A stretch of 64,000 nt of DNA, from positions 110,069-174,068 of the forward strand of contig OMXX01000024.1 of assembly GCA_900315105.1 (NCBI GenBank). Direction: 5' to 3'. A program made the position numbers and the translations under genes. The DNA comes from an uncultured Prevotellaceae bacterium. Lineage in GTDB: Bacteria; Bacteroidota; Bacteroidia; Bacteroidales; Bacteroidaceae. Below, one piece after another: positions 1 through 64,000 of the stretch. Every line of letters starts with the position of its first letter. The first letter of the stretch is position 1. The notes beneath the pieces are model-generated. The model was not told where the DNA came from. It did no database searches and was given only the letters and a program-made list of their open reading frames with translations.

Positions 1-1230
1 TACGTATGCGTCTGTGAGGAGACATACAGGAGTCATGTGCTCGAGGGCAATCTTTGAAGCCTGGAAAGCAGCATCGAAGCAGTCTGTTGGGCTTGTAGCA
101 GCGAGTACTGGCATTGGAGACTCACCATTACGGCCAAAGAGAACCTGAAGGAGGTCAGTCTGCTCAGACTTTGTTGGAAGACCAGTAGCAGGACCACCAC
201 GCTGTACATCGAGTACAACAATAGGAAGCTCCATGATAACTGCAAGGTTCATAGCCTCAGACTTAAGACAGATACCAGGACCTGATGTACTTGTTACTGC
301 GAGAGCACCTGCAAATGCGGCACCAAGAGAAGAAGCACAACCTGCAATCTCATCCTCACACTGAACAGTAGTCACACCAAGAGACTTGTGCTTTGAGAGC
401 TCATGAAGAACGTCGGTAGCAGGTGTGATAGGATAAGAACCAAGATAGAGCTTGAGTCCTGCCTTCTCAGCAGCAGCAATGAAACCATAGGCTGTTGCCT
501 TATTACCTGTGATATCCATATAGCGTCCAGGAGTCTTCTCCTTTGACTCTATACGGTAAACGTTAGTTGCTGAAGAATGTGTGTTGTGACCGTAGTCATA
601 ACCTGCCTGAATAACCTTGATGTTAGCCTCTGCGATTGCAGGTTTCTTAGCGAACTTCTCACGGAGGAAGTTAGCAACGAGGTCAAGGTCACGGCTGAAG
701 AGCCAGCATACAAGACCAAGGGCGAACATATTACGGCACTTGAGCATAGCCTTATTGTCCATACCAGTATCAGCAAGAGCCTCCTTCACGATCGTTGTGA
801 TAGGGCACTGGATAACACGGTCTGGATCAATACCCATCTCACCGAGATAGTCCTGAGTTTCGAAAGCAGCCTTCTTGAGGTCACTCTCACCAAATGAATC
901 AGTATCGATGATGATAGTTGCGTTTGGCTTAGCATAACGGTACTGAGTCTTGAGAGCAGCAGCATTCATGGCTACAAGAACATCACACTCATCACCAGGG
1001 GTATATACCTTGCTTGCACCAATGTGTACCTGGAAACCTGATACACCAGTAAGCGAGCCTTGTGGGGCACGGATATCAGCGGGATAATCTGGGAATGTAG
1101 AGATACTGTTACCTACGGTAGCAGATACTGTAGAGAAAATGTTACCTGCAAGTTGCATTCCATCACCGGAATCACCTGAAAAGCGGACAACAACCTGGTC
1201 CAACTCTTTAACTTCTAATTGTTCTGCCAT
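1..1230 (-). CDS. korA: 2-oxoacid:ferredoxin oxidoreductase (2-oxoglutarate type), alpha subunit with fused gamma domain; 3' end outside window
   Basis: Open for 410 codons from an ATG at 1230 to the window edge, so the C-terminus is missing. The N-terminus reads MAEQLEVKELDQVVVRFSGD, a gamma-type domain with the glycine-rich GDSGDGMQLAG motif. It is followed by an alpha (pyrimidine-binding) domain with SYPITPATDVLHEL, QCEDEIAGCASSLGAAFAGA and DVQRGGPSTGLPTKSEQTDL. This gamma-alpha fusion is usual for anaerobic Bacteroidetes KorA, which makes CoA thioesters from 2-oxoacids with reduction of ferredoxin; the beta subunit would lie beyond position 1. A TAnnTTTG promoter is upstream at 1299-1306. 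Family is certain; 2-oxoglutarate as substrate is inferred. Confidence 0.9.
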   Translation of the reverse strand, partial: MAEQLEVKELDQVVVRFSGDSGDGMQLAGNIFSTVSATVGNSISTFPDYPADIRAPQGSLTGVSGFQVHIGASKVYTPGDECDVLVAMNAAALKTQYRYAKPNATIIIDTDSFGESDLKKAAFETQDYLGEMGIDPDRVIQCPITTIVKEALADTGMDNKAMLKCRNMFALGLVCWLFSRDLDLVANFLREKFAKKPAIAEANIKVIQAGYDYGHNTHSSATNVYRIESKEKTPGRYMDITGNKATAYGFIAAAEKAGLKLYLGSYPITPATDVLHELSKHKSLGVTTVQCEDEIAGCASSLGAAFAGALAVTSTSGPGICLKSEAMNLAVIMELPIVVLDVQRGGPATGLPTKSEQTDLLQVLFGRNGESPMPVLAATSPTDCFDAAFQASKIALEHMTPVCLLTDAYV

Positions 1231-1298
1231 AAATGCTTTTGTTATATTTATGAGTTATAATTTTCTTCTTTTTTCCTGTCGTTTATTACAATCTGTTG

Positions 1299-1306
1299 CA
1301 AAAGTA
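1299..1306 (-). promoter_or_regulatory. Bacteroidetes -7 promoter element for korA
   Basis: On the minus strand this reads TACTTTTG, a match to TAnnTTTG, with a TTTTTGT stretch about 20 bases upstream as a possible -33 box. It lies about 70 bases before the korA ATG. Confidence 0.6.
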
Positions 1307-1411
1307 CATATTTTTATTGACAAAAACAAATTTTTATTCACAAATCTTTACTTTTTGTTAGTAAATTGCTGTATTCTGCACGATTATATTATATTTTAGC
1401 CATAAGTAATG

Positions 1412-2248
1412 CTAAAGTTCTACTCTTTCCACTTTTACGTCTTCGTGGAGAAACATAGCCGCACATTCCTTGAATCTCTCAGGATTTTCTGTTGTATAAT
1501 ATGCTATTTCTCCGTTCTTTGAACATCTTTCATCCATCTCCTTATGACGGTTCAGATAGTCTTCAAGACTTGCTGCCACATATTCTCCCTGTGAAACGAT
1601 TTTTATTCCTTCCGGTACTGATTTCCGTAATGCGTTCATAAGAAGAGGATAGTGGGTGCAACCTAATAATATAGTGTCAATCTCGCTGTCTTTTTCAAGG
1701 AGCTGATTTATTCTCTTCCTTACAAAGTATTCTGCACCTTCTGTATCTGCCTCTCCAGCCTCAACAATAGCAGCCCAAAGAGGACAAGCTTGCCCTGTTA
1801 CCTTTATATCTGGATAGAACTTCTTTATCTCAAGTGTATAGCTCTCGCTACGAACAGTTCCCTCGGTGGCTACAAGACCGACATGACGTGTTTTGGTGAT
1901 ATTACCTATAACCTCTACAGTAGGGCGTATTACACCGAGCACACGTCTTTCAGGATCAACAAGTGGAATATCATTCTGCTGAATGGTACGAAGTGCCTTT
2001 GCAGAGGCTGTATTACAACCAAGGATTACAAGTTTACATCCCATATCGAATAGTTTCAGTACAGCTTCTCTTGTAAACTGATATACTACATCGAATGAGC
2101 GCGGTCCGTAAGGTGCTCTGGCATTATCCCCTAAATACAGAAAATCATACTGCGGTAGTCGTTTACGCAACTGCTGCAGTATGGTCAGTCCACCATAACC
2201 GGAATCAAATACTCCTATAGGTCCAGGGGTTTTATCTCCTTTTATCAT
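1412..2248 (-). CDS. murI: Glutamate racemase
   Basis: 278 residues, normal length for MurI, which interconverts L- and D-glutamate for peptidoglycan in the cytoplasm. Visible family motifs are GVFDSGYGGLT near residue 12, LYLGDNARAPYG near 38, the first catalytic cysteine in LGCNTASA (Cys78) and the second in LLGCTHYPLL (Cys197). The start ATG at 2248 overlaps the stop of the upstream Skp-like gene by four bases (ATGA), so the two are probably translationally coupled. It is last in a run ompH-ompH-murI. Assignment is secure. Confidence 0.97.
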   Translation of the reverse strand: MIKGDKTPGPIGVFDSGYGGLTILQQLRKRLPQYDFLYLGDNARAPYGPRSFDVVYQFTREAVLKLFDMGCKLVILGCNTASAKALRTIQQNDIPLVDPERRVLGVIRPTVEVIGNITKTRHVGLVATEGTVRSESYTLEIKKFYPDIKVTGQACPLWAAIVEAGEADTEGAEYFVRKRINQLLEKDSEIDTILLGCTHYPLLMNALRKSVPEGIKIVSQGEYVAASLEDYLNRHKEMDERCSKNGEIAYYTTENPERFKECAAMFLHEDVKVERVEL

Positions 2249-2748
2249 CTAATTCTATCGATTAGTAAATCTGTCACATCCTCTCCCATCATAGGATTTA
2301 TATATGGAACAGCATTATTATCGGTATTGAGGATAACAACAAAATTATTCTCACTGCCTAAAGCCTTGATAGCATTATCAAGCTTATTGCGAAGTGGAGC
2401 CAATGCCTCTTCCTCTGCCTTTGCAAGAAGTCTCTCTGATTCCTGCTTGAAAGCTATGTTACGCTCTAATATACTCTGCAGTTCACTCTGACGCTTCTCA
2501 CGGATAGCAGATGCCATACCATTTATATTCTCAATGAAGTTCTCGTATTTTTCATTGAAATCCTTCTCAGCAAACTGTATCTCTGAGTCATATTGCTTTC
2601 TCAGGTTTTCTATGCTTGCCTGAGCACTTACATAGTCAGGTGTAGCCTTGAGCACAGCATCATAACTGAAATAACCGATTCTTATCTGCTGTGCGCTGAT
2701 AGGAAGCATTATAAAAAATACAAGTAAAAGGAGTAGATATTTTTTCAT
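2245..2748 (-). CDS. OmpH/Skp-family periplasmic chaperone (third of three)
   Basis: 167 residues with an N-terminal signal peptide (MKKYLLLLLVFFIMLPISAQ) and a long charged helical stretch (about residues 45-125) rich in Glu, Lys and Gln, as in the tentacle helices of Skp/OmpH. The family holds unfolded outer-membrane proteins in the periplasm on their way to the BamA machine. It follows a second OmpH gene after a terminator-like hairpin and overlaps murI by four bases. Divergence from its neighbours suggests three specialised paralogs rather than recent duplicates. Confidence 0.88.
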   Translation of the reverse strand: MKKYLLLLLVFFIMLPISAQQIRIGYFSYDAVLKATPDYVSAQASIENLRKQYDSEIQFAEKDFNEKYENFIENINGMASAIREKRQSELQSILERNIAFKQESERLLAKAEEEALAPLRNKLDNAIKALGSENNFVVILNTDNNAVPYINPMMGEDVTDLLIDRIR

Positions 2749-2786
2749 GATCTTTAAGCTCTAATCTCTAAACACTAAGTACTAAA

Positions 2787-2831
2787 CAAAAAAGGGCAGG
2801 TCTTCAGTCTTTCGGCTGAAGTGACCTGCCC
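2787..2831 (-). terminator. Rho-independent terminator after the middle ompH gene
   Basis: Inverted arms GGGCAGGTC and GACCTGCCC (2794-2831) with an inner TTCAG/CTGAA stem. On the minus strand the hairpin is followed by a run of T. It separates the middle and last Skp-like genes, so murI may depend on read-through or on a weak promoter after it. Confidence 0.75.
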
Positions 2832-2848
2832 TGTATGTCGTATGTTGC

Positions 2849-3343
2849 TTACTTAAGCTTGTTAAGTTCAGCCTTTACCTCAGCTGTAACATCCTTTGAG
2901 CCTGCACCAACATAAAGGGCAGCACTCTGATCGAAGATGTAAGTATATTGACCAGCCTTACCTACGTTCTGAATAGCAGTCTGTACCTTCTGATATACAG
3001 GAGCTAACTTTTCCTGCTGCTGCTTCTGGAGTTCCTGTTGATTCTGAGCGTATGTCTGCTGAATCTTCTGCTGCATTTCCATAAGAGAAGATTCTGTTTC
3101 CTTCTGAGTTGTAGCATTCATAGTAGCCTTTGCCTTCTCGTACTCATCAGCCTTGCGCTGGAGTTCTTCCTGCATAGCCTTGAGTTCGTTCTCAAATTGC
3201 TGGGCAGCAGCCTGAAGCTCGCCATTAATCTTTGCAATCTCAGGGAGTGTAGTCATTATGCTCTGTGAATCAACATGTCCAAACTTCTGTGCCATTACAG
3301 CCATTGGAGCAAAGAGCATCATAATGATGATAAGTCTTTTCAT
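2849..3343 (-). CDS. OmpH/Skp-family periplasmic chaperone (second of three)
   Basis: 164 residues: signal peptide (MKRLIIIMMLFAPMAVMAQ), then KFGHVDSQSIMTTLPE, which is the start of the OmpH domain, then a Gln/Glu/Lys-rich coiled-coil segment (about residues 40-125) and a C-terminal strand region (QYTYIFDQSAALYVG). Predicted to be a periplasmic holdase for outer-membrane proteins. It has its own promoter at 3434-3441, with a leader of about 85 bases, and a terminator just downstream, so it may be expressed separately and strongly. Confidence 0.92.
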   Translation of the reverse strand: MKRLIIIMMLFAPMAVMAQKFGHVDSQSIMTTLPEIAKINGELQAAAQQFENELKAMQEELQRKADEYEKAKATMNATTQKETESSLMEMQQKIQQTYAQNQQELQKQQQEKLAPVYQKVQTAIQNVGKAGQYTYIFDQSAALYVGAGSKDVTAEVKAELNKLK

Positions 3344-3433
3344 TTTCTTTGTCGTTTTATTATTGTTTATTTTTATTCTGTTTATTTCCGGATAATCCTA
3401 AATAATATGATACATCTTAAGGAAAACCGGCTA

Positions 3434-3441
3434 CAAAGTTA
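3434..3441 (-). promoter_or_regulatory. -7 promoter element for the middle ompH gene
   Basis: Minus-strand TAACTTTG (TAnnTTTG), with a TTTTGATG stretch about 20 bases upstream as the -33 region. It implies a 5' leader of about 85 nucleotides. Confidence 0.6.
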
Positions 3442-3516
3442 GTATAAAAGCGCGAAACATCAAAATTTATTCGCCATTATCAGCAAAATATTGTGAATTA
3501 TTAATATTCCAACGCA

Positions 3517-4050
3517 CTATTGAACGTTATATCCAAGTTTTTCAAGCACTTCTCTACTGATATCTATCTTTGGTGAAGCATATATCATACCATTGTCAGA
3601 AGCACGGTCTATAACCATGGAATACCCTCTCAATTCTGATATACTCTTTACTGCATTGTAAATTTCCTCTTGAATTGGTGACATCAGAGATTCACGCTTC
3701 TTGAAAAGCTCACCCTCAGGACCGAAATACTTTTTCTTCAGCTCAGAGGCCTCCTTTTCTTTTTGCATTATAGCCTCCTGCTTTGCCTTCTTCTGTTCTT
3801 GAGAAAGGAATACAACTTCATTCTGGTAATTCTTATACATTGTGGATGCTTCAAGATTGAGAGCCTCTACCTCTGCCTGCCATTTCTTTGAAACCTGGTT
3901 CAACTGTTCGTTAGCACGCTCGTATGCAGGAATATTCTTAAGGATATATTCCATATCAAGAAGGGCGAATTTCTGGGCTTTGCATGAAGTACTGATACCA
4001 AATGAAAGCATTCCTAAAAGCAATGTTATTAATAGAACTCTTGATTTCAT
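3517..4050 (-). CDS. OmpH/Skp-family periplasmic chaperone (first of three)
   Basis: 177 residues with a signal peptide (ends near SFGISTSCKAQ), the OmpH start KFALLDMEYILKNIPAYERAN, a long charged coiled coil (about residues 45-130) and the C-terminal SMVIDRASDNGMIYASPKID strand region. It follows bamA by 113 bases but has its own TAnnTTTG element at 4090-4097. A bamA-ompH-ompH order is the usual Bacteroidetes arrangement and links this gene to outer-membrane protein delivery. The SC in the leader might make it a lipoprotein, but the spacing fits cleavage after CKA better. Confidence 0.9.
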   Translation of the reverse strand: MKSRVLLITLLLGMLSFGISTSCKAQKFALLDMEYILKNIPAYERANEQLNQVSKKWQAEVEALNLEASTMYKNYQNEVVFLSQEQKKAKQEAIMQKEKEASELKKKYFGPEGELFKKRESLMSPIQEEIYNAVKSISELRGYSMVIDRASDNGMIYASPKIDISREVLEKLGYNVQ

Positions 4051-4089
4051 AATTGTTGTTTTTTATATAACTGGCAATATTACCGATTG

Positions 4090-4097
4090 CAAAATTA
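4090..4097 (-). promoter_or_regulatory. -7 promoter element for the first ompH gene
   Basis: Minus-strand TAATTTTG, in the bamA-ompH gap about 40 bases before the ATG. Confidence 0.6.
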
Positions 4098-4163
4098 CTC
4101 AGTTTCTGTCTTTAAACAAAAGAAATTTCCCTATAAGATATAGAGAAATTCCCTATGTTTTGT

Positions 4164-6857
4164 TTAGAACTCCTGACCAAGGATGAAGTGGAACTGACTT
4201 CCACCTTTTTGCTGACCTCCACTGGTATATACTTTATCAAATCCATATGCCCAGTCTATACCCATCAGACCTACCATTGGCAGATAGATACGTACACCTA
4301 CACCGGCACTTTTCTTTATACTGAACGGATTGAAATACTTAACATCGTTCCACGCATTACCAGCCTCTGCAAATGTAAGACCATAGATAGTAGTGTTACC
4401 AAGCATGAATGGATAGCGGAGTTCAAGTGAGAAACGATCGTAAGCGTATGAACTATACAACGAATTATACGTTGAATTATATGATGCACTACCATCATTC
4501 AATAACCTCTCGTAGTTTGCTGAATATGAGAGCGAACCATTATCATAACCACGAAGACCGATAGTCTCAGAACCATAACCGGTAGAATAACCTGACATAC
4601 CATCACCACCCATATAGAATGTTTCGAATGGAGACTTATTATATTTGTTGTATGAACCAAGAATACCCAACTCGATACGTGTCATAAGAACAAAACACTT
4701 AGCACCACTAGTGAGAGCTGTATAAGTCTTGCTCTTGAATTTCCACTTATGATACTCAATCCAGCGATACTTCTCCTGCTGTTCTTGCTGATAAGTACTT
4801 GACTGACTGTTTATAGCAAGATTCTTATAGTCCTTATTATTAAATGATGACCAAGGTGGAGTTATTGATAGTGATAGACTAAACTCTGAACCGCGACGTG
4901 GGAAGAGCTGATTATCTGTAGAAATACGTGACAAATCAACTCCCAGATTAAGGTTATTACAGTTACCTGTCGTTACAAGGAAATATTCAAAATTATTCAG
5001 CATATATCGTGTATATGAAAGTGACATCGACAGCATGAAATAGTCATCAGGCCAACGAAGACGCTTACCAATACCTACACTTGCGCCAAACATTTTCATA
5101 TACTTATCAGGATCTAAAGCACTCTGATAAAGACTTGAGTTATAATAGCCACCATAAAGCATGCTATTATACTGGTTCATCATTGATTGATTGACGTATG
5201 AAGAGTTAACATCTGTCTGCTTTGCGTAGAAAGCATTTACAGAGAACTGAAGTGGACGCTTACCACCAAACCAACCAGTAGAATATCCAGCATTATACGA
5301 CTGATAGTAAGTACCATTAGTCTGAGCACTTAATGAAAGTGTCTCGCCATCACCAATAGGCATGAGACCTCTATGCTCCTTATTTTTATTGAATAGATTA
5401 GCCATAGAGAAGTTATTCAACTTCAGACCAATCTTACCAATGACACCTGTCTGACCCCAACCAAGAGAGAACTCTATCTGGTCATTTGACTTCTGTTCAA
5501 GATCCCAGTTGATATCCACTGTTCCATCTTCACCATTAGGCTTTATGTCTGGATTTACCTTTTCCGGATCAAAATGACCCATTGATGCAAGTTCACGTGC
5601 AGAACGCTGAAGTGCCTCCTTAGAGAAAAGGTCACCAGGCTTAGTACGAAGCTCACGGCGAACAACGTTCTCATACAATCGGTTGTTACCATTAATACGC
5701 ACATGTGAGATATGAGCCTGCATACCTTCGAATATACGCATCTCAAGGTCGATACTGTCACCTACAATATTTACTTCCGTAGGTTCAAGACGATAGAAGA
5801 GATAACCATTGTTCCAATACTCATTACCAACGGCATCCTCATCCCCTGAAAGACGTTTGTTGAGCAACTTCTGATTATATACATCACCCTTCTGCATACC
5901 AAGTATTCTTGCAAGATAATCAGACGGATAAACAGTATTTCCAACCCACGTAATATTACGAATATAGTATTTCTGACCTTCCTCTACCTTAAGATATACG
6001 TTTACATGACGATCATCATATGTACTAACGCTATCCTTGAGAATAGTAGCATCACGATAACCAAGTTCGTTATACTTCTCTATAAGACCATTCTTAGCCT
6101 CTGTGAAACGCTCAGGAGTGAATTTCTTTGACTTGAACAAAGAGTAGAACTTACCTGCCTCATTGATTTTCTTCAATGCTCCCTTAGAGAATATACCACC
6201 CTTGATTTTCTTGTCAGTGAGATACTGATTACCTTCAATAGTAATACTATGAACTTTCGTCTTCTCCTTCTTGTCAACTTCAACATCGAGGATGACATAA
6301 TTCTTCTGACTTACATCATCACGCTGACGGATAAAAATATCAGCATTCTTGAAGCCTTTGTCATCAAAATATCTCTTTGCAAGAATCTTCGCACGGTCTA
6401 TCATATTAGGAGTAATCTGTGAACCTTTCAACAGACCCAGTTTTTCCTCCATATCGGTTCTCTCTGTCTTTTTCAGACCAATATAATTGATAGAAGAAAC
6501 ACGAGGACGAGTCTTAAGATAGATGTGCAGATATATATCATCACCAATGATAGAGTCGGCAGCAATCTTTACCTCGGAAAAGAGTCCATGACGCCAATAA
6601 CGCTTCACAGCCTCTGTAATCTCATTACCAGGAACAGTTATTTTCTGGTCTATTGACAGACCAGAGATACTGGTGAGCATATAATCCTCATAGCCATCTA
6701 CACCGCTCACGGCAAGACCCTTGATAGTACACTCGCGTGCCTGTCCCGCATAATTTATATCAGGATTAACAATCTTATCCTGTGCGAAACATGTTAAAAG
6801 TGAGAAATTAAAAGTGAAGACAACGAATAGAAATCTCCGCTTGAATAGTTCACGCAT
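4164..6857 (-). CDS. bamA: Outer-membrane assembly factor BamA
   Basis: 897 residues with a signal peptide (MRELFKRRFLFVVFTFNFSLL...CFAQ), a series of POTRA repeats over roughly residues 30-480 (for example VHSITIEGNQYLTDKKIKGG and ISHVRINGNNRLYENVVRREL), and a C-terminal Omp85 beta-barrel ending in the expected aromatic residue (FHFILGQEF). The barrel holds the family LRGY-type motif (IGLRGYDNGS) near residue 775. BamA inserts beta-barrel proteins into the outer membrane. It lies between uppS (40 bases upstream) and the Skp-like genes, a conserved envelope operon. Confidence 0.96.
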   Translation of the reverse strand: MRELFKRRFLFVVFTFNFSLLTCFAQDKIVNPDINYAGQARECTIKGLAVSGVDGYEDYMLTSISGLSIDQKITVPGNEITEAVKRYWRHGLFSEVKIAADSIIGDDIYLHIYLKTRPRVSSINYIGLKKTERTDMEEKLGLLKGSQITPNMIDRAKILAKRYFDDKGFKNADIFIRQRDDVSQKNYVILDVEVDKKEKTKVHSITIEGNQYLTDKKIKGGIFSKGALKKINEAGKFYSLFKSKKFTPERFTEAKNGLIEKYNELGYRDATILKDSVSTYDDRHVNVYLKVEEGQKYYIRNITWVGNTVYPSDYLARILGMQKGDVYNQKLLNKRLSGDEDAVGNEYWNNGYLFYRLEPTEVNIVGDSIDLEMRIFEGMQAHISHVRINGNNRLYENVVRRELRTKPGDLFSKEALQRSARELASMGHFDPEKVNPDIKPNGEDGTVDINWDLEQKSNDQIEFSLGWGQTGVIGKIGLKLNNFSMANLFNKNKEHRGLMPIGDGETLSLSAQTNGTYYQSYNAGYSTGWFGGKRPLQFSVNAFYAKQTDVNSSYVNQSMMNQYNSMLYGGYYNSSLYQSALDPDKYMKMFGASVGIGKRLRWPDDYFMLSMSLSYTRYMLNNFEYFLVTTGNCNNLNLGVDLSRISTDNQLFPRRGSEFSLSLSITPPWSSFNNKDYKNLAINSQSSTYQQEQQEKYRWIEYHKWKFKSKTYTALTSGAKCFVLMTRIELGILGSYNKYNKSPFETFYMGGDGMSGYSTGYGSETIGLRGYDNGSLSYSANYERLLNDGSASYNSTYNSLYSSYAYDRFSLELRYPFMLGNTTIYGLTFAEAGNAWNDVKYFNPFSIKKSAGVGVRIYLPMVGLMGIDWAYGFDKVYTSGGQQKGGSQFHFILGQEF

Positions 6858-6897
6858 TTTTTATATAGTGTTTATTTTCAATTATCAATTGTAATTA

Positions 6898-7626
6898 TTA
6901 CTTTTTCTCTTCTACCTGAGCCTCTGTCTTACCAAATCTTCTCTGGCGTGACTGATAGTCCTCAATAGCCTTATGAAGATCCTCCTCCATAAAGTCTGGC
7001 CAATATGTATCACAGAAATACAATTCTGAATATGCTATCTGCCAAAGCAGATAGTTGCTTATCCTCAACTCGCCTCCAGTACGGATAAGAAGTTCAGGAT
7101 CAGGCATGAAGTTTGTTGCCAAATGCTCGGTAACGGTCTGCTCAGTTATATCCTCTACATTGAGCTTTCCATCCTTTACTTCCTGTGCAACATCAGCCAT
7201 AGCCTTCGTTATCTCCCAACGTGAAGAATAGCTGAGAGCCACAACCATAGTCATAGCGTCATTCTTTGCCGTATGTTCCTCTGTCTCAGCAAGCTTCTTT
7301 CTAACTTCGTCAGGAATACGACTCAAATCGCCCACTACACGGAAACGCACGTTGTTCTTCATGAAAATCTCATCCTCAAGACTCGTGAGGACAAGTCCCA
7401 TAAGTGCGGCTACCTCATCAGCCGGACGGTTCCAGTTTTCTGTAGAAAAGGTATAAAGAGTAAGATACTTCACACCAAGTCGAGTACATTCAGATGTGAT
7501 TCTGCGAACAGTATCTACACCTGCCTGATGACCGTATGCTCGAGGCTTACCCTTTTCCGTAGCCCAGCGTCCGTTACCATCCATAGTGATGGCTATATGT
7601 TGCGGAATTCTTGTCTTATCTAACAT
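6898..7626 (-). CDS. uppS: Undecaprenyl diphosphate synthase (isoprenyl transferase)
   Basis: 242 residues from the ATG at 7626. The frame also opens at a GTG at 7641, but those five codons lie in a repeat arm, so the ATG is preferred. Motifs are [12 protein letters not shown] (catalytic Asp16), [29 protein letters not shown] and YWPDF, as in cis-prenyltransferases. It condenses isopentenyl diphosphate onto farnesyl diphosphate to make the C55 lipid carrier for peptidoglycan and O-antigen. It is followed by bamA. The palindromic repeat pair upstream separates it from the DUF6089 gene. Confidence 0.96.
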
Positions 7627-7633
7627 AAATTTT

Positions 7634-7822
7634 GGCCCCACCCCTACCTTTCAGGCATCCCCTCCCCTAATGGAGGGGAGGAAGTTACTAAAGAGCGCGG
7701 TGGTATTTTTATATATTAATTTTTTTTTTATTTATTCCTATTTTATATGCCCCCATAAACTGAAGTTTCTAACTCCTCCCTCCCCATTTGGGGGGAGGGT
7801 GCCCGTAGGGCGGGTGAGGGGC
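7634..7822. repeat. Paired palindromic repeat element (GCCCCTCACCC arms), uppS/DUF6089 spacer
   Basis: Two inverted arms, about 7634-7687 and 7771-7822, flank an AT-rich centre. The arms have the form GCCCCtCACCC...CCCTCCCC-AAATGGGGAGG and each contains its own palindrome. The element fills the gap from eight bases before the uppS ATG to just after the DUF6089 gene. Same family as 27117-27290. Confidence 0.85.
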
Positions 7823-7826
7823 ATTT

Positions 7827-8621
7827 TTAATCCTTAAAACACGTCTTACATTTCTCCCAGAAACTATATGTGAGGGATACCTGCAAATTGCTGTAGCAAT
7901 CCGTGTTCTTGAATATTCCCGTACTTGAGATATGATATGGATCCTTCACACCGTCTAGCTTATCTGAAAGCGTGAAATGTACCATCCATTCCAAACCGAG
8001 ATTAACCCTATCTGCAACCTTGTATTTCACACCGAAAGCTATTGGCAAATTAGCAGTAAACACACCACTACTTCCTGTCATTTCCGGTGAACCGAAAAGG
8101 TCTGATGAATTCTTCACTATTCTAGTAGGCGCAGCCGATAAATCTACCGTGCCATTCTTGCAGTTCACGTATGTAAAACCAAGTCCTATTCCTATGAATG
8201 GAGTAAGTCTTTTTGCTCCACGATAATCCCTTCCTGTTCCGTAGGGAAAGAAGTTATACTCATAGAGCGCATTGAAATCTACGAGGGTATTCTTAAACTC
8301 GTATGGCTGTCTTGCCGATTCTGAATGTTGCTCTGTGTTGAAATCAGGATAATAGGTTGAGATATTCTTTGAAGAACCTTTTATTGAACCTAAGCCAAGT
8401 GCAAAACGAAGTGCCGAGCGAGGATTCATCACCCTTCTTAGCAATATAGAGCCTGAAGGTGATGTGTTTTTTCCCGACAGGATTGCTCCGTTGAAATCTC
8501 CTTCGTATGTTGTAAGTCCCAAGCCAGCTCCAAACTCCATACGATACTCTGGGTCGTCCTGCGCCATTATTCCAGAGCAGGAAAACAATATCGCTGTAGT
8601 TATGAGTGACCTAAGTTTCAT
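7827..8621 (-). CDS. DUF6089-type outer-membrane beta-barrel protein
   Basis: 264 residues with a signal peptide ending at GIMAQ. The mature protein begins DDPEYRMEFGAGLGLTTYEG and alternates aromatic and glycine residues through to FSYW-type strands (QVSLTYSFWEKCKTC), as in a small porin-like barrel. A DUF6089/PorT-like protein immediately upstream of uppS and bamA is a conserved Bacteroidetes arrangement. The biochemical role is not known; the context suggests envelope biogenesis. The family name is from memory of this arrangement and was not searched. Confidence 0.8.
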   Translation of the reverse strand: MKLRSLITTAILFSCSGIMAQDDPEYRMEFGAGLGLTTYEGDFNGAILSGKNTSPSGSILLRRVMNPRSALRFALGLGSIKGSSKNISTYYPDFNTEQHSESARQPYEFKNTLVDFNALYEYNFFPYGTGRDYRGAKRLTPFIGIGLGFTYVNCKNGTVDLSAAPTRIVKNSSDLFGSPEMTGSSGVFTANLPIAFGVKYKVADRVNLGLEWMVHFTLSDKLDGVKDPYHISSTGIFKNTDCYSNLQVSLTYSFWEKCKTCFKD

Positions 8622-8636
8622 AATTCTTAGAAACCT

Positions 8637-9968
8637 TTATTCTTTATTATCCCAACCCATTTTGTTGAGACGACCTTTCCATACCTGACCACTACCTGTA
8701 CATACTATCCAGATAAAGTTGTCATCATCTACTGCTATTGATGCAGTACTTGCAGAAAATCCTTCCGGAAGTTTGAATTTATCGTTTTCCTTCCAGCATA
8801 TTCCACAGTCTTTTGAGTAGTATAGCTTATCACATTCACCTCCAATGGCAAATAAGTCTTTATCGTACAATGCTACACTTAGATTGCTGAGTCTTGGAAG
8901 ATAATAGCTGTTACTTTCATTAAAATTCTGATATACCCAAGACTGATCTTTCTTTGCATTTTCCTCAATAATCTTGCTCCAAACCTCTGCCTTTTTTGCA
9001 TTAGCAGAAGAATTGCCTATCACGAATGCACGCTTTACATCGGCATTACTATCTGTTGTAGAAGAAACAAAGTTCACGTCTGAAGAAGGTATATACTTTG
9101 CATCATCGTCAATATTTTCATTTTTCCATGAAACGCCGTTATCTAGAGACATTATCAGTTTATTGGCATTAGACATAGCAAACATCTCCTTGCCACATAT
9201 ACCTATAACCGATTTCACGTTTGCTGATACAGTATTCCAGTTTTTTGCATCTGACGAAGAATATATTACACCACCATCAGCAACATAAATGGTATTACCG
9301 TCAGTTGTCATTGTGGCATTTGCGCTGAAAGACCTTGTCTTCTTCCAACTACCGTCAACAAGAGTCTTAAACTCAGTACCACTAGCAGTCTTACCAAGTA
9401 CTACAAGATTATTATTGCAAATTCCAGCCTTAACTCTGGTATAGTTCTTAATATCATTGTCAATATCAAGCTTATTCCACTTGAATGAGTCGGCAACTTC
9501 CTTGTGTGCAACTATATTGACAGTATATTTTTTTGAATATTGACCAGAAGTAGAAAATACATACAACTCTCTTGGCTGAGAGAAATCAATACTTGTAGTA
9601 CTATTAAAATAATATATTGAATCACTTGTAAGACTCTTCCAAAATACATAATTACTACTGCCATTAAGAGCACTTACTGATGCAAACATTATTTTTTTAA
9701 GGTTTGTACCAACAGGCAAAGAGTCAGGAGCATTTGTTATAGTCCCTGAATACTGATCAATATATAATTTATATTTACTTCCTTCAACTTCAGCGGAATC
9801 TTTTTTTCCATTTGTTTCAAAATAGCGTTTCAAAGTTCCGAGAGTTAATCCCGTAATAGCCGTGTCATCATAAGTAACGACTTCTGTGTCATCTTTGTCA
9901 CCAAGACACGAAGACATCATACACACCGTAGCAAAAGACAGCGCGAAAATAGATATTTTTGATTTCAT
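8637..9968 (-). CDS. DUF6242-type lipoprotein with beta-propeller-like C-terminus
   Basis: 443 residues. The N-terminus is a lipoprotein signal (ALSFATVCMMSSCLGDKDD, lipobox Cys near residue 21), followed by a domain with DTAITGLTLGTLKRYFE, as in DUF6242 proteins. From about residue 175 there are repeats of the kind (V)SLDNGVSWKNENI and YYSKDCGICWKENDKF, which resemble Asp-box/BNR blades. Probably anchored in the outer membrane or facing the surface; function unknown. It is preceded by a TAnnTTTG element at 9996-10003. The family name is moderately sure. Confidence 0.75.
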   Translation of the reverse strand: MKSKISIFALSFATVCMMSSCLGDKDDTEVVTYDDTAITGLTLGTLKRYFETNGKKDSAEVEGSKYKLYIDQYSGTITNAPDSLPVGTNLKKIMFASVSALNGSSNYVFWKSLTSDSIYYFNSTTSIDFSQPRELYVFSTSGQYSKKYTVNIVAHKEVADSFKWNKLDIDNDIKNYTRVKAGICNNNLVVLGKTASGTEFKTLVDGSWKKTRSFSANATMTTDGNTIYVADGGVIYSSSDAKNWNTVSANVKSVIGICGKEMFAMSNANKLIMSLDNGVSWKNENIDDDAKYIPSSDVNFVSSTTDSNADVKRAFVIGNSSANAKKAEVWSKIIEENAKKDQSWVYQNFNESNSYYLPRLSNLSVALYDKDLFAIGGECDKLYYSKDCGICWKENDKFKLPEGFSASTASIAVDDDNFIWIVCTGSGQVWKGRLNKMGWDNKE

Positions 9969-9995
9969 TTTATCCTAATTTCGAAATTTCGAATG

Positions 9996-10003
9996 CAAAA
10001 TTA
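9996..10003 (-). promoter_or_regulatory. -7 promoter element for the DUF6242 gene
   Basis: Minus-strand TAATTTTG, 28 bases before the ATG at 9968. Confidence 0.6.
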
Positions 10004-10199
10004 ATCAGAAAATCTCAAAAAAATGAATAAAATCTATGTTTATTAGTAAATTATATCTTAAAACTTGAATATTTAAGGTTAATTGACAAAAAAAATGAGT
10101 ATAAACACCTAAAATTACATTTTACAACCCGTTTACCTGTTTTTCAAAGTATTTCCAAGTACTTCATATGTAATTCCCTTGTAAATCCTATGTGAAAAG

Positions 10200-10265
10200 G
10201 AACCAAACTCGGTGAAGGTCCGTTCCAGAAGCGAACATAGAACGGACCTTCACCGAGTTTGGTTC
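10200..10265. repeat. Long perfect stem-loop (26-bp arms), stem-loop family copy A
   Basis: A perfect 26-bp inverted repeat: arm 10200-10225 begins GAACCAAACTCGGTGAAGG and arm 10240-10265 is its exact complement, around a 14-base loop. It lies in the 419-base gap between the DUF6242 gene and the next plus-strand gene. The words ACCAAACTCGGTGAAG recur in the stem-loops at 12293 and 23561. No T-run follows, so a simple terminator is not indicated. The rest of the gap holds only the two flanking promoters. Confidence 0.9.
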
Positions 10266-10351
10266 GAAGGATCAACGAAGACAAAGCGAAGTTATAACAA
10301 ATTATCATCTGTTTTTTTTCAGTAAAATTATAATTTTACAAAATATCTTTC

Positions 10352-10359
10352 TATCTTTG
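10352..10359 (+). promoter_or_regulatory. -7 promoter element for the 10388 gene
   Basis: TATCTTTG followed by CACC, 28 bases before the ATG at 10388. Confidence 0.65.
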
Positions 10360-10387
10360 CACCAGAAACATTTACTTTTACATAAAC

Positions 10388-11194
10388 ATGGCTAAAATTA
10401 TCACATTACTATTATCATTATTATTCTGTGGCAATGCTATGTCACAGATAGATATAGTTTTTCCTGACACAATGAGAATTACTGTTGATAATAAAACACT
10501 AAAAATTCCACTCATGATAAACGAGGAAAATAATATAAGATATTATACAAATGAAAATTTTATTGTACACGATACAACGTTTATCTATAATGAATATCAA
10601 TACTGGCGTGAAGATTCAACGGAGGATTATACTACCAGTATCACATCCTATTTCATAGAACCTCACAACCAATCTAATTTTTTTGAAAATATTAATTATA
10701 TAAGTCAAATTTTTTCTAAAGATGCATTAAACGAAATTCTTGCAATTTTAAAAACGAAAAATCCTATATTATACAAACAAAATTTAGGAGATATTCCAAG
10801 AATGTGGTATCTTTTAAAGAAGTATAAAGATGCATATTATTGTAGTGAGGATGAACCTATTACTTGGGAGCTAACCGACTCACTATTATTTAAATATGAT
10901 CAAGAATTGGATTTAAGGCCAATAAATAATTTTAAGAAAACCAAAGAAGGTGGTTGGGCATTTACTACTTTAAATAATTATTACGACAAGGAAATGCAGG
11001 TTTCTATCATTCCTTGCAAAAAATTAAAAGGTGCATATATAGTAAAAACAACCATTAAGGGAGAACAACCTACCTATATTCTCTGTACTACAGACCGCGA
11101 TATAAGTAACTTTGATTTGATAAAATATTATTCAGATCATATTCCTGATGGATTAGATTATGAGGATATTGATTATGAAGCATTAATGAAATAA
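10388..11194 (+). CDS. Hypothetical secreted protein
   Basis: 268 residues, not recognised. A signal peptide is clear (MAKIITLLLSLLFCGNAMSQ). The mature part is rich in Asn, Tyr, Ile, Asp and Lys, with no obvious catalytic motif, membrane segment or repeat; the C-terminus is acidic (DGLDYEDIDYEALMK). The coding sequence is much more AT-rich than the flanking housekeeping genes, which fits recent acquisition or low constraint. It has its own promoter (10352-10359) and a shared terminator (11216-11252), so it is a monocistronic unit between stem-loop copy A and the dehydrogenase gene. Confidence 0.8.
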   Translation: MAKIITLLLSLLFCGNAMSQIDIVFPDTMRITVDNKTLKIPLMINEENNIRYYTNENFIVHDTTFIYNEYQYWREDSTEDYTTSITSYFIEPHNQSNFFENINYISQIFSKDALNEILAILKTKNPILYKQNLGDIPRMWYLLKKYKDAYYCSEDEPITWELTDSLLFKYDQELDLRPINNFKKTKEGGWAFTTLNNYYDKEMQVSIIPCKKLKGAYIVKTTIKGEQPTYILCTTDRDISNFDLIKYYSDHIPDGLDYEDIDYEALMK

Positions 11195-11215
11195 ATTTAT
11201 TTTTAATAAAAATAA

Positions 11216-11252
11216 AAGCCAATAATGATCATTCATTATTGGCTTTTTTATT
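11216..11252. terminator. Bidirectional terminator between converging genes
   Basis: Perfect 13-bp arms AAGCCAATAATGA (11216-11228) and TCATTATTGGCTT (11233-11245), with T-runs on the 3' side in both orientations. It ends the 10388 gene and the converging dehydrogenase gene. Confidence 0.85.
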
Positions 11253-11267
11253 TAGTTTAAAATCTAA

Positions 11268-12077
11268 TTACTTAGGCTGTTTACCGATATATGCAAGAAT
11301 ACCGCCATCAACATAGAGAATATGACCGTTAACGGCATCTGAAGCCTTTGAGGCAAGGAACACGGCAGGACCGCCAAGTTCTTCTGGGTTAAGCCAACGG
11401 CCAGCAGGAGTCTTTGCACAGATGAATGAGTCGAATGGATGACGACTGCCATCTGCCTGACGCTCACGAAGTGGAGCTGTCTGTGGAGTTGCAATATATC
11501 CAGGACCTATGCCGTTACATTGGATGTTATACTCACCATATTCAGAGCAAATATTACGGGTAAGCATCTTCAAACCACCCTTTGCTGCTGCGTATGCAGA
11601 AACAGTCTCACGACCAAGCTCTGACATCATAGAGCAGACATTTATAATCTTACCTTCCCTACGCTCCATCATCTCAGGAAGGACGGCTGCAGAACAGATA
11701 TAAGGAGCAACAAGATCAATATCGATAACCTCCTGGAACTCGGAACGCTTCATCTCGTGCATAGGAATACGTTTGATAATACCCGCATTATTTACGAGAA
11801 TATCAATTTGGCCAACCTCCTTATGGATTTTCTCAACGAGAGCCTTTACGGCAACCTCGTCAGTAACATCACACACATAGCCACGCACATTCTCAATGCC
11901 AGCAGCCTTATATGCAGCGAGAGCCTTCTGAACAGCCTCTTCACTACGAACATTAAACACTATATTCTTAATGCCCGCGTTTACAAAAGCCTCAGCAATA
12001 CTGAAGCCTATGCCATAGGCAGCACCAGTAATCCACGCATTCTTTCCTTCAAGAGAGAAATCCTTTAAGCCTGTCAT
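11268..12077 (-). CDS. Short-chain dehydrogenase, gluconate 5-dehydrogenase / 2-deoxygluconate 3-dehydrogenase type
   Basis: 269 residues, a classical SDR. It has the nucleotide motif TGAAYGIGFSIA (from residue 18), NNAG at about 96-99, and the catalytic set with Ser near 149-152, Tyr162 and Lys166 (SAYAAAKGG). PGYIATPQTAPL and the C-terminal GILAYIGKQ match the KduD/IdnO-like branch in Bacteroidetes, which oxidises or reduces sugar acids such as gluconate or 2-keto-3-deoxygluconate with NAD(P). It stands alone here, without uronate-pathway neighbours, so the substrate is uncertain. Promoter at 12167-12174. Confidence 0.85.
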   Translation of the reverse strand: MTGLKDFSLEGKNAWITGAAYGIGFSIAEAFVNAGIKNIVFNVRSEEAVQKALAAYKAAGIENVRGYVCDVTDEVAVKALVEKIHKEVGQIDILVNNAGIIKRIPMHEMKRSEFQEVIDIDLVAPYICSAAVLPEMMERREGKIINVCSMMSELGRETVSAYAAAKGGLKMLTRNICSEYGEYNIQCNGIGPGYIATPQTAPLRERQADGSRHPFDSFICAKTPAGRWLNPEELGGPAVFLASKASDAVNGHILYVDGGILAYIGKQPK

Positions 12078-12166
12078 AGTTTAGTTTTATGATTTAAGTT
12101 AATATTCAGAAATAGGCTTTGCTTGCTGTTTTTCTAACCATCAAACTTTCATCCTTATTCCAAATG

Positions 12167-12174
12167 CAAAGATA
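12167..12174 (-). promoter_or_regulatory. -7 promoter element for the SDR gene
   Basis: Minus-strand TATCTTTG followed by CATTTGG, about 90 bases before the ATG. Confidence 0.65.
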
Positions 12175-12292
12175 CAATATTTTTTTTTTTTTACACACAT
12201 TTATCTCCTTGTTTTATGATATTTTTTCAAAAAAAGCATATTTAGGATATCCCATCAAGCAAAATACAAAAGCATCCTATCTTCCTCCCTTA

Positions 12293-12383
12293 TTCCTCCG
12301 TACCAAACTCGCTGAAGCTCCTATCCAGAATGGTATCTTCACCGACTTTGCACCGACTTTGCACCGACTTTGGTACGGAGGAA
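12293..12383. repeat. Stem-loop family copy B with three 11-bp repeats
   Basis: Outer arms TTCCTCCGTACCAAA (12293-12307) and its complement (12369-12383). Inside the right side are three tandem copies of CACCGACTTTG (12340-12372). The same design, with the 11-mers inverted, is at 23561-23662. Lies in the 447-base gap between the divergent SDR and sigma-factor genes, which otherwise holds only promoters. Confidence 0.9.
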
Positions 12384-12453
12384 CAACGGACCTACAACGG
12401 ACTTGGAACGAAGGTAATATTAACGTAGAATAATTATAAAAAAATAATTATTT

Positions 12454-12486
12454 CTACATTATCATGTAGTTTTTCCATTATCTTTG
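12454..12486 (+). promoter_or_regulatory. ECF operon promoter with a palindromic operator candidate
   Basis: The -7 element TATCTTTG is at 12479-12486. Ten bases upstream lies the inverted repeat CTACAT-TATC-ATGTAG (12454-12469), over the -33 region, where a repressor or the sigma factor's own partner could act. The operator role is inference. Confidence 0.5.
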
Positions 12487-12524
12487 CGTTTCTATAAGTA
12501 GAAAGTTAAAAATTTCAACAATAT

Positions 12525-13010
12525 ATGAAAGAACAGGAAGAAAGATTCACCCAACTCGTCCGCGAGTACAAGAATACCATATATACTGTATGTATGATGT
12601 TTGCAGAATCGCCAGATGAGACTGATGATATGGTACAAGAGGCTTTGATAAATCTCTGGCGAGGTTTTCAGAAGGCAGATGATATATGCAAATCGTGGGT
12701 TTGGCGAGTGACAATGAACTCGTGCATAACAATCGACCGTAAGAAGAGGAAACGCTCGTCAAAATGCCCTTTAACGGCTGATATTGAGGATATGCTACAT
12801 AGTGATGAAAACAATAGGAATACAAATGTGAAGATTCTCTATGACCGCATTCATCAGCTAAACCCGTTTGATCGCGCAATAATAATGTTGTGGCTTGACG
12901 GAATGCCATACGATGAGATTGGCGAGATTATAGGCATCACTACAAAGAATGTCTCTGTGAGATTAATTAGAATTAAGGAACAATTAAAAAAGATGAACAA
13001 TGGAAAATAA
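12525..13010 (+). CDS. ECF-type RNA polymerase sigma factor
   Basis: 161 residues, the usual ECF length. Region 2 is seen in FTQLVREYKNTIYTVCMMF and DETDDMVQEALINLWRGF (residues about 8-50), and region 4 in LNPFDRAIIMLWLDGMPYDE followed by IGEIIGITTKNVSVRLIRIK (about 108-150). It should direct RNA polymerase to a small regulon. Its 3' end overlaps the next gene by 11 bases, so the two are co-translated; that gene is a membrane protein and could be its regulator. A palindrome overlaps the promoter, which suggests autoregulation. Confidence 0.92.
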   Translation: MKEQEERFTQLVREYKNTIYTVCMMFAESPDETDDMVQEALINLWRGFQKADDICKSWVWRVTMNSCITIDRKKRKRSSKCPLTADIEDMLHSDENNRNTNVKILYDRIHQLNPFDRAIIMLWLDGMPYDEIGEIIGITTKNVSVRLIRIKEQLKKMNNGK

Positions 13011-13620
13011 TAATGTTAGTTTGGAACTTGAGGAGATGCGCCTCCAGATGGCTGCTCTCCAGAAGCAACTCAACGAAAGACTGAAGCTTGATGAACAGCA
13101 ACTTCAGGATAGTACTATGAAAAAAATTAATGCTATCAACAGATATGGATATTTTGAGTTGATAGGCCTTATTGTTGCTATTATAAGTTTATCAATAGTG
13201 CAATACAGATTTCATATATCATTTGAGTTTATCACCTGCACACTACTTATTATTGTGTTAACTTCATTATTCGGTTTCTGGTTAGCCAATAGGATAAAGA
13301 ATACTGATCTTTCAAAAAAGAGTACAAAGGAAATTATACGTACGCTTATAAGTATGAAGAAACAATATCAAATATATAATATTATTGGTTTCATCATAGG
13401 TTTCTTCATTATACTTCCATGGATGTTATATGAAATTTACGTGCATAGTTTTTCTCATTTCATGTTCGCTGAAGGTTTCCCTACATGCCGTTTCATCTGT
13501 GCCAATGCCACCATTATGATTTCAGTTTTTACTATCGCAATTATATTTGGCATTAAGATGTATAAGAAGCAGCTTAGCAACATCTCAGAACTCATAGAAA
13601 TGATAAAGGATAAGGATTAG
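13000..13620 (+). CDS. Four-helix membrane protein paired with the ECF sigma factor (possible anti-sigma factor)
   Basis: 206 residues. It starts with a coiled-coil-like cytoplasmic stretch (LELEEMRLQMAALQKQLNER, residues 6-26). Four hydrophobic segments follow, near residues 51-70, 74-95, 125-148 and 165-185, and then a charged C-terminal tail. The ATG lies inside the end of the sigma gene (11-base overlap). Overlap with an ECF gene and an amphipathic N-terminus would suit an anti-sigma factor, but I see no ZAS or FecR motif, so this role is inference. A terminator follows at once. Confidence 0.7.
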   Translation: MENNNVSLELEEMRLQMAALQKQLNERLKLDEQQLQDSTMKKINAINRYGYFELIGLIVAIISLSIVQYRFHISFEFITCTLLIIVLTSLFGFWLANRIKNTDLSKKSTKEIIRTLISMKKQYQIYNIIGFIIGFFIILPWMLYEIYVHSFSHFMFAEGFPTCRFICANATIMISVFTIAIIFGIKMYKKQLSNISELIEMIKDKD

Positions 13621-13626
13621 AATAGC

Positions 13627-13664
13627 AATAGCCCCCACAGTTTTGTGTGAGGGCTATTTTTCTT
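13627..13664 (+). terminator. Terminator of the ECF operon
   Basis: Stem AATAGCCC / GGGCTATT (13627-13658) with an inner CACA/TGTG, followed by TTTTCTTT. Confidence 0.8.
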
Positions 13665-13695
13665 TATTATTTCTTCTTATCCTTTATTTTTTTAT

Positions 13696-14040
13696 AATTG
13701 AAATTATTTAATTGAAATAATAAGAGATAATAATAAGGGGGTGTGGAAAAGTGGATAATGTATATTGAACACTCATTATCAGAAAGATGTATATTTTATT
13801 AGTGTATGGAAAACACGTTTATACTGATTTTATAACCTGTGGATTATCCACTATAGGCCTTGTGGATATATAAGGGGTGTGTATAAGTGGCAAGTTATTA
13901 AATTTCTATCAACGTTGTTTCCACTACCTTTACACGTATTTTCAACGTGTTATAAACAGGTTTTACATATACTTATCCATATAGTTTATCCACAAATTGT
14001 GGATAACTATGGGAAAAAGTGAATAAATCAATATAATAAG
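13696..14040. other. oriC: Candidate chromosomal replication origin (oriC): DnaA-box cluster
   Basis: An intergenic, AT-rich stretch with seven DnaA-box-like 9-mers in about 260 bases. Two are perfect: TTATCCACA at 13986-13994 and TGTGGATAA at 13998-14006, forming an inverted pair. Single-mismatch copies are AGTGGATAA (13750), TGTGGATTA (13838) overlapping TTATCCACT (13844), TGTGGATAT (13861) and TTATCCATA (13973). To the left lies a very AT-rich segment (13681-13738) that could serve as the unwinding region. In Bacteroidetes oriC need not be next to dnaA. Three parS-like sites 26-34 kb away support an origin domain. The call is inference from site density. Confidence 0.7.
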
Positions 14041-14043
14041 GAT

Positions 14044-14079
14044 AAAAAAAGCCGCTTAAGGATTATTCCCTAAGCGGCT
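14044..14079 (-). terminator. Terminator of the GT9 gene
   Basis: Arms GCCGCTTA (14051-14058) and TAAGCGGC (14071-14078), followed on the minus strand by a run of seven T. Confidence 0.85.
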
Positions 14080-14099
14080 ATTGTTATTGAATATGGATA

Positions 14100-15149
14100 T
14101 TATTCTAGAATAACGTCTTCTACGTGTTTGAAAACATTTTCAGGTGTTATATCATAGAGACATTTGTAATTACCATATTGACAAGGAATATTGCCATAAA
14201 TAGAGCAAGGACGGCATTTCATGTCAAGTTCTACAACGTTTTCCACACTTTGATTCCAACCAAGGAAACCTGCATAGCGATGGGTAGCTCCCCAGATACT
14301 TACAACAGGACAAGCAACGAGAGATGCGAGGTGCATATTACCTGAATCCATTGATATCATCACATTGAGGTGCGACATGAGGATAAGTTCTTGACTCATA
14401 TCCTTTAAAATGGAAGTAGCAGATGTAACCTGTGGATATTTATCCTGCCATTGCTTCATCTTCTGAGCTTCTTCGCCTTTTCCGTGGAAAAGGAAGATTC
14501 GACAGCTTGGATGTGCCTTGATAATCATCTGCACTACTTGTTCCATCTTTTCAAGAGGATAAATCTTACCCTTATGAGCTGCAAATGGTGCTATGCCTAT
14601 CCATTTGGTGAATGATTTCTTTTCACCTATTGTTTCTGAAAGAAGTCTGAGGTTTCCCCTACCCTCTCCGAATATGCTTCTAAAGTCAGGAGTTATAAAA
14701 TAGCCGAGTTTTTCAAGCACGTCGGCATAATTGCGGAAAGATGTGGATAACTGGTGGAAATTACTCTTATCCTCATTAACAAGAGCACGCTTTTCCTTGC
14801 GATGCTTGTCTATATGCGCTACTTTATAGTTAGATAGTACAAAGCGAAGACGGAGGTAATGAGAGCGCAAAACTCCGTGCATATCAGCTATATGGGTGAA
14901 ATGCTTTGCCTGAAGTCTGCGATAGAGCGCATTAAGTCCAGAGATGCCTTTGTATTCCTCTTTAAGATCAGCCCCCATGAAACCTACATTATCAGCAAGA
15001 TTCTCGAAGAAAGGACGTGCAAATGGGCGAGACAATACCGTAATACGAATATTAGGATATTGTTTTGCCAATGAGCTAACCACTGGTACGAGCATAGCTA
15101 CATCACCAATAGCAGAGAATCTTATTATGAGAATGTGAGGAGTCTTCAT
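14100..15149 (-). CDS. Glycosyltransferase family 9 (heptosyltransferase-like)
   Basis: 349 residues. The N-terminus ILIIRFSAIGDVAMLVPVVSSL and the C-terminal block LMSHLNVMISMDSGNMHLAS...VSIWGATHRYAGFLGW are typical of GT9 enzymes such as WaaF/RfaF, which transfer ADP-heptose in lipopolysaccharide core synthesis on the cytoplasmic face. In Bacteroidetes this protein is regularly next to a DUF4254 gene, as here, so the pair probably acts on lipo-oligosaccharide. The acceptor and the donor are not established. A palindromic repeat pair separates it from DUF4254, with one arm just before its ATG. Confidence 0.88.
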   Translation of the reverse strand: MKTPHILIIRFSAIGDVAMLVPVVSSLAKQYPNIRITVLSRPFARPFFENLADNVGFMGADLKEEYKGISGLNALYRRLQAKHFTHIADMHGVLRSHYLRLRFVLSNYKVAHIDKHRKEKRALVNEDKSNFHQLSTSFRNYADVLEKLGYFITPDFRSIFGEGRGNLRLLSETIGEKKSFTKWIGIAPFAAHKGKIYPLEKMEQVVQMIIKAHPSCRIFLFHGKGEEAQKMKQWQDKYPQVTSATSILKDMSQELILMSHLNVMISMDSGNMHLASLVACPVVSIWGATHRYAGFLGWNQSVENVVELDMKCRPCSIYGNIPCQYGNYKCLYDITPENVFKHVEDVILE

Positions 15150-15153
15150 AGAA

Positions 15154-15314
15154 ACCTAACCAAACCTTCCCAAATGGAAGGATGTATTATAGTCTTATTA
15201 TTAGTAGAACGATAATAAATTTATAATTTTATCCCCATGATTAGAAATACTAATTATTCCTCTTTGAAGAGGAAGGGGGTTGAAACCCTCCCAAAGGGAG
15301 AAATTGGGTGGTTT
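15154..15314. repeat. Paired palindromic repeat element between GT9 and DUF4254 genes
   Basis: Arm ACCTAACCAAACCTTCCCAA (from 15154) and an inverted arm ending ATTGGGTGGTTTTT (to 15314), each with a CTTCCCAAATGGAAG or CTCCCAAAGGGAG core. The right end abuts the DUF4254 stop codon and the left end lies four bases from the GT9 start. Confidence 0.75.
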
Positions 15315-15920
15315 TTACTTTTTTCCGTACAGCACAGGATTAGTATCTACATCATTGTACATCTTCATCTGGCGATATACCTTCATGTATTTCTTTCCTG
15401 CTGCTATATCTGCAAGGAGCTGGTCAATAGCTGTTGAGAGGTCAACTTGCTGTTCAAGAAGAATGTCGAGTTTTGCCTTACACTTTGCAATATGCTCAGC
15501 ACTTGCATCTGTGCGCTCTACCTGCTCCTTCATGTGATATATCTTGAGGGCGAGGATAGAGAGACGGTCAATAGCCCATGCTGGTGATTCTGTATTTATG
15601 GTAGCATCATCCTGTATCTTAACATCCTTGTAATGATCACGGAAGTAAGAATCGATATTCTCAACCATGTCTGTACGATCCTGGTTTGACTTATCGATTC
15701 TGCGTTTCAAAACAAGTGCTGCTACAGGGTCGATGTTAGGATCACGAATAATATCCTCAAAATGCCATTGTACTGTGTCAATCCAACATTTATGATATAG
15801 GATATTGTTGATTGTATCCTCTGGGAATGGATTCTTTATAGGTGTGTCAACATTATCGTTGATGTGATAATCAGCGATTGCGTGACGGAATATTTCATTG
15901 CTTGTTGATGTAAACGACAT
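15315..15920 (-). CDS. DUF4254 domain protein
   Basis: 201 residues. Mostly alpha-helical, with features of the DUF4254 family: ILYHKCWIDTVQWHFEDIIR near residue 40 and SPAWAIDRLSILALKIYHMK near 110. No signal peptide or membrane segment. Function unknown; its fixed neighbourhood with a GT9 glycosyltransferase points to lipopolysaccharide assembly. Promoter at 15952-15959. The stop codon is immediately followed by a palindromic repeat arm. Confidence 0.85.
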   Translation of the reverse strand: MSFTSTSNEIFRHAIADYHINDNVDTPIKNPFPEDTINNILYHKCWIDTVQWHFEDIIRDPNIDPVAALVLKRRIDKSNQDRTDMVENIDSYFRDHYKDVKIQDDATINTESPAWAIDRLSILALKIYHMKEQVERTDASAEHIAKCKAKLDILLEQQVDLSTAIDQLLADIAAGKKYMKVYRQMKMYNDVDTNPVLYGKK

Positions 15921-15951
15921 ATTGATGAAATAGAATAATGATTTTCAAATG

Positions 15952-15959
15952 CAAAAATA
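15952..15959 (-). promoter_or_regulatory. -7 promoter element for the DUF4254 gene
   Basis: Minus-strand TATTTTTG followed by CATTTG, about 32 bases before the ATG. Confidence 0.6.
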
Positions 15960-15992
15960 GTGTAATTATTTGAGAAATGCAAATTTTTCTCA

Positions 15993-17525
15993 CTATTTTT
16001 TGTTTGAATTGAGGAACTCTACAAGTTTTTCAACTGCTCTTCCACGATGTGAAATACTGTTTTTCTCTTCAGAGGTCATTTCTGCGAACGTCTTATCATA
16101 GCCTTCTGGCTGGAAGATAGGATCATATCCAAAGCCTGTTGTACCTCGCTTTTCTTCCGTTATGATTCCCTTTACAGTACCATTGAAAAGATGTACTTCT
16201 CCGTGGTAGATAAGTGCTATGGATGTACGGAATTGAGCTTTACGCTCTTCTCCTACCCTACCCTTCAGCTTATATATCAGTTTTCGCATATTAGCCTCTG
16301 AGTCATGATCTTTTGTGATATCCATTTCAGGATCATTATAGTCAGGATCCTCAAGATTGGCATAGCGTGCAGAATATACTCCAGGAGCACCGTCAAGAGC
16401 CTTTACCTCAAGACCTGTATCATCGGCAAAACAGTCAAAGCCATAGAACTTACTGATATACTGTGCCTTTTCGAGAGAATTCTCTTCAAGAGTGGCGTGT
16501 GTCTCTGGGAGTTCGTCAAAGCATCCTATCTCCTTCAATGAACGAACCTCAAAACGGTCACTCAGAATCTCGCGAACCTCACGAAGCTTATTCTCATTAT
16601 TTGTAGCAAAAACGATAATTGGTTTCATACCTTTTATTTTTGTTTTCATCTTATCAAATCCTTCTCCATATACGTTAGAAGCATTGGAGACAGTTACAAA
16701 TGCTGTTGGATCTACCCTCTTGACAGCCTCGAAAACCTCATGTGAGTAGTGTTTGGTACACACGCACATAAGTACCTTACGTTCAGTCTTTGTGTACCAA
16801 CCCTCACCATCAAGTACTGTAAGTCCAAATCCTGCCTTGTTTATAGCATCTGCAATAGCAGAGTAGTTTCTGGAGAATATATACACCACTAGACATTGAT
16901 TGAATCTTCGGGTGAAGAAATCAAGAGTTATGGCTGAAAGAACAAGCAGAACATAGCCGAATATCACCTTTTTAGGATCGTGAAACAGGAAATATGAACT
17001 TGACACGATAATGATGTCAACATACATAAGAACCTGTCCGAGAGATATGTCACGATATTTATTTACTACTGCTGCTATAATGTCAGTTCCACCAGTAGAA
17101 CCATTATAATGAAAGCACAATGCAAGTGCAAATCCTTCTATGAGAGCACAGAGGATACAAGCCATGAACATATCATTATCGCCTAATACACAAGGCAACT
17201 GATGCGTTACAGGGTCTTCCAATATTCTCTGACAAAACCATAGCCAGAAAGCCACAAGTCCGAATCCCCAGATAGTTTTCAAGCTGAATCTAAGTCCGAG
17301 AATCTTTCCTCCAAGGGCTAAGAGCACAACATTTATAGCAGCATACGGAATCTCTACGCCTATTCCGGATGAATAGTATATAAGTGCTGCTATACCTGAG
17401 ACACCACCTGTAGCAAGCTCGTAAGGCAACAAGAAAAGAGTGAGACCTATGGCATATATGAAAGTAGCTATTGCCACCATCATATAGTCGCGTATCTCAA
17501 GTAATAATTCGTGTCGGGTAAACAT
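15993..17525 (-). CDS. Fusion of a YitT-family membrane protein with RdgB/HAM1 non-canonical purine NTP pyrophosphatase
   Basis: 510 residues in one open frame. Residues 1 to about 295 are a YitT/DUF2179 protein: several hydrophobic segments (for example [20 protein letters not shown]), [20 protein letters not shown], and the cytoplasmic DUF2179 domain ([20 protein letters not shown]). From Met300 (ATG at 16628) comes a complete 211-residue Rdg[51 protein letters not shown] and SHRGRA. RdgB hydrolyses dITP, XTP and dUTP-like nucleotides. The two are usually separate adjacent genes in this order, so a lost stop codon is likely. Met300 could still serve as an internal start, giving free RdgB. 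Confidence 0.9.
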
Positions 17526-17642
17526 ATTTTAGCCCCCACCCCCCCAAGGGGGAGTTATTTAATTACACTTTTCCCATCAAAGCGTTTCTTTGAGGATTTT
17601 TACTATATAAAAAGCTCCCCCCTTGGGGGCAGGGGGCTTTTT
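17526..17642. repeat. Paired palindromic repeat element between yitT-rdgB and leuS
   Basis: Arms AGCCCCCACCCCCCCAAGG (17532 on) and TTGGGGGCAGGGGGCTTTTT (to about 17641) form an inverted pair around an AT-rich centre. It fills the whole gap: one end is close to the YitT start, the other abuts the leuS stop codon. The T-run at its right end means it could also terminate transcription. Confidence 0.8.
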
Positions 17643-20489
17643 TTATTTCACCACAATATTGATAATCCTTCCAGGCACAACGATTGTCTTAACAATCTGC
17701 TTGCCTTCAGTATATTTAGCGGTACGTTCATCAGCAAGTACTGCCTTCTCAGCATCTTCCTTCGATACATCAGCAGGAAGCTGGATTGTGAAGCGAGTCT
17801 TGCCACAGAACTGAACAGGCATTGTGATCTCAGAGTCCTTCATCTTTGACTCGTCGAATACAGGCCATTGAGCATCACATACACTACCCTTCTCTCCAAG
17901 TGTATGCCAGAGTTCCTCGGCAATAAATGGAGCAAAAGGTGCTATGAGGATTGTAAGCTGCTTAAGAATTGACTTGCTATGGCACTTCTGAAGCTCACCA
18001 ACAGCAATCATGAATGCTGCAATAGATGTGTTGTAAGAGAAGTTCTCGATGTCCTGAGTAACCTTCTTGATAAGCTTATGAAGTGATTTCTCCTGATCTG
18101 CTGTTGGCTGCTCATCGTTAACTTGATACTCGCCCATACGGTCATAGAACAAGCCCCAGAACTTCTTCAAGAAGCGATGACAGCCGTCAATACCGTTAGT
18201 ATCCCAAGGCTTTGACTGTTCAACAGGACCAAGGAACATCTCGTACATACGCAATGTATCTGCACCGTACTTCTCAACAATCATGTCAGGATTAACCACG
18301 TTGAACATAGACTTTGACATCTTCTCAACTGCCCATCCGCAAACATACTGTCCGTTGTCATTGAGAATGAACTCAGCATTGTTATATTCAGGACGCCAAG
18401 CCTTAAATGCTTCTACATCAAGAATATCTGCGCTTACAATATTCACATCAACGTGGATAGGAGTAACGTCATACTCATCCTTCTTATCAAATGAAACGAA
18501 GGTGTTAGTATCCTTGATACGATAAACGAAGTTAGAGCGGCCCTGAATCATACCCTGGTTAACGAGTTTTTGGAAAGGTTCTTCCTTCTTAGAAATACCA
18601 AGGTCGAAGAGGAACTTATTCCAGAAGCGAGAGTAGATAAGGTGACCTGTTGCGTGCTCTGAACCACCTACATAGAGGTCCACATTCTGCCAGTATTCAG
18701 CTGCTTTCTCTGAGAGAAGTGCCTCATTGTTGTGTGGATCCATATAACGGAGGTAGTATGCAGAAGAACCTGCAAAACCAGGCATTGTATAGAGCTCGAT
18801 AGGGAAGACGGTCTTATTGTCGATAAGAGCCTTGTCAACAATCTTCTTGTTTGCTTCATCCCAAGCCCAGATCTGAGCATTACCCAATGGAGGTTCACCT
18901 GTCTCGGTAGGAAGGAACTTATCCACCTGTGGAAGTTCGATAGGCAGACACTCCTCTGGAATCATTGTAGGGATGCCGTTCTTGTAATAAACAGGGAATG
19001 GCTCACCCCAGTAACGCTGACGGGAGAAGATAGCATCGCGAAGACGATAGTTAACCTTCACACGACCAATACCATGTTTCTCAACGAATACCTTTGTTGC
19101 CTTGATAGCTTCCTTAACGGTCATGCCATTAAGAACGAGGCTCTCTCCGTCATATTCAATAGCTGTCTTGCCTGGAGCAGGAGAGTTGCTAACAATTCCT
19201 TCCTTAGCATCGTATGACTCCTCGCTGATATCAGCACCCTCGATAAGTGGGATGATAGGGAGGTCGAAATGCTTTGCAAAGGCATAGTCGCGAGAGTCAT
19301 GGGCAGGTACAGCCATAATAGCGCCTGTGCCATAGCCGGCAAGAACATATTCTGAAATATAGATAGGGCACTTGTCACCTGTTATTGGGTTGATACCGTA
19401 AGCACCTGAGAACACACCTGTTACGGTATGGTCAATCATACGCTCACGCTCTGTACGGCCCTTAACATACTTCACATACTCATCAACAGCCTGACGCTGG
19501 TCAGCAGTTGTAACAAGGTCAACAAGCTCACTCTCAGGAGCAAGTACGAAGAAGGTAACGCCGAACATGGTATCTGCACGGGTTGTGAAGATAGTAAAGT
19601 CAACATCAGAGTCGGCTACCTTGATCTGAACCTCAGTACCCTCAGAACGGCCAATCCAGTTCTTCTGTGTCTCCTTGATAGATTCGCTCCACTGGATAGT
19701 CTCAAGTCCGTCGAGAAGACGCTGTGAATAGGCACTTACACGAAGGCACCATTGGCGCATCTTCTTCTGCTCAACAGGGAAACCGCCACGAACAGAAACG
19801 CCATCAACAACCTCATCATTAGCAAGAACAGTACCAAGACCTGCACACCAGTTCACCATTGTCTCGCCCATGAAGGCAATACGGTAGTTCATCAGAACGT
19901 CAGACTTCTTCTTCTCGTCCCAGCTATTCCACTCCTCAGCTGTGAAATGAAGTTCCTCGCTTTCTGCTATATCCCAAGTGCCTCTACCTTCTTTCTCAAA
20001 GTGTTCAATAAGCTTTTCAATAGGCATAGCCTTCTGGAACTTGTTACAGAAGAAGCTGTTGAACATCTTCTGGAAAGCCCATTGTGTCCACTTGTAGTAG
20101 CCAGGAGCACATGTGCGAACCTCGCGATCCCAGTCAAAGCAGAAACCAATCTTATCCAACTGCTCACGATAGCGGTCAATATTCTGGAATGTTGTCTTCT
20201 CAGGATGCTGACCTGTCTGAATAGCATACTGCTCGGCAGGCAATCCATAAGCATCATAACCCATTGGGTTTAGAACATTAAAGCCCTGAAGACGCTTGTA
20301 GCGTGCATAGATATCACTTGCGATATAGCCAAGTGGGTGACCAACATGAAGACCTGCACCAGAAGGGTAGGGGAACATGTTCAGTACATAGAATTTCTTT
20401 TTGTTCTCATCCTCACTAACGTGGTAAGTACCATTTTCTTTCCAGTACTCAAACCATTTCTTCTCAATTTCTCTGAAATTATATTCCAT
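17643..20489 (-). CDS. leuS: Leucyl-tRNA synthetase
   Basis: 948 residues, a class I synthetase of the long Bacteroidetes type. HIGH-type motif [20 protein letters not shown] near residue 40, an editing (CP1) domain with the threonine-rich [16 protein letters not shown] and the [13 protein letters not shown] motif, and the KMSKS loop ([13 protein letters not shown]) near residue 715, followed by the anticodon-binding domain. It charges tRNA-Leu in the cytoplasm. A leader of about 100 bases holds two hairpins (see 20516-20577). Confidence 0.97.
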
Positions 20490-20515
20490 TTTCTTTTAGT
20501 TGTTTTTTCTTGATT

Positions 20516-20577
20516 TGGATGCAAAGTTTTATCTTCGCACGAAGAAAATAGGGCTTGTCACTTGTAAAGTGGTGCCC
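20516..20577 (-). promoter_or_regulatory. Hairpin-rich leuS leader
   Basis: In the minus-strand leader, GGGCACCACTTTACAAGTG pairs with itself and with a following GCCC, and CTTCGTGCGAAG forms a second hairpin nearer the ATG. It could be an attenuation or RNA-stability device. I do not recognise a named riboswitch or T-box. Confidence 0.3.
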
Positions 20578-20596
20578 GTTTTTTAATTTTCGAGTG

Positions 20597-20604
20597 CAAA
20601 GTTA
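20597..20604 (-). promoter_or_regulatory. -7 promoter element for leuS
   Basis: Minus-strand TAACTTTG. It is flanked by CGAGTGCAAA, whose complement TTTGCACTCG follows the divergent mutS element 60 bases away. Confidence 0.5.
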
Positions 20605-20612
20605 CTTAAATT

Positions 20613-20643
20613 AATGAAGAATGAAGAATGAAGAATGAAGAAA
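20613..20643. repeat. Short tandem repeat GAAGAAT
   Basis: About four copies of the 7-mer ATGAAGA between the divergent leuS and mutS promoters. Confidence 0.7.
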
Positions 20644-20658
20644 TTGAAAAAAAATCAT

Positions 20659-20666
20659 TAAATTTG
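20659..20666 (+). promoter_or_regulatory. -7 promoter element for mutS
   Basis: TAAATTTG followed by CACTCG, about 130 bases before the mutS ATG; the leader carries one palindromic repeat arm. Confidence 0.5.
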
Positions 20667-20730
20667 CACTCGAAAATATAATTAACAATTAATAATTAAC
20701 AATTAACATGCCTTTCACAGCGAAAAAAGG

Positions 20731-20783
20731 TAACTTTTCCCTCGCCCTTTGGGGAGAGGGTGTCCGAAGGACGGGTGAGGGGC
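20731..20783. repeat. Solo palindromic repeat arm upstream of mutS
   Basis: One arm of the GCCCCTCACCCGTCC type, here in the orientation TCGCCCTTTGGGGAGAGGG ... GACGGGTGAGGGGC. It ends 12 bases before the mutS ATG, so it is in the transcribed leader. No partner arm is nearby. Confidence 0.8.
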
Positions 20784-20795
20784 TGAATATAAAAA

Positions 20796-23519
20796 ATGGC
20801 AAAGAAAGACGGCGAACTAACGCCAATGATGAAGCAGTTCTACGAGTTCAAGTCACAGCATCCTGATGCCTTGCTCTTGTTTCGCTGTGGAGACTTCTAC
20901 GAAACATATTGTGATGATGCTGTGGATGCTGCTCGTATCCTTGGTATTACTTTGACTAGAAGAAACAATGGTGCAAGTCAGGGTGATGCTATGGCTGGCT
21001 TTCCGCATCACGCTCTTGACAGCTATATTCCAAAGCTTATAAGAGCGGGTAGGAGAGTGGCTATTTGTGATCAGCTGGAAGACCCCAAGCTTACAAAGAA
21101 ACTCGTGAAGCGCGGCATTACCGAACTTGTCACTCCTGGTGTGGCAATGAGTGATAATGTATTGGATTGTAAACGTAATAACTTTCTCTGTGCCATACAT
21201 TTCGGAAAATCTTCATGCGGTATATCTTTGCTTGACATAAGCACAGGAGAGTTCCTTGTTGATGATGGAACTTTTGACTATTTGGAAAAGATGCTGAGCA
21301 GTTTCCAGCCAAAGGAGATTCTCATAGAAAATGGCAAACGTCGTCTTTTTGAAGATTCATTTGGTAGGATAGGCGGAATTTCTGACGGAAGTCTTGTTTA
21401 TGACAAGATGGAGGATTGGGTGTTTACTGAACAGACAGCTCGCCAGAAACTTAATGCTCATTTTAAGGTGAAATCCATGAAGGGATTTGGTGTGGATAAC
21501 CTTACCAACGGACTTATTGCCGCAGGTGCCATACTCCAGTATCTTGAGCGTACTCAGCATACCCATGTAGGGCATATAATACGTATAAAACGTATTGATG
21601 CAGAGCGTTTTGTAAGACTTGATAACTTTACAATTCGCAATCTCGAACTGCTCGATTCTATGCATTCTGATGGAGCAAATCTTGTATCTGTAATTGATAA
21701 GACAGTATCTCCTATGGGTGCCCGTCAGTTGAGAAGATGGATTGTCTTCCCTTTGCGTGAGAAGAGGAAAATAGAGGAGCGACTTGACATTGTTGACTAT
21801 ATGTTCAAGTACCCTGATTTCAGATGCGAAATAGACGAAAACATACAGGCAATAGGCGACCTTGAGCGCATTTCTTCAAAGATAGCTACACGTAGGGTTT
21901 CTCCTCGTGAACTTATTCAGTTGAAGAATGCTCTTTCTGCCCTTATTCCTATAAAGCAACTTTGTCAGGATTCAGAGATTGATATCCTCAAAAGAGTAGG
22001 GGAGAGGATAGACCCTCTTACTGAATTAAGGGACAAAATAGAGCGTGAGTTAATGCCTGATCCACCGCAGTTGGTTAATAAGGGTAACGTAATCCGTGAT
22101 GGTGTTAATGCTGAACTTGATGACCTTCGCAATATCTCTACCTCTGGCAAGGATTATCTCTTGAAGATACAGCGTGAAGAGGCTGAACGTACAGGTATAT
22201 CCTCACTAAAGGTAGGTTATAACAACGTGTTCGGTTATTATCTTGAGGTAAGGAACACGTTTAAGGAGAACGTGCCACCTGAGTGGATTCGCAAGCAGAC
22301 ACTTGCACAGGCAGAGCGTTATATCACTCAGGAACTAAAGGAATACGAGGAAAAGATACTTGGTGCTGAGGATAGGATTCTTGCTCTTGAAACAACTCTT
22401 TACAATCAGCTTGTTGAGTCAATGCAGACATCAATAGAAGCTATGCAGATTGATGCCCAGATTATCGGAAATCTTGACTGTATGCTTTCATTCTCAAAGG
22501 TGGCTGTGGAGAATCGTTATGTGCGTCCTATTATCGAGGAGAGCAAGGAACTCGTCATCAAGGGTGGCCGTCACCCTGTTATTGAGAAGAACCTGCCTAT
22601 CGGCGAGAGCTATATACCTAATGATGTGGCTTTAATGGGTGGTGGACCCTCTAAATCTCCCTTAAAGGGAGACTTGGAAGGCGATAGCGGCTCTCTCCCT
22701 CTAAGGGAGAGCGGGGAGAGGGTCTCTCCTCAGATCATCATCATTACCGGCCCTAATATGGCTGGTAAATCGGCTCTGTTGCGTCAAACGGCCTTGATAG
22801 TACTGATGGCCCAAATAGGTTGTTATGTGCCGGCAGAGAGCGCGAAAATAGGTATTGTGGATAAGATATTCACTCGTGTTGGTGCAAGTGACAATCTCAG
22901 CGTTGGCGAATCAACGTTTATGGTGGAAATGACAGAGGCGGCGAATATCATAAATAATGCTACGGATAACTCTCTCGTTCTCTTTGATGAGCTTGGTCGA
23001 GGTACTTCTACTTATGATGGTATCTCTATTGCATGGGCTATCGTAGAGTATCTTCACGAGCATAGTGGGGTAGGGGCTCGTACTCTCTTTGCTACTCACT
23101 ATCACGAACTTAACGAGATGGAGAAGCATTTCTCACGTATCAAGAACTTCAACGTCTCTGTTAAGGAAATAAACGGAAAGGTCATCTTCCTTCGCAAACT
23201 TGTGGAAGGTGGTTCAGAGCATTCATTCGGTATTCACGTTGCACAGCTTGCCGGAATGCCTTCTGCTATTGTTAAGCGTGCCAACGTCATTCTGAAGGCT
23301 CTTGAAGAGGAAGGTAATCAGGTAGGAGCGGCTGGCAAGCCAGATATGACGGCTGTATCACAAAAGGCAAATGCTCAGACACAACTCTCTTTCTTCCAGC
23401 TTGACGATCCTGTTCTCTGTCAGGTAAGAGATGAAATCTTAGGACTTGATGTTAATAACCTCACGCCTCTTGAAGCCCTCAACAAGCTTAATGAGATTAA
23501 GAAGATAGTGGCACAATAA
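20796..23519 (+). CDS. mutS: DNA mismatch repair protein MutS with an in-frame palindromic-repeat insertion
   Basis: 907 residues. The mismatch-binding Phe-x-Glu motif is in [10 protein letters not shown] (near residue 30), the ATPase Walker A is GPNMAGKS (652-659), followed by GESTFMVEM and [15 protein letters not shown]. MutS recognises mismatches and recruits MutL. Between NDVALM and [10 protein letters not shown], where the family has only a short linker, residues 617-643 are encoded by an 80-bp GC-rich palindrome (peptide [18 protein letters not shown] and on). A nearly identical copy is in metH. The insertion lies just before the P-loop and the frame stays open, so the protein is probably functional, but this is untested. 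Confidence 0.95.
22645..22724. repeat. Palindromic element inserted in frame in mutS
   Basis: 80 bases from GACCCTCT to AGAGGGTC, with inner palindromes CTCCCTTAAAGGGAG and CTCTCCCTCTAAGGGAGAG. By hand alignment it matches the metH element at 31095-31174 (complement) at 75 of 80 positions, and both are read in the same frame. Confidence 0.92.
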
Positions 23520-23560
23520 ACAAGAAATAATACCCTTTTAAGTCCTATGTAAGTCCGTTC

Positions 23561-23662
23561 TTCCTCCTATGATCCTCCGTACCAAAGTCGGTGCAAAGTC
23601 GGTGCAAAGTCGGTGGAGGAGCGAAGGATTATCGAGTTTGGTACGGAGGATCATAGGAGGAA
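23561..23662. repeat. Stem-loop family copy C with three 11-bp repeats
   Basis: Perfect 26-bp arms (23561-23586, TTCCTCCTATGATCCTCCGT and on; complement at 23637-23662). Inside the left side are three tandem CAAAGTCGGTG units (23583-23615), the complement of the CACCGACTTTG triplet in copy B. Lies in the gap between the convergent mutS and DUF4253 genes. Confidence 0.92.
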
Positions 23663-23800
23663 GAGATAGGTATCATCCTTACAAAAACACCCTTGCAACT
23701 CCCACTCTTATTTGTAAAAATGGGACTTGCAAGGGAGTTATCGTGGAAAATGACCTTACTCTTTCTTTTTTATTTCTATCTTCTAAAAAAAGTAATGATG

Positions 23801-24835
23801 TTAATCCCACCAGAAATACCAAAAGTTGGAATTTTCTATGCTTTTAGCAAGATTCCAAATTGTGCCGACACCTTGCGAAACTATGTCTTCGCAATATGAT
23901 GTTTGTTCCATAGCGAGGTTGAAACCTCGTTCTTTGCCTACTGGTTCAGGAACATGATACATGATGATATCAGAGGAAATAAAGCATGGCACAGCCTTAT
24001 ACAATTCGTTCCAATACTTGGTGTAGGCTTGATGTTGTGATGGGGTAGGACAGGCGTTCCAATCGCCCATAGGCACAAAGGAAAATACATCAGATGGATT
24101 AAGGCTTGGAATATGTATCATCACTAATTTTCCATTTTCTGTATTTATTTCATTAAAACCATTGATAGTATATTCTTTTGAATCTTCTTCATTGCCAATG
24201 TACTCTTCCCATTCACCAGATTCTGCATCGTAGGATTCTTTCAAATCTGCTATTATTTCGTGGATAAATTCTTTTATATCTGATACTTCCTCATATTTAT
24301 TATTGATGTTTTCTTCAATATTTTCAATCAGATTGCAGTCTAATAGTAGTATAACAGGAATGAAACCATCCTTTTCTCCGACAGTTTTTTCTTTAAGATA
24401 GAGTTCTGTAAGGACATCTGCATTTATACCCTCTGGAATTGGCGTTATGCTGCATTTATAACTTAAAACTCTTCTAATTTCAGCACGTAGATTCTCTGGA
24501 CTTTCTGATTCTATAATTTTTTTCTGAAAAACTTCAGCGTTATTTATATCACGTAGTTGGAGAATTAAAGCATAGATTGGTATCCCGAAAATGAATACGA
24601 GAAACAAACAAAAAAAAGCTAAGGCTATAATTTGTTCGAAATCTCTATCTCTTTCCAGGTCTTTTCTGGTTAATCCAATTATAAGGGGTATAAGAATTAA
24701 ACAAATAAGGAAAGTATAAGAAAACAGAAATCTTTTAGCTGCTTTTCTTGCTGCGGCATAATTACCTACATTTTTTTGTTTGTTAGCATTGGTTGAAGAA
24801 AATGTCTTTAATAAATATAATTGAAATTTATTCAT
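23801..24835 (-). CDS. Membrane-anchored DUF4253 protein
   Basis: 344 residues. Two hydrophobic segments near residues 37-57 and 70-92 anchor it in the inner membrane; an acidic middle region follows. The last 100 residues fit DUF4253: MGDWNACPTPSQHQAYTKYW, then MEQTSYCEDIVSQGVGTIWN and the C-terminal NSNFWYFWWD. DUF4253 has no assigned function, and a two-helix anchor in front of it is unusual as far as I know. The gene is AT-rich compared with mutS and lgt. No operon partner is evident. Confidence 0.78.
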   Translation of the reverse strand: MNKFQLYLLKTFSSTNANKQKNVGNYAAARKAAKRFLFSYTFLICLILIPLIIGLTRKDLERDRDFEQIIALAFFCLFLVFIFGIPIYALILQLRDINNAEVFQKKIIESESPENLRAEIRRVLSYKCSITPIPEGINADVLTELYLKEKTVGEKDGFIPVILLLDCNLIENIEENINNKYEEVSDIKEFIHEIIADLKESYDAESGEWEEYIGNEEDSKEYTINGFNEINTENGKLVMIHIPSLNPSDVFSFVPMGDWNACPTPSQHQAYTKYWNELYKAVPCFISSDIIMYHVPEPVGKERGFNLAMEQTSYCEDIVSQGVGTIWNLAKSIENSNFWYFWWD

Positions 24836-24894
24836 TTTTGAGGTGATTTATTAAATGGTTATGCCACTCCAAATATATTTCCTATAAAATAGAG

Positions 24895-24986
24895 AAAAGT
24901 GAAGAATAAATAATTAGAATTACAGTTTAACAAAGGTAAACTGTAATACAAACTTAAATTCTTCACTTTTCACTTTTCACTCTTCA
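24895..24986. repeat. GTGAAGA-type inverted repeat downstream of lgt
   Basis: AAAGTGAAGAAT at the left and ATTCTTCACTTTTCACTTTT at the right are inverted copies. Between them is a perfect 11-bp stem ATTACAGTTTA / TAAACTGTAAT (24919-24947). The right end overlaps the lgt stop codon. A similar unit is at 45354-45484. Confidence 0.7.
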
Positions 24987-25916
24987 CTTAGATTTCGCTC
25001 CAAGCTTAACAAGCCAGGAACCGCCTATTGTGCAGGCAATACCTATGATGATGAACGGGATAGATAGAATCTGACCCATATCTATTGGCATAGATGCCTC
25101 GAATGCCTCTTGTATCTCCTTAGTGTATTCAATGAAGAAACGGAAAGTGAAGATAAGGGCAAGGTCTAAGCCGAAGAAAAATCCTGTGCCTACGTAGTTT
25201 GGCTTCTTCTTCCAGAAATACCACATCACGAAGAAGAAACAGGCGTAAGCTATAGCCTCATAGAGCTGTCCCGGATGGCGAGGTTGCATATCCACTCTTT
25301 CAAAAATAAAAGCCCAAGGCACATCAGTTGGCTTGCCTATTATCTCTGAGTTCATCAGGTTACCCAGACGGATGCAGCAAGCCGTGGTAGGAACAGCAAT
25401 AGAGATATTATCCAATACCGTCCATGTGTTCATCTTCAAATTATGGCAATAGAGTAGGAGAGCGATGATGATACCAATAGTACCACCATGTGATGCAAGT
25501 CCTTCATAGCCAGTAAAATGCCATGATCCGTCCATACCATATCGCATAGGCAATATCATCTCAAGCATGTGAGTTCCTGAAGAAAGGAAATACTCAGGCT
25601 CATAGAAGAGACAATGACCAAGACGTGCTCCTATGAGAATGCCACAGAAGCAATAAATGAACAATGGATCAAACTTTGCATCCTCTATCTTCTGCACCTT
25701 ATACAGATGCCTCACGATAAGATAAGCAAATAGTAATCCTATTATCCAAAGCGTTGAATACCAACGTATTACTATAGGTCCGAGATGGCAGATAACCAAG
25801 TCGGGGTTCCAGTTGATGTATAGGGGAAGAGCAGCCCACCCAGGCCCTCCCAAAGGGAGGGATGCGAGATACATTTTTTCGCTAAGAGGAATAATGTTAG
25901 ATAGTAAGGTAAACAT
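24984..25916 (-). CDS. lgt: Prolipoprotein diacylglyceryl transferase with repeat-encoded N-terminus
   Basis: 310 residues with the Lgt topology of seven membrane segments. Family motifs are [19 protein letters not shown] near residue 45, [13 protein letters not shown] near 95, and GRLG-N-type [17 protein letters not shown] followed by RHPGQLYEA. It adds diacylglycerol to lipobox cysteines at the inner membrane, so it serves the many lipoproteins here. Residues about 15-29 ([18 protein letters not shown] region) are encoded by a palindromic repeat arm and have no counterpart in the family. The ATG at 25916 is the only start in frame upstream of the arm besides internal Met15, so the true N-terminus is uncertain. 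Confidence 0.93.
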
Positions 25917-26001
25917 TATTTTTTATTTATAATAACCAAACTTTTTTGATTGAAAAATACTATAAAACATCCTTCCCTTTGGGAAGGCTGTGGTTAGGCT
26001 T
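25833..26001. repeat. Paired palindromic repeat element between lgt and ychF
   Basis: Arm AGCCCACCCAGGCCCTCCCA (from 25833, inside the lgt 5' coding region) and inverted arm ending GGTTAGGCTTT (to 26001), which abuts the ychF stop codon. The arms share CCCTCCCAAAGGGAGGGATG / CATCCTTCCCTTTGGGAAGG. Confidence 0.85.
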
Positions 26002-27102
26002 TTACACATTAAACCTGAAGTGCATGATATCTCCATCCTGCACAACATATTCCTTACCCTCAATACCGAGCTTACCAGCCTCCTTGATGGCAGCCTCAGA
26101 CTTATACTCAATATAGTCCTCGTATTTGATAACCTCTGCACGGATAAAGCCCTTCTCAAAGTCGGTATGGATAACGCCGGCACATTGTGGAGCCTTCCAA
26201 CCCTTCTTGAATGTCCAAGCCTTTACCTCCATCTCACCTGCTGTGATGAATGTCTGGAGATTGAGAAGTGCGTATGCCTTCTTGATAAGACGGTTCACGC
26301 CTGATTCCTCAAGACCTAATTCCTCAAGGAACATCTGCTTGTCTTCGTAGTTCTCAAAACCGGCAATATCCTCCTCTGTCTTTGCTGCTACGATCATAGA
26401 CTCAGCACCTTCCTCAGCAGCAAGAGCCTCAACCTTCTTTGTCCATTCATTACCATTAGCTGCTGATGCTTCGTCAACGTTGCAGACATAGAGAACAGGC
26501 TTTGAGGTGAGCAAGAAAAGATTCTTTGCAGCCTCCTGTTCTTCCTTTGACTCAAACTCTACGGTACGGGCATTCTTTCCGCTCTCAAGACACTCCTTGT
26601 AAGCCTGAAGAACAGCAAATTCTATCTTTGCATCCTTATTGCCTGTAGAAGCCACTTTCTGAGTCTTAGCATAACGGCTCTCGATAGTCTCAAGATCCTT
26701 CAACTGAAGTTCTGTATCAATTATTTCCTTATCGCGGATAGGGTCAATAGAACCGTCAACGTGAGTAATGTTATCATCATCGAAACAACGGAGAACGTGG
26801 ATGATAGCATCTGTCTCGCGGATGTTTCCAAGGAACTTATTACCAAGACCTTCACCCTTGCTTGCGCCCTTCACAAGACCTGCGATATCCACGATTTCGC
26901 AAGTAGCAGGAACGATACGTCCCGGGTGAACTATCTCAGCCAGTTTTGTAAGACGCTCATCAGGAACGGTGATAACGCCTACATTTGGTTCAATTGTACA
27001 GAAAGGGAAGTTTGCTGCCTGTGCCTTAGCACTTGAAAGACAGTTGAAGAGTGTTGACTTACCAACATTTGGAAGACCAACAATACCACATTTTAATGCC
27101 AT
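26002..27102 (-). CDS. ychF: YchF/OLA1-family GTPase (redox-regulated ATPase)
   Basis: 366 residues from the ATG at 27102 ([17 protein letters not shown]). The frame stays open to 27153, but the extra 17 codons come from a palindromic repeat arm and are not credible. G1 is [10 protein letters not shown]3 is [10 protein letters not shown], the ATP-specifying NVDE motif is in LYVCNVDEA, and the C-terminal TGS domain ends [16 protein letters not shown]. YchF binds ribosomes and prefers ATP. It lies between metF and lgt, both separated from it by repeat pairs. Confidence 0.97.
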
Positions 27103-27116
27103 GTTATTAAAGAACA

Positions 27117-27290
27117 GCCCCTCACCTGTCACTCTGTGACATCCTCTCCCCAAAGGGCGAGGAGGAAGTTACATATTTCAGGCTAAGGGAATATGTTAAT
27201 TGTTTATTATTAATTGTCAATTTAAGAATTATTACTAACTATTTCCCTCGCCCTTTGGGGAGAGGGTGTCCGTAGGACGGGTGAGGGGCC
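27117..27290. repeat. Paired palindromic repeat element between ychF and metF
   Basis: Arms GCCCCTCACCTGTCACTC... (from 27117) and ...CGTAGGACGGGTGAGGGGC (to 27290) are inverted copies of about 54 bases around an AT-rich centre. The right arm encodes the last 17 residues of MetF. Same subtype as 7634-7822 and the solo arm at 20731. Confidence 0.9.
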
Positions 27291-28248
27291 ATAGCTCCTC
27301 TACTATCTGCTTCACTTGCTCTGTCTTTGTCATTGTGTAGAAATGAAGTACAGGGAAACCAGCCTTGAGCAATGTCTCACCTTGCTTTATAGCCCATTCC
27401 ACACCTACTTTCTTCACATCATTATTATTCTTGCAGAGCATAACCTTTTCTACGAGTTCCTGTGGAAGATCCACGGCAAAGGTATGAGGAAGGATGGTGA
27501 GCTGAGTCTTTGTTGCGAAAGGCTTCAGACCTGGCAGAATCTCTGCGTTGATACCAGCCTTTTCACAGTCGTCGCGGAACTTGATGATGGTATCGGCATC
27601 ATAGCACATCTGTGTCACGATATACTCAGCACCAGCATCTACCTTCTGCTTCAGATAACCGAGGTCTGTGAGACGATTAGGAGACTCTACATGCTTCTCT
27701 GGATAGCCGGCCACACCAATACAGAAATCAGTATTATGTTGAGTGTCAGGCTCTCCGTCGATAAACTTACCATCGTTCATCTCCATGACAAGTTTCACGA
27801 GTTCATCTGCATGTTCATAGCCCTCGTCATGCGCAGAGAAACGCGAATCGCCGTGCATAGCATCACCACGCAAGGCAAGAATGTTCTGAATACCGAGGAA
27901 GTCAAGGTCTATGAGTGAGTCCTCTATGTCATAGCGTGACTGTCCACCGCAGATAACGTGAGGCACTACCTCCACGCCATATTTTCGCATGATGGCAGCA
28001 CTAACACCAACCGTTCCCGGGCGACGGCGCACTATGTGCTTCTCTATCAGTCCGTCAGGACGCTCGGTGTATTTCATCTCCTCACGATGGCAGGTGATGT
28101 TTATAAACGCAGGATTATATGGCATGAGCGAGTCAATAGCGCCATATATCTTTTCTATTCCGTCACCCTTGAGAGGAGGAAGTAGCTCGAAGGAGAAGCG
28201 TGACTTTCCGCTTTCCTTGGCTTGCTTTATTATGTCTATTACTTTCAT
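27235..28248 (-). CDS. metF: Methylenetetrahydrofolate reductase with repeat-encoded C-terminal tail
   Basis: 337 residues from the ATG at 28248 (MKVIDIIKQAKESGKSRFSF); the open frame extends 17 codons upstream through a repeat and is not used. Family motifs are FSFELLPPLKG, NITCHREE, LALRGD and the flavin-site region GVAGYPEKH. MetF makes 5-methyl-THF, the substrate of MetH encoded just upstream on the same strand, so the two genes form a methionine module. The last residues (PLTRPTDTLSPKGEGNS) are read from a palindromic arm; family members normally end shortly after FYTM..TEQVKQIVEEL. Confidence 0.95.
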   Translation of the reverse strand: MKVIDIIKQAKESGKSRFSFELLPPLKGDGIEKIYGAIDSLMPYNPAFINITCHREEMKYTERPDGLIEKHIVRRRPGTVGVSAAIMRKYGVEVVPHVICGGQSRYDIEDSLIDLDFLGIQNILALRGDAMHGDSRFSAHDEGYEHADELVKLVMEMNDGKFIDGEPDTQHNTDFCIGVAGYPEKHVESPNRLTDLGYLKQKVDAGAEYIVTQMCYDADTIIKFRDDCEKAGINAEILPGLKPFATKTQLTILPHTFAVDLPQELVEKVMLCKNNNDVKKVGVEWAIKQGETLLKAGFPVLHFYTMTKTEQVKQIVEELWPLTRPTDTLSPKGEGNS

Positions 28249-28255
28249 AATGATC

Positions 28256-28421
28256 GGCCTCTCCCCCCAGCTTTGCACATACTCCGATGTTATTAACATC
28301 GGACTTCCCTCCGTAGGGAGGGAGCCGGAGCGCGAAAGGCATGTATATATTTGTAATTAATCTCTTTAGCGAAAAAAGCTATAAAACATCCTTCCCTTTG
28401 GGAAGGCTTGGTTAGGCTTTA
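28256..28421. repeat. Paired palindromic repeat element between metF and metH
   Basis: Left arm GGCCTCTCCCCCCAGC... holds the small palindromes CCGATGTTATTAACATCGG and TCCCTCCGTAGGGAGGGA; the right arm ends GGTTAGGCTTTA and abuts the metH stop codon. The right arm matches those at 25961 and 55562 closely. Confidence 0.8.
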
Positions 28422-31400
28422 TTACACATTAAAATACTTCAGCGGCGTATTAGCGAAGATGAGTCCGCAGATACTCTCGCCCGGGTTTATCATATTGCTC
28501 TCTGTGAGCGAAATGTCTATTGTCTTGTCTGCCTTTAGCATATCAAGCACAGGAACCTTTAACGCATGGTCAGGGCAAGCTCCATAGCCGAATGCCATTC
28601 TTATGCCGTCTGTGCCCCAGAAAAGGCGCTTCTGCATATAGTCTTGTATATACTCCGCAAATGCCTCTGCAAGACGGTCACAGAGCAGTTTTGCCATAAT
28701 TGCGTGATACTCGTCACCTTCCTTGCGATAGTTCTCCTGAAGCTCGCTAAGTCCAACACCCGCAGTTACCACAAACGGACAGATGAAATCAGTAGCGTGC
28801 TGTCCTTGGCAACAAGGGCAGTTGGTCAGTTTCCTTGCCCTATATCCTCTCATGATATGATCGGCAAGACAGTTGGTCTGCTCCTCATCTTTCAAAGAGC
28901 GAGGGAAGGGTAGGGTATAGTCCTTGCCATCGCAAGAGACAATTATCTCATCATTATCAGTAGAGTAGGCTGGAAGAATGCGAGCCGTTCCCTGAAGAGT
29001 GATAAGATTCTTCTCTTTCATCTCCTTTAGAAGAGCCTCCGCGTCACTACGCAGTTTCTGACCTTCCTCACCTGTACGGATATCGCCTTTCAAGCCCCAT
29101 GCCTGATAGAAGAAAGTCCAGTTGATACGGTCTTCCAACTCACTTATCCTGATGTTCTGGAAGTTGGTTGTACCGTTTTCCTTTGGCTGAGAATAGAGCA
29201 CCACCTGCTCCGTACTTCTCGGAACAGCCACAAGTTCCTGAGTCTTGATGAACCTGCGCTTTCTGCTTTCCTCAACCGTGAGAAGCGACTTATCAGCCTC
29301 CCTACGGTTATAGTTGTCGCGGATAATCTTCTGCTGAGCCTTTAGCTCTGCAATATATTCCTTTCCGTCATCTGCGAGAAGTCGGCGGATGATACCAGGA
29401 TTATCTGCTGCTGCATGAGCACAAATCACTATTCCGTGAGGATATTCTGGTGCAATCTTCACGGCTGTATGAAGTGCCGAGGTTGTAGCTCCACCGATGA
29501 TGACAGGCGTTGTCATACCCTTGCTTTCAAGCAGCTTCACCACGTTTATCATCTCTGTAAGGGATGGGGTGATAAGTCCGGAGAGACCTATGACATCGGC
29601 ATTACATTTCTGTGCCTCTTCCACTATCGTTTCCGGCTCTACCATCACACCGAGATCCTTCACGTTGAAGCCGTTACATTGTGTTACTACGCCAACTATG
29701 TTCTTGCCTATGTCGTGAACATCACCCTTCACAGTAGCCATAACTACTGTACCGGCCCCCTCCCTTCCTCCCCGAGGGGAGGAGTTTGTAGTTACCTCAA
29801 AACCCTCATTACTATCTAAAGACTCTCCCCCTTGGGGGAGTTGGAGGGGGGCCGTCTTCATATACGGCTCAAGAACGGCTACTGCCTTCTTCATCACACG
29901 AGCCGACTTTACTACCTGTGGCAAGAACATCTTACCCTCGCCAAAGAGCTTTCCTACCTGCTCCATAGCCGGCATGAGATACTCGTCAATAACGCCAAGC
30001 GGAGTGCCTGCCTTTTGGTATGCCTCAAGAGTATCTGCATCAATAGAATCTGTAATGCCCTTGAGCATAGCAAAGGCGATACGATCCTTGAGCGTGGTAG
30101 GCATCTCGACCTTCTTCTCAGGTGCCTTACCACCATTAGCCTCTTTCTTCGCATCAAGCTCTTCCTTGAGTTTTGTGGCAAACTCAATAAGGCGTTCTGA
30201 GGCATTCTCCTCCCCATTTAAGGGGGATTGAGGGGTTCTGTTGAGAATAACATCCTCCACGTATGTCCTCATAGGCTCTTCTATCTCGTCGTAGATAGTG
30301 AGCATGGCAGGGTTCACGATACTCATGTCAAGTCCTGCCTTGATAGCGTGATAGAGGAATACCGAGTGCATAGCCTGACGAACAGGGTTATTGCCTCGGA
30401 AAGAGAAGCTCAGATTACTTATACCGCCCGACATGTGCACCTCTGGCATCTCCTCGTGAATGGTGCGACAAGCCTCTATGAATGCTCGTCCGTAGTCATC
30501 ATGCTCTGGCATACCAGTTGCCACAGCAAGCACGTTAGGGTCGAAAATGATATCCTCGCCCGGGAAATCTATATCGCGAAGCAGCTTATATGCCCTTCGT
30601 GCCACTTCCACTTTTCTCTCGTATGTGTCTGCCTGTCCTTTCTCGTCAAAGAGCATAACGACCGTTGCAGCACCCATAGAGTGGATGTATCGGGCTTTCT
30701 TCAGGAACTTCTCCTCACCCTCTTTCAGCGAGATAGAGTTTATGATGCTCTTACCTTGAACACATTGTAATCCTGCCTCGAGAATCTCCCACTTTGAGGA
30801 GTCTATCATGATAGGCACCTTGGCAATCTCCGGCTCTGATGCTATGAGATTGAGGAAGGTGGTCATAGCTTTCACGCCCTCAATCAAACCATCGTCCATA
30901 CATACGTCTATGACTTGTGCGCCGGCATCTACCTGAGCTCGGGCTATTGACAATGCCTCTTCGTAGTTTTCTGCCTGAATAAGTTTCTTGAACTTAGCCG
31001 AACCAGCCACATTTGTACGCTCTCCGATATTCACAAAGCCTGTGTTCTCGTCAAGGAGAAGTGGCTCAAGACCTGAGAGGGTGCAGCGAGGAAAGACCCT
31101 CTCTCCGCTCTCCCCTAAAGGGAGAGAACCGCTATCGCCTTTCAAGTCTCCCTTTAAGGGAGATTTAGAGGGTCTCGGCTTAAACTCTTTTGCTACCTCT
31201 GCTATCGCCTTGATATGTGCCGGGGTTGTTCCGCAGCATCCGCCATAGATATTGATAAGCCCCTCGCTCATAAACTCCCTTGCCGAGTCAGCAAATGTCT
31301 CTGGAGTCTCGTCATAGCCACCCATCACGTTTGGCAGACCGGCATTAGGATGCACGCTTACCGGACATGGAGCTACCTCTGCAAGGCGCTTGAGCCAAGG

Positions 31401-32150
31401 CTTCAACTGACGGGCACCAAAGGCACAGTTCAGACCTATGCTTATCAGATTGCCATGTGTGAGAGAAGCCACGTATGCCTCTACCGTCTGACCAGAAAGC
31501 GTTCTTCCAGAGGCATCGGCAAGAGTACCGCTCGCCATGATAGGAACATCGATACCTCGCTCTTCTTCCACATTCATCACAGCCTTGATAGCAGCCTTGG
31601 CATTAAGGGTATCGAAGATAGTCTCAACAAGGATGACGTCCGCACCTCCGTCAAGAAGTCCGCGAACACAATCCGTATAGGTCTCAACAAGGTCTTGGAA
31701 AGTAACCTCTCGGGCAGCAGGATTATTTACATCTGCCGACATTGAGGCTGTCTTGTTCGTAGGGCCCATAGAGCCAGCCACAACTGTCCACTTTCCACTC
31801 TCTTCTTTACACTTTGCAGCTACCTCTGCAGCTGCCTTCGCAATGTCATACACCCTGTCCTCCAATCCATAGTCGGCAAGCGAATAGCGATTACAGTTGA
31901 AGGAGTTTGTCTCGATGATATCAGCACCGGCATTTATATAGTCGCGATGCATCTGCTTGATAGCCTCCGGTTTCGTTATGCACAGCACATCATTACACCC
32001 CTTTAAAGGTTGGGGGTGATTGCTGAATACCGTGCCACAAAAATCATCCTCTGTAAGCCCTAATTGCTGAAGATAAGTACCAGTTGCACCATCGAGAATA
32101 AGGATGCGCTCACGCATCTTCTCAAGAATATCTTTGCGAGTATGTGTCAT
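28422..32150 (-). CDS. metH: Cobalamin-dependent methionine synthase with three repeat-derived insertions
   Basis: 1242 residues from the ATG at 32150. Domains in order: homocysteine-binding (ILILDGATGTYLQQ; zinc ligands in GLNCAFGA and GGCCGTTPAH), folate-binding (FVNIGERTNVAGSAKF; INSISLKEGEEK), cobalamin cap and B12 domain (TVKGDVHDIGKNIVG with the axial His), and the SAM-dependent reactivation domain to the C-terminus. Three family linkers carry extra peptides from GC-rich palindromes: residues about 326-352 ([18 protein letters not shown]), 638-649 (TPQSPLNGEE) and 767-799 (TAPLQLPQGGES). All lie between domains or in surface loops. The promoter is almost on the ATG, suggesting a very short or absent leader. 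Confidence 0.96.
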   Translation of the reverse strand: MTHTRKDILEKMRERILILDGATGTYLQQLGLTEDDFCGTVFSNHPQPLKGCNDVLCITKPEAIKQMHRDYINAGADIIETNSFNCNRYSLADYGLEDRVYDIAKAAAEVAAKCKEESGKWTVVAGSMGPTNKTASMSADVNNPAAREVTFQDLVETYTDCVRGLLDGGADVILVETIFDTLNAKAAIKAVMNVEEERGIDVPIMASGTLADASGRTLSGQTVEAYVASLTHGNLISIGLNCAFGARQLKPWLKRLAEVAPCPVSVHPNAGLPNVMGGYDETPETFADSAREFMSEGLINIYGGCCGTTPAHIKAIAEVAKEFKPRPSKSPLKGDLKGDSGSLPLGESGERVFPRCTLSGLEPLLLDENTGFVNIGERTNVAGSAKFKKLIQAENYEEALSIARAQVDAGAQVIDVCMDDGLIEGVKAMTTFLNLIASEPEIAKVPIMIDSSKWEILEAGLQCVQGKSIINSISLKEGEEKFLKKARYIHSMGAATVVMLFDEKGQADTYERKVEVARRAYKLLRDIDFPGEDIIFDPNVLAVATGMPEHDDYGRAFIEACRTIHEEMPEVHMSGGISNLSFSFRGNNPVRQAMHSVFLYHAIKAGLDMSIVNPAMLTIYDEIEEPMRTYVEDVILNRTPQSPLNGEENASERLIEFATKLKEELDAKKEANGGKAPEKKVEMPTTLKDRIAFAMLKGITDSIDADTLEAYQKAGTPLGVIDEYLMPAMEQVGKLFGEGKMFLPQVVKSARVMKKAVAVLEPYMKTAPLQLPQGGESLDSNEGFEVTTNSSPRGGREGAGTVVMATVKGDVHDIGKNIVGVVTQCNGFNVKDLGVMVEPETIVEEAQKCNADVIGLSGLITPSLTEMINVVKLLESKGMTTPVIIGGATTSALHTAVKIAPEYPHGIVICAHAAADNPGIIRRLLADDGKEYIAELKAQQKIIRDNYNRREADKSLLTVEESRKRRFIKTQELVAVPRSTEQVVLYSQPKENGTTNFQNIRISELEDRINWTFFYQAWGLKGDIRTGEEGQKLRSDAEALLKEMKEKNLITLQGTARILPAYSTDNDEIIVSCDGKDYTLPFPRSLKDEEQTNCLADHIMRGYRARKLTNCPCCQGQHATDFICPFVVTAGVGLSELQENYRKEGDEYHAIMAKLLCDRLAEAFAEYIQDYMQKRLFWGTDGIRMAFGYGACPDHALKVPVLDMLKADKTIDISLTESNMINPGESICGLIFANTPLKYFNV
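29754..29853. repeat. Palindromic element inserted in metH (linker before the B12 domain)
   Basis: About 100 bases bounded by GGCCCCCTCCC and GGAGGGGGGCC. Inner palindromes CCTCCCCGAGGGGAGG and CTCCCCCTTGGGGGAG. Read as TAPLQLPQGGES... in MetH; the same peptide occurs in MnmG. Confidence 0.88.
30205..30240. repeat. Short palindromic insertion in metH
   Basis: CTCCTCCCCATTTAAGGGGG followed by ATTGAGGGG. Encodes TPQSPLNGEENAS where the family has a short loop after VEDVILNR. Confidence 0.65.
31095..31174. repeat. Palindromic element inserted in metH (homocysteine/folate domain linker)
   Basis: 80 bases from GACCCTCTC to GAGGGTC. Complement matches the mutS element (22645-22724) at 75 of 80 positions. 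Encodes [18 protein letters not shown] and following residues. Confidence 0.92.
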
Positions 32151-32157
32151 CAAGGTG

Positions 32158-32165
32158 CAAAATTA
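32158..32165 (-). promoter_or_regulatory. -7 promoter element for metH
   Basis: Minus-strand TAATTTTG, with only seven bases (CACCTTG) between its G and the metH ATG. Confidence 0.6.
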
Positions 32166-32374
32166 CTCAATTTTCTTGTTATGTGCAAATTATTTGTAGA
32201 AAATACCATGTTTTAGTGAAAATTAAGGTAAGGCGTTTATATCCGTTAGTAATCTTTCTATGAAAGATATTCTTTCATTTCTGTTAATGCCTGTTTTAAA
32301 GGCTGCAATTCTTTTATCTCATCTGTTAATGTCCAAATCTTACCTGTTTTCTTCCAATAATATTCAAGTTTATG

Positions 32375-32753
32375 TTAACGTCAGTTCGACGAATTGCTTC
32401 GTGATCAGCTTTGCGAAGAACTTGCTGATACAGCCTGCAAGGCTAACAAGCTAATAGCCTAGGGCATCGCCCTAGGTACATTGAAGTTGTCAATTTCGCC
32501 CTGTAAGGGCAAAAGCATTAAATTCATGTTAGGGCTTTTGCCCTTTCAGGGCGTAGTTTCCCTATTGAACCAATACCACAGGGCGTTGCCCTGGGCTAAG
32601 AGCAAACCTTGCCCTTTGGCTTTCCCTTCGGCCGCCGACCTCTTCGACGTTCAGGGCGCAAGCCAACAAAACAATTTTTCGCAAAGCTCATCAAGCTATG
32701 CAAGTTCTTCGCAAGGCTCATCAAGTTGAAACGAGTCGGCGAACTCACGTTAA
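32375..32753. repeat. MITE-like element 1 with TTAACGTCAGTTCG ends
   Basis: About 379 bases bounded by inverted ends TTAACGTCAGTTCGACGA and its imperfect complement TCGGCGAACTCACGTTAA (16 of 18 positions). Inside are REP-like hairpins: CCTAGGGCATCGCCCTAGG, GCCCTGTAAGGGC, GGGCTTTTGCCCTTTCAGGGC and CAGGGCGTTGCCCTG. No credible open frame. It fills most of the 700-base metH-herA gap; the remainder (32166-32374) shows nothing I can name. Confidence 0.75.
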
Positions 32754-32801
32754 TTAAAAATATTTTTCTATGAAAGTTAGCATAATAACAAATATTTTTT
32801 C

Positions 32802-32809
32802 TATCTTTG
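32802..32809 (+). promoter_or_regulatory. -7 promoter element for the HerA/DUF853 gene
   Basis: TATCTTTG followed by CACTC, 36 bases before the ATG at 32846. Confidence 0.65.
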
Positions 32810-32845
32810 CACTCAGAAATCTAAATTCTAAACAATAAAAATACT

Positions 32846-34435
32846 ATGTACGATAAAGAACGGGGACTATACATAGCCCATTGCGCCAATGGAGCGCTTT
32901 CTATTACAGGTAAGATGGCAAACCGCCACGGACTTATTGCCGGTGCTACCGGTACTGGTAAAACCGTTACGCTTCAAGTGATGGCTGAAACCTTCTGTCA
33001 GGCTGGTGTGCCTTGTTTCATGGCTGATATGAAAGGCGACCTCTCTGGTATTTCTCAGGTAGGAAAGATGAGCGGATTCATAGAGAAACGTATGCCGGAA
33101 TTCGGTATTGAGAATCCTGATTTCCAAAGCTGTCCTGTACATTTCTTCGATGTATTTGGTGAACAGGGGCATCCTATGCGTGCTACTATCTCGCAGATGG
33201 GACCACAACTGCTCAGTCGATTGATGCAGCTTAACGAGACACAGGATGGTGTGCTGAATATCGTGTTCCGTATTGCCGACGAGCGCGGACTTCTCCTTAT
33301 TGACCTCAAGGATCTGCGTTCTATGCTCGACTGGGTTTCTCAGCATGCCAAGGAATATACCACTAAGTACGGCAATATCTCAACACCTACTATCGGTGCT
33401 ATCCAGCGTGCCCTCTTGCAACTTGAGAATCAGGGTGCTGACAAGTTCTTTGGAGAGCCTTCTTTCGATATCTACGACCTTATGCAGACCGAGGACGGAA
33501 AGGGAGTTATGAACGTATTGGCTGCCGACAAACTGATGATGCAGCCAAAGCTCTATTCTACCTTCCTGTTGTGGCTCTTGAGCGAGCTTTACTCAACCCT
33601 TCCAGAAGTTGGCGACCTGCCTCTGCCAAAACTCGTATTCTTCTTCGACGAGGCACACATGCTCTTCGACGGCACCTCAAAGGCTCTCTTGGATAAGATT
33701 GAGCAGGTTATCCGACTCATCCGTTCAAAGGGCGTGGGAATCTACTTCATCACCCAGAGTCCTACGGATATTCCAGAAAACATACTTGGTCAGTTGGGCA
33801 ACCGCGTACAGCATGCTTTGCGTGCCTATACCCCTAAGGATCAGAAGGCTGTGAAGACGGCTGCCGATACCTTCCGCGCTAATCCTGACTTCAAGACCGA
33901 TGAGGCTATCATGAACCTCGAAACTGGTGAGGCTTTGGTTTCTTTCCTCGACGAGAAGGGTGCCCCAAACATGGTGGAGAGAGCAAAGATCCTGTTCCCG
34001 CTTTCACAGATTGGTGCTGTAACAGATGGCCAGCGTCTTGACATCATCAAGATGAGTCGCATCTATGGCAAATACGACAAGCCGATAGACCGTGAGAGTG
34101 CCTTCGAGGTGCTTATGGCTGAGGCTGAACAGCAGTTAGCCGAGCAGCAGGAAGAGGCGGCAGCTAATGAGGAGGCAAAAACAGCCGGAAAAACAGCCAA
34201 GGAAGAGAAGAAAAAGCCTGGTATGATGTCTAAGGTGCTCAAGGCTGTTTTAACGGCTATAACCTCTACTTTTGCCGCTATTCTCGGCACTTACGTTAGC
34301 GACAAGGTGACGGGCAAGAAAACCAAGTCGAGAACCTCTACAACTGGTCGTGTAGCCAAGAACGCCACAAGTGCTGCTACCCGCACCATTACTAAGGAGC
34401 TCACCCGCGATATCTTAGGCAATCTTGTCAAGTAA
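32846..34435 (+). CDS. HerA-like / DUF853 (YjgR) P-loop ATPase
   Basis: 529 residues. Walker A is GATGTGKT (near residue 33), Walker B is KLVFFFDEAHMLFDG (near 265), with the arginine-finger/sensor region IRSKGVGIYFITQSPTDIP following, as in the HerA-FtsK superfamily. The family (YjgR, formerly DUF853) has no firm function; related ATPases act as DNA translocases or helicases. The C-terminus (from about residue 430) is Ala/Lys/Glu-rich, with a hydrophobic stretch VLTAITSTFAAILGTYV. It stands alone between repeat-dense spacers. Confidence 0.92.
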   Translation: MYDKERGLYIAHCANGALSITGKMANRHGLIAGATGTGKTVTLQVMAETFCQAGVPCFMADMKGDLSGISQVGKMSGFIEKRMPEFGIENPDFQSCPVHFFDVFGEQGHPMRATISQMGPQLLSRLMQLNETQDGVLNIVFRIADERGLLLIDLKDLRSMLDWVSQHAKEYTTKYGNISTPTIGAIQRALLQLENQGADKFFGEPSFDIYDLMQTEDGKGVMNVLAADKLMMQPKLYSTFLLWLLSELYSTLPEVGDLPLPKLVFFFDEAHMLFDGTSKALLDKIEQVIRLIRSKGVGIYFITQSPTDIPENILGQLGNRVQHALRAYTPKDQKAVKTAADTFRANPDFKTDEAIMNLETGEALVSFLDEKGAPNMVERAKILFPLSQIGAVTDGQRLDIIKMSRIYGKYDKPIDRESAFEVLMAEAEQQLAEQQEEAAANEEAKTAGKTAKEEKKKPGMMSKVLKAVLTAITSTFAAILGTYVSDKVTGKKTKSRTSTTGRVAKNATSAATRTITKELTRDILGNLVK

Positions 34436-34585
34436 TTATCCCGAGGTTTTATCTTGTTTTATCCCGAATCTTTATTTTGTTTTATCCCGAGTTTTTCGAA
34501 TTATTCGAATTATTCGGGATAAATTATTATTGGTGTCCTGTAAAAACAAAAACCAGAAAAACCCCAATCAATTAACAATTAATAA

Positions 34586-34836
34586 TTAACGTGAGTTCTA
34601 CGACTTGCTTTTGCTTGGTGAGCCATAGCGAACAATTCAATGTAAACGCATCTCCGATGCTGAACTGACAATAATTTTTCGCAAGGCTCAACAAGCTAAA
34701 GCAAGTTCCCAATCTTACCAATCTTTTACCAATAAAAAACTGGGCTTGCGCCCTGAGATGTGTTTTTTGAAAGTAAATTCTAAGAAAATTAAACCAGTAA
34801 ATTAATTTACTGATAAAATTTATTGCCTCACGTTAC
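34586..34836. repeat. MITE-like element 2 (TTAACGTGAG ends)
   Basis: About 250 bases bounded by TTAACGTGAG and CTCACGTTA. The interior (GCTTGGTGAGCCATAGCGAA..., and a block with CAGTAAATTAATTTACTG) is nearly identical to element 3 at 37660-37904. Confidence 0.82.
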
Positions 34837-34844
34837 AATATCAG

Positions 34845-35000
34845 TCTGGAAGGCTGTACCTGATTAGCGATGTACTGCCCTCCAGGCAGTTAGATGGGGT
34901 TGGCATTATATCCCCGCACATCCTCGTTTCACTCATATGTACGGGGTTACTAATGGTGTTGCCTTCCAGGCAATTCCATATTTGCGAAAGTCGAATACTA
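34845..35000. repeat. REP-like hairpin cluster
   Basis: Contains CTGGAAGGC ... GCCTTCCAG inverted words around GCCCTCCAGGC and CCCCGCACA / TGTACGGGG. Lies between element 2 and the GTGCAC tandem unit in the 928-base gap 34436-35363. The stretch 34436-34585 shows only a repeated TTTTATCCCGA word. Confidence 0.55.
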
Positions 35001-35059
35001 ATTTTTCGTTTCTTTCGTGTTTTCCGTGTTCAGAATAATTTTTCGCGAAAGATTTGCGA

Positions 35060-35229
35060 GGGGGGGGTGCACTTTGCCATTATTTTAGGTGTAACATACT
35101 GAAAATCAAATAATAAAGATGAGTGCACCCCCCTTAAAAAGGAGGTGTTTTTTAGGGGGGGGTGCACGCTGTGTAAAATGTTGATAATCAATACATAAAA
35201 GCTGAAAAATCGCGAAAGTGTACCCCCCC
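35060..35229. repeat. Tandem pair of GTGCACCCCCC-bounded units
   Basis: Unit 1 runs from GGGGGGGTGCAC (35061) to GTGCACCCCCC (35133); unit 2 from GGGGGGGGTGCAC (35155) to GTGTACCCCCCC (35229). Both are about 75 bases with similar AT-rich centres (GTGTAA...TGAAAATCAA). A duplicated small inverted-repeat element. Confidence 0.8.
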
Positions 35230-35309
35230 TCTACAAACTCTTTGAATTTTTTTATTCTCGTTGATATTTTCTCTTCTCTAACCCCCCTATTGCCATATAG
35301 CGAAAGGGC

Positions 35310-35346
35310 AAAAAAATCCCTACTCCGAGGGGGAGTAGGGAAAAAT
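35310..35346 (-). terminator. Terminator of the fimbrillin-like gene
   Basis: Arms TCCCTACTCC and GGAGTAGGGA (35317-35341), with a T-run on the minus strand. Confidence 0.85.
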
Positions 35347-35363
35347 TCATAATATGTTAAGTA

Positions 35364-37163
35364 TTATCTGTACATAACGCCACGAATCATAAGACCTGCA
35401 GCACGTTCTCCATTGAAAAGATTTCCTGACTCAGAAGCTACTACATCCACTTTAAGAGCTTTGGCCTTATAGGAATCAGCTGACTCTGATGCTAAGTTTC
35501 GAGTCCAATAATAACCATATGTTGTATTTTTGGGATTATCATTACTTTCGCTTTCCTTACTTCTAAACCTATAGCCTTTAAGAGGAAGTATAATATAATG
35601 CCCAGTAGTCCTATTCTTGAACTTATATTTGGTATTATTACTACCAGCAGCAGGTCCGGCAACCAAAGGTCTGTCTGAATGCACAAACTGATTATTCTTG
35701 TCAATAGTAGTAGAAGAATTTATCAACGTCTCAAAATCAGCCGAAGTTGGAATTCTCCATTTTCCATTAGACTTTTGGTAAGCAGCATCATCTGCGACTT
35801 CCAATACAGTTTTACCATCGGTTACTCCAGAGCCCCAGTCAGTAATGGTACCACCACCATAAGTACTATATGAATTATATTTGAGCAACAAACCATATTG
35901 GGTACGTTGAAAAATCCCCGCAATGTAATAACTATAAATAAACTCGTAACGATTTTCTGCATCGGCCGCATCATTTAATGCGCCTGGACCAAGTCCGTAT
36001 TTATAACATCTCTTATTCAAATTTTTAGTAATGTCACTATTGCTTGAACCTTCGCCAATACCATAGTCATAATACCAAGAATAATATTTACATTTATCAA
36101 CTTTAGTTTGATTAGCTTTTACAGAAGTCTCACCCCAAGAATAGAATGAATTCTCATCAGTAAAGCCATCATCATAAATATTCTCAACACACCACAAAAT
36201 AGACTTGCCTTCAGAATTGGTAAGTCCGAGATCCACATAAGCCTCTTTAGCACAAGCCTGTGCAGTAAATGAACCGAGGTTTATGATTTCTGATTTGCCA
36301 ATAGTATAGTTCGCTTTAGTATTGCTACGCTCATAAATAGCCCCATCCTCTGTATTCTCGAATGTAAGCGTAAAGCCGCCAGTCAAAGTGGCAGGAAGAA
36401 CAGAAATGTAATAAACACCTGTAGCAAGGGCAGAACCATCAGAATTGCTAATGACAATCTCACTACTACCACCAGATGTGATACTTGGTGTTCCGATAGT
36501 ACCATCATCACCAATAGAAGCGGTAAATGTTCCTGCTATATTTTCACCATTAATAGCCTTGAAATGAATCTTGCGAATTGCAAAATTAGCATAGTTGTTA
36601 TCTGCAAGATTAATCTTTATCAAAGACATCGCATTCTTGAGCTTAAAAGTATTCTCAGTAGTGTAACCTGTCATGAAATGATACTCAGGATGGAATCCTG
36701 CGGTATAATCCACTAAGGCAGAAGGTATTGTAGCAGAAATTGTTGCAGAACCATTACTTGCTGTAAGGGTTGGCGCACCAGTTCCTGTTAAGGTAGAGCA
36801 ATATAGAGCAAAGAACTTATCGCCTGCATTTTTGGTAATAGTTCCATCAAAAACTCCTTGACGTTGACCTACGTATTCATTACTTTTCAGATCGAAGAGA
36901 GCATTAGCTGGGGTAGTAGCATTATAGATATGCAACTGATCACCAGATGACCATACCGGGTATGGAACGTCAGCATCAGTAATCAACGTGGTACGAGTAG
37001 CCTTTGAAGAGCCAGAATTGCCTGTCTCTATGGTTGCTGAGAAACTCGTAGATGTGTTTTCTACTGGTGTCAAAGACTCGGTTGTGTCCTTGTCATCATC
37101 AGAAGAGCAGGCAACCAAAGCTATGGCTGCAAATGCCCAAATAGATTGCTTTATGTAATTCAT
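35364..37163 (-). CDS. Fimbrillin-family lipoprotein with C-terminal FISUMP-like domain
   Basis: 599 residues from the ATG at 37163 (MNYIKQSIWAFAAIALVACS); this start gives a proper lipobox (LVACS, Cys19), while the longer frame to 37280 overlaps a small upstream gene. Residues about 40-330 match the Mfa-like/fimbrillin pattern (ATRTTLITDADVPYPVWSSG, a series of strands, ATGVYYISVLPATL). From about residue 345 (YVDLGLTNSEGKSILWCVEN ... FYSWGET ... WRIPTSADFETLI ... GYYWTRN) it resembles the Fibrobacter succinogenes major paralogous domain. Probably a surface-exposed lipoprotein; function unknown. Co-transcribed with the 51-residue peptide gene. Confidence 0.82.
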   Translation of the reverse strand: MNYIKQSIWAFAAIALVACSSDDDKDTTESLTPVENTSTSFSATIETGNSGSSKATRTTLITDADVPYPVWSSGDQLHIYNATTPANALFDLKSNEYVGQRQGVFDGTITKNAGDKFFALYCSTLTGTGAPTLTASNGSATISATIPSALVDYTAGFHPEYHFMTGYTTENTFKLKNAMSLIKINLADNNYANFAIRKIHFKAINGENIAGTFTASIGDDGTIGTPSITSGGSSEIVISNSDGSALATGVYYISVLPATLTGGFTLTFENTEDGAIYERSNTKANYTIGKSEIINLGSFTAQACAKEAYVDLGLTNSEGKSILWCVENIYDDGFTDENSFYSWGETSVKANQTKVDKCKYYSWYYDYGIGEGSSNSDITKNLNKRCYKYGLGPGALNDAADAENRYEFIYSYYIAGIFQRTQYGLLLKYNSYSTYGGGTITDWGSGVTDGKTVLEVADDAAYQKSNGKWRIPTSADFETLINSSTTIDKNNQFVHSDRPLVAGPAAGSNNTKYKFKNRTTGHYIILPLKGYRFRSKESESNDNPKNTTYGYYWTRNLASESADSYKAKALKVDVVASESGNLFNGERAAGLMIRGVMYR

Positions 37164-37182
37164 CTTATTAAATCTCCTTAGT

Positions 37183-37338
37183 TTATTCCCATCCGTCACG
37201 AACTGTAAATCCCTGCATTCCGTCATCCTCTTGTTGGCTCTGAGGATTCTCCTTTGCAGGTACTGTGAATGATTCAGCAATCATCTGTGCAGTCTTCAAC
37301 TGATGAAATTTCATAGTTGGTTCTTCATACTTTTTCAT
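37183..37338 (-). CDS. Small 51-residue peptide upstream of the fimbrillin-like gene
   Basis: ATG at 37338, TAA at 37183-37185. The product starts MKKYEEPTMKFHQLKTAQMI and ends GMQGFTVRDGWE. It has no signal peptide; the middle is Gln/Glu/Asp-rich. The stop lies 19 bases before the fimbrillin-like ATG, and a promoter at 37439-37446 precedes it, so it leads a two-gene operon. Short MKKY-type peptides beside surface-protein genes occur in Prevotella, but I know no assigned function. It could be a leader peptide, a chaperone-like partner or a modified-peptide precursor; none is shown. Confidence 0.65.
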   Translation of the reverse strand: MKKYEEPTMKFHQLKTAQMIAESFTVPAKENPQSQQEDDGMQGFTVRDGWE

Positions 37339-37403
37339 AAGTGCAAAATTTTTAAGTGTTTATTTATGATTTATTTTTTTCGGGGTTATTAATTTCGGCG
37401 TAT

Positions 37404-37446
37404 AGAAAACCCATTTTTAAAAATCGGTTTTCTGAGTACAAAGTTA
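37404..37446 (-). promoter_or_regulatory. Promoter of the peptide/fimbrillin operon with a palindrome at the start of the transcript
   Basis: Minus-strand TAACTTTG at 37439-37446. Immediately downstream, 37404-37431 is a 28-base near-perfect palindrome (GAAAACC...GGTTTTC around ATTTTTAAAAAT). It may be an operator or a leader hairpin. Confidence 0.5.
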
Positions 37447-37659
37447 TATATTTTTGTATATATTTCCAAGAAAATGGACGAAAAATTGCTTTTTTAGTGT
37501 GTATTTCTAACAATTATCTATGAATTTTGCTGTTTTTCTTATAAAATAGCACTAATTTCTTAGTTTTTTTGCGTTTTTTCTTAGAATACTGAAAGGAAGG
37601 GAGATACGGAAATGCTCGCTTGCGCGAGGGTGGGTTTTGGAAAGCAAATTGGAAATAAA

Positions 37660-37904
37660 TTAACGTCAGTTCGACGACTTGCTTTAGCTTGGTGAGCCAT
37701 AGCGAACAATTCAATGTAAACGCATCTCCGATGCTGTACTGACAATAATTACCAATCTACGCAATCTTTTTCCAATAAAAAACTGGGCTTGCGCCCTGAG
37801 ATGTGTTTTTTGAAAGTAAATTCTAAGAAAATTAAACCAGTAAATTAATTTACTGATAAAATTTATTGCCGCTGCTGTTAGGTCAATTTATCGAACTGAC
37901 GTCA
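37660..37904. repeat. MITE-like element 3 (TTAACGTCAGTTCGACGA ends)
   Basis: About 245 bases from TTAACGTCAGTTCGACGA to TCGAACTGACGTCA. Internal sequence almost identical to element 2, including the perfect palindrome CAGTAAATTAATTTACTG. It fills much of the gap 37447-37947; the rest shows nothing clear. Confidence 0.82.
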
Positions 37905-37947
37905 GATTTATCATTCTTATGCTCATATTAAGCGTTATTCATCATCA

Positions 37948-37986
37948 AACAAATAAGTGAAGAGGTTCACTCTTCACTTATTTGTT
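37948..37986 (-). terminator. Terminator of the toxin-antitoxin cluster
   Basis: Perfect 16-bp stem AACAAATAAGTGAAGA (37948-37963) / TCTTCACTTATTTGTT (37971-37986), 18 bases after the zeta toxin stop codon; T-rich on the minus-strand 3' side. Confidence 0.7.
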
Positions 37987-38003
37987 ATAGCTATTCGAGA
38001 ATG

Positions 38004-38603
38004 TTATTTATTCATAAGTGGTTGTGCCCACTCTGGAATATCATCTGTATATTGTTTGAAAACCTTACCTTCAGTCATTCTAAAGAGAAGTTGGGGTAGG
38101 TGGTCTTCTATAGAGTTGTCGTAAATGTATGCACGATCAACAAATTCTATTGCTTCACATGCGTTTTCAAGAGACTTGAAATAGCGTGATATAATCTTTG
38201 AAATGGGGACTTCATGCCCACCTTCAAGGTATCTTTTAGTGATGCGTGAAACGTTGATTTTTGGATTACTTGTGCAGACAAAGAAGAAACGGATAAAGAA
38301 CCCTGATTCGTGTGCCTTACGTAGAAATTCAAGCTTCTCATCAGAAGAGAAAACGGTTTCAAATACAAAGTCTCTCTTTTCGTTTAGACACTTATATCGA
38401 AGGTCTGTTGCGTATCTTGCTGCTTTGAGAACGGCTTCTGGAGAGTTCCAATCGCCAAACTGTTCTTGTGCGATATTGTCGGGGTTAATATATAGACTCC
38501 CTTCCGACCATTCGTTTGCTAATAACTGAATGGTCGTTGATGTCTTGCCAGAGCCGTTAGGCCCTGCTACAACACATAGGGTGGGAAGTCTTTTGCTTGT
38601 CAT
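38004..38603 (-). CDS. Zeta-toxin-family kinase
   Basis: 199 residues. P-loop LCVVAGPNGSGKTS at residues 9-22, then YINPDNIAQEQFGDW, ARYATDLRYKCLNEKRDFVF ETVFS, and RYLEGGHEVPISKIISRY, the order found in zeta-like kinases. Zeta toxins phosphorylate UDP-N-acetylglucosamine; some chromosomal homologs act on other substrates. Its ATG overlaps the stop of a 65-residue gene by four bases, the usual arrangement of antitoxin before toxin. Last gene of a four-gene cluster. Confidence 0.88.
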   Translation of the reverse strand: MTSKRLPTLCVVAGPNGSGKTSTTIQLLANEWSEGSLYINPDNIAQEQFGDWNSPEAVLKAARYATDLRYKCLNEKRDFVFETVFSSDEKLEFLRKAHESGFFIRFFFVCTSNPKINVSRITKRYLEGGHEVPISKIISRYFKSLENACEAIEFVDRAYIYDNSIEDHLPQLLFRMTEGKVFKQYTDDIPEWAQPLMNK

Positions 38604-38797
38604 GTTTTTTGCTGCTTTTGTCTGCGACGTGCCACGTTATTTTCCATTTCTCTGAAACGGCGTTTAATCTCGTTCTCAGCTTTAATCGTTGACTGACGTG
38701 CAGTTTCTTGAACGCCAAGCATGATTGCATGGAGCATCTCGTCCGTTGGTTCTTCGGAAGAGTTAAGACGATATGATCTGAGTTCCTTTTGTGTCAT
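38600..38797 (-). CDS. Small protein paired with the zeta toxin (putative antitoxin)
   Basis: 65 residues: MTQKELRSYRLNSSEEPTDE then a helical middle (MLHAIMLGVQETARQ) and a very basic C-terminus (RRRQKQQKT). It overlaps the zeta gene by four bases and follows the PIN gene after six bases. The antitoxin role is inferred from size, order and coupling; I do not recognise an epsilon-type fold. Confidence 0.7.
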   Translation of the reverse strand: MTQKELRSYRLNSSEEPTDEMLHAIMLGVQETARQSTIKAENEIKRRFREMENNVARRRQKQQKT

Positions 38798-38803
38798 TGT
38801 GGT

Positions 38804-39214
38804 TTATTTTGTGATTAGTTTTATGAAATTCTGAATATTCATAATTTCAACTTTTGGCCATGGAATTGTTTTAAGTGGGTTGAAATCCTTATCGTTTGTA
38901 ACAATTAGCTCTGCGTTAGATGCAATAGCACAATCAACAAACTTGTTATCGTCTGCATCGCCTGGAAGAAGTCGAAAATGAACGTATGAGTTTTGCATTG
39001 TTGTAGTTGTGAGAGTAGCTATTGCTTCTACAACATTGTGCGCTATCTCTGCGGATGAATATTCACAGAGTTTTTCCTCATATTCTTCAAGAATATCTGT
39101 ATTTACACACAGATTTATCTGGCCTGCCATCACGTCAGTCCATATTTTGTGGTATGGGCTTTTGGACGGTAGGTATTGCAAAAGGCAGTTTGTATCAAGA
39201 ACGATGTAACGCAT
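38804..39214 (-). CDS. PIN-domain ribonuclease toxin
   Basis: 136 residues. The acidic PIN residues are visible: Asp7 in IVLDTNCLLQYL, a middle Glu region (ILEEYEEKL) and the DADDNKFVDCAIASNAELIV TNDKDF block near 86-112. This matches the PIN-family toxin component type that cleaves RNA. Its start overlaps the upstream small gene by 20 bases, so the two form a toxin-antitoxin pair. Confidence 0.88.
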   Translation of the reverse strand: MRYIVLDTNCLLQYLPSKSPYHKIWTDVMAGQINLCVNTDILEEYEEKLCEYSSAEIAHNVVEAIATLTTTTMQNSYVHFRLLPGDADDNKFVDCAIASNAELIVTNDKDFNPLKTIPWPKVEIMNIQNFIKLITK

Positions 39215-39425
39215 AGCGGTAAGGAGTTCTCATCTTTGTATTACCCCATTTTTCGATGGTGGTTTCTGATATCTCACCTTTATCCCACATAGCATCTATC
39301 GCCTTTTGAGCTTTTTCTGCAAAATAGCGAGCGAGTAGATTGCGGAAATCAAGATACTCTTCCTCTGTGTTTATTCCTTGAATAACATTGAGGGCATCCA
39401 GTCGTGCCATTTCGTTATAACTCAT
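39195..39425 (-). CDS. Small protein upstream of the PIN toxin (putative antitoxin)
   Basis: 76 residues: MSYNEMARLDALNVIQGINT ... EEEYLDFRNLLARYFAEKAQ ... ends MRTPYRYALHRS. Acidic and helical in the middle, with a basic C-terminus. The order and 20-base overlap with the PIN gene suit an antitoxin. It has the cluster's promoter in front (39476-39483). No DNA-binding motif is obvious. Confidence 0.75.
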   Translation of the reverse strand: MSYNEMARLDALNVIQGINTEEEYLDFRNLLARYFAEKAQKAIDAMWDKGEISETTIEKWGNTKMRTPYRYALHRS

Positions 39426-39475
39426 ATTTTGTCCTTTTAAGGTTTATTCATTGTCTTTTTGTTTACTTTCGCTTG

Positions 39476-39483
39476 CAAAAATA
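39476..39483 (-). promoter_or_regulatory. -7 promoter element for the toxin-antitoxin cluster
   Basis: Minus-strand TATTTTTG, 50 bases before the first antitoxin ATG. Confidence 0.6.
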
Positions 39484-39545
39484 ATGTTTTATTTCCATAC
39501 TTGCAAGAAAAGTGTTCAGAAAATGAAAATATTCAAGCGTCAGAA

Positions 39546-39640
39546 TTATTTTATGAACACGAAAAATACAAATGAAACGAAAGGTTTTTCGTATTTTCTG
39601 TGTATTCCGTGTTCAAAAAACTCAGCGACTTAGCGTCTTA
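39546..39640. repeat. Inverted repeat in the TA-polA gap
   Basis: TGAACACG (39554) and CGTGTTCA (39608) with GAAAAATAC / GTATTTTC nested inside. The word TTTCCGTGTTC also occurs near 35020. The gap 39426-39739 holds otherwise only the promoter and a low-complexity GCGACTTAGCGTCTTAGCG string. Confidence 0.5.
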
Positions 39641-39739
39641 GCGTTCTAAAAATTTAATTTTTTGGAACAAATTTTCTGGTCATCGTGAACAATTTTTGTT
39701 CCGCAAAGGCAGCTTGCTGCCATTAATTTTTGCTTATTG

Positions 39740-42502
39740 TTAATGCGCTTCTAACCAGTTGCTGCCCCAACCGCAGTCGGCAATCAGGGGAACTCGCAGA
39801 GTAGCAGCATTTTGCATCTCTTCAAGTACAATTTGTTTCACGTGAAACTTTTCTTCTGGGAGTACGGAGAAGTTAAGTTCGTCGTGTACCTGTAGTATCA
39901 TTTTTGAGCGTATGTTCTCTTTCTTGAAACGCTCGTAGATGCGTATCATAGCAATCTTGATGATATCGGCTGCTGTGCCCTGGATAGGTGCGTTGATGGC
40001 ATTTCGCTCGGCAACGGCACGTACTGTTCCGTTGTGGGAGGTGATATCGGGGAGGTATCTGCGACGATGATACAAGGTCTCTGCATAGCCTTTTTCAGCC
40101 ACTCGCTTCTTGCTGTCTTCCATGAATTGCTGTACGCCCGGGAAGGTCTCGAAATAGCCGTCAATCAGGGCTTTAGCCTCTGCTCGGTCAATACCCATGT
40201 TTTGTGCCAAACCGAAGACGGAGATGCCGTAGATAATGCCGAAGTTAGCACGTTTTGCCTTGGCTCGCTCGTCCTTTGTAACCTCTTCAATAGGCTTATG
40301 GAAAATCTTGGCTGATGTGGCTGCGTGGATATCGGCATCGCTTGTGAATGCCTCGATCATATTCTCGTCGCCCGACATAGAAGCCATGACGCGAAGCTCG
40401 ATCTGCGAGTAGTCGGCAGAGAAGAATTCCTGTCCTTCTTCTGGTATGATGGTCTTGCGTATCTCCTTGCCATCCTCACCACGAACAGGTATGTTCTGGA
40501 GGTTAGGATCAGAGGATGAGAGTCTGCCTGTTGTGGTGACACATTGGTTGAATGATGTGTGTATGTGTCCGGTACGTGGATTTATCAGTTTAGGCAACGC
40601 ATCTACGTAAGTGCCAATGAGTTTCTTCAATCCGCGATAGGTCAGGATTTTCTCTACGATAGGGTGCTTGCTGCTTAGTTGCTGAAGCACTTCCTCGGAG
40701 GTCTGATACTGTCCTGTCTTTGTCTTCTTTGCCTTGTCAATGATCTGTAGTTTTCCGAAGAGGATATCGCCAACCTGACGGGGAGAGGATATGTTGAATT
40801 CCTGTCCGGCAAGTTCGTAGATTTCCTTCTCAAGCTGAAGCATACGCTCGTTGAAGGTAAGGCGGACTTCATCGAGGGCTTTTGTGTCGAGCTTGACACC
40901 GGTATATTCCATATCGGCAAGGATAGGGACGAGAGGCATCTCGATGTTATGGAACAGTTCCACGGCTCCAACCTCCTTGAGCTTTGGTTCGAGCACGTTC
41001 TTCAGTCGCAAGGTGATATCGGCATCTTCTGCTGCATAGTTGCAGATCTCGGCAGGGGAGAGGTCGCGCATGTTTCTTTGTCTTGGACCTTTCGGACCTA
41101 TGAGTTCTTCGATGTGGATGGTCTGATATTTCAGAAGAGTCTCTGCCATATAGTCCATATTGTTCTCGCGACCCGGGGTGATGAGATAGTGAGCTATCAT
41201 CGTGTCCCAAAGAGGAGCTTTGACCTCAATTCCGTAATTTTTCAGTACTTCAATATCGTACTTAGAATTTTGACCAATTTTTACAATATTTTCACTTTCA
41301 TAAACATCCTTAAAAATGTTTACAATTCTTAACGCTTCTTCACGTTTTGCCGGAACAGCAACGTAATACGCCTCTTTTTCCTTCAAAGCAAAACTTAAAC
41401 CCACTAATTCCGCGTCGATAGCGTTAATTGAGGTGGTTTCGGTGTCGAATGCCACTTCTTTGTTTGTAACAATGAGTTCAGAAAGTTTTCGTGCATCTTC
41501 TTCTGTTTCAATAAGATGATATTTTGCACCAGATGTTTTAAAAGTTTCGAAAGAAGGGTTTTCGAAAAAGCCTTGACCGCTCGCCGTGGATTCTTCAAAA
41601 AGATTCAGTTGCATATTCACAACTTTTGGTTTTTGGACCGTTTTTTTCAGAATGCGATCGGCAAGTGACTTAAATTCCAAATCTGTAAAAATTTCACGAA
41701 GGCGGTTTTCGTCAGGTTCGGAAACTTTCATCTCATCGAATGAGATTGATACGGGAACATCTTGTCGGATGGTGGCAAGGAACTTTGACATCTTTATGTC
41801 TTCTCTTGCACCTTCAACTTTTTCGCGCATCTTTCCCTTGATCTGGTCGGTGGAGGAGAGGAGGCCTTCGATGCTGCCAAACTCCTTGATGAGTTTCACG
41901 GCTGTCTTTTCTCCCACTCCTGGACAGCCAGGGAAGTTATCTGATGAATCGCCCATGAGTCCTAAGAGGTCGATGACTTGGGCGGTATTATCTATTCCGT
42001 ATTTCTCACACACCTCCTTAGGTCCCATGATGTCGTAGCCACCACCATGACGAGGACGATACATGAACACGTTGTCGGTAACGAGTTGGGCATAGTCCTT
42101 ATCGGGCGTAACCATATAGGTTTGCATTCCCTCAAGGTCAGCCTTGTGAGCTATTGTTCCTATGATGTCGTCTGCCTCAAAGCCGTCAACCTGAAGGATA
42201 GGAATATGAAAGGCGTTGAGAATATCCTTGATGATAGGTATAGACATTTTGATGTCTTCCGGAGTTTCTTGACGCTGTGCCTTATAGGCAGGAAAAGCCT
42301 CATGACGGAAGGTCTTTCCGTGGTCGAAGGCTACGGCAAAATGTGTTGGTTTCTCTTTCGTAAGAACTTCGTTAAGCGTATTGCAGAAGCCCATGATGGT
42401 GCTTGTGTTCATACCCTTGGAGTTGATACGTGGAGCATTGATGAATGCGTAATAGCTACGGTAGATAATTGCGTAGGCATCTAATAGGAATAGTTTGTCC
42501 AT
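39740..42502 (-). CDS. polA: DNA polymerase I
   Basis: 920 residues with all three domains. The 5'-3' exonuclease is N-terminal (DAYAIIYRSYYAF ... FDHGKTFRHE). The 3'-5' proofreading domain keeps its acidic residues (FDTETTSINAIDAELVGLSF; YAAEDAD). Polymerase motifs are DYSQIELRVMASMSGD (A), AKRANFGIIYGISVFG (B) and LQVHDELNFSVL (C). It fills repair gaps and removes RNA primers. A 14-bp parS core lies inside the coding region near the C-terminus (39834-39849, codons for KFHVKQ). Promoter candidate at 42675-42682. Confidence 0.98.
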   Translation of the reverse strand: MDKLFLLDAYAIIYRSYYAFINAPRINSKGMNTSTIMGFCNTLNEVLTKEKPTHFAVAFDHGKTFRHEAFPAYKAQRQETPEDIKMSIPIIKDILNAFHIPILQVDGFEADDIIGTIAHKADLEGMQTYMVTPDKDYAQLVTDNVFMYRPRHGGGYDIMGPKEVCEKYGIDNTAQVIDLLGLMGDSSDNFPGCPGVGEKTAVKLIKEFGSIEGLLSSTDQIKGKMREKVEGAREDIKMSKFLATIRQDVPVSISFDEMKVSEPDENRLREIFTDLEFKSLADRILKKTVQKPKVVNMQLNLFEESTASGQGFFENPSFETFKTSGAKYHLIETEEDARKLSELIVTNKEVAFDTETTSINAIDAELVGLSFALKEKEAYYVAVPAKREEALRIVNIFKDVYESENIVKIGQNSKYDIEVLKNYGIEVKAPLWDTMIAHYLITPGRENNMDYMAETLLKYQTIHIEELIGPKGPRQRNMRDLSPAEICNYAAEDADITLRLKNVLEPKLKEVGAVELFHNIEMPLVPILADMEYTGVKLDTKALDEVRLTFNERMLQLEKEIYELAGQEFNISSPRQVGDILFGKLQIIDKAKKTKTGQYQTSEEVLQQLSSKHPIVEKILTYRGLKKLIGTYVDALPKLINPRTGHIHTSFNQCVTTTGRLSSSDPNLQNIPVRGEDGKEIRKTIIPEEGQEFFSADYSQIELRVMASMSGDENMIEAFTSDADIHAATSAKIFHKPIEEVTKDERAKAKRANFGIIYGISVFGLAQNMGIDRAEAKALIDGYFETFPGVQQFMEDSKKRVAEKGYAETLYHRRRYLPDITSHNGTVRAVAERNAINAPIQGTAADIIKIAMIRIYERFKKENIRSKMILQVHDELNFSVLPEEKFHVKQIVLEEMQNAATLRVPLIADCGWGSNWLEAH
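39834..39849. promoter_or_regulatory. parS: parS-like site 1 (inside polA)
   Basis: TGTTTCACGTGAAACT: perfect 14-bp palindrome GTTTCACGTGAAAC and 15 of 16 matches to TGTTTCACGTGAAACA, the ParB binding site. Confidence 0.78.
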
Positions 42503-42674
42503 ATCTGTTTATTCAACTTTTGCGAAGCTCAAGTTGAAGGTTATGAGGTTTGTAGGTTTTAAGGTTTTTAGGTCGGTAAGTTATTAGCGGTGCTGACCTT
42601 CTAACCTCTAACCTTCTACTCTCTTAACCCATGAAGTAGAGCTTGCGATACTTCATTTCTAGTATATATTTCTG

Positions 42675-42682
42675 CAAAATTA
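42675..42682 (-). promoter_or_regulatory. -7 promoter element for polA
   Basis: Minus-strand TAATTTTG; implies a long leader of about 165 bases, which contains AGGTTTTAAGG-type words. Confidence 0.45.
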
Positions 42683-42736
42683 ATAATAAAAAATTAAAAA
42701 CTCGTATAACTTTCTTTGAAAACCAAATTATTTATG

Positions 42737-42744
42737 TAATTTTG
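42737..42744 (+). promoter_or_regulatory. -7 promoter element for the polyprenyl synthase gene
   Basis: TAATTTTG, 17 bases before the ATG at 42762. Confidence 0.65.
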
Positions 42745-42761
42745 TAACAAATTTCAGAACA

Positions 42762-43739
42762 ATGGATTATTTATCACTAATTCGTAAACCAATTGATACT
42801 GAACTTCAGGAGTTCATAAGTCTTTTCAACGACTCTCTTTCACATACTGACGGTATGCTCGAAACTGTTCTCGACCATATACGTAAGCGTGCAGGAAAGC
42901 GTATGCGCCCTATGCTCATTCTCCTTACTGCCAAATGCTTTGGAGAGGTGAATGAATCAACTCAGAGAGCGGCCGTAGGACTTGAGCTTCTGCATACGGC
43001 ATCGCTTGTTCATGATGATGTTGTGGATGAATCGGGAGAGCGTCGCGGACAGAAATCGGTTAATGCTCTTTACGATAATAAGGTAGCCGTATTGGTTGGT
43101 GACTATATCCTTTCAACGGCTCTTCTCAACGTGTCTCTTACCGGTTCTCAGCCTATCGTTTCATACCTTGCGCGTCTTGGTCAGACGCTTGCAAACGGAG
43201 AGATTCTTCAGCTTACAAGCAACGGTGGTGAGACTATCTGCGAAGAGACATATTACGAGGTTATAAAGCAGAAGACAGCTGCTCTTTTCGAGGCTTGCTG
43301 TGCTATGGGTGCTATGAGCGCCGGAGCTTCAGAGGAGGATATTATTGCGGCTCGTGAGTTTGGACAGAAGCTTGGTATCATCTTCCAGATTCGTGATGAT
43401 ATCTTTGACTATTACGATTCTCCTGAGATTGGTAAACCAACGGGTAATGATATGGCAGAAGGAAAGCTTACCTTGCCTGTTATCCATGCTGTTCTTTCAA
43501 CTCAGAATCCTGATATGCTTTCTATCGCATACAAGGTAAAACAGCATGAGGTTACGAAGGAAGAGATTGCTCAGCTTGTTGCTTTCACGAAGGAGAATGG
43601 CGGTATAGAATATGCCAAAGATACAATGGAAAGATTGCGTGAAGAGTGCCTTTCATTTGTTGAGGATAGGGTAGGAGATGAAGCCCTTAAAACCTCTTTT
43701 ACCGCTTATGTGGATTATGTGATAGGGAGAAAACTATAA
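42762..43739 (+). CDS. Trans-polyprenyl diphosphate synthase (IspB-type)
   Basis: 325 residues. First aspartate-rich motif HDDVVDESGERRG (residues about 85-98) and second DDIFDYYDSPEIGKPTGND (about 210-228). The enzyme extends farnesyl diphosphate with IPP to a long chain, probably for the menaquinone tail used by the fumarate reductase encoded downstream. Chain length cannot be read from the sequence with certainty. The stop codon is followed at once by a palindromic repeat arm. Confidence 0.93.
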   Translation: MDYLSLIRKPIDTELQEFISLFNDSLSHTDGMLETVLDHIRKRAGKRMRPMLILLTAKCFGEVNESTQRAAVGLELLHTASLVHDDVVDESGERRGQKSVNALYDNKVAVLVGDYILSTALLNVSLTGSQPIVSYLARLGQTLANGEILQLTSNGGETICEETYYEVIKQKTAALFEACCAMGAMSAGASEEDIIAAREFGQKLGIIFQIRDDIFDYYDSPEIGKPTGNDMAEGKLTLPVIHAVLSTQNPDMLSIAYKVKQHEVTKEEIAQLVAFTKENGGIEYAKDTMERLREECLSFVEDRVGDEALKTSFTAYVDYVIGRKL

Positions 43740-43917
43740 AGCCCACCCAGGCCCTCCCAAAGGGAGGGATGCGATATAGTAATGCCGCTTATGGTAGTTC
43801 GTTGTGAACCATTCCATAAGCGGCATTTTTTATGTTGCGTTTAAGCGAAATTACTATAAAACATCCTTCCCTTTGGGAATGCTTGGTTAGGCTTTTGGGA
43901 ATGCTTGGTTAGGCTTT
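43740..43917. repeat. Paired palindromic repeat element between ispB-type gene and deoC
   Basis: Arm AGCCCACCCAGGCCCTCCCA directly after the TAA of the left gene; inverted arm ACATCCTTCCCTTTGGGAAT ends at the deoC stop codon. The right end carries a 22-base tandem duplication (43872-43893 and 43894-43915). The centre holds the terminator at 43781. Confidence 0.88.
43781..43832 (+). terminator. Terminator inside the repeat centre
   Basis: Perfect 14-bp stem AATGCCGCTTATGG (43781-43794) / CCATAAGCGGCATT (43814-43827) followed by TTTTTAT. Confidence 0.85.
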
Positions 43918-44815
43918 AGAAGAACTTTATCTCCTCTCCCTCTATCTCAGAGAGAAGGAGGTTAGCGAGTCTTGAAGTACCGAGACGGAGGTATTTGTTT
44001 GTGAGCCATTTCTCTCCCAGAACCTCTTTTACGATGGTGTAATAGATGATAGCATCCATAACGGTATTGAGGCCGCCAGCAGGCTTGAAACCAATCTGAA
44101 TACCTGTCTTTTCGTAGTATTCCTTGATAGCCTGACACATCACATATGCAGCCTCTGGAGTTGCGCTTATCTTCTCCTTGCCTGTACTTGTCTTGATGTA
44201 ATCAGCACCGGCATACATAGCAAGAATAGAAGCCTTCTTTATGTTGCTTGCAGTTCCCAGGCATCCTGTTTCGAGAATAACCTTCATAGGAACATTCTCT
44301 CCGCAGATAGCTTTCAGCTCGCCTATCTCATCGCATACGCCCTCGATATCTCCGCTAAGGAACTTGCCCACAGGCATCACGATATCGATCTCTGTGGCGC
44401 CGTCTTTTACTGCAAGGGCCGTCTCTGCCACCTTTACCTCAATACGCGCCTGAGAGCTCGGAAATGAGCCGGAAACGCAGGCTATCTCTACGCCTTCTAC
44501 TTCGAGCGTGTCCTTTACTATCTCTGCAAAGCAAGGATATACGCAGATTGTGGCAACGTGAGGTAGGTTAGGGTACTCGTTGTCGAAAGCATTTACTCGT
44601 TCTGTGAATGCCATAACAGAAACATCGCTGTCGGTTGGTTTCAGGGTGGTGAGTTCTATGCTTCCGAAGAGGAATTTCTTAACGTCAAGAGTGTCGTTCT
44701 CCGGCACTTTTGTAGCGATGATATCTCTTACCTTTGCCTTGATATCGGCATCGTTGAGCTCGCAATTATACTGAGATAATGCCTGCTCGTACTTTGATTT
44801 TTCTTTGATTTCCAT
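43916..44815 (-). CDS. deoC: Deoxyribose-phosphate aldolase
   Basis: 299 residues, the longer DeoC class. The Schiff-base lysine is in YIKTSTGKE, a second key lysine in EIDIVMPVGKFLSGD region and the phosphate-binding end FKPAGGLNTVMDAI. It cleaves 2-deoxyribose 5-phosphate to glyceraldehyde 3-phosphate and acetaldehyde in nucleoside salvage. The leader is a purine-rich string of AAAGTA-type repeats (44816-44887). Confidence 0.94.
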   Translation of the reverse strand: MEIKEKSKYEQALSQYNCELNDADIKAKVRDIIATKVPENDTLDVKKFLFGSIELTTLKPTDSDVSVMAFTERVNAFDNEYPNLPHVATICVYPCFAEIVKDTLEVEGVEIACVSGSFPSSQARIEVKVAETALAVKDGATEIDIVMPVGKFLSGDIEGVCDEIGELKAICGENVPMKVILETGCLGTASNIKKASILAMYAGADYIKTSTGKEKISATPEAAYVMCQAIKEYYEKTGIQIGFKPAGGLNTVMDAIIYYTIVKEVLGEKWLTNKYLRLGTSRLANLLLSEIEGEEIKFF

Positions 44816-44817
44816 CT

Positions 44818-44886
44818 TTACTCTATCTACTTTTTACTTTAATCTTTATACTTTACTCTTTACTCTTTAAACTTTACTCTCTAAAA
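44818..44886. repeat. Purine-rich short repeats in the deoC leader
   Basis: On the minus strand a run of degenerate units such as AGAGTAAAG and AAAGATTAAAGTA fills the whole gap up to the deoC ATG. A very similar run precedes the MaoC-type gene (56078-56128). Confidence 0.7.
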
Positions 44887-44887
44887 T

Positions 44888-45340
44888 CTATTCCTTATTC
44901 TTCGTATCCATACAGATTGTGACAGGTCCGTCATTCAGCAATTCTACCTTCATATCAGCCCCGAATTCACCTGTCTCTATATGTTTGCCCGTCTCTGTCT
45001 CTAAAGCCTTGCAGAACGCTTCATAAAGGGGAATAGAGATGTCGTGTGGAGCAGCTTTCAGCCATGAAGGTCGATTGCCTTTCTTGTAGCTTGCCATAAG
45101 GGTGAATTGAGACACTACAAGACAGTTGCCGTCAACATCCATCACGGAACGGTTCATAACGCCGTTCTCGTCGTTGAAAATACGTAGCTTGGATATCTTA
45201 CCCACGAGCCAGTCGATGTCCTCTTGTGTGTCGTCTGACTGTACCCCAAGAAGAATCAGAAGGCCTTGTTCTATCTTTCCTTTTACCTCTCCGTCAATAG
45301 TGACGGATGCATGCTTTACTCTTTGTATTACAGTTCTCAT
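44888..45340 (-). CDS. dtd: D-aminoacyl-tRNA deacylase
   Basis: 150 residues, full length. Begins MRTVIQRVKHASVTIDGEVK; contains the active-site SQFTLMASYKKGNRPSW block and ends with the conserved NDGPVTI(C) region (Gly-cisPro motif GPVT). It hydrolyses D-amino acids from tRNA. The promoter element lies only four bases from the ATG. Confidence 0.96.
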   Translation of the reverse strand: MRTVIQRVKHASVTIDGEVKGKIEQGLLILLGVQSDDTQEDIDWLVGKISKLRIFNDENGVMNRSVMDVDGNCLVVSQFTLMASYKKGNRPSWLKAAPHDISIPLYEAFCKALETETGKHIETGEFGADMKVELLNDGPVTICMDTKNKE

Positions 45341-45344
45341 GTTG

Positions 45345-45352
45345 CAAAGATA
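45345..45352 (-). promoter_or_regulatory. -7 promoter element for dtd (leaderless candidate)
   Basis: Minus-strand TATCTTTG, then CAAC, then the dtd ATG; the transcript would begin at or very near the start codon. Confidence 0.6.
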
Positions 45353-45353
45353 A

Positions 45354-45484
45354 TAAAAAAAACGAAGAGTGAAGAACGAAGAGTGAAGAATTTGAGTTTG
45401 TATTGTTGTTTGAGGTCATTAGTCTCTCTTTTTACGATAAAAAACTAACTTAAATTCTTCACTCTTCACTCTTAGTTCTTCACT
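45354..45484. repeat. GTGAAGA-type inverted repeat between dtd and uvrC
   Basis: CGAAGAGTGAAGAACGAAG at the left and TTCTTCACTCTTCACTCTTA at the right, reaching the uvrC stop codon. Similar to 24895-24986. Confidence 0.7.
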
Positions 45485-47339
45485 AAAACAGTCCGAGTCC
45501 TTCCTTGACGATTCTCGCCTTTGCCTTGCCTATAACTTCTGCTATTGCATCCTCGTTAGCCTCCTTGATTCTCTTGACGCTCTTGAAGGTCTTTAAGAGG
45601 GTTTCCTTCGTCACTTTGCCTATGCCCTTGATATCGTCAAGCTCCGAGTGTAAAGCGTGCTTAGAGCGCTTGTCTCGGTGGAAGGTTATAGCGTATCTGT
45701 GAACCTCGTCTTGAAGCTGTGTGAGTACGTGGAATAGTTCGCTATTGGTCTTTAGCTGTATGGTCTTTGGAGGGAATCCGAAAAGCAGTTCGTTAGTATG
45801 GTGCTTATCGTTTTTTGCCAGACCGGCAATAGGGATGTTAAGATGCAGAGTGTCCTCTACAATCTCTCGAACAACATTCATCTGACCAATACCTCCATCG
45901 CATACGATAAGGTCCGGGTAACGTATGTCCTCGTTCTCTGGATCCTGTTCTTTTTCTTCTTTTATTCTGCCGTATCTTCTCAAAACAACCTCCTGCATAG
46001 AGGCATAGTCGTCAGGACCTGTAACGGTCTTTATATTGTACTTGCGATAGTCTTTCTTTGAAGGCTTCATACCCTTGAAGACAACGCATCCCGCAACGGC
46101 ATCCGTACCCGAAATATTAGAGTTATCAAAGGCCTCTATCTGGTACGGCATCTTGTCTAATCCGAGCTTCTCTTGCAGTTCCTTAATCAAGCGCACAGAC
46201 TTCTGTTCAGGATTAAGCTTATCAGCCTGTTTAAGGCGGTCAAAACGGTATTGTTTACAGTTCATCTGCGACAGCTCCAGCAAGTGCTTCTTATCGCCTC
46301 TTTGGGGCACAAAAAGTATGGCGTTCGGGATGGTCCATTCCATCTCCATAGGCACTATTATTTCCTTTGCTGTAGAGTGGAATCTGTCGCGTATCTCTGG
46401 TATTGCCTGAAGAAGCAGTTCCTCGTCTGTCTCGTCAAGTTTACGCTTGTATTCAAATGTGAAACTTTGGTTTATTGTACCATTCGTAACGTGCAGATAA
46501 TTGATGAATGCGTTATGCTTGTTTTCATCATCGTCGATGCTGAAAACATCTACATCTGTTATGGTATGGGATACTACTTCGCTCTTGGCACAGAACTGGT
46601 CGATGAGAAGGTATTTCTGCTTTAATACCTCGGCCTCTTCGAATTTCATCTCCTCGGCTTTCTGCATCATCTGCTCGTAGATTATCTTGCTTAGTTCTCG
46701 GGTGTTTCCTTTAAGAATCTCCCTTGCCATGCGTATATTCTCCTGATATTCGTCGTAGGACTGCTTGTTGATGCAAGGCGCGCCACAGTTCTTTATATGG
46801 TATTCCAGGCAAGCCTTGTATTTGTTTTGCTCGATTCCTTCGCGTGTTATAGGCATTCTGCAAGTACGGGGATGGTAAAGCTTCTTTATTAGCTCTAGAA
46901 TGGTGTACATAGAGCCTATATGGGAGTAAGGACCATAAAACGTACCAAACTTACGGTTTATCTGCCTTGTCTTGAAGATACGAGGGAATAATTCGTTGGT
47001 TACAACGATGCTTGGGTATGTTTTTCCGTCTTTGAGGAGAACATTGTATCTTGGATTGTATTTCTTTATAAGGGAGTTTTCGAGCAATAGGGCATCTTCC
47101 TCAGTATTTACTACGGTATAGGTTATGTTGTGTATCTTACTAACCAATACTTTTGTTTTGAATCTATCGACTTCCTTGTGGAAATAGGACGAAACTCTGC
47201 GCTTTAGGTTCTTTGCCTTTCCTACGTATATAATAGTTCCCTCGGAATCGTAATATTGGTACGACCCCGGCTTCTCGGGCATTGACAGAACAATACTCTT
47301 TAATTTTTCGAGTCTGGCTATGTTCTCTTCTTTTGTCAT
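45483..47339 (-). CDS. uvrC: Excinuclease ABC subunit C
   Basis: 618 residues. GIY-YIG nuclease at the start (PGSYQYYDSEGTIIYVGKAK), cysteine-bearing region (RTCRMPI ... CLEYHIKNCGAPC), UVR motif near 205-240, the RNase-H-like second nuclease (EAFDNSNISGTDAVAGCVVF; VCDGGIGQMN) and a C-terminal helix-hairpin-helix (LDDIKGIGKVTKETLLKTF). It makes both incisions in nucleotide-excision repair with UvrAB. A perfect parS site lies just upstream. Confidence 0.97.
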   Translation of the reverse strand: MTKEENIARLEKLKSIVLSMPEKPGSYQYYDSEGTIIYVGKAKNLKRRVSSYFHKEVDRFKTKVLVSKIHNITYTVVNTEEDALLLENSLIKKYNPRYNVLLKDGKTYPSIVVTNELFPRIFKTRQINRKFGTFYGPYSHIGSMYTILELIKKLYHPRTCRMPITREGIEQNKYKACLEYHIKNCGAPCINKQSYDEYQENIRMAREILKGNTRELSKIIYEQMMQKAEEMKFEEAEVLKQKYLLIDQFCAKSEVVSHTITDVDVFSIDDDENKHNAFINYLHVTNGTINQSFTFEYKRKLDETDEELLLQAIPEIRDRFHSTAKEIIVPMEMEWTIPNAILFVPQRGDKKHLLELSQMNCKQYRFDRLKQADKLNPEQKSVRLIKELQEKLGLDKMPYQIEAFDNSNISGTDAVAGCVVFKGMKPSKKDYRKYNIKTVTGPDDYASMQEVVLRRYGRIKEEKEQDPENEDIRYPDLIVCDGGIGQMNVVREIVEDTLHLNIPIAGLAKNDKHHTNELLFGFPPKTIQLKTNSELFHVLTQLQDEVHRYAITFHRDKRSKHALHSELDDIKGIGKVTKETLLKTFKSVKRIKEANEDAIAEVIGKAKARIVKEGLGLF

Positions 47340-47345
47340 GACTAA

Positions 47346-47361
47346 TGTTTCACGTGAAACA
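47346..47361. promoter_or_regulatory. parS: parS-like site 2 (perfect)
   Basis: TGTTTCACGTGAAACA: identical to the canonical ParB-binding parS palindrome, six bases before the uvrC ATG. Confidence 0.88.
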
Positions 47362-47478
47362 CGACATTCTTTAAAGTTCTAAATATCAATAATTTACCGA
47401 TGTTACGAACGTAACACTATGATGTGAAACTTCGGTGTTTTCGGGATTTTTGTGTTTAGACTTTAATGCTGTCCTACA

Positions 47479-47507
47479 ATAAAAAAGCCTCCCTGTAGGG
47501 GAGGTTA
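47479..47507 (-). terminator. Terminator of apt
   Basis: Stem CCTCCC / GGGAGG with loop CTACA; T6 on the minus strand, directly after the apt stop. Confidence 0.8.
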
Positions 47508-47517
47508 TGATAGAGTC

Positions 47518-48051
47518 TTATACGACCATAAGCGTTGAGATCTCAGCATCAGTATCGGCGAAAACATCGCGACCATGTAGTCCTTCGATGGTGAGTTCTA
47601 TGATGAAACTGATGTAAATCTTCTTTGGGTTGAATTTCTTCACCAATTCGTATGCTGCTCGCATACTTCCGCCCGTTGCAAGGAGATCGTCGTGGATTAG
47701 AACAACGTCTTTTTCGCCGATAGAATCGCTAATCATGCAAATAGTATCTTTGCCGTATTCCTTGGTGTAATCGTATGAAATCACGTTTCCTGGCAGTTTT
47801 CCCGGCTTGCGTGCCATTACAAAGCCTGCGTTCAATTCTGAGGCTACTACAGGACCGAGCAGAAAACCGCGGCTTTCCAAGCCTACAACCTTTGTTATTC
47901 CCTTGTCCTTGTAAATATCAACGACTTCATCGCGCATGATATGAAGACATTCGGGGTTGTTGAATAACGTGCTGATATCCTGAAACTGTATTCCAGGAAT
48001 AGGAAAATCCGGAATTACCCGTAGATTCTTTAATAGGGTAGGGTTGTTCAT
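47518..48051 (-). CDS. apt: Adenine phosphoribosyltransferase
   Basis: 177 residues. PRPP-binding motif VVLIHDDLLATGGSMRAAYE (residues about 116-135), plus FPIPGIQFQDISTL near the start and ESRGFLLGPVVA, typical of Apt. It converts adenine and PRPP to AMP. It lies between a perfect and a one-mismatch parS site. Confidence 0.96.
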   Translation of the reverse strand: MNNPTLLKNLRVIPDFPIPGIQFQDISTLFNNPECLHIMRDEVVDIYKDKGITKVVGLESRGFLLGPVVASELNAGFVMARKPGKLPGNVISYDYTKEYGKDTICMISDSIGEKDVVLIHDDLLATGGSMRAAYELVKKFNPKKIYISFIIELTIEGLHGRDVFADTDAEISTLMVV

Positions 48052-48093
48052 TGCTATGATATTTTTAGTTTATATTCCTAATTATATATTAGT

Positions 48094-48109
48094 TGTTCCA
48101 CGTGAAACA
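48094..48109. promoter_or_regulatory. parS: parS-like site 3
   Basis: TGTTCCACGTGAAACA: fits TGTTNCACGTGAAACA exactly. Lies in the apt-mnmG gap. Confidence 0.85.
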
Positions 48110-48134
48110 TCGTCTGTTTATATGCTTCTATAGT

Positions 48135-48190
48135 AGGTCCGTTATACCTCCGTTCCAAGTCCGTTTCAGGTCCGTTCCATAGGAACGGTG
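48135..48190. repeat. Weak member of the CGGTCC/CCGTTCC stem-loop family
   Basis: Repeated words GGTCCGTT, CTCCGTTCC, AGTCCGTTTC and a short stem CCGTTCC-ATA-GGAACGG, ending three bases before the mnmG stop. It shares words with stem-loops A-C but lacks their long arms. Confidence 0.4.
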
Positions 48191-48192
48191 GT

Positions 48193-50214
48193 TTATCTGC
48201 CCATCAAGACAAGCAAGACGTTGATGTCGCTTGGTGAAACGCCCGGAATACGTGAAGCCTGTGCAAGGGTCTCTGGATTGATGTTTTCCAGTTTCTGACG
48301 TGCTTCTGTGGAAAGACCTTTCAGTTCGCTGTAATCGAAATGCCCTTGAATACGGATGTTCTCAAGTCGGTGCATCTTTTCAGCGGCTTGTTTCTCGCGC
48401 TCGATATAACCTTGATATTTTATCTGTATCTCGGCAGTTTCGGCAATTTCCTGTCTGCGATTTGCCGGACGGTTGATAATCTCTTTCAGATGAGGTAGAG
48501 ATTCTGCGAGCCATTCGATCGAGATTCCTGGACGTGCTATGAGCTCGTGGAGCTTGCATCCATAATGGAGAGGGGTAGAACCGATGCTTTCAAGAGCAGC
48601 GTTCACTTCCTTTGGCTTTACGTTGGTTCTGTTGCAGTAATCGATGATTTCTGCAATATGCTCCTTTTTCTCCTGCCACCAGGCATTTCTCTCGTTTGTG
48701 GCAACGCCAAGTGCGTAGGCACGTTCTGTGAGGCGGGCATCAGCATCATCTTGACGAAGAAGAATACGATATTCTGCACGTGAGGTGAACATACGATAAG
48801 GTTCATCAACACCTTTTGTAACCAAATCATCGATGAGAACGCCTATATAAGCCTCGTCTCTGTGAAGGATGAGAGGGTGATAGGTGCTAGGTGATGGGTG
48901 TTCGGTGTTGGTACTTCCTGCGAAGATAGCGGCATTAACACCGGCAACCAAACCTTGACCAGCAGCCTCTTCATAGCCTGTTGTTCCATTTACCTGACCG
49001 GCAAAGAACAATCCACTTACCTTCTTGCTCATCAGCGAGTGGTCGAGTTGGGTAGGGTCAAAGTAATCATACTCTATGGCATAGCCCGGGCGATATACCT
49101 TCACATCTCTAAGAGCCGGAATCTTCTTCAGAGCCTCAAGCTGAACTTCGATAGGCATAGAACTTGAGAAACCATTTAGATACATCTCATTGGTGTTAAG
49201 TCCTTCAGGCTCAAGGAATAGCGGATGATGATCCTTGTCAGGAAATGTCACGAGTTTTGTCTCTATGGAAGGACAATAACGTGGACCAGTGGATTGTATC
49301 TGTCCGTTGAAAAGGGGCGAATCTGCAAGTCCGCTCTTAAGAGTCTCGTGTACTTCCTCGTTTGTCGTGAATGTCCAGCAAGGAAGGAAAGCGTCGTTAA
49401 GGTCTATTTTTGATTCGTCCTTGTTCAGACGCAGATATTCCTTCATATAGGAGAAGCTGTGATAGTCGTGCTCTCCCGGCTGGAGTTCTGCATCCTCAAA
49501 ATGCACGGACCTCTTGTCGATTCTTACCGGAGTTCCGGTTTTCATCCTTGCAGAGCGGATGCCAAGAGCGTTAAGACATTCTGTCAGATGAGGAACTGGA
49601 AGTTCGGCACATCGTCCGCCAGGAACCATTTTCCTGCCGACGTGCATGAGTCCGTTGAGGAAAGTACCGGCTGTAATGACTACTGTCGAGGCTTTTATCT
49701 CTACACCCCAGATGGTTCTTACGCCTATAACCCTCGCCTTACCTCTTTGAGGATAGGATTTTTTTGTAATATCCTGAGCGTCAATACATTCAGAAGACTC
49801 TCCCCCTTGGGGGAGTTGGAGGGGGGCTGTTAGTATTTCCTCCACCTGATCCTGCCAGATATCGAGATTCTCAGTAGAGTCGAGCAATTCACGCCATTTC
49901 CAGATGAACTGTCCGCGGTCGCATTGAGCGCGAGGACTCCACATGGCAGGACCCTTTGAGCGATTGAGCATACGGAATTGAATGGAAGTAGCATCAGTCA
50001 CAATTCCCATACCGCCACCGAGGGCATCTATTTCGCGGACAATCTGTCCCTTCGCAATACCTCCAACGGCAGGGTTACACGACATCTGTGCAATCTTGTT
50101 CATGTCCATAGTGATGAGGCAGGTTTTAGCCCCCATTCTTGCTGCAGAATGAGCAGCTTCGCAACCGGCGTGGCCACCTCCAACGACTATGACATCGTAA
50201 TATAGAGTTGTCAT
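48193..50214 (-). CDS. mnmG: tRNA uridine-5-carboxymethylaminomethyl modification enzyme MnmG with a repeat insertion
   Basis: 673 residues from the ATG at 50214 (MTTLYYDVIVVGGGHAGCEA); the frame is open to 50283 but the earlier part is not family sequence. FAD motif GGGHAGCEAA, MSCNPAVGGIAKGQIVREID, and the C-terminal tRNA/MnmE-binding part (SRAEYRILLRQDDADARLTE; ISPETLAQASRIPG-like end). With MnmE it modifies U34 of several tRNAs. Residues about 130-160 (TAPLQLPQGGES...) come from a palindromic element shared with metH, which explains a length above the usual 620-640. Confidence 0.96.
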   Translation of the reverse strand: MTTLYYDVIVVGGGHAGCEAAHSAARMGAKTCLITMDMNKIAQMSCNPAVGGIAKGQIVREIDALGGGMGIVTDATSIQFRMLNRSKGPAMWSPRAQCDRGQFIWKWRELLDSTENLDIWQDQVEEILTAPLQLPQGGESSECIDAQDITKKSYPQRGKARVIGVRTIWGVEIKASTVVITAGTFLNGLMHVGRKMVPGGRCAELPVPHLTECLNALGIRSARMKTGTPVRIDKRSVHFEDAELQPGEHDYHSFSYMKEYLRLNKDESKIDLNDAFLPCWTFTTNEEVHETLKSGLADSPLFNGQIQSTGPRYCPSIETKLVTFPDKDHHPLFLEPEGLNTNEMYLNGFSSSMPIEVQLEALKKIPALRDVKVYRPGYAIEYDYFDPTQLDHSLMSKKVSGLFFAGQVNGTTGYEEAAGQGLVAGVNAAIFAGSTNTEHPSPSTYHPLILHRDEAYIGVLIDDLVTKGVDEPYRMFTSRAEYRILLRQDDADARLTERAYALGVATNERNAWWQEKKEHIAEIIDYCNRTNVKPKEVNAALESIGSTPLHYGCKLHELIARPGISIEWLAESLPHLKEIINRPANRRQEIAETAEIQIKYQGYIEREKQAAEKMHRLENIRIQGHFDYSELKGLSTEARQKLENINPETLAQASRIPGVSPSDINVLLVLMGR
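49733..49828. repeat. Palindromic element inserted in frame in mnmG
   Basis: The strong arm CTCCCCCTTGGGGGAGTTGG (49800-49819) continues to GGGGGGCTGT; the weak partner arm is near CTTACCTCTTTGAGGATAGG (49739-49758). The first 36 minus-strand bases match the metH copy at 29754-29853 with one difference. Confidence 0.88.
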
Positions 50215-50293
50215 TTTTTTTAAATTTTCTACAAAAGTAAGAAGAAATTTTGAATTTTCAAGTAGAAAAGTTTGTTTTATCACTATTTTTAAT

Positions 50294-50301
50294 TAATTTT
50301 G
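50294..50301 (+). promoter_or_regulatory. -7 promoter element for the sdh/frd operon
   Basis: TAATTTTG followed by CAGTC; gives a leader of about 115 bases before the sdhC ATG. Confidence 0.6.
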
Positions 50302-50420
50302 CAGTCTAATTCATATTAAATTAGAAAAAAATGCTTTAATTCCTAATTCTTTTCATAGAATACATACAATCGAAAAAACTCAAAACATTATTTATAACTT
50401 TATTTAAACAACAATCATTT

Positions 50421-51101
50421 ATGTGGTTATTTAATTCATCAATCGGAAGAAAGGTTGTTATGTCAGTAACTGGCATGGCTCTCATCCTGTTCTTAACGTT
50501 CCACATGTCAATGAATGTAGTGGCACTCTTCTCTGAGGAGGGTTACAACATGATCTGTGAATTGCTCGGTGCCAACTGGTACGCTGTAGTAGCAACAATA
50601 GGTCTTGCTGCATTGGCTGTGGCTCACATCTTCTATGCTTTCGTCTTGACAGCACAGAACCGTAAAGCACGTGGTGACAACAAGTATGCTGTTACCGACA
50701 AGCCTGCAAAGGTAGAGTGGGCATCTCAGAACATGCTCGTTCTCGGACTCATCGTAGTTGTAGGTCTTTGTCTCCACCTTTACGATTTCTGGGCAAAGAT
50801 GATGCTTCAGGAGCTCATCGGTGGTGACACCATGTACGCAACAGATGGTGTTTACTGGATTCGTAACGCTTTCGCTGATCCAATTCACGTTGTGATTTAC
50901 CTCATTTGGCTTGTTGCTCTTTGGTTCCACCTCACACACGGTTTCTGGAGTGCTCTGCAGACTCTCGGTTGGAATGGTAAGACATGGTTCTGCCGTTGGA
51001 AGGTTATCAGCATCGCTTACGCAACACTCCTGTTCGCAGGTTTTGCTCTTGTGGTTATCTATTTCGCTATCAGCGAGATGTGTGGTGGTAGCTGCTGCTA
51101 A
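50421..51101 (+). CDS. sdhC: Fumarate reductase/succinate dehydrogenase cytochrome b subunit
   Basis: 226 residues with five hydrophobic segments (near 14-34, 55-78, 97-117, 147-170, 190-215) and membrane histidines suited to haem b binding (FLTFHMSMN; AHIFYAF; GLCLHLY; LWFHLTHGFW). This is the Bacteroidetes single-subunit, dihaem-type anchor that connects the enzyme to menaquinone. It is followed by the flavoprotein and iron-sulfur genes. In an anaerobe the complex most likely works as a fumarate reductase. Confidence 0.94.
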   Translation: MWLFNSSIGRKVVMSVTGMALILFLTFHMSMNVVALFSEEGYNMICELLGANWYAVVATIGLAALAVAHIFYAFVLTAQNRKARGDNKYAVTDKPAKVEWASQNMLVLGLIVVVGLCLHLYDFWAKMMLQELIGGDTMYATDGVYWIRNAFADPIHVVIYLIWLVALWFHLTHGFWSALQTLGWNGKTWFCRWKVISIAYATLLFAGFALVVIYFAISEMCGGSCC

Positions 51102-51111
51102 TTAGTTAACT

Positions 51112-51178
51112 AGAATCTCTAGAACCTCTAGAATGTCTAGATTATCTAGAATTTCTGGAATATCTGGAACAACTAGAA
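51112..51178. repeat. 9-bp tandem repeat in the sdhC-sdhA gap
   Basis: About seven and a half degenerate units of CTAGAATnT / CTGGAATAT fill the gap up to the sdhA leader. Period is nine throughout. Confidence 0.8.
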
Positions 51179-51192
51179 AAAATCAAAACAAA

Positions 51193-53175
51193 ATGACTAA
51201 AGTATTAAATTCAAGAATACCAGAGGGACCAGTAGCACAGAAGTGGACCGAGTTTAAGGCACACCAGCGTCTGGTTAACCCAAAGAACAAACTGAAGCTC
51301 GACGTTATCGTAGTAGGTACCGGTCTTGCAGGTGCTTCTGCTGCTTCTTCTCTCGGTGAGATGGGCTTCAACGTACTTAACTTCTGCATTCAGGACTCTC
51401 CACGTCGTGCTCACTCTATTGCTGCACAGGGTGGTATCAATGCTGCTAAGTGCTATCAGAATGACGGTGACTCTGTATATCGTCTTTTCTACGATACAGT
51501 AAAGGGTGGCGACTACCGTGCTCGTGAGGCTAACGTATATCGTCTTGCTGAGGTTTCTAACAACATTATTGACCAGTGCGTTGCACAGGGTGTACCTTTC
51601 GCTCGTGAGTACGGTGGCATGCTCGCTAACCGTTCTTTCGGTGGTGCTCAGGTATCTCGTACATTCTACGCTAAGGGTCAGACAGGTCAGCAGCTTCTCC
51701 TCGGTGCTTACTCTTCACTTATGTGTCAGGTAAACGCTGGTAAGGTAAAGCTCTACACCCGTTATGAGATGGAAGACGTTGTTATCATCGACGGTCGTGC
51801 TCGTGGTATCATCGCTAAGAACCTCGTTACAGGTAAGCTCGAGCGTTTCTCTGGTAACGCTGTAGTTATCGCTACTGGTGGTTACGGTAATGCTTACTTC
51901 CTCTCTACAAACGCTATGGGCTGTAACTGTACAGCAGCTATCCAGTGCTACCGTAAGGGCGCTATGATGGCTAACCCTTCATACGTTCAGATTCACCCAA
52001 CATGTATTCCTGTACACGGTGACAACCAGTCAAAGCTTACTTTGATGTCAGAGTCTCTGCGTAACGACGGTCGTATCTGGGTACCTAAGAACATTGAGGA
52101 TGCTAAGGCTCTTCAGGCAGGTACAAAGCAGGGTTGGGATATCCCAGAGCAGGATCGTGACTACTATCTCGAGCGCCGTTACCCAGCATTCGGTAACCTC
52201 GTACCTCGTGACGTGGCTTCTCGTGCTGCTAAGGAGCGTTGTGACAAGGGCTTCGGTGTAAACAACACAGGTCTTGCTGTATTCCTCGACTTCTCTGAGT
52301 CTATCCAGCGTCTCGGTATCAACGAGATCCGTCAGCGTTACGGTAACCTCTTTGATATGTATGAGGAGATCACAGACGTTAACCCAGGTGAGTTCGTTCG
52401 CTCTGAGGGTGGTTTCGACTACTACAAGCCAATGATGATCTTCCCTGCTATCCACTATACAATGGGTGGTATCTGGGTTGACTACGAGCTTCAGACAACA
52501 ATCCCTGGTCTCTTCGCTATCGGTGAGTGTAACTTCTCTGACCACGGTGCTAACCGTCTTGGTGCTTCTGCTCTTATGCAGGGTCTTGCTGACGGTTACT
52601 TCGTACTTCCTTACACAATCCAGAACTACCTCGCTGACCAGTCAATCTGGCCACGTCTCTCTACTGATATGCCAGAGTTCGACGAGGCTGAGAAGGCTGT
52701 TGACGCAGAGCTTACACGTCTCCTTAATATCAAGGGTAAGCGTTCTGTGGATTCTATCCACAAGGAGCTTGGTCATATCCTTTGGGAGCATGTAGGTATG
52801 GGTCGTACCAAGGAAGGTCTTGAGGAAGGTATCAAGCTTATCAAGGCTCTCCGTCAGGAGTTCAATACTAACCTCTTCGTTCCAGGAGCTAAGGAAGGTC
52901 TCAATGTAGAGCTTGACAAGGCTGTTCACCTCCGTGACTTCATCCTTATGGGTGAGCTTATCGCTACTGACGCCCTCCATCGTGAGGAGTCTTGCGGTGG
53001 TCACTTCCGTGAGGAGCACCAGACAGAGGAAGGTGAGGCTAAGCGCGATGATGAGCACTTCTTCTACGTAGGCGCTTGGGAGTACCAGGGCAATGATGAT
53101 ACAACCCCTGTACTTAACAAGGAGCCTCTTGAGTATGAGATAATCAAGGTACAAACACGTAATTACAAGAACTAA
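51193..53175 (+). CDS. sdhA: Fumarate reductase/succinate dehydrogenase flavoprotein subunit
   Basis: 660 residues from the ATG at 51193 ([18 protein letters not shown]); the open frame begins at 51133 but its first 20 codons are the 9-bp repeat. FAD motif [19 protein letters not shown], the flavin-attachment region [12 protein letters not shown], the substrate site HPTCIPV and active-site Arg region (MGGIWVD..., [19 protein letters not shown]). Codon use is strongly biased (GGT, CGT, GCT), as in highly expressed genes. One base separates its stop from sdhB. Confidence 0.97.
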
Positions 53176-53176
53176 A

Positions 53177-53932
53177 ATGGCAAATATTTCTTTCACAATA
53201 AAATATTGGAAGCAGAATGGTCCTAAGGATAAGGGTCATTTCGATGAGCGTGAAATGAAGAACATCCCAGATGATACTTCATTCCTTGAGATGCTCGATA
53301 TGCTCAATGAGCAGTTGATCAGCGAGGGTAAGGAGCCTTTCGTATTCGATCATGACTGTCGTGAGGGAATCTGTGGTATGTGTTCACTCTATATCAACGG
53401 TACTCCTCATGGTAAGACAGAGACTGGCGCAACAACATGTCAGCTCTACATGCGTCGCTTCAAGGACGGTGAGACTATCGTTGTAGAGCCTTGGCGTTCA
53501 GCTGGTTTCCCAGTTATCAAGGACTGTATGGTTGACCGTTCAGCATTCGATAAGATCATCGCTGCTGGTGGTTACAACACAATCCGTACAGGTCAGGCTC
53601 AGGATGCTAACGCTATCCTCATTCCTAAGCAGGATGCTGACGAGGCTATGGATTGCGCTACATGTATCGGTTGCGGTGCTTGCGTAGCAGCTTGTAAGAA
53701 CGGTTCTGCTATGCTCTTCCTCTCTTCTAAGGTATCACAGCTCGCACTCCTCCCACAGGGCCGTCCAGAGGCTGCAAAGCGTGCTAAGGCTATGATTGCA
53801 AAGATGGATGAGCTGGGCTTCGGTAACTGTACTAACACACGTGCATGTGAGGCTGTATGTCCAAAGAACGAGTCTATTGCTAACATTGCTCGCCTTAACC
53901 GTGAGTTCATCAAGGCAAAGCTCGCTGACTAA
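53177..53932 (+). CDS. sdhB: Fumarate reductase/succinate dehydrogenase iron-sulfur subunit
   Basis: 251 residues. [2Fe-2S] cysteines in CREGICGMC (residues about 62-70) with a fourth near 87, and the 4Fe/3Fe ligands in CATCIGCGACVAACKNGS and CTNTRACEAVCPKN. It passes electrons between the haem anchor and the FAD subunit. Begins one base after the sdhA stop, so translation is coupled. A strong terminator follows. Confidence 0.97.
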   Translation: MANISFTIKYWKQNGPKDKGHFDEREMKNIPDDTSFLEMLDMLNEQLISEGKEPFVFDHDCREGICGMCSLYINGTPHGKTETGATTCQLYMRRFKDGETIVVEPWRSAGFPVIKDCMVDRSAFDKIIAAGGYNTIRTGQAQDANAILIPKQDADEAMDCATCIGCGACVAACKNGSAMLFLSSKVSQLALLPQGRPEAAKRAKAMIAKMDELGFGNCTNTRACEAVCPKNESIANIARLNREFIKAKLAD

Positions 53933-53961
53933 AAATTAGAAATTTTTCGGTCATAAATAAG

Positions 53962-54001
53962 GGAACTGATGGTTTTTATACTATCAGTTCCTTCTTTTTT
54001 T
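53962..54001 (+). terminator. Terminator of the sdh/frd operon
   Basis: Arms GGAACTGAT (53962-53970) and ATCAGTTCC (53983-53991), followed by TTCTTTTTTT. Confidence 0.88.
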
Positions 54002-54044
54002 ACGAATTTAAGCATTTTTTCTTGGTGAAAAGAAAAAGATTTCA

Positions 54045-54052
54045 TATATTTG
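54045..54052 (+). promoter_or_regulatory. -7 promoter element for the STAS/HATPase pair
   Basis: TATATTTG followed by CAGTCG, about 48 bases before the STAS ATG. Confidence 0.65.
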
Positions 54053-54100
54053 CAGTCGTAAATCTATTAGAAAAGCAAGAATCAAATAATCATTATAACT

Positions 54101-54406
54101 ATGAAACTTATAATCGAGAAAAATGATACCACTATAACAGGTATCCTTGAAGGTCGTCTTGACACAGCAGCTTCTACACAGTTTGCTATAGATATGGAAG
54201 AGCTTGTAGAGAACGCAGATAAACACATCGTGCTCAACTGTGAGAAGATGGAGTTTATTTCTTCTTCTGGTCTTCGACTATTCCTTTCCCTTCGCAAGAA
54301 AACGATATCTCAAGGTGGTGATGTAACTATTAAGGGGGCATTGCCTGCCGTTAAGCAGGTATTTGCCATTACAGGCTTTACGGCCCTGTTCAATTTTGAG
54401 GATTAA
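54101..54406 (+). CDS. STAS-domain anti-sigma-factor antagonist (SpoIIAA/RsbV-like)
   Basis: 101 residues, a single STAS domain. The phosphorylatable serine lies in MEFISSSGLRLFLSLRKK (residues about 47-65). In partner-switch systems such proteins, when unphosphorylated, bind a kinase of the RsbW type; here that kinase-like gene follows 39 bases downstream. No PP2C phosphatase or alternative sigma gene is adjacent, so the output is unknown. Confidence 0.92.
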   Translation: MKLIIEKNDTTITGILEGRLDTAASTQFAIDMEELVENADKHIVLNCEKMEFISSSGLRLFLSLRKKTISQGGDVTIKGALPAVKQVFAITGFTALFNFED

Positions 54407-54445
54407 ACACTCACTTTATATTGGCGTTTTAATATCTAAGGAGTT

Positions 54446-54856
54446 ATGCAGTTGCTCTTAAAGAACGATATCTCGCAAGTGCCATTATTAGCTGATTTCA
54501 TCAATCAGGTATGTGATAAGTTTGCCCTTGACTCAAATCTCTCTTTCCAGTTGAATCTGGTGCTTGAGGAGGCTGTAGTCAATGTCATTCAGTATGCCTA
54601 TCCTGATGGTGGAGAGCATACATTCACGTTGGATGCTGATATGGAAGCTGATACTGTCACTTTCGTACTTAGGGACGACGGAAAGCCGTTCAACCCTTTG
54701 ACGGAGGCTCCTGATGTGGATATTAGCCTTTCCGCAGAGAAACGCAAAATCGGTGGATTGGGTATTTTCCTTGTTCAGCATATGATGGACGAAGTGGATT
54801 ATCAGCGTACTCCTAAAGGTGAGAATGTGTTGGTGATGAAGAAAAAGAGCTATTAA
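54446..54856 (+). CDS. RsbW/SpoIIAB-like ATP-binding anti-sigma kinase
   Basis: 136 residues of a GHKL/HATPase_c fold: N box LNLVLEEAVVNVIQYAYPDG (near residue 32), DDGKPFNP (G1 box) near 78 and the G2 box KRKIGGLGIFLVQHMMDEVD near 97. Together with the STAS protein it forms a partner-switch pair. It may act on another protein rather than on a sigma factor, as no cognate sigma gene is next to it. Confidence 0.92.
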   Translation: MQLLLKNDISQVPLLADFINQVCDKFALDSNLSFQLNLVLEEAVVNVIQYAYPDGGEHTFTLDADMEADTVTFVLRDDGKPFNPLTEAPDVDISLSAEKRKIGGLGIFLVQHMMDEVDYQRTPKGENVLVMKKKSY

Positions 54857-54909
54857 GCTTTCTAAAATAGGGATTTCAAGAAAGTTTTCGTTTCAGTAAT
54901 TAATAATAA

Positions 54910-55485
54910 ATGATGAAATATAGTGGTTTCACTTTTATTACTTTACTATGCATGGCAATGCTCATGTCATCATGTGTGTTAAAACGAAAGCACATGTACC
55001 ATTTCTCGCAAAGTGATAGTTTGTATTTTAATATATATGATACTTTGCAATGCTATACCTTTAAAACAAATAATGGAATAGATACTTTGCGATTTACAAA
55101 AAAGCATATAGAAGAAAACTATAGCGAGTGGTATTTTGACATGGAGGACGGCTCTGTTTTTGAAGCTTTCTTTTATTGCGAAGGAATCTTTAGGCATAAT
55201 AGTTCGGATGAAGAAATCCATATATCACACAAAAAAGAATCAGACAATCAAGATCCTGTTTTCAGAGTAGTTTTAGGAGAACGTTATGCAATGCCTATTG
55301 CAGACGCAAGAAACTTTATAAAAACAGGTATATACAAAGATACAATTATTATAGATAATACGAATTCTAAACTAAATAATTACAAATCACACAATTATAC
55401 TTTTGAATATTTGAAATGGCATAAATATAAGGGGATTGTAGAATATAAATTATCAGATGGTACTATCTATAAGGATAGTATATAG
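54910..55485 (+). CDS. Hypothetical lipoprotein
   Basis: 191 residues, not recognised. Signal peptide with lipobox (LCMAMLMSSCVLKRK, Cys22). The mature chain is polar and aromatic (YHFSQSDSLYFNIYDTLQCY; WYFDMEDGSVFEAFFYCEG) with four further cysteines at most and no clear motif. AT-rich compared with its neighbours. It follows the HATPase gene by 53 bases on the same strand and may be read through from it. A hairpin and a repeat arm follow. Confidence 0.78.
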   Translation: MMKYSGFTFITLLCMAMLMSSCVLKRKHMYHFSQSDSLYFNIYDTLQCYTFKTNNGIDTLRFTKKHIEENYSEWYFDMEDGSVFEAFFYCEGIFRHNSSDEEIHISHKKESDNQDPVFRVVLGERYAMPIADARNFIKTGIYKDTIIIDNTNSKLNNYKSHNYTFEYLKWHKYKGIVEYKLSDGTIYKDSI

Positions 55486-55513
55486 TTATTTCTCTTGTCC
55501 TTTCACTACAAAG

Positions 55514-55559
55514 ATTGCCGCTCATAGGTTCCTGATATGGATTTCCTATGAGCGGCAAT
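55514..55559 (+). terminator. Stem-loop downstream of the lipoprotein gene
   Basis: Perfect 15-bp arms ATTGCCGCTCATAGG (55514-55528) and CCTATGAGCGGCAAT (55545-55559). No T-run, so it may be an RNA-end stabiliser or part of the following repeat arm. Confidence 0.6.
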
Positions 55560-55560
55560 A

Positions 55561-55602
55561 CTATATAACATCCTTCCCTTTGGGAAGGCTTGGTTAGGCT
55601 TT
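55561..55602. repeat. Solo palindromic repeat arm at the MaoC-type stop codon
   Basis: TATAACATCCTTCCCTTTGG then GAAGGCTTGGTTAGGCTTT, abutting the TAA of the minus-strand gene. Same arm as at 25961 and 28380. Confidence 0.85.
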
Positions 55603-56070
55603 TTATGCCTCAAAATAGTAGATGAAGATAGCTACGCCCTCGAGAGCCTTCTTGCCTGTTTCCTTTACGTTCATGGTGAACTTAACCTCGGTTTTAACGG
55701 CACCGCGGAGGTTCTGGATGCTCTGAAGCTTTGTTGTGAGATTGATGCTTTGACCAGAAAGAACTGGCTGACCGAACTTCATCTTGTCAATGCCGTAGTT
55801 TACGAGCATTTTCACGTTTCTTACGTCAACAATCTGCTCCCAGAGGTGAGGGAGAACAGAGAGAGTGAGATAACCGTGAGCGATAGTAGTGCCAAACTGG
55901 CTTTCTGTCTTTGCACGCTCTGTGTCAACGTGAATCCACTGATGGTCGAGAGTAGCGTCAGCAAACAGGTTGATACGCTCCTGAGTAAGTTCTACATAGT
56001 CAGAAGTACCGAGTTCCTTTCCTTCGTATGAAGCGAATTCCTCGAAGCTGTTGATGATAAGTTTTTCCAT
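55603..56070 (-). CDS. MaoC-family acyl dehydratase (hydratase 2-like)
   Basis: 155 residues, a single hot-dog domain. The hydratase catalytic pair lies in FADATLDHQWIHVDTERAK (Asp and His, residues about 37-49), followed by FGTTIAHGYLTLSVLPHLW. These enzymes hydrate enoyl-CoA or enoyl-ACP; the physiological substrate here is unknown. The leader is a purine-rich repeat run. The stop codon is joined to a palindromic arm. Confidence 0.92.
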   Translation of the reverse strand: MEKLIINSFEEFASYEGKELGTSDYVELTQERINLFADATLDHQWIHVDTERAKTESQFGTTIAHGYLTLSVLPHLWEQIVDVRNVKMLVNYGIDKMKFGQPVLSGQSINLTTKLQSIQNLRGAVKTEVKFTMNVKETGKKALEGVAIFIYYFEA

Positions 56071-56077
56071 TTTTATT

Positions 56078-56128
56078 CTTCTACTTTATACTTTCTACTT
56101 TAATCTTTCTACTTTACTCTACTTCTTA
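56078..56128. repeat. Purine-rich short repeats in the MaoC-type leader
   Basis: Minus strand: AAAGTAGAAAGATTAAAGTA and similar units reach to within a few bases of the 56070 ATG on one side and into the 3' end of the small Lys/Cys gene on the other. Nearly the same words as in the deoC leader. Confidence 0.65.
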
Positions 56129-56346
56129 CTTTCCTGCTTTGTAGCACCAGTCTGTGCGTCAGTCTTCTGCTCGCTTTTCTTAGCCTTGCAACAATCCTTC
56201 TTTTCGCACTTTTTTGTCTTGTCACATGCTTTCTTCTCGCACTTTTCAGTATTGCACTTCTTATCACCTGTGCTTTTCTTCTGATCCTGTGCGTTAACCG
56301 TCAAGGCCATCATTGCAATGAGGCCGAGTATTAAAGTCTTTTTCAT
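56119..56346 (-). CDS. Secreted Lys/Cys-rich small protein
   Basis: 75 residues. Signal peptide MKKTLILGLIAMMALTVNAQ; the mature 55 residues are about one third lysine with seven cysteines in a spaced series (KKCNTEKCEKKACDKTKKC then EKKDCCKAKK). No known family comes to mind. The cysteine pattern could bind metal or form disulfides. It is divergent from feoAB, across a 174-base region with both promoters, which hints at a link to metal or redox state. It is upstream of the MaoC-type gene on the same strand. Confidence 0.8.
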   Translation of the reverse strand: MKKTLILGLIAMMALTVNAQDQKKSTGDKKCNTEKCEKKACDKTKKCEKKDCCKAKKSEQKTDAQTGATKQESKK

Positions 56347-56372
56347 TTTTGTTTGTTATTATAAATTCTCTG

Positions 56373-56380
56373 CAAAAATA
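56373..56380 (-). promoter_or_regulatory. -7 promoter element for the Lys/Cys-rich gene
   Basis: Minus-strand TATTTTTG, 26 bases before the ATG. Confidence 0.6.
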
Positions 56381-56506
56381 CTAATAAAACACCGAATGTC
56401 AAAGACTAAGTACGTTTTTTTATGTTTTTATCATCATTTGTAGGTATTTTTTCCTCATATCTGTCAATATTTTATACCCTCTTATTGAAAATAAGTTGAT
56501 TTTTAG

Positions 56507-56514
56507 TAATTTTG
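56507..56514 (+). promoter_or_regulatory. -7 promoter element for feoAB (leaderless candidate)
   Basis: TAATTTTG followed by CATTCA and the feoAB ATG at 56521; the predicted transcript start falls at or next to the start codon. Confidence 0.6.
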
Positions 56515-56520
56515 CATTCA

Positions 56521-58851
56521 ATGACACTAAAAGAACTTCATATCGGACAATCGGCAACCGTTACAACAGTAGGAGGTAGCGGTTCTCTTCGCCAGCATTT
56601 CCTTGACATGGGACTTATCCCTGGAGCTGTTGTGAAACTCAAGAAATATGCCCCTATGGGCGATCCTATGCAGCTCACCATTCACGGTTACGAACTCACC
56701 CTTCGCCTTGCTGATGCGGATAAGATAGAAATCACTCCTGATGTGCCTGCTGATGATGAAGAAGAAGAGCCACGTCTCATTTCAGGTCATCATCCGGGTA
56801 TTGGAGAGCCGGGCATATACCATGACCCTACTCATGCCCATCCCCTTCCAGAAGGAGAGATACTCACATTCGCCCTTGCAGGAAACCAGAATTGCGGAAA
56901 GACAACGCTTTTCAATCAACTTACAGGTGCTAATCAGCATGTGGGCAACTTCCCGGGTGTCACCGTTGACCGTAAGAGCGGAGCTATCCGAGGACAGAAA
57001 AACACCGAAGTCACCGACCTTCCTGGCATCTATTCGCTCTCTCCTTACACAAGCGAGGAGGTTGTAAGCCGTAAGTTCATCCTTGAAGAGAAGCCTAAGT
57101 GCATCATCAATATCGTTGACTCTACCAATATAGAGCGTAACCTCTACCTCTCCATGCAGCTCATGGAACTTGGCATCCCTATGGTTCTTGCGCTGAATAT
57201 GATGGACGAACTTGAAGGAAACGGAGGATATGTTCATGTCAATGAGATGGAGTCTATGCTCGGAATTCCGGTTGTGCCTATCTCAGCAGCCAAGGGCGAG
57301 GGCATCTCCGAACTTGTGGAGCATGCCATGCACATCGCCATGTATCAAGAGGTGCCAGCCGTGCAGGATTTCTGTTCAAAGGAAGAGCATGGAGGAGCCG
57401 TGCATCGTTGTCTTCATGCCATCATGCACTTGATTGAGGATCATGCCAAGCGTGCTGATATCCCTGTCCGCTTTGCCACTTCAAAGCTTGTGGAGGGTGA
57501 TAAACTCGTCATTGATGCGCTCAAGTTGTCGCAGAACGAACGTGAAACCATCGAGCATATCCTTTGTCAGATGGAAGAGGAGCGAGGACTTGACCGTGCA
57601 GCTGCTATGGCTGATATGCGATTCTCTTTCATCCAGAATATCTGCAAGAAGTCGGTTACTCATCCTCATAAGAGTAAGGAGCACTACCGTTCAGAGAAGA
57701 TAGACGCGGTGCTTACAGGTAAATATACTGCCATTCCCGCGTTTTTAGGCATCATGGTGGCTATTTTCTGGCTCACCTTCGATGTTATAGGCGGAAACCT
57801 CCAAGAGCTGTTAGAGAGCGGAATAGAATGGTTTACCGAGATGTCGGACAATGCGATGAAATCGTGGGAAGTGAATGATATTGTACGCTCACTCATCATC
57901 GATGGTGTCTATGCCGGTGTGGGTAGCGTGGCAAGCTTTGTGCCAATCATCGTCACCCTGTTCTTCTTCCTCTCCATGCTTGAGGATTCCGGCTACATGG
58001 CGAGAATAGCTTTTGTAATGGATCGTCCGTTGCGTAAACTCGGTCTTTCCGGCCGTTCCATCGTGCCATTGCTCATAGGATTCGGCTGTTCCGTACCTTC
58101 TGTTATGGCAAGCCGCACGTTGCCTTCAATGCGCGATCGTAAGATAACGATAATGCTCACGCCTTTCATGTCATGCACGGCAAAGCTTCCTATCTACGCA
58201 TTCTTCTGTGCTGCTTTCTTCCCCGATAATGCTGCTCTTGTCATGGTTGCATTGTACCTTCTCGGTATCATCGTGGGAATAGTCGTGGCACTCATATTGA
58301 AGAAGACATTCTATCGTGGTAATCCTGTACCTTTCGTCATGGAGTTGCCAAATTACCGAATGCCGTCTGCACGTTCTACCCTTATGCTCCTTTGGGAGAA
58401 GAGCCGAGATTTCCTTCAGCGTGCCTTCACCGTCATCTTCATGGCGACAATCGTTATCTGGTTCCTCCAGTCGTTCGGTTTCCACCTTCAGCATGTGGAG
58501 AATGCCGATGACTCAATCCTTGGCATTGTGGCTGATTTCGTATCTCCTGTCTTTGCCCCACTAGGATTTGGCGACTGGCGCGTATGTACAGCGCTTGTAG
58601 GAGGCTTTATGGCTAAGGAGAGTGTAGTAAGTACTCTCACCGTGCTTTTCGGCGCAGGAACGGCTATAAACACCATTTTAACGGTTTCATCGGCAGTTTC
58701 ACTGCTCGTATTCTGTCTTCTCTACACCCCTTGCGTGGCAGCAATAGCTTCTATCCGCAGGGAGATAGGAAAGAAGTATGCTGTAGCTGTTGTCTTTGGT
58801 CAGTGTGCCATTGCCTATGTGGTAGCCCTGTTTGCATATTGGATTTTCTAA
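56521..58851 (+). CDS. feoB: Ferrous iron transporter, FeoA-FeoB fusion
   Basis: 776 residues from the ATG at 56521 (MTLKELHIGQSATVTTVGGS). Residues 1-75 are a FeoA (SH3-like) domain; after an acidic/His-rich linker (DDEEEEPRLISGHHPGIGEP) comes the GTPase domain with G1 GNQNCGKTTLFNQL and G3 DLPGIYSL, then the membrane part with the gating motifs GCSVPSVMASRT and SCTAKLPIYAFF. It imports Fe(II) across the inner membrane in anaerobes. A small Cys-rich membrane gene follows after one base. The fused FeoA is usual in Bacteroidetes. Confidence 0.97.
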   Translation: MTLKELHIGQSATVTTVGGSGSLRQHFLDMGLIPGAVVKLKKYAPMGDPMQLTIHGYELTLRLADADKIEITPDVPADDEEEEPRLISGHHPGIGEPGIYHDPTHAHPLPEGEILTFALAGNQNCGKTTLFNQLTGANQHVGNFPGVTVDRKSGAIRGQKNTEVTDLPGIYSLSPYTSEEVVSRKFILEEKPKCIINIVDSTNIERNLYLSMQLMELGIPMVLALNMMDELEGNGGYVHVNEMESMLGIPVVPISAAKGEGISELVEHAMHIAMYQEVPAVQDFCSKEEHGGAVHRCLHAIMHLIEDHAKRADIPVRFATSKLVEGDKLVIDALKLSQNERETIEHILCQMEEERGLDRAAAMADMRFSFIQNICKKSVTHPHKSKEHYRSEKIDAVLTGKYTAIPAFLGIMVAIFWLTFDVIGGNLQELLESGIEWFTEMSDNAMKSWEVNDIVRSLIIDGVYAGVGSVASFVPIIVTLFFFLSMLEDSGYMARIAFVMDRPLRKLGLSGRSIVPLLIGFGCSVPSVMASRTLPSMRDRKITIMLTPFMSCTAKLPIYAFFCAAFFPDNAALVMVALYLLGIIVGIVVALILKKTFYRGNPVPFVMELPNYRMPSARSTLMLLWEKSRDFLQRAFTVIFMATIVIWFLQSFGFHLQHVENADDSILGIVADFVSPVFAPLGFGDWRVCTALVGGFMAKESVVSTLTVLFGAGTAINTILTVSSAVSLLVFCLLYTPCVAAIASIRREIGKKYAVAVVFGQCAIAYVVALFAYWIF

Positions 58852-58852
58852 A

Positions 58853-59020
58853 ATGAATATAGTCAGTATCATTCTCTTGTCTGTCGTTGTCCTTGCCTTT
58901 GTCATGGTTGCACGCTCTTATTTCCGTGGAAATCATGGCAAGAAGAGCTGTTGCGATACAGGTGATGGTGATGGCAGGAAATGTAACTGCGGAGACTGTA
59001 ATGGCTGTGGCTTTCACTAA
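58853..59020 (+). CDS. FeoB-associated Cys-rich membrane protein
   Basis: 55 residues from the ATG at 58853, one base after the feoB stop (TAAAATG). One N-terminal membrane helix (MNIVSIILLSVVVLAFVMVA) and a cysteine cluster (GKKSCCDTGDGDGRKCNCGD then CNGCGFH). This matches the small FeoB_associated type that accompanies FeoB, possibly as an iron-handling partner. Assignment rests on position and the helix-plus-Cys layout. Confidence 0.88.
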   Translation: MNIVSIILLSVVVLAFVMVARSYFRGNHGKKSCCDTGDGDGRKCNCGDCNGCGFH

Positions 59021-59228
59021 TCCCTTATCTCTCAACTCTCAACTCTAACCCCTAACCCCTCATAAATGGGATTTGGTAGGGATTTGGTTGGGAATTGCAA
59101 GGGACTTGCCCTTTCGCTTTCCTGTTAACCATACCCCTCTACTTACTTATACTCAAAAATCGAAAAAACACAAGTGTAAAAGCCAACTTTTTTCAATTTT
59201 TTTTGTTTTCGCCCATAATATGCCGCGA

Positions 59229-59479
59229 AATTTCAATTATTTCAATTATTTCAATAAAATATATGCACGCACATCTTGCCGTTATCGAGAACCTGTACAT
59301 GAAAATAATATTTATATATATAAATATTAAATTTTTACTCACTTCATAACGTGTGTCCATTTTTAATTGAAATTATTGAAATAATTGAAATCCTGTCGGG
59401 CGAGACACTATGTATCTCCTTGACTATATGTGTGTTGTGAAAAGTAGCGATTATTTCAATAATTTCAATAATTTCAAAT
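59229..59479. repeat. Inverted 9-bp ATTTCAATT/ATTTCAATA repeat clusters
   Basis: Three clusters of three 9-mers: TTTCAATTATTTCAATTATT (from 59229), the complement near 59366-59391 (AATTGAAATTATTGAAAT), and TTATTTCAATAATTTCAATA (from 59451). GATGCACGC words adjoin the first and third clusters. The 611-base gap 59021-59631 shows nothing else certain. Confidence 0.7.
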
Positions 59480-59631
59480 AAAAAGATGCACGCATCTTCT
59501 GTATTTTTCCTGATTTCGGTTGACAATTTTTCTTGATTTTCTTGTAATAAAGTGAACTAATACTGCGTCAAATGTAATAAAAATATCAATAAAGGCGTTA
59601 TCATAACAATAAAAATTATACTAAATCAAAA

Positions 59632-61641
59632 ATGAAAAAATCATTTATCTTGCTTGTTCTTGCATGTTCTTTCGTAGGAGCAAGCGCCCAGACAGGTAAA
59701 GGCTATGACCGCGCTAACATGAACCTTAGCGTGAACCCTGGTGATGACTTCGTGGAGTATGCCACGGGTTCGTATATCAAGAGTCATCCACTTCGTCCGG
59801 ACCAGACGAGTAACGGCTCTTTCGTTGATCTCTATGAGCTTAACCAGAAGCAGATTCATGAGCTTATCCTTCAGTTTGCCAATAATCCACAGGCAAAGGG
59901 TTCTCTTGGTCAGAAGATAGGCACTCTTTACAACCAGATGATGGACTCTGTAGGTCGTGACAAGAAGGGCTATGAGCCTATCAAGCCTATTCTTGAGCGT
60001 GTTCGTGCCATTAAGGATCGAAAGGAGTATGTGCGTGTATGCTCAGACATCGACCGTAAGGGCGGTAGTACTCTGATGCTCGGTCTTGGTGTTGGTGCGG
60101 ATATGCGTCAGGCCGACCAGAATCTTGTAGGTATCGGTCAGGCAGGTCTCGGACTTGGTACTCGTGATTACTATTTCAACGAAGACCCTCAGACTGTGGC
60201 TATCCGTGAGGCATACAAGCAGTATGGCAAGTCAATGTTCATGCTCGTAGGCTATGATGAGGCTACTGCACAGAAGAAGATGGATGCTGTATATGCCATT
60301 GAAAAGCGTCTTGCAGAGCCTTGGTATAGTCAGGTGAAACTCCGTGACGTTAGTGCTAACTATCATAAGATGTCATTCCAAGAATTGGTGCGTGATTTCC
60401 CTGGCATTGACTGGACTACAGTCTTCTGGGTTTCAGGTTTCCCAGCTTTCGACTATGTTGATGTAGGACAGCCGGAGCCTATCCATGAGGTGGAGAAGAT
60501 ATATGCTGATACCCCGCTCGAAGACCTCAAGAGCTATGCAGAGCTTAATGTGATAGGTCATGCAGCAGCATATCTCTCAGCTGATTTCCGCAAGGCTCAG
60601 TTTGCTTTCCGCAAGGTGTTCAGTGGACAGCAGGAGGACGACCCAATGTGGAAGCGTGCTACAAACCTCGTGAACAGCGTCATGGGTGAGCCTATCGGTA
60701 AGATGTACTGTGAGAAGTATTTCCCAGAGTCATCCAAGCAGCGTATGCTCCAGCTTGTGCGTAACCTCCAGACAGCACTCTCACAGCGTATTGACGAGGC
60801 TACATGGATGAGTGCAGAGACAAAGGCACAGGCAAAGGACAAGCTTGAGAACTTCATAGTGAAGATAGGATATCCTGACAAGTGGAAGGACTTCACCAGC
60901 CTTGAGATTTCTGACACTCTCAGTCTTACTGAGAATCTTGACAATGTGAGTGAGTTCTTCCTCCTTGATGATCTTCGCAAGAAGGTGAACAAGCCTGTTG
61001 ACAAGTCAGAATGGTTTATGACTCCTCAGACCATCAATGCCTATTACAATCCTACGAGCAATGAGATATGCTTCCCTGCAGGTATTCTCCAGCCTCCTTT
61101 CTTTGACCCGGAGGCTGACGATGCATTGAACTATGGTGCTATCGGCGGTGTCATCGGTCATGAGATGTCACACGGCTTTGACGATCAGGGATGTCAATTT
61201 GACAAGACAGGTAATCAGCGCAACTGGTGGACGGAGCAAGACAAGAAGAACTTCGACCAGCGCACACAGGTCCTCGTTGATCATTTCTCTAACATAGAGG
61301 TTGTCAACGGAAAGAAAGTAAACGGAAAACTCACTCTTGGCGAAAACATCGGTGATAATGGTGGTTTGAATATCGCTCTTCGTGCTCTGCGTAATACTGG
61401 TAATAACGCTGTTATCGACGGTTTCACCGCAGATCAGCGCTTCTTCCTTGCTTGGGCTCGCGTATGGGCAGGTACAAGTCGTCCTGAGTATCAGGAGATG
61501 CTCATCACAGTTGATCCGCACTCACCTGAGTTAGCCCGAGTAAATGGCGCACTTCCTATGGTTGACGACTGGTACACAGCCTTCAACATCAAGAAAGGCA
61601 AGCTCTTCGTTCCTAAGAAGAAGAGAGCGCATATTTGGTAG
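59632..61641 (+). CDS. M13-family (neprilysin/PepO-like) zinc endopeptidase
   Basis: 669 residues with a signal peptide ending at GASAQ. The zinc site is GHEMSHGFDDQG (HExxH, near residue 510), with the downstream Glu ligand in LTLGENIGDNGGLNIALRAL and the substrate-binding NAYYNPTSNEICFPAGILQP. Family members cleave oligopeptides; in Bacteroidetes they are periplasmic or lipid-associated. Normal length. No clear promoter is visible in the 600-base upstream gap, apart from the ATTTCAATA repeats. Confidence 0.96.
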   Translation: MKKSFILLVLACSFVGASAQTGKGYDRANMNLSVNPGDDFVEYATGSYIKSHPLRPDQTSNGSFVDLYELNQKQIHELILQFANNPQAKGSLGQKIGTLYNQMMDSVGRDKKGYEPIKPILERVRAIKDRKEYVRVCSDIDRKGGSTLMLGLGVGADMRQADQNLVGIGQAGLGLGTRDYYFNEDPQTVAIREAYKQYGKSMFMLVGYDEATAQKKMDAVYAIEKRLAEPWYSQVKLRDVSANYHKMSFQELVRDFPGIDWTTVFWVSGFPAFDYVDVGQPEPIHEVEKIYADTPLEDLKSYAELNVIGHAAAYLSADFRKAQFAFRKVFSGQQEDDPMWKRATNLVNSVMGEPIGKMYCEKYFPESSKQRMLQLVRNLQTALSQRIDEATWMSAETKAQAKDKLENFIVKIGYPDKWKDFTSLEISDTLSLTENLDNVSEFFLLDDLRKKVNKPVDKSEWFMTPQTINAYYNPTSNEICFPAGILQPPFFDPEADDALNYGAIGGVIGHEMSHGFDDQGCQFDKTGNQRNWWTEQDKKNFDQRTQVLVDHFSNIEVVNGKKVNGKLTLGENIGDNGGLNIALRALRNTGNNAVIDGFTADQRFFLAWARVWAGTSRPEYQEMLITVDPHSPELARVNGALPMVDDWYTAFNIKKGKLFVPKKKRAHIW

Positions 61642-61687
61642 GAAATGAAAGCAAATTAACAGCAAGTAGATGTTGTATTAGAAAAGT

Positions 61688-61796
61688 AAATTAGGAGTAA
61701 ATTAAATCAGTAAATTCTCTGGAAATTACAATAATGAAGATTTCCAAGCAGCGAATGCTGCGTATATGATTTACTGATTTAATTTACTCCTAATTT
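61688..61796. repeat. 28-bp perfect inverted repeat between convergent genes
   Basis: Arms 61688-61715 and 61769-61796 are perfect complements (inner part AAATCAGTAAAT / ATTTACTGATTT, outer part AAATTAGGAGTAAATT). The loop holds small hairpins GGAAAT/ATTTCC and GCAGCGAATGCTGC. It sits between the M13 peptidase and TlpA-like genes and may end both transcripts. Confidence 0.88.
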
Positions 61797-61839
61797 GCTT
61801 TCAGTTTTTTCAGAAAGTCTTCTTGCCTAAGCGTTTTTT

Positions 61840-62397
61840 TTACTTTCCAAGCAACTGATCAAGATATTGGTAGAAGTTTGGGTCTTCTCCTACTATATAC
61901 TTGGCAATCTTCCCCTCTGGATCAACGAGAACCTTTGTAGGAAAGCCCTGAATCTGGTAACTCTTCAGGATATCCGCTGATTTCCTTGGGTTATAGACGT
62001 GCTTCCAAGGCAGTTCCAATTCTTTTACTGCGTCCTTCCATTTCTTCTCAGGATCATTGCAATCCACGCCTAAAATCTCCATTTTATCGGAGTATTTATT
62101 GTAGTATTCCTTCATCTTTGGCATACCTCTTACGCACCAGATACACCATGAACCCCAGAAATCTATTAGTACATACTTTCCTCTCAGACTTGACAGTGCC
62201 AGAGGCTTGCCGTTGAGGTCGTTGAGAGTGAAATCTGGTGCTATCTGACCTTCGGCAATACCTTCCTGATTGGCGTTTGCTTCAGACACAGCCTCTGTCT
62301 GGACGTCCTTCTGCTCATTAGTTACAGAGTTGTTGTGACGAGCATCACAAGCACAGCATATTACTGCACAAGCGAGAGAGATAAAGATTTTCTTCAT
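61840..62397 (-). CDS. TlpA-like thiol-disulfide oxidoreductase lipoprotein
   Basis: 185 residues. Lipobox in FISLACAVICCACDARH (Cys near 15-18). Thioredoxin-like domain from APDFTLNDLNGKPLALSSLR, with the redox motif GSWCIWCVRGMP (CIWC, near residue 85-88) and cis-Pro region QGFPTKVLVDPEGKIA. Such proteins reduce or resolve disulfides of exported proteins, for example in cytochrome maturation. No partner gene is adjacent. Confidence 0.92.
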   Translation of the reverse strand: MKKIFISLACAVICCACDARHNNSVTNEQKDVQTEAVSEANANQEGIAEGQIAPDFTLNDLNGKPLALSSLRGKYVLIDFWGSWCIWCVRGMPKMKEYYNKYSDKMEILGVDCNDPEKKWKDAVKELELPWKHVYNPRKSADILKSYQIQGFPTKVLVDPEGKIAKYIVGEDPNFYQYLDQLLGK

Positions 62398-62561
62398 GAT
62401 TATTTCTTTAATTTATTGTGTAGACCTATATTTTGCGTTGTTTGACCAATTTTGCATATAATCCCTATATAATAACGTATGAGAACGCATAATTGTGACG
62501 AGGATATAGTTAATATTCCCTAAAATATGCAGGTAATAGTCGTAATTCCAGGATTTTGAGC

Positions 62562-62569
62562 TATTTTTG
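62562..62569 (+). promoter_or_regulatory. -7 promoter element for the alpha/beta hydrolase gene
   Basis: TATTTTTG followed by CATAAAAC, 19 bases before the ATG at 62589. Confidence 0.6.
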
Positions 62570-62588
62570 CATAAAACAAAGACATAAT

Positions 62589-63803
62589 ATGCGGATTCCT
62601 TTAATAGTCATATCATTACTGCTGTCTCTTCCTGGGTTTGCCCAGAAATATCCCGGAGGTAGCATGTATAGTGTGCCTACCCGTCAGAAATACGAGTTCA
62701 TGCGCAATCTACCTGTCTATGCCGACAGTCTGCTTGAGGATCTAACATACCCTCTTGCATGGGGAAACAGCGATATAACCGACTTTGACGAGTGGAAGAA
62801 AGTTGCCCGACAAAAGGTATTTGACTGCATGCTCATGCCTCCTCCTCCCCCCGGAGATTTCGGTGTTACTGTCATCCGCGAGGAACAGAGGGAAGGGTAT
62901 AAGGCCCGTCAGATAGAGATAAGACTGTCACGCTATTATACTGTTCCTGCCATCATTCTTATTCCTGATGGTAAGGGTCCTTTTCCTGCAATCAACTGTC
63001 TTCACGACCACGGGGGACACCTTTTCATCGGGAAGGAGAAGATGATTCGTCCGTTTGAACCTGACCTTGACTCGCTTGAATGTAACAATCCTGTGGCTCT
63101 TGAGGATAGTGTGGTGCTTGAGGATGCAGAGAAATGGGTTGAGGAACTATATGAAGGACAGTTCGTAGGCGATTATCTTGCCCAAAAGGGATACGTCGTC
63201 TTTAGTTCTGATGCTCCTTTATGGGGAGAAAGAGGTCAGAAGGAAGGGGCTCTTCGCAGCAAGTTTGATATGATTTGTGGAAATATGATGATGTACGGCA
63301 TAGACCTTTCTGCCTATATGACCTATGATGACATTGCATGTACCGATTATCTCGCCACTCTACCTTTCGTTGATCCAAATAGAATAGGTTGTGTGGGGTT
63401 CTCTATGGGAGGTTATCGCTCTTGGTTGCTTGCTGCTCTTAGCGATAAGATTAAGACGGCTGTGTCCATTTCTTGGATGGTTACTACTCAGGAACAGATG
63501 TCGTTCAAGTATTCACGCACGGAGAATGGAGGTTTTGCCAACTGCTTCCCGGGACTTCGCCGTTGGTTGGATTACCCGCATATTGCCAGTCTTGCGTGTC
63601 CCAAGCCTATGCTTTTTATAAGTGGTACGAAAGACAAACTATTCCCAATCAATGGCGCAAACAGGGCATTTAGAATCATGCATAGTGTATGGGATAGTCA
63701 GGGTGCCGTCAATAATCTTCAGACTGAGATGTGGGATATTCCGCATAGTTGCGGAAAGCCAGTTCAGAGACGCGCCTTGGAGTTTTTCAAGGAACATTTG
63801 TAG
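62589..63803 (+). CDS. Secreted alpha/beta hydrolase (dienelactone hydrolase/acetyl-esterase-like)
   Basis: 404 residues from the ATG at 62589 (MRIPLIVISLLLSLPGFAQ, signal peptide); the longer frame is not a better start. The nucleophile elbow is GCVGFSMGGYRSW (Ser near 269), the oxyanion loop region is LHDHGGHLFIGKEK (near 138), an acid is available in FISGTKDKLFP, and the last His in WDIPHSCGKP. This layout matches large secreted esterases of the DLH/acetyl-xylan-esterase-like group in Prevotella. Substrate is unknown; plant-polysaccharide esters are an inference. Confidence 0.88.
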   Translation: MRIPLIVISLLLSLPGFAQKYPGGSMYSVPTRQKYEFMRNLPVYADSLLEDLTYPLAWGNSDITDFDEWKKVARQKVFDCMLMPPPPPGDFGVTVIREEQREGYKARQIEIRLSRYYTVPAIILIPDGKGPFPAINCLHDHGGHLFIGKEKMIRPFEPDLDSLECNNPVALEDSVVLEDAEKWVEELYEGQFVGDYLAQKGYVVFSSDAPLWGERGQKEGALRSKFDMICGNMMMYGIDLSAYMTYDDIACTDYLATLPFVDPNRIGCVGFSMGGYRSWLLAALSDKIKTAVSISWMVTTQEQMSFKYSRTENGGFANCFPGLRRWLDYPHIASLACPKPMLFISGTKDKLFPINGANRAFRIMHSVWDSQGAVNNLQTEMWDIPHSCGKPVQRRALEFFKEHL

Positions 63804-63825
63804 ATACAGGAATTGCTATGTTATA

Positions 63826-63920
63826 TTAACGTCAGTTTGACGACTTGCTTTAGCTTGATGAGCCATAGCGAATAAATTACTTTTAGATGTTGCATAACAT
63901 TACGTGAGTTCGACGAATTT
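63826..63920. repeat. MITE-like element 4, incomplete at the window edge
   Basis: TTAACGTCAGTTTGACGACT followed by GCTTTAGCTTGATGAGCCATA (as in elements 2 and 3), then a second end-like word ATTACGTGAGTTCGACGA at 63899. Its far end is not resolved in the window. Confidence 0.6.
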
Positions 63921-64000
63921 GCCCACTTGTATATTATTGAATATCACGTAGTTGAAAGAACTCTGAAGGAGCGACACCTAAAAGGGCAGTCCGTTAGGGC

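Follow-up and report, generated by a model that had tools for sequence, protein, structure and literature searches.

A short palindromic repeat read in frame within mutS, metH and other genes of Prevotella-like Bacteroidales

How do mutS and metH, two unrelated genes of one contig, come to encode nearly the same peptide? The window, by which we mean the whole stretch of 64,000 nucleotides analysed here, derives from an uncultured Prevotellaceae bacterium and holds a palindromic element of 80 bp (GACCC...GGGTC) at 22645-22724 on the forward strand, in frame in mutS (20796-23519, forward strand, 907 aa), and a second copy at 31095-31174 on the reverse strand, in frame in metH (28422-32153, reverse strand, 1243 aa, with at least three insertion slots); each copy encodes 26 residues. 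A preliminary description had reported these near-identical palindromes, their common reading frame and their placement directly before the Walker A motif of MutS and between the homocysteine and folate domains of MetH, all of which was borne out. The mutS copy and the complement of the metH copy are identical at 75 of 80 positions, their similarity as an inverted repeat pair extends over 87 nt at 93%, and both adopt the same double-hairpin palindrome. A 17-base piece of it occurs three times in the window when up to three mismatches are allowed (0.19 expected). The mutS copy folds as DNA with -22.4 kcal/mol (z -4.5) and the metH copy as RNA with -49.1 (z -6.2), values reached by none of 200 shuffles in either case; at the gathering score, Rfam families gave no match in the window.

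In the MutS protein, for which the Pfam MutS domains were found with domain V starting at residue 648, the insert comprises residues 618-643 and ends eight residues before the GPNMAGKS motif, which starts at residue 652. The MetH insert starts at residue 328, between S-methyl_trans (18-320) and Pterin_bind (377-614). A solved MutS structure (7ai6, which we take to be the E. coli protein) has six residues at the loop site, compared with 34 in the MutS of the window. We presume the insert-bearing loops to be exposed and the proteins to be functional; the structure model of MutS, with a mean pLDDT of 62 and about 27-49 in the insert blocks, is too poor for judging loop exposure.

The architecture of the unit was derived from 58 aligned full copies, 29 of 78-81 bp and 29 of 68 bp. 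Two inverted hairpins (TCTCCCTTAAAGGGAGA and CTCCCCCTTTAAGGGGGAG type) are enclosed in an outer stem of 8 bp (GACCCTCT/AGAGGGTC), giving unit lengths of about 68 or 80 bp, alongside which half units of about 30 bp exist. The alignment consensus reads GACCCTCTAAATCYCCCTTAAAGGGRGACTT, a variable spacer, CTCCCCCTTTAAGGGGGAG and GAGAGGGTC, the uniformity of the first hairpin being partly a product of the search, in which this hairpin itself was the query. The named structure pairs 97.4% of the cells, against at most 69.6% when it is slid along the alignment. In both hairpins paired changes were seen in the first alignment, from T-A to C-G in 6 of 29 copies and from C-G to T-A in 4 of 29, and the corresponding test was mixed: the observed number of further pair types was matched by 500 of 500 shuffles, and the number of pairs changed on both sides was reached by 289 of 500. 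Each strand of the consensus offers a single open frame; the two encode KSP(L/F)KGDL-like, nearly identical peptides, and an insert surviving in a gene therefore adds nearly the same hydrophilic peptide in either orientation.

The element is by no means confined to the two window genes. We collected 178 distinct sites (two in the window, 62 in the genomes of relatives and at least 114 from a genome scan), counting identical sites once, since some genomes may be the same assembly twice, and classifying them by a codon model trained on the window genes. Forty sites lie in frame within coding DNA. All of them read the KSP(L/F)KGDL frame, apart from some point changes, and the first hairpin is antisense in 28 and sense in 12; some of the 40 are orthologous or share a slot, mutS contributing three and a GH3 enzyme and CobQ two each. 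Five further sites, all at ORF ends, have coding flanks on one strand with no open frame through: three are in frame but contain a stop, and two have differing frames on the two sides. The remaining sites lie between opposite genes (4), have one coding side (59) or have none (70). Some spacer copies of the carrier genome G088 (L086, 780-858; L092, 1501-1579; L099, 1046-1123) sit centrally in A-/T-rich flanks bearing ATGAAAA-type repeats in inverted order, and the place corresponding to L086 in the genome G001 has similar flanks, the palindrome core being absent.

Host proteins are diverse. Thirty of the 38 host ORFs besides the two in the window were scanned and all 30 match Pfam, the insert lying inside a single Pfam domain match in at least 10 of them. 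They include GcpE/IspG, a CobQ-type protein, an RNA methyltransferase, MetH at another place, three ABC proteins (ABC-F layout), two class I tRNA synthetases, histidyl-tRNA synthetase, a Mur-ligase family protein (read as FolC), a pseudouridine synthase, phosphofructokinase and five glycosidases; copies read as lying within ProC and DapF were classed as one-sided and stand outside the 40.

Wherever coding DNA was recognised on both sides of one strand, the frame was nearly always kept (40 of 45 sites). This regularity argues against an assembly error that joined repeat copies into genes, a suspicion that deserves mention because repeats do cause misassembly. Moreover, the same mutS insert recurs in separate assemblies, namely in two other MAGs (G088, locus L047, and the MAG of L140) as well as in the protein clusters P0124-P0133, among which P0129 may equal the L047 record. 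We regard misassembly as very improbable and have rejected it.

The figure of 40 is likely a floor, because of 1491 stretches drawn at random from the scan loci the classifier calls just 594 in frame. Against this same rate, in-frame copies in the scan loci (23 of 114) are about twofold fewer, a deficit which points either to a high tolerance or to an insertion that is not blind. In simulated insertions of the 68-bp unit, an additional 1 bp left the frame open at 81 of 351 coding sites, while the unit with no additional base did so at 0 of 332 and with 2 bp at 0 of 351; roughly one in four insertions of suitable length thus preserves the frame. Selection alone may well explain the kept frame.

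Within the Bacteroidales the distribution is patchy. A MutS-type match was obtained in 39 of 40 relatives and the loop was readable in 29 of the 30 loci fetched; in this one draw of relatives the palindrome peptide was present in 0 of the 29 loops. Even the MutS of G001, which is 95% identical to that of the window, has a different filler there. Among the best 120 MutS homologs of nearly 8000 scored, 10 carry the palindrome, and the best 120 MetH homologs, likewise of nearly 8000, include 17 with full and 3 with reversed half units. At E <=1e-4, matches were obtained from 13 of 200 genomes within the genus, from 24 of 301 within the family (covering 8 of 30 genera) and from 1 of 395 across the phylum, namely from G001, the nearest relative; these counts are floors, since at most two to four candidates were scored per genome. 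Carriers hold several copies each, with 41 matches in G088 (where 40 of the 50 candidates were scored) and 17, 25, 14 and 7 in four others. At least 120 contig stretches match, and 118 of the 120 listed belong to Bacteroidales by title, the other two being an 'uncultured bacterium' and a Mucilaginibacter; most of these titles name gut or rumen samples or a rumen MAG series (RUG, presumably for rumen). The Mucilaginibacter match, to the first-hairpin pattern, is in Mucilaginibacter endophyticus (L236) and, lying outside Bacteroidales, speaks against a family restricted to that order.

These data bear on a further explanation, by which the peptide is an ancestral domain or linker lost in relatives. 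Its near identity in MutS and MetH would suit such an origin, but the 29 MutS loops free of it and the presence of the element in many unrelated genes and spacers, in both orientations, speak so clearly against it that we have rejected it and consider its probability close to nil. The proposal of the preliminary description, a spreading palindrome tolerated as a linker, is in turn supported by the patchy dispersal, by the in-frame presence in many unrelated genes and by the absence from the same sites of many relatives.

What occupies these sites in relatives lacking the palindrome goes beyond that description: other repeat families use the same slots. The MutS slot contains the palindrome in the window and in G088, and a CAACACC-type heptanucleotide array in G001; in IspG, the palindrome of G088 and a CAACACC-type array of G001 occupy the same spot. 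For MetH, identity to the window protein was computed outside the slots (18 of 121 proteins compared). Proteins 98.6-99.2% identical carry the palindrome at the linker, one of 99.0% (P0030) has a heptanucleotide-array linker in its place, and others have a short linker (P0054, 97.6%) or a half unit (P0021, 96.3%). Two further MetH slots and a slot of MnmG show the same variation of fillers, the three MetH slots varying independently of one another, so that near-identical proteins differ in slot contents. Comparison of the window with G001, for which 34 of 44 ORFs were alignable (8 without a match, 2 too distant), gave 8 indel blocks across the 34 orthologs, of which 5 fall in mutS and metH, 2 at gene starts and 1 elsewhere; among internal blocks of at least 4 residues, mutS and metH account for 5 of 6. 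As close relatives hold unlike repeats there, such loops appear to be places in proteins where repetitive DNA settles.

The palindrome is thus one of several repeat families inserting in frame in proteins, and further members, on which the preliminary description was silent, are present in the window itself. D7-type palindromes are found in frame in metH before the B12-binding domain (29756-29855, reverse strand, peptide APLQLPQGGESLDSNEGFEVTTNSSPRGGREGA) and in mnmG (49731-49830, reverse strand, peptide APLQLPQGGESSECIDAQDITKKSYPQRGKARV), the latter gene (48193-50283, reverse strand, 696 aa) also containing an in-frame heptanucleotide array (48875-48909, reverse strand, peptide NTEHPSPSTYHP). 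The third metH slot has a short palindrome (30207-30235, reverse strand, TPQSPLNGEE), which is absent from G001 and G128. In the 1.96 Mb of G001, D7-type palindromes occur at 12 places, 9 of them in open frames of at least 120 residues (3 of these 9 no more than 25 residues from the frame start). A single pattern for the CAACACC-type array has 20 matches in the same 1.96 Mb, 16 of them in open frames of at least 120 residues; 11 of the 16 lie well inside the frame and 5 within 9 residues of its start, maybe upstream of the gene. GC-rich hairpins with arms of at least 8 number 42 in G001 and the window together, about 5 being expected by shuffling, with 4 in frame, 3 of which are those of the window; for longer arms, G001 has 25 against 4 by shuffling, with 1 in frame. 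In-frame hairpins are therefore few, and G001 is not flooded with palindromes.

Other repetitive DNA was also observed. Heptanucleotide arrays (CAACACC, GTCAAAG and other 7-bp units) occur in frame in unrelated genes (G001 L290-L389; window 48875-48909). At a low score cut-off the commonest array periods in G001 and the window are 7 (388), 11 (372) and 9 (270), with 86 period-7, 44 period-11 and 170 period-9 arrays in ORFs of at least 150 residues. Further short repeats of the window, D1 (25941, 28360, 43835, 55542), D6 (7775, 20736, 27242) and D11 (15153, 25833, 43740), are located at or near gene ends by the ORF list. Positions 34584-37870 contain two direct repeats, one of 93 bp and one of 122 bp (96% alike), their copies about 3.05 kb apart, which enclose an ORF (35364-37280) whose best match among the G001 stretches is 32% identical; the region is possibly an inserted unit.

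Do the contents of the slots arrive by a moving unit or by copying? Searching the joined flanks against the other loci and the 1.96 Mb of G001, we saw no clean empty site at DNA level among the displayed pairs; relatives show replaced or shortened loops, and one near-empty site retains a remnant of the 3' end of the unit. With the loop of unit-free relatives either shortened or of different sequence, insertion and replacement look alike here. A turnover of loop cassettes without any transposon has therefore to be taken seriously, the more so as the loops look replaced and unrelated repeats share slots: template switching, illegitimate recombination or DNA uptake would bring copies of intergenic repeats into loops that tolerate them, and homologous recombination would exchange slots between strains, the palindrome being only one filler. 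The unrelated fillers of the MutS, IspG and MetH slots, the palindrome or array in MetH proteins 98.6% and 99.0% identical to that of the window, the independent variation of the three MetH slots and the lack of a target duplication all fit such a turnover, to which we give a chance somewhat below even. That the ends (GACCC...GGGTC) are constant and the length classes few among unrelated sites argues instead for a unit moving as such.

Movement as a REP or REPIN by a tyrosine (Y1, RAYT) transposase acting in trans would agree with the two short hairpins in inverted array, with the solo halves and again with the missing target duplication, for which the 75 full copies show no excess from 3 bp upward (at one offset among many tried, 8 two-base matches against 2.7 expected were found, which we do not accept as real). 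Y1_Tnp is encoded in 4 of the 7 carriers searched and also in G001, and in 11 of 58 copies, all from G088 and G128, the spacer contains a GTAG next to the first hairpin. On the other hand, the element is absent from 15 of 15 Y1 loci even when 7 mismatches are allowed (14 genomes searched), three of the seven carriers (G198, G151 and G047, whose drafts are incomplete) gave no Y1 match, and GTAG is missing from 47 of the 58 copies, including both of the window, and CGTC from 57 of 58, which makes this enzyme an unlikely mover. As to an autonomous parent, the matches between loci look like ordinary orthology, and no insertion sequence with the same ends was seen among them.

We therefore favour, with good though not complete confidence, a non-autonomous short palindromic repeat of Prevotella-like Bacteroidales that spreads, is filtered for frame, is tolerated as a linker and is then decayed or swapped. 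The unit would spread to new sites in genes and spacers alike; within genes, mainly frame-keeping insertions would survive; these would persist in loops and between domains as tolerated linker peptides, and later they may decay or give way to other repeat DNA. Of the mobility proposed in the preliminary description, dispersal and the in-frame presence in many genes are confirmed, and that the palindrome actively moves as DNA, with the help of some enzyme, is what we infer from them. More tentatively, a general process might write intergenic repeats, palindromes and heptanucleotide arrays alike, into fixed protein loops as exchangeable in-frame cassettes, and do so faster than substitution, so that MutS, MetH, MnmG and IspG of near-identical strains differ mainly there; we consider this possible, if rather doubtful.

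A review of 2024 held the same way of protein evolution to be conceivable in prokaryotes other than Rickettsia (PMC10969869). The present element offers a rich case in gut bacteria, in which many carriers and strains allow the gain, loss and exchange of inserts to be traced. It makes testable how proteins gain new linkers, and also whether a loop beside the ATP site of MutS alters the mutation rate between strains.

In comparison with known systems, the palindrome works like the Rickettsia palindromic elements (RPE) and the intragenic REPs; we assign it to neither, because neither the REP tag at the hairpin end nor a Y1 gene flanked by the repeat nor a target duplication was found and the RPE were compared by description only. 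Literature surveyed by title and the opening of the abstract, mostly outside subscription journals, describes no such family; the titles include papers on MITEs of Porphyromonas and Cardinium and on a Prevotella intermedia genome. MITEs (RUP, NEMIS, ERIC) are non-autonomous elements with inverted ends and open frames that fuse to genes (PMC2229807). The palindrome shares all these features and differs in that its 75 full copies show no target duplication of at least 3 bp. Intragenic REPs are hairpin dimers, mostly intergenic, with some in repair genes and tRNA synthetases, and recB of two Xanthomonas has different REPs at about the same site (PMC3733652). The same survey, from 2013, found REPs inside genes of several species besides Rickettsia, counted RPE-4 and RPE-6 as short REPs and names Bacteroidetes among the phyla with CGTC repeats (PMC3733652). 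Our element resembles them as a hairpin dimer of which some copies lie within genes, those for repair and for tRNA synthetases among them, but it differs from GTAG/CGTC REPs in lacking the tag at the hairpin end (GTAG, in 11 of 58 copies, lies in the spacer, and CGTC occurs in 1 of 58) and from REPs or REPINs with a RAYT in that no Y1 gene is flanked by the repeat (0 of 15 Y1_Tnp loci).

In-frame palindromes are best known from Rickettsia. RPE are short palindromes located between genes and also, in frame, within unrelated conserved genes, and an RPE-bearing guanylate kinase is translated and active (PMC2229807, PMC10969869); their length is 105-146 bp, with terminal inverted repeats (PMC2229807). 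The likeness lies in the in-frame presence in unrelated conserved genes as well as in spacers, here with 40 of 178 sites in frame. The units described here have 68-80 bp with an 8-bp outer stem, against those 105-146 bp, although RPE-4 and RPE-6 have been counted among the short REPs (PMC3733652); their hosts are gut Bacteroidales and not obligate intracellular Rickettsiales, and their slots also take heptanucleotide arrays. Short tandem repeats of heptanucleotides are familiar as the STRR of cyanobacteria, and the other slot fillers are likewise built of 7-bp units, unlike the palindrome, which shares with the RPE its place in frame within proteins.
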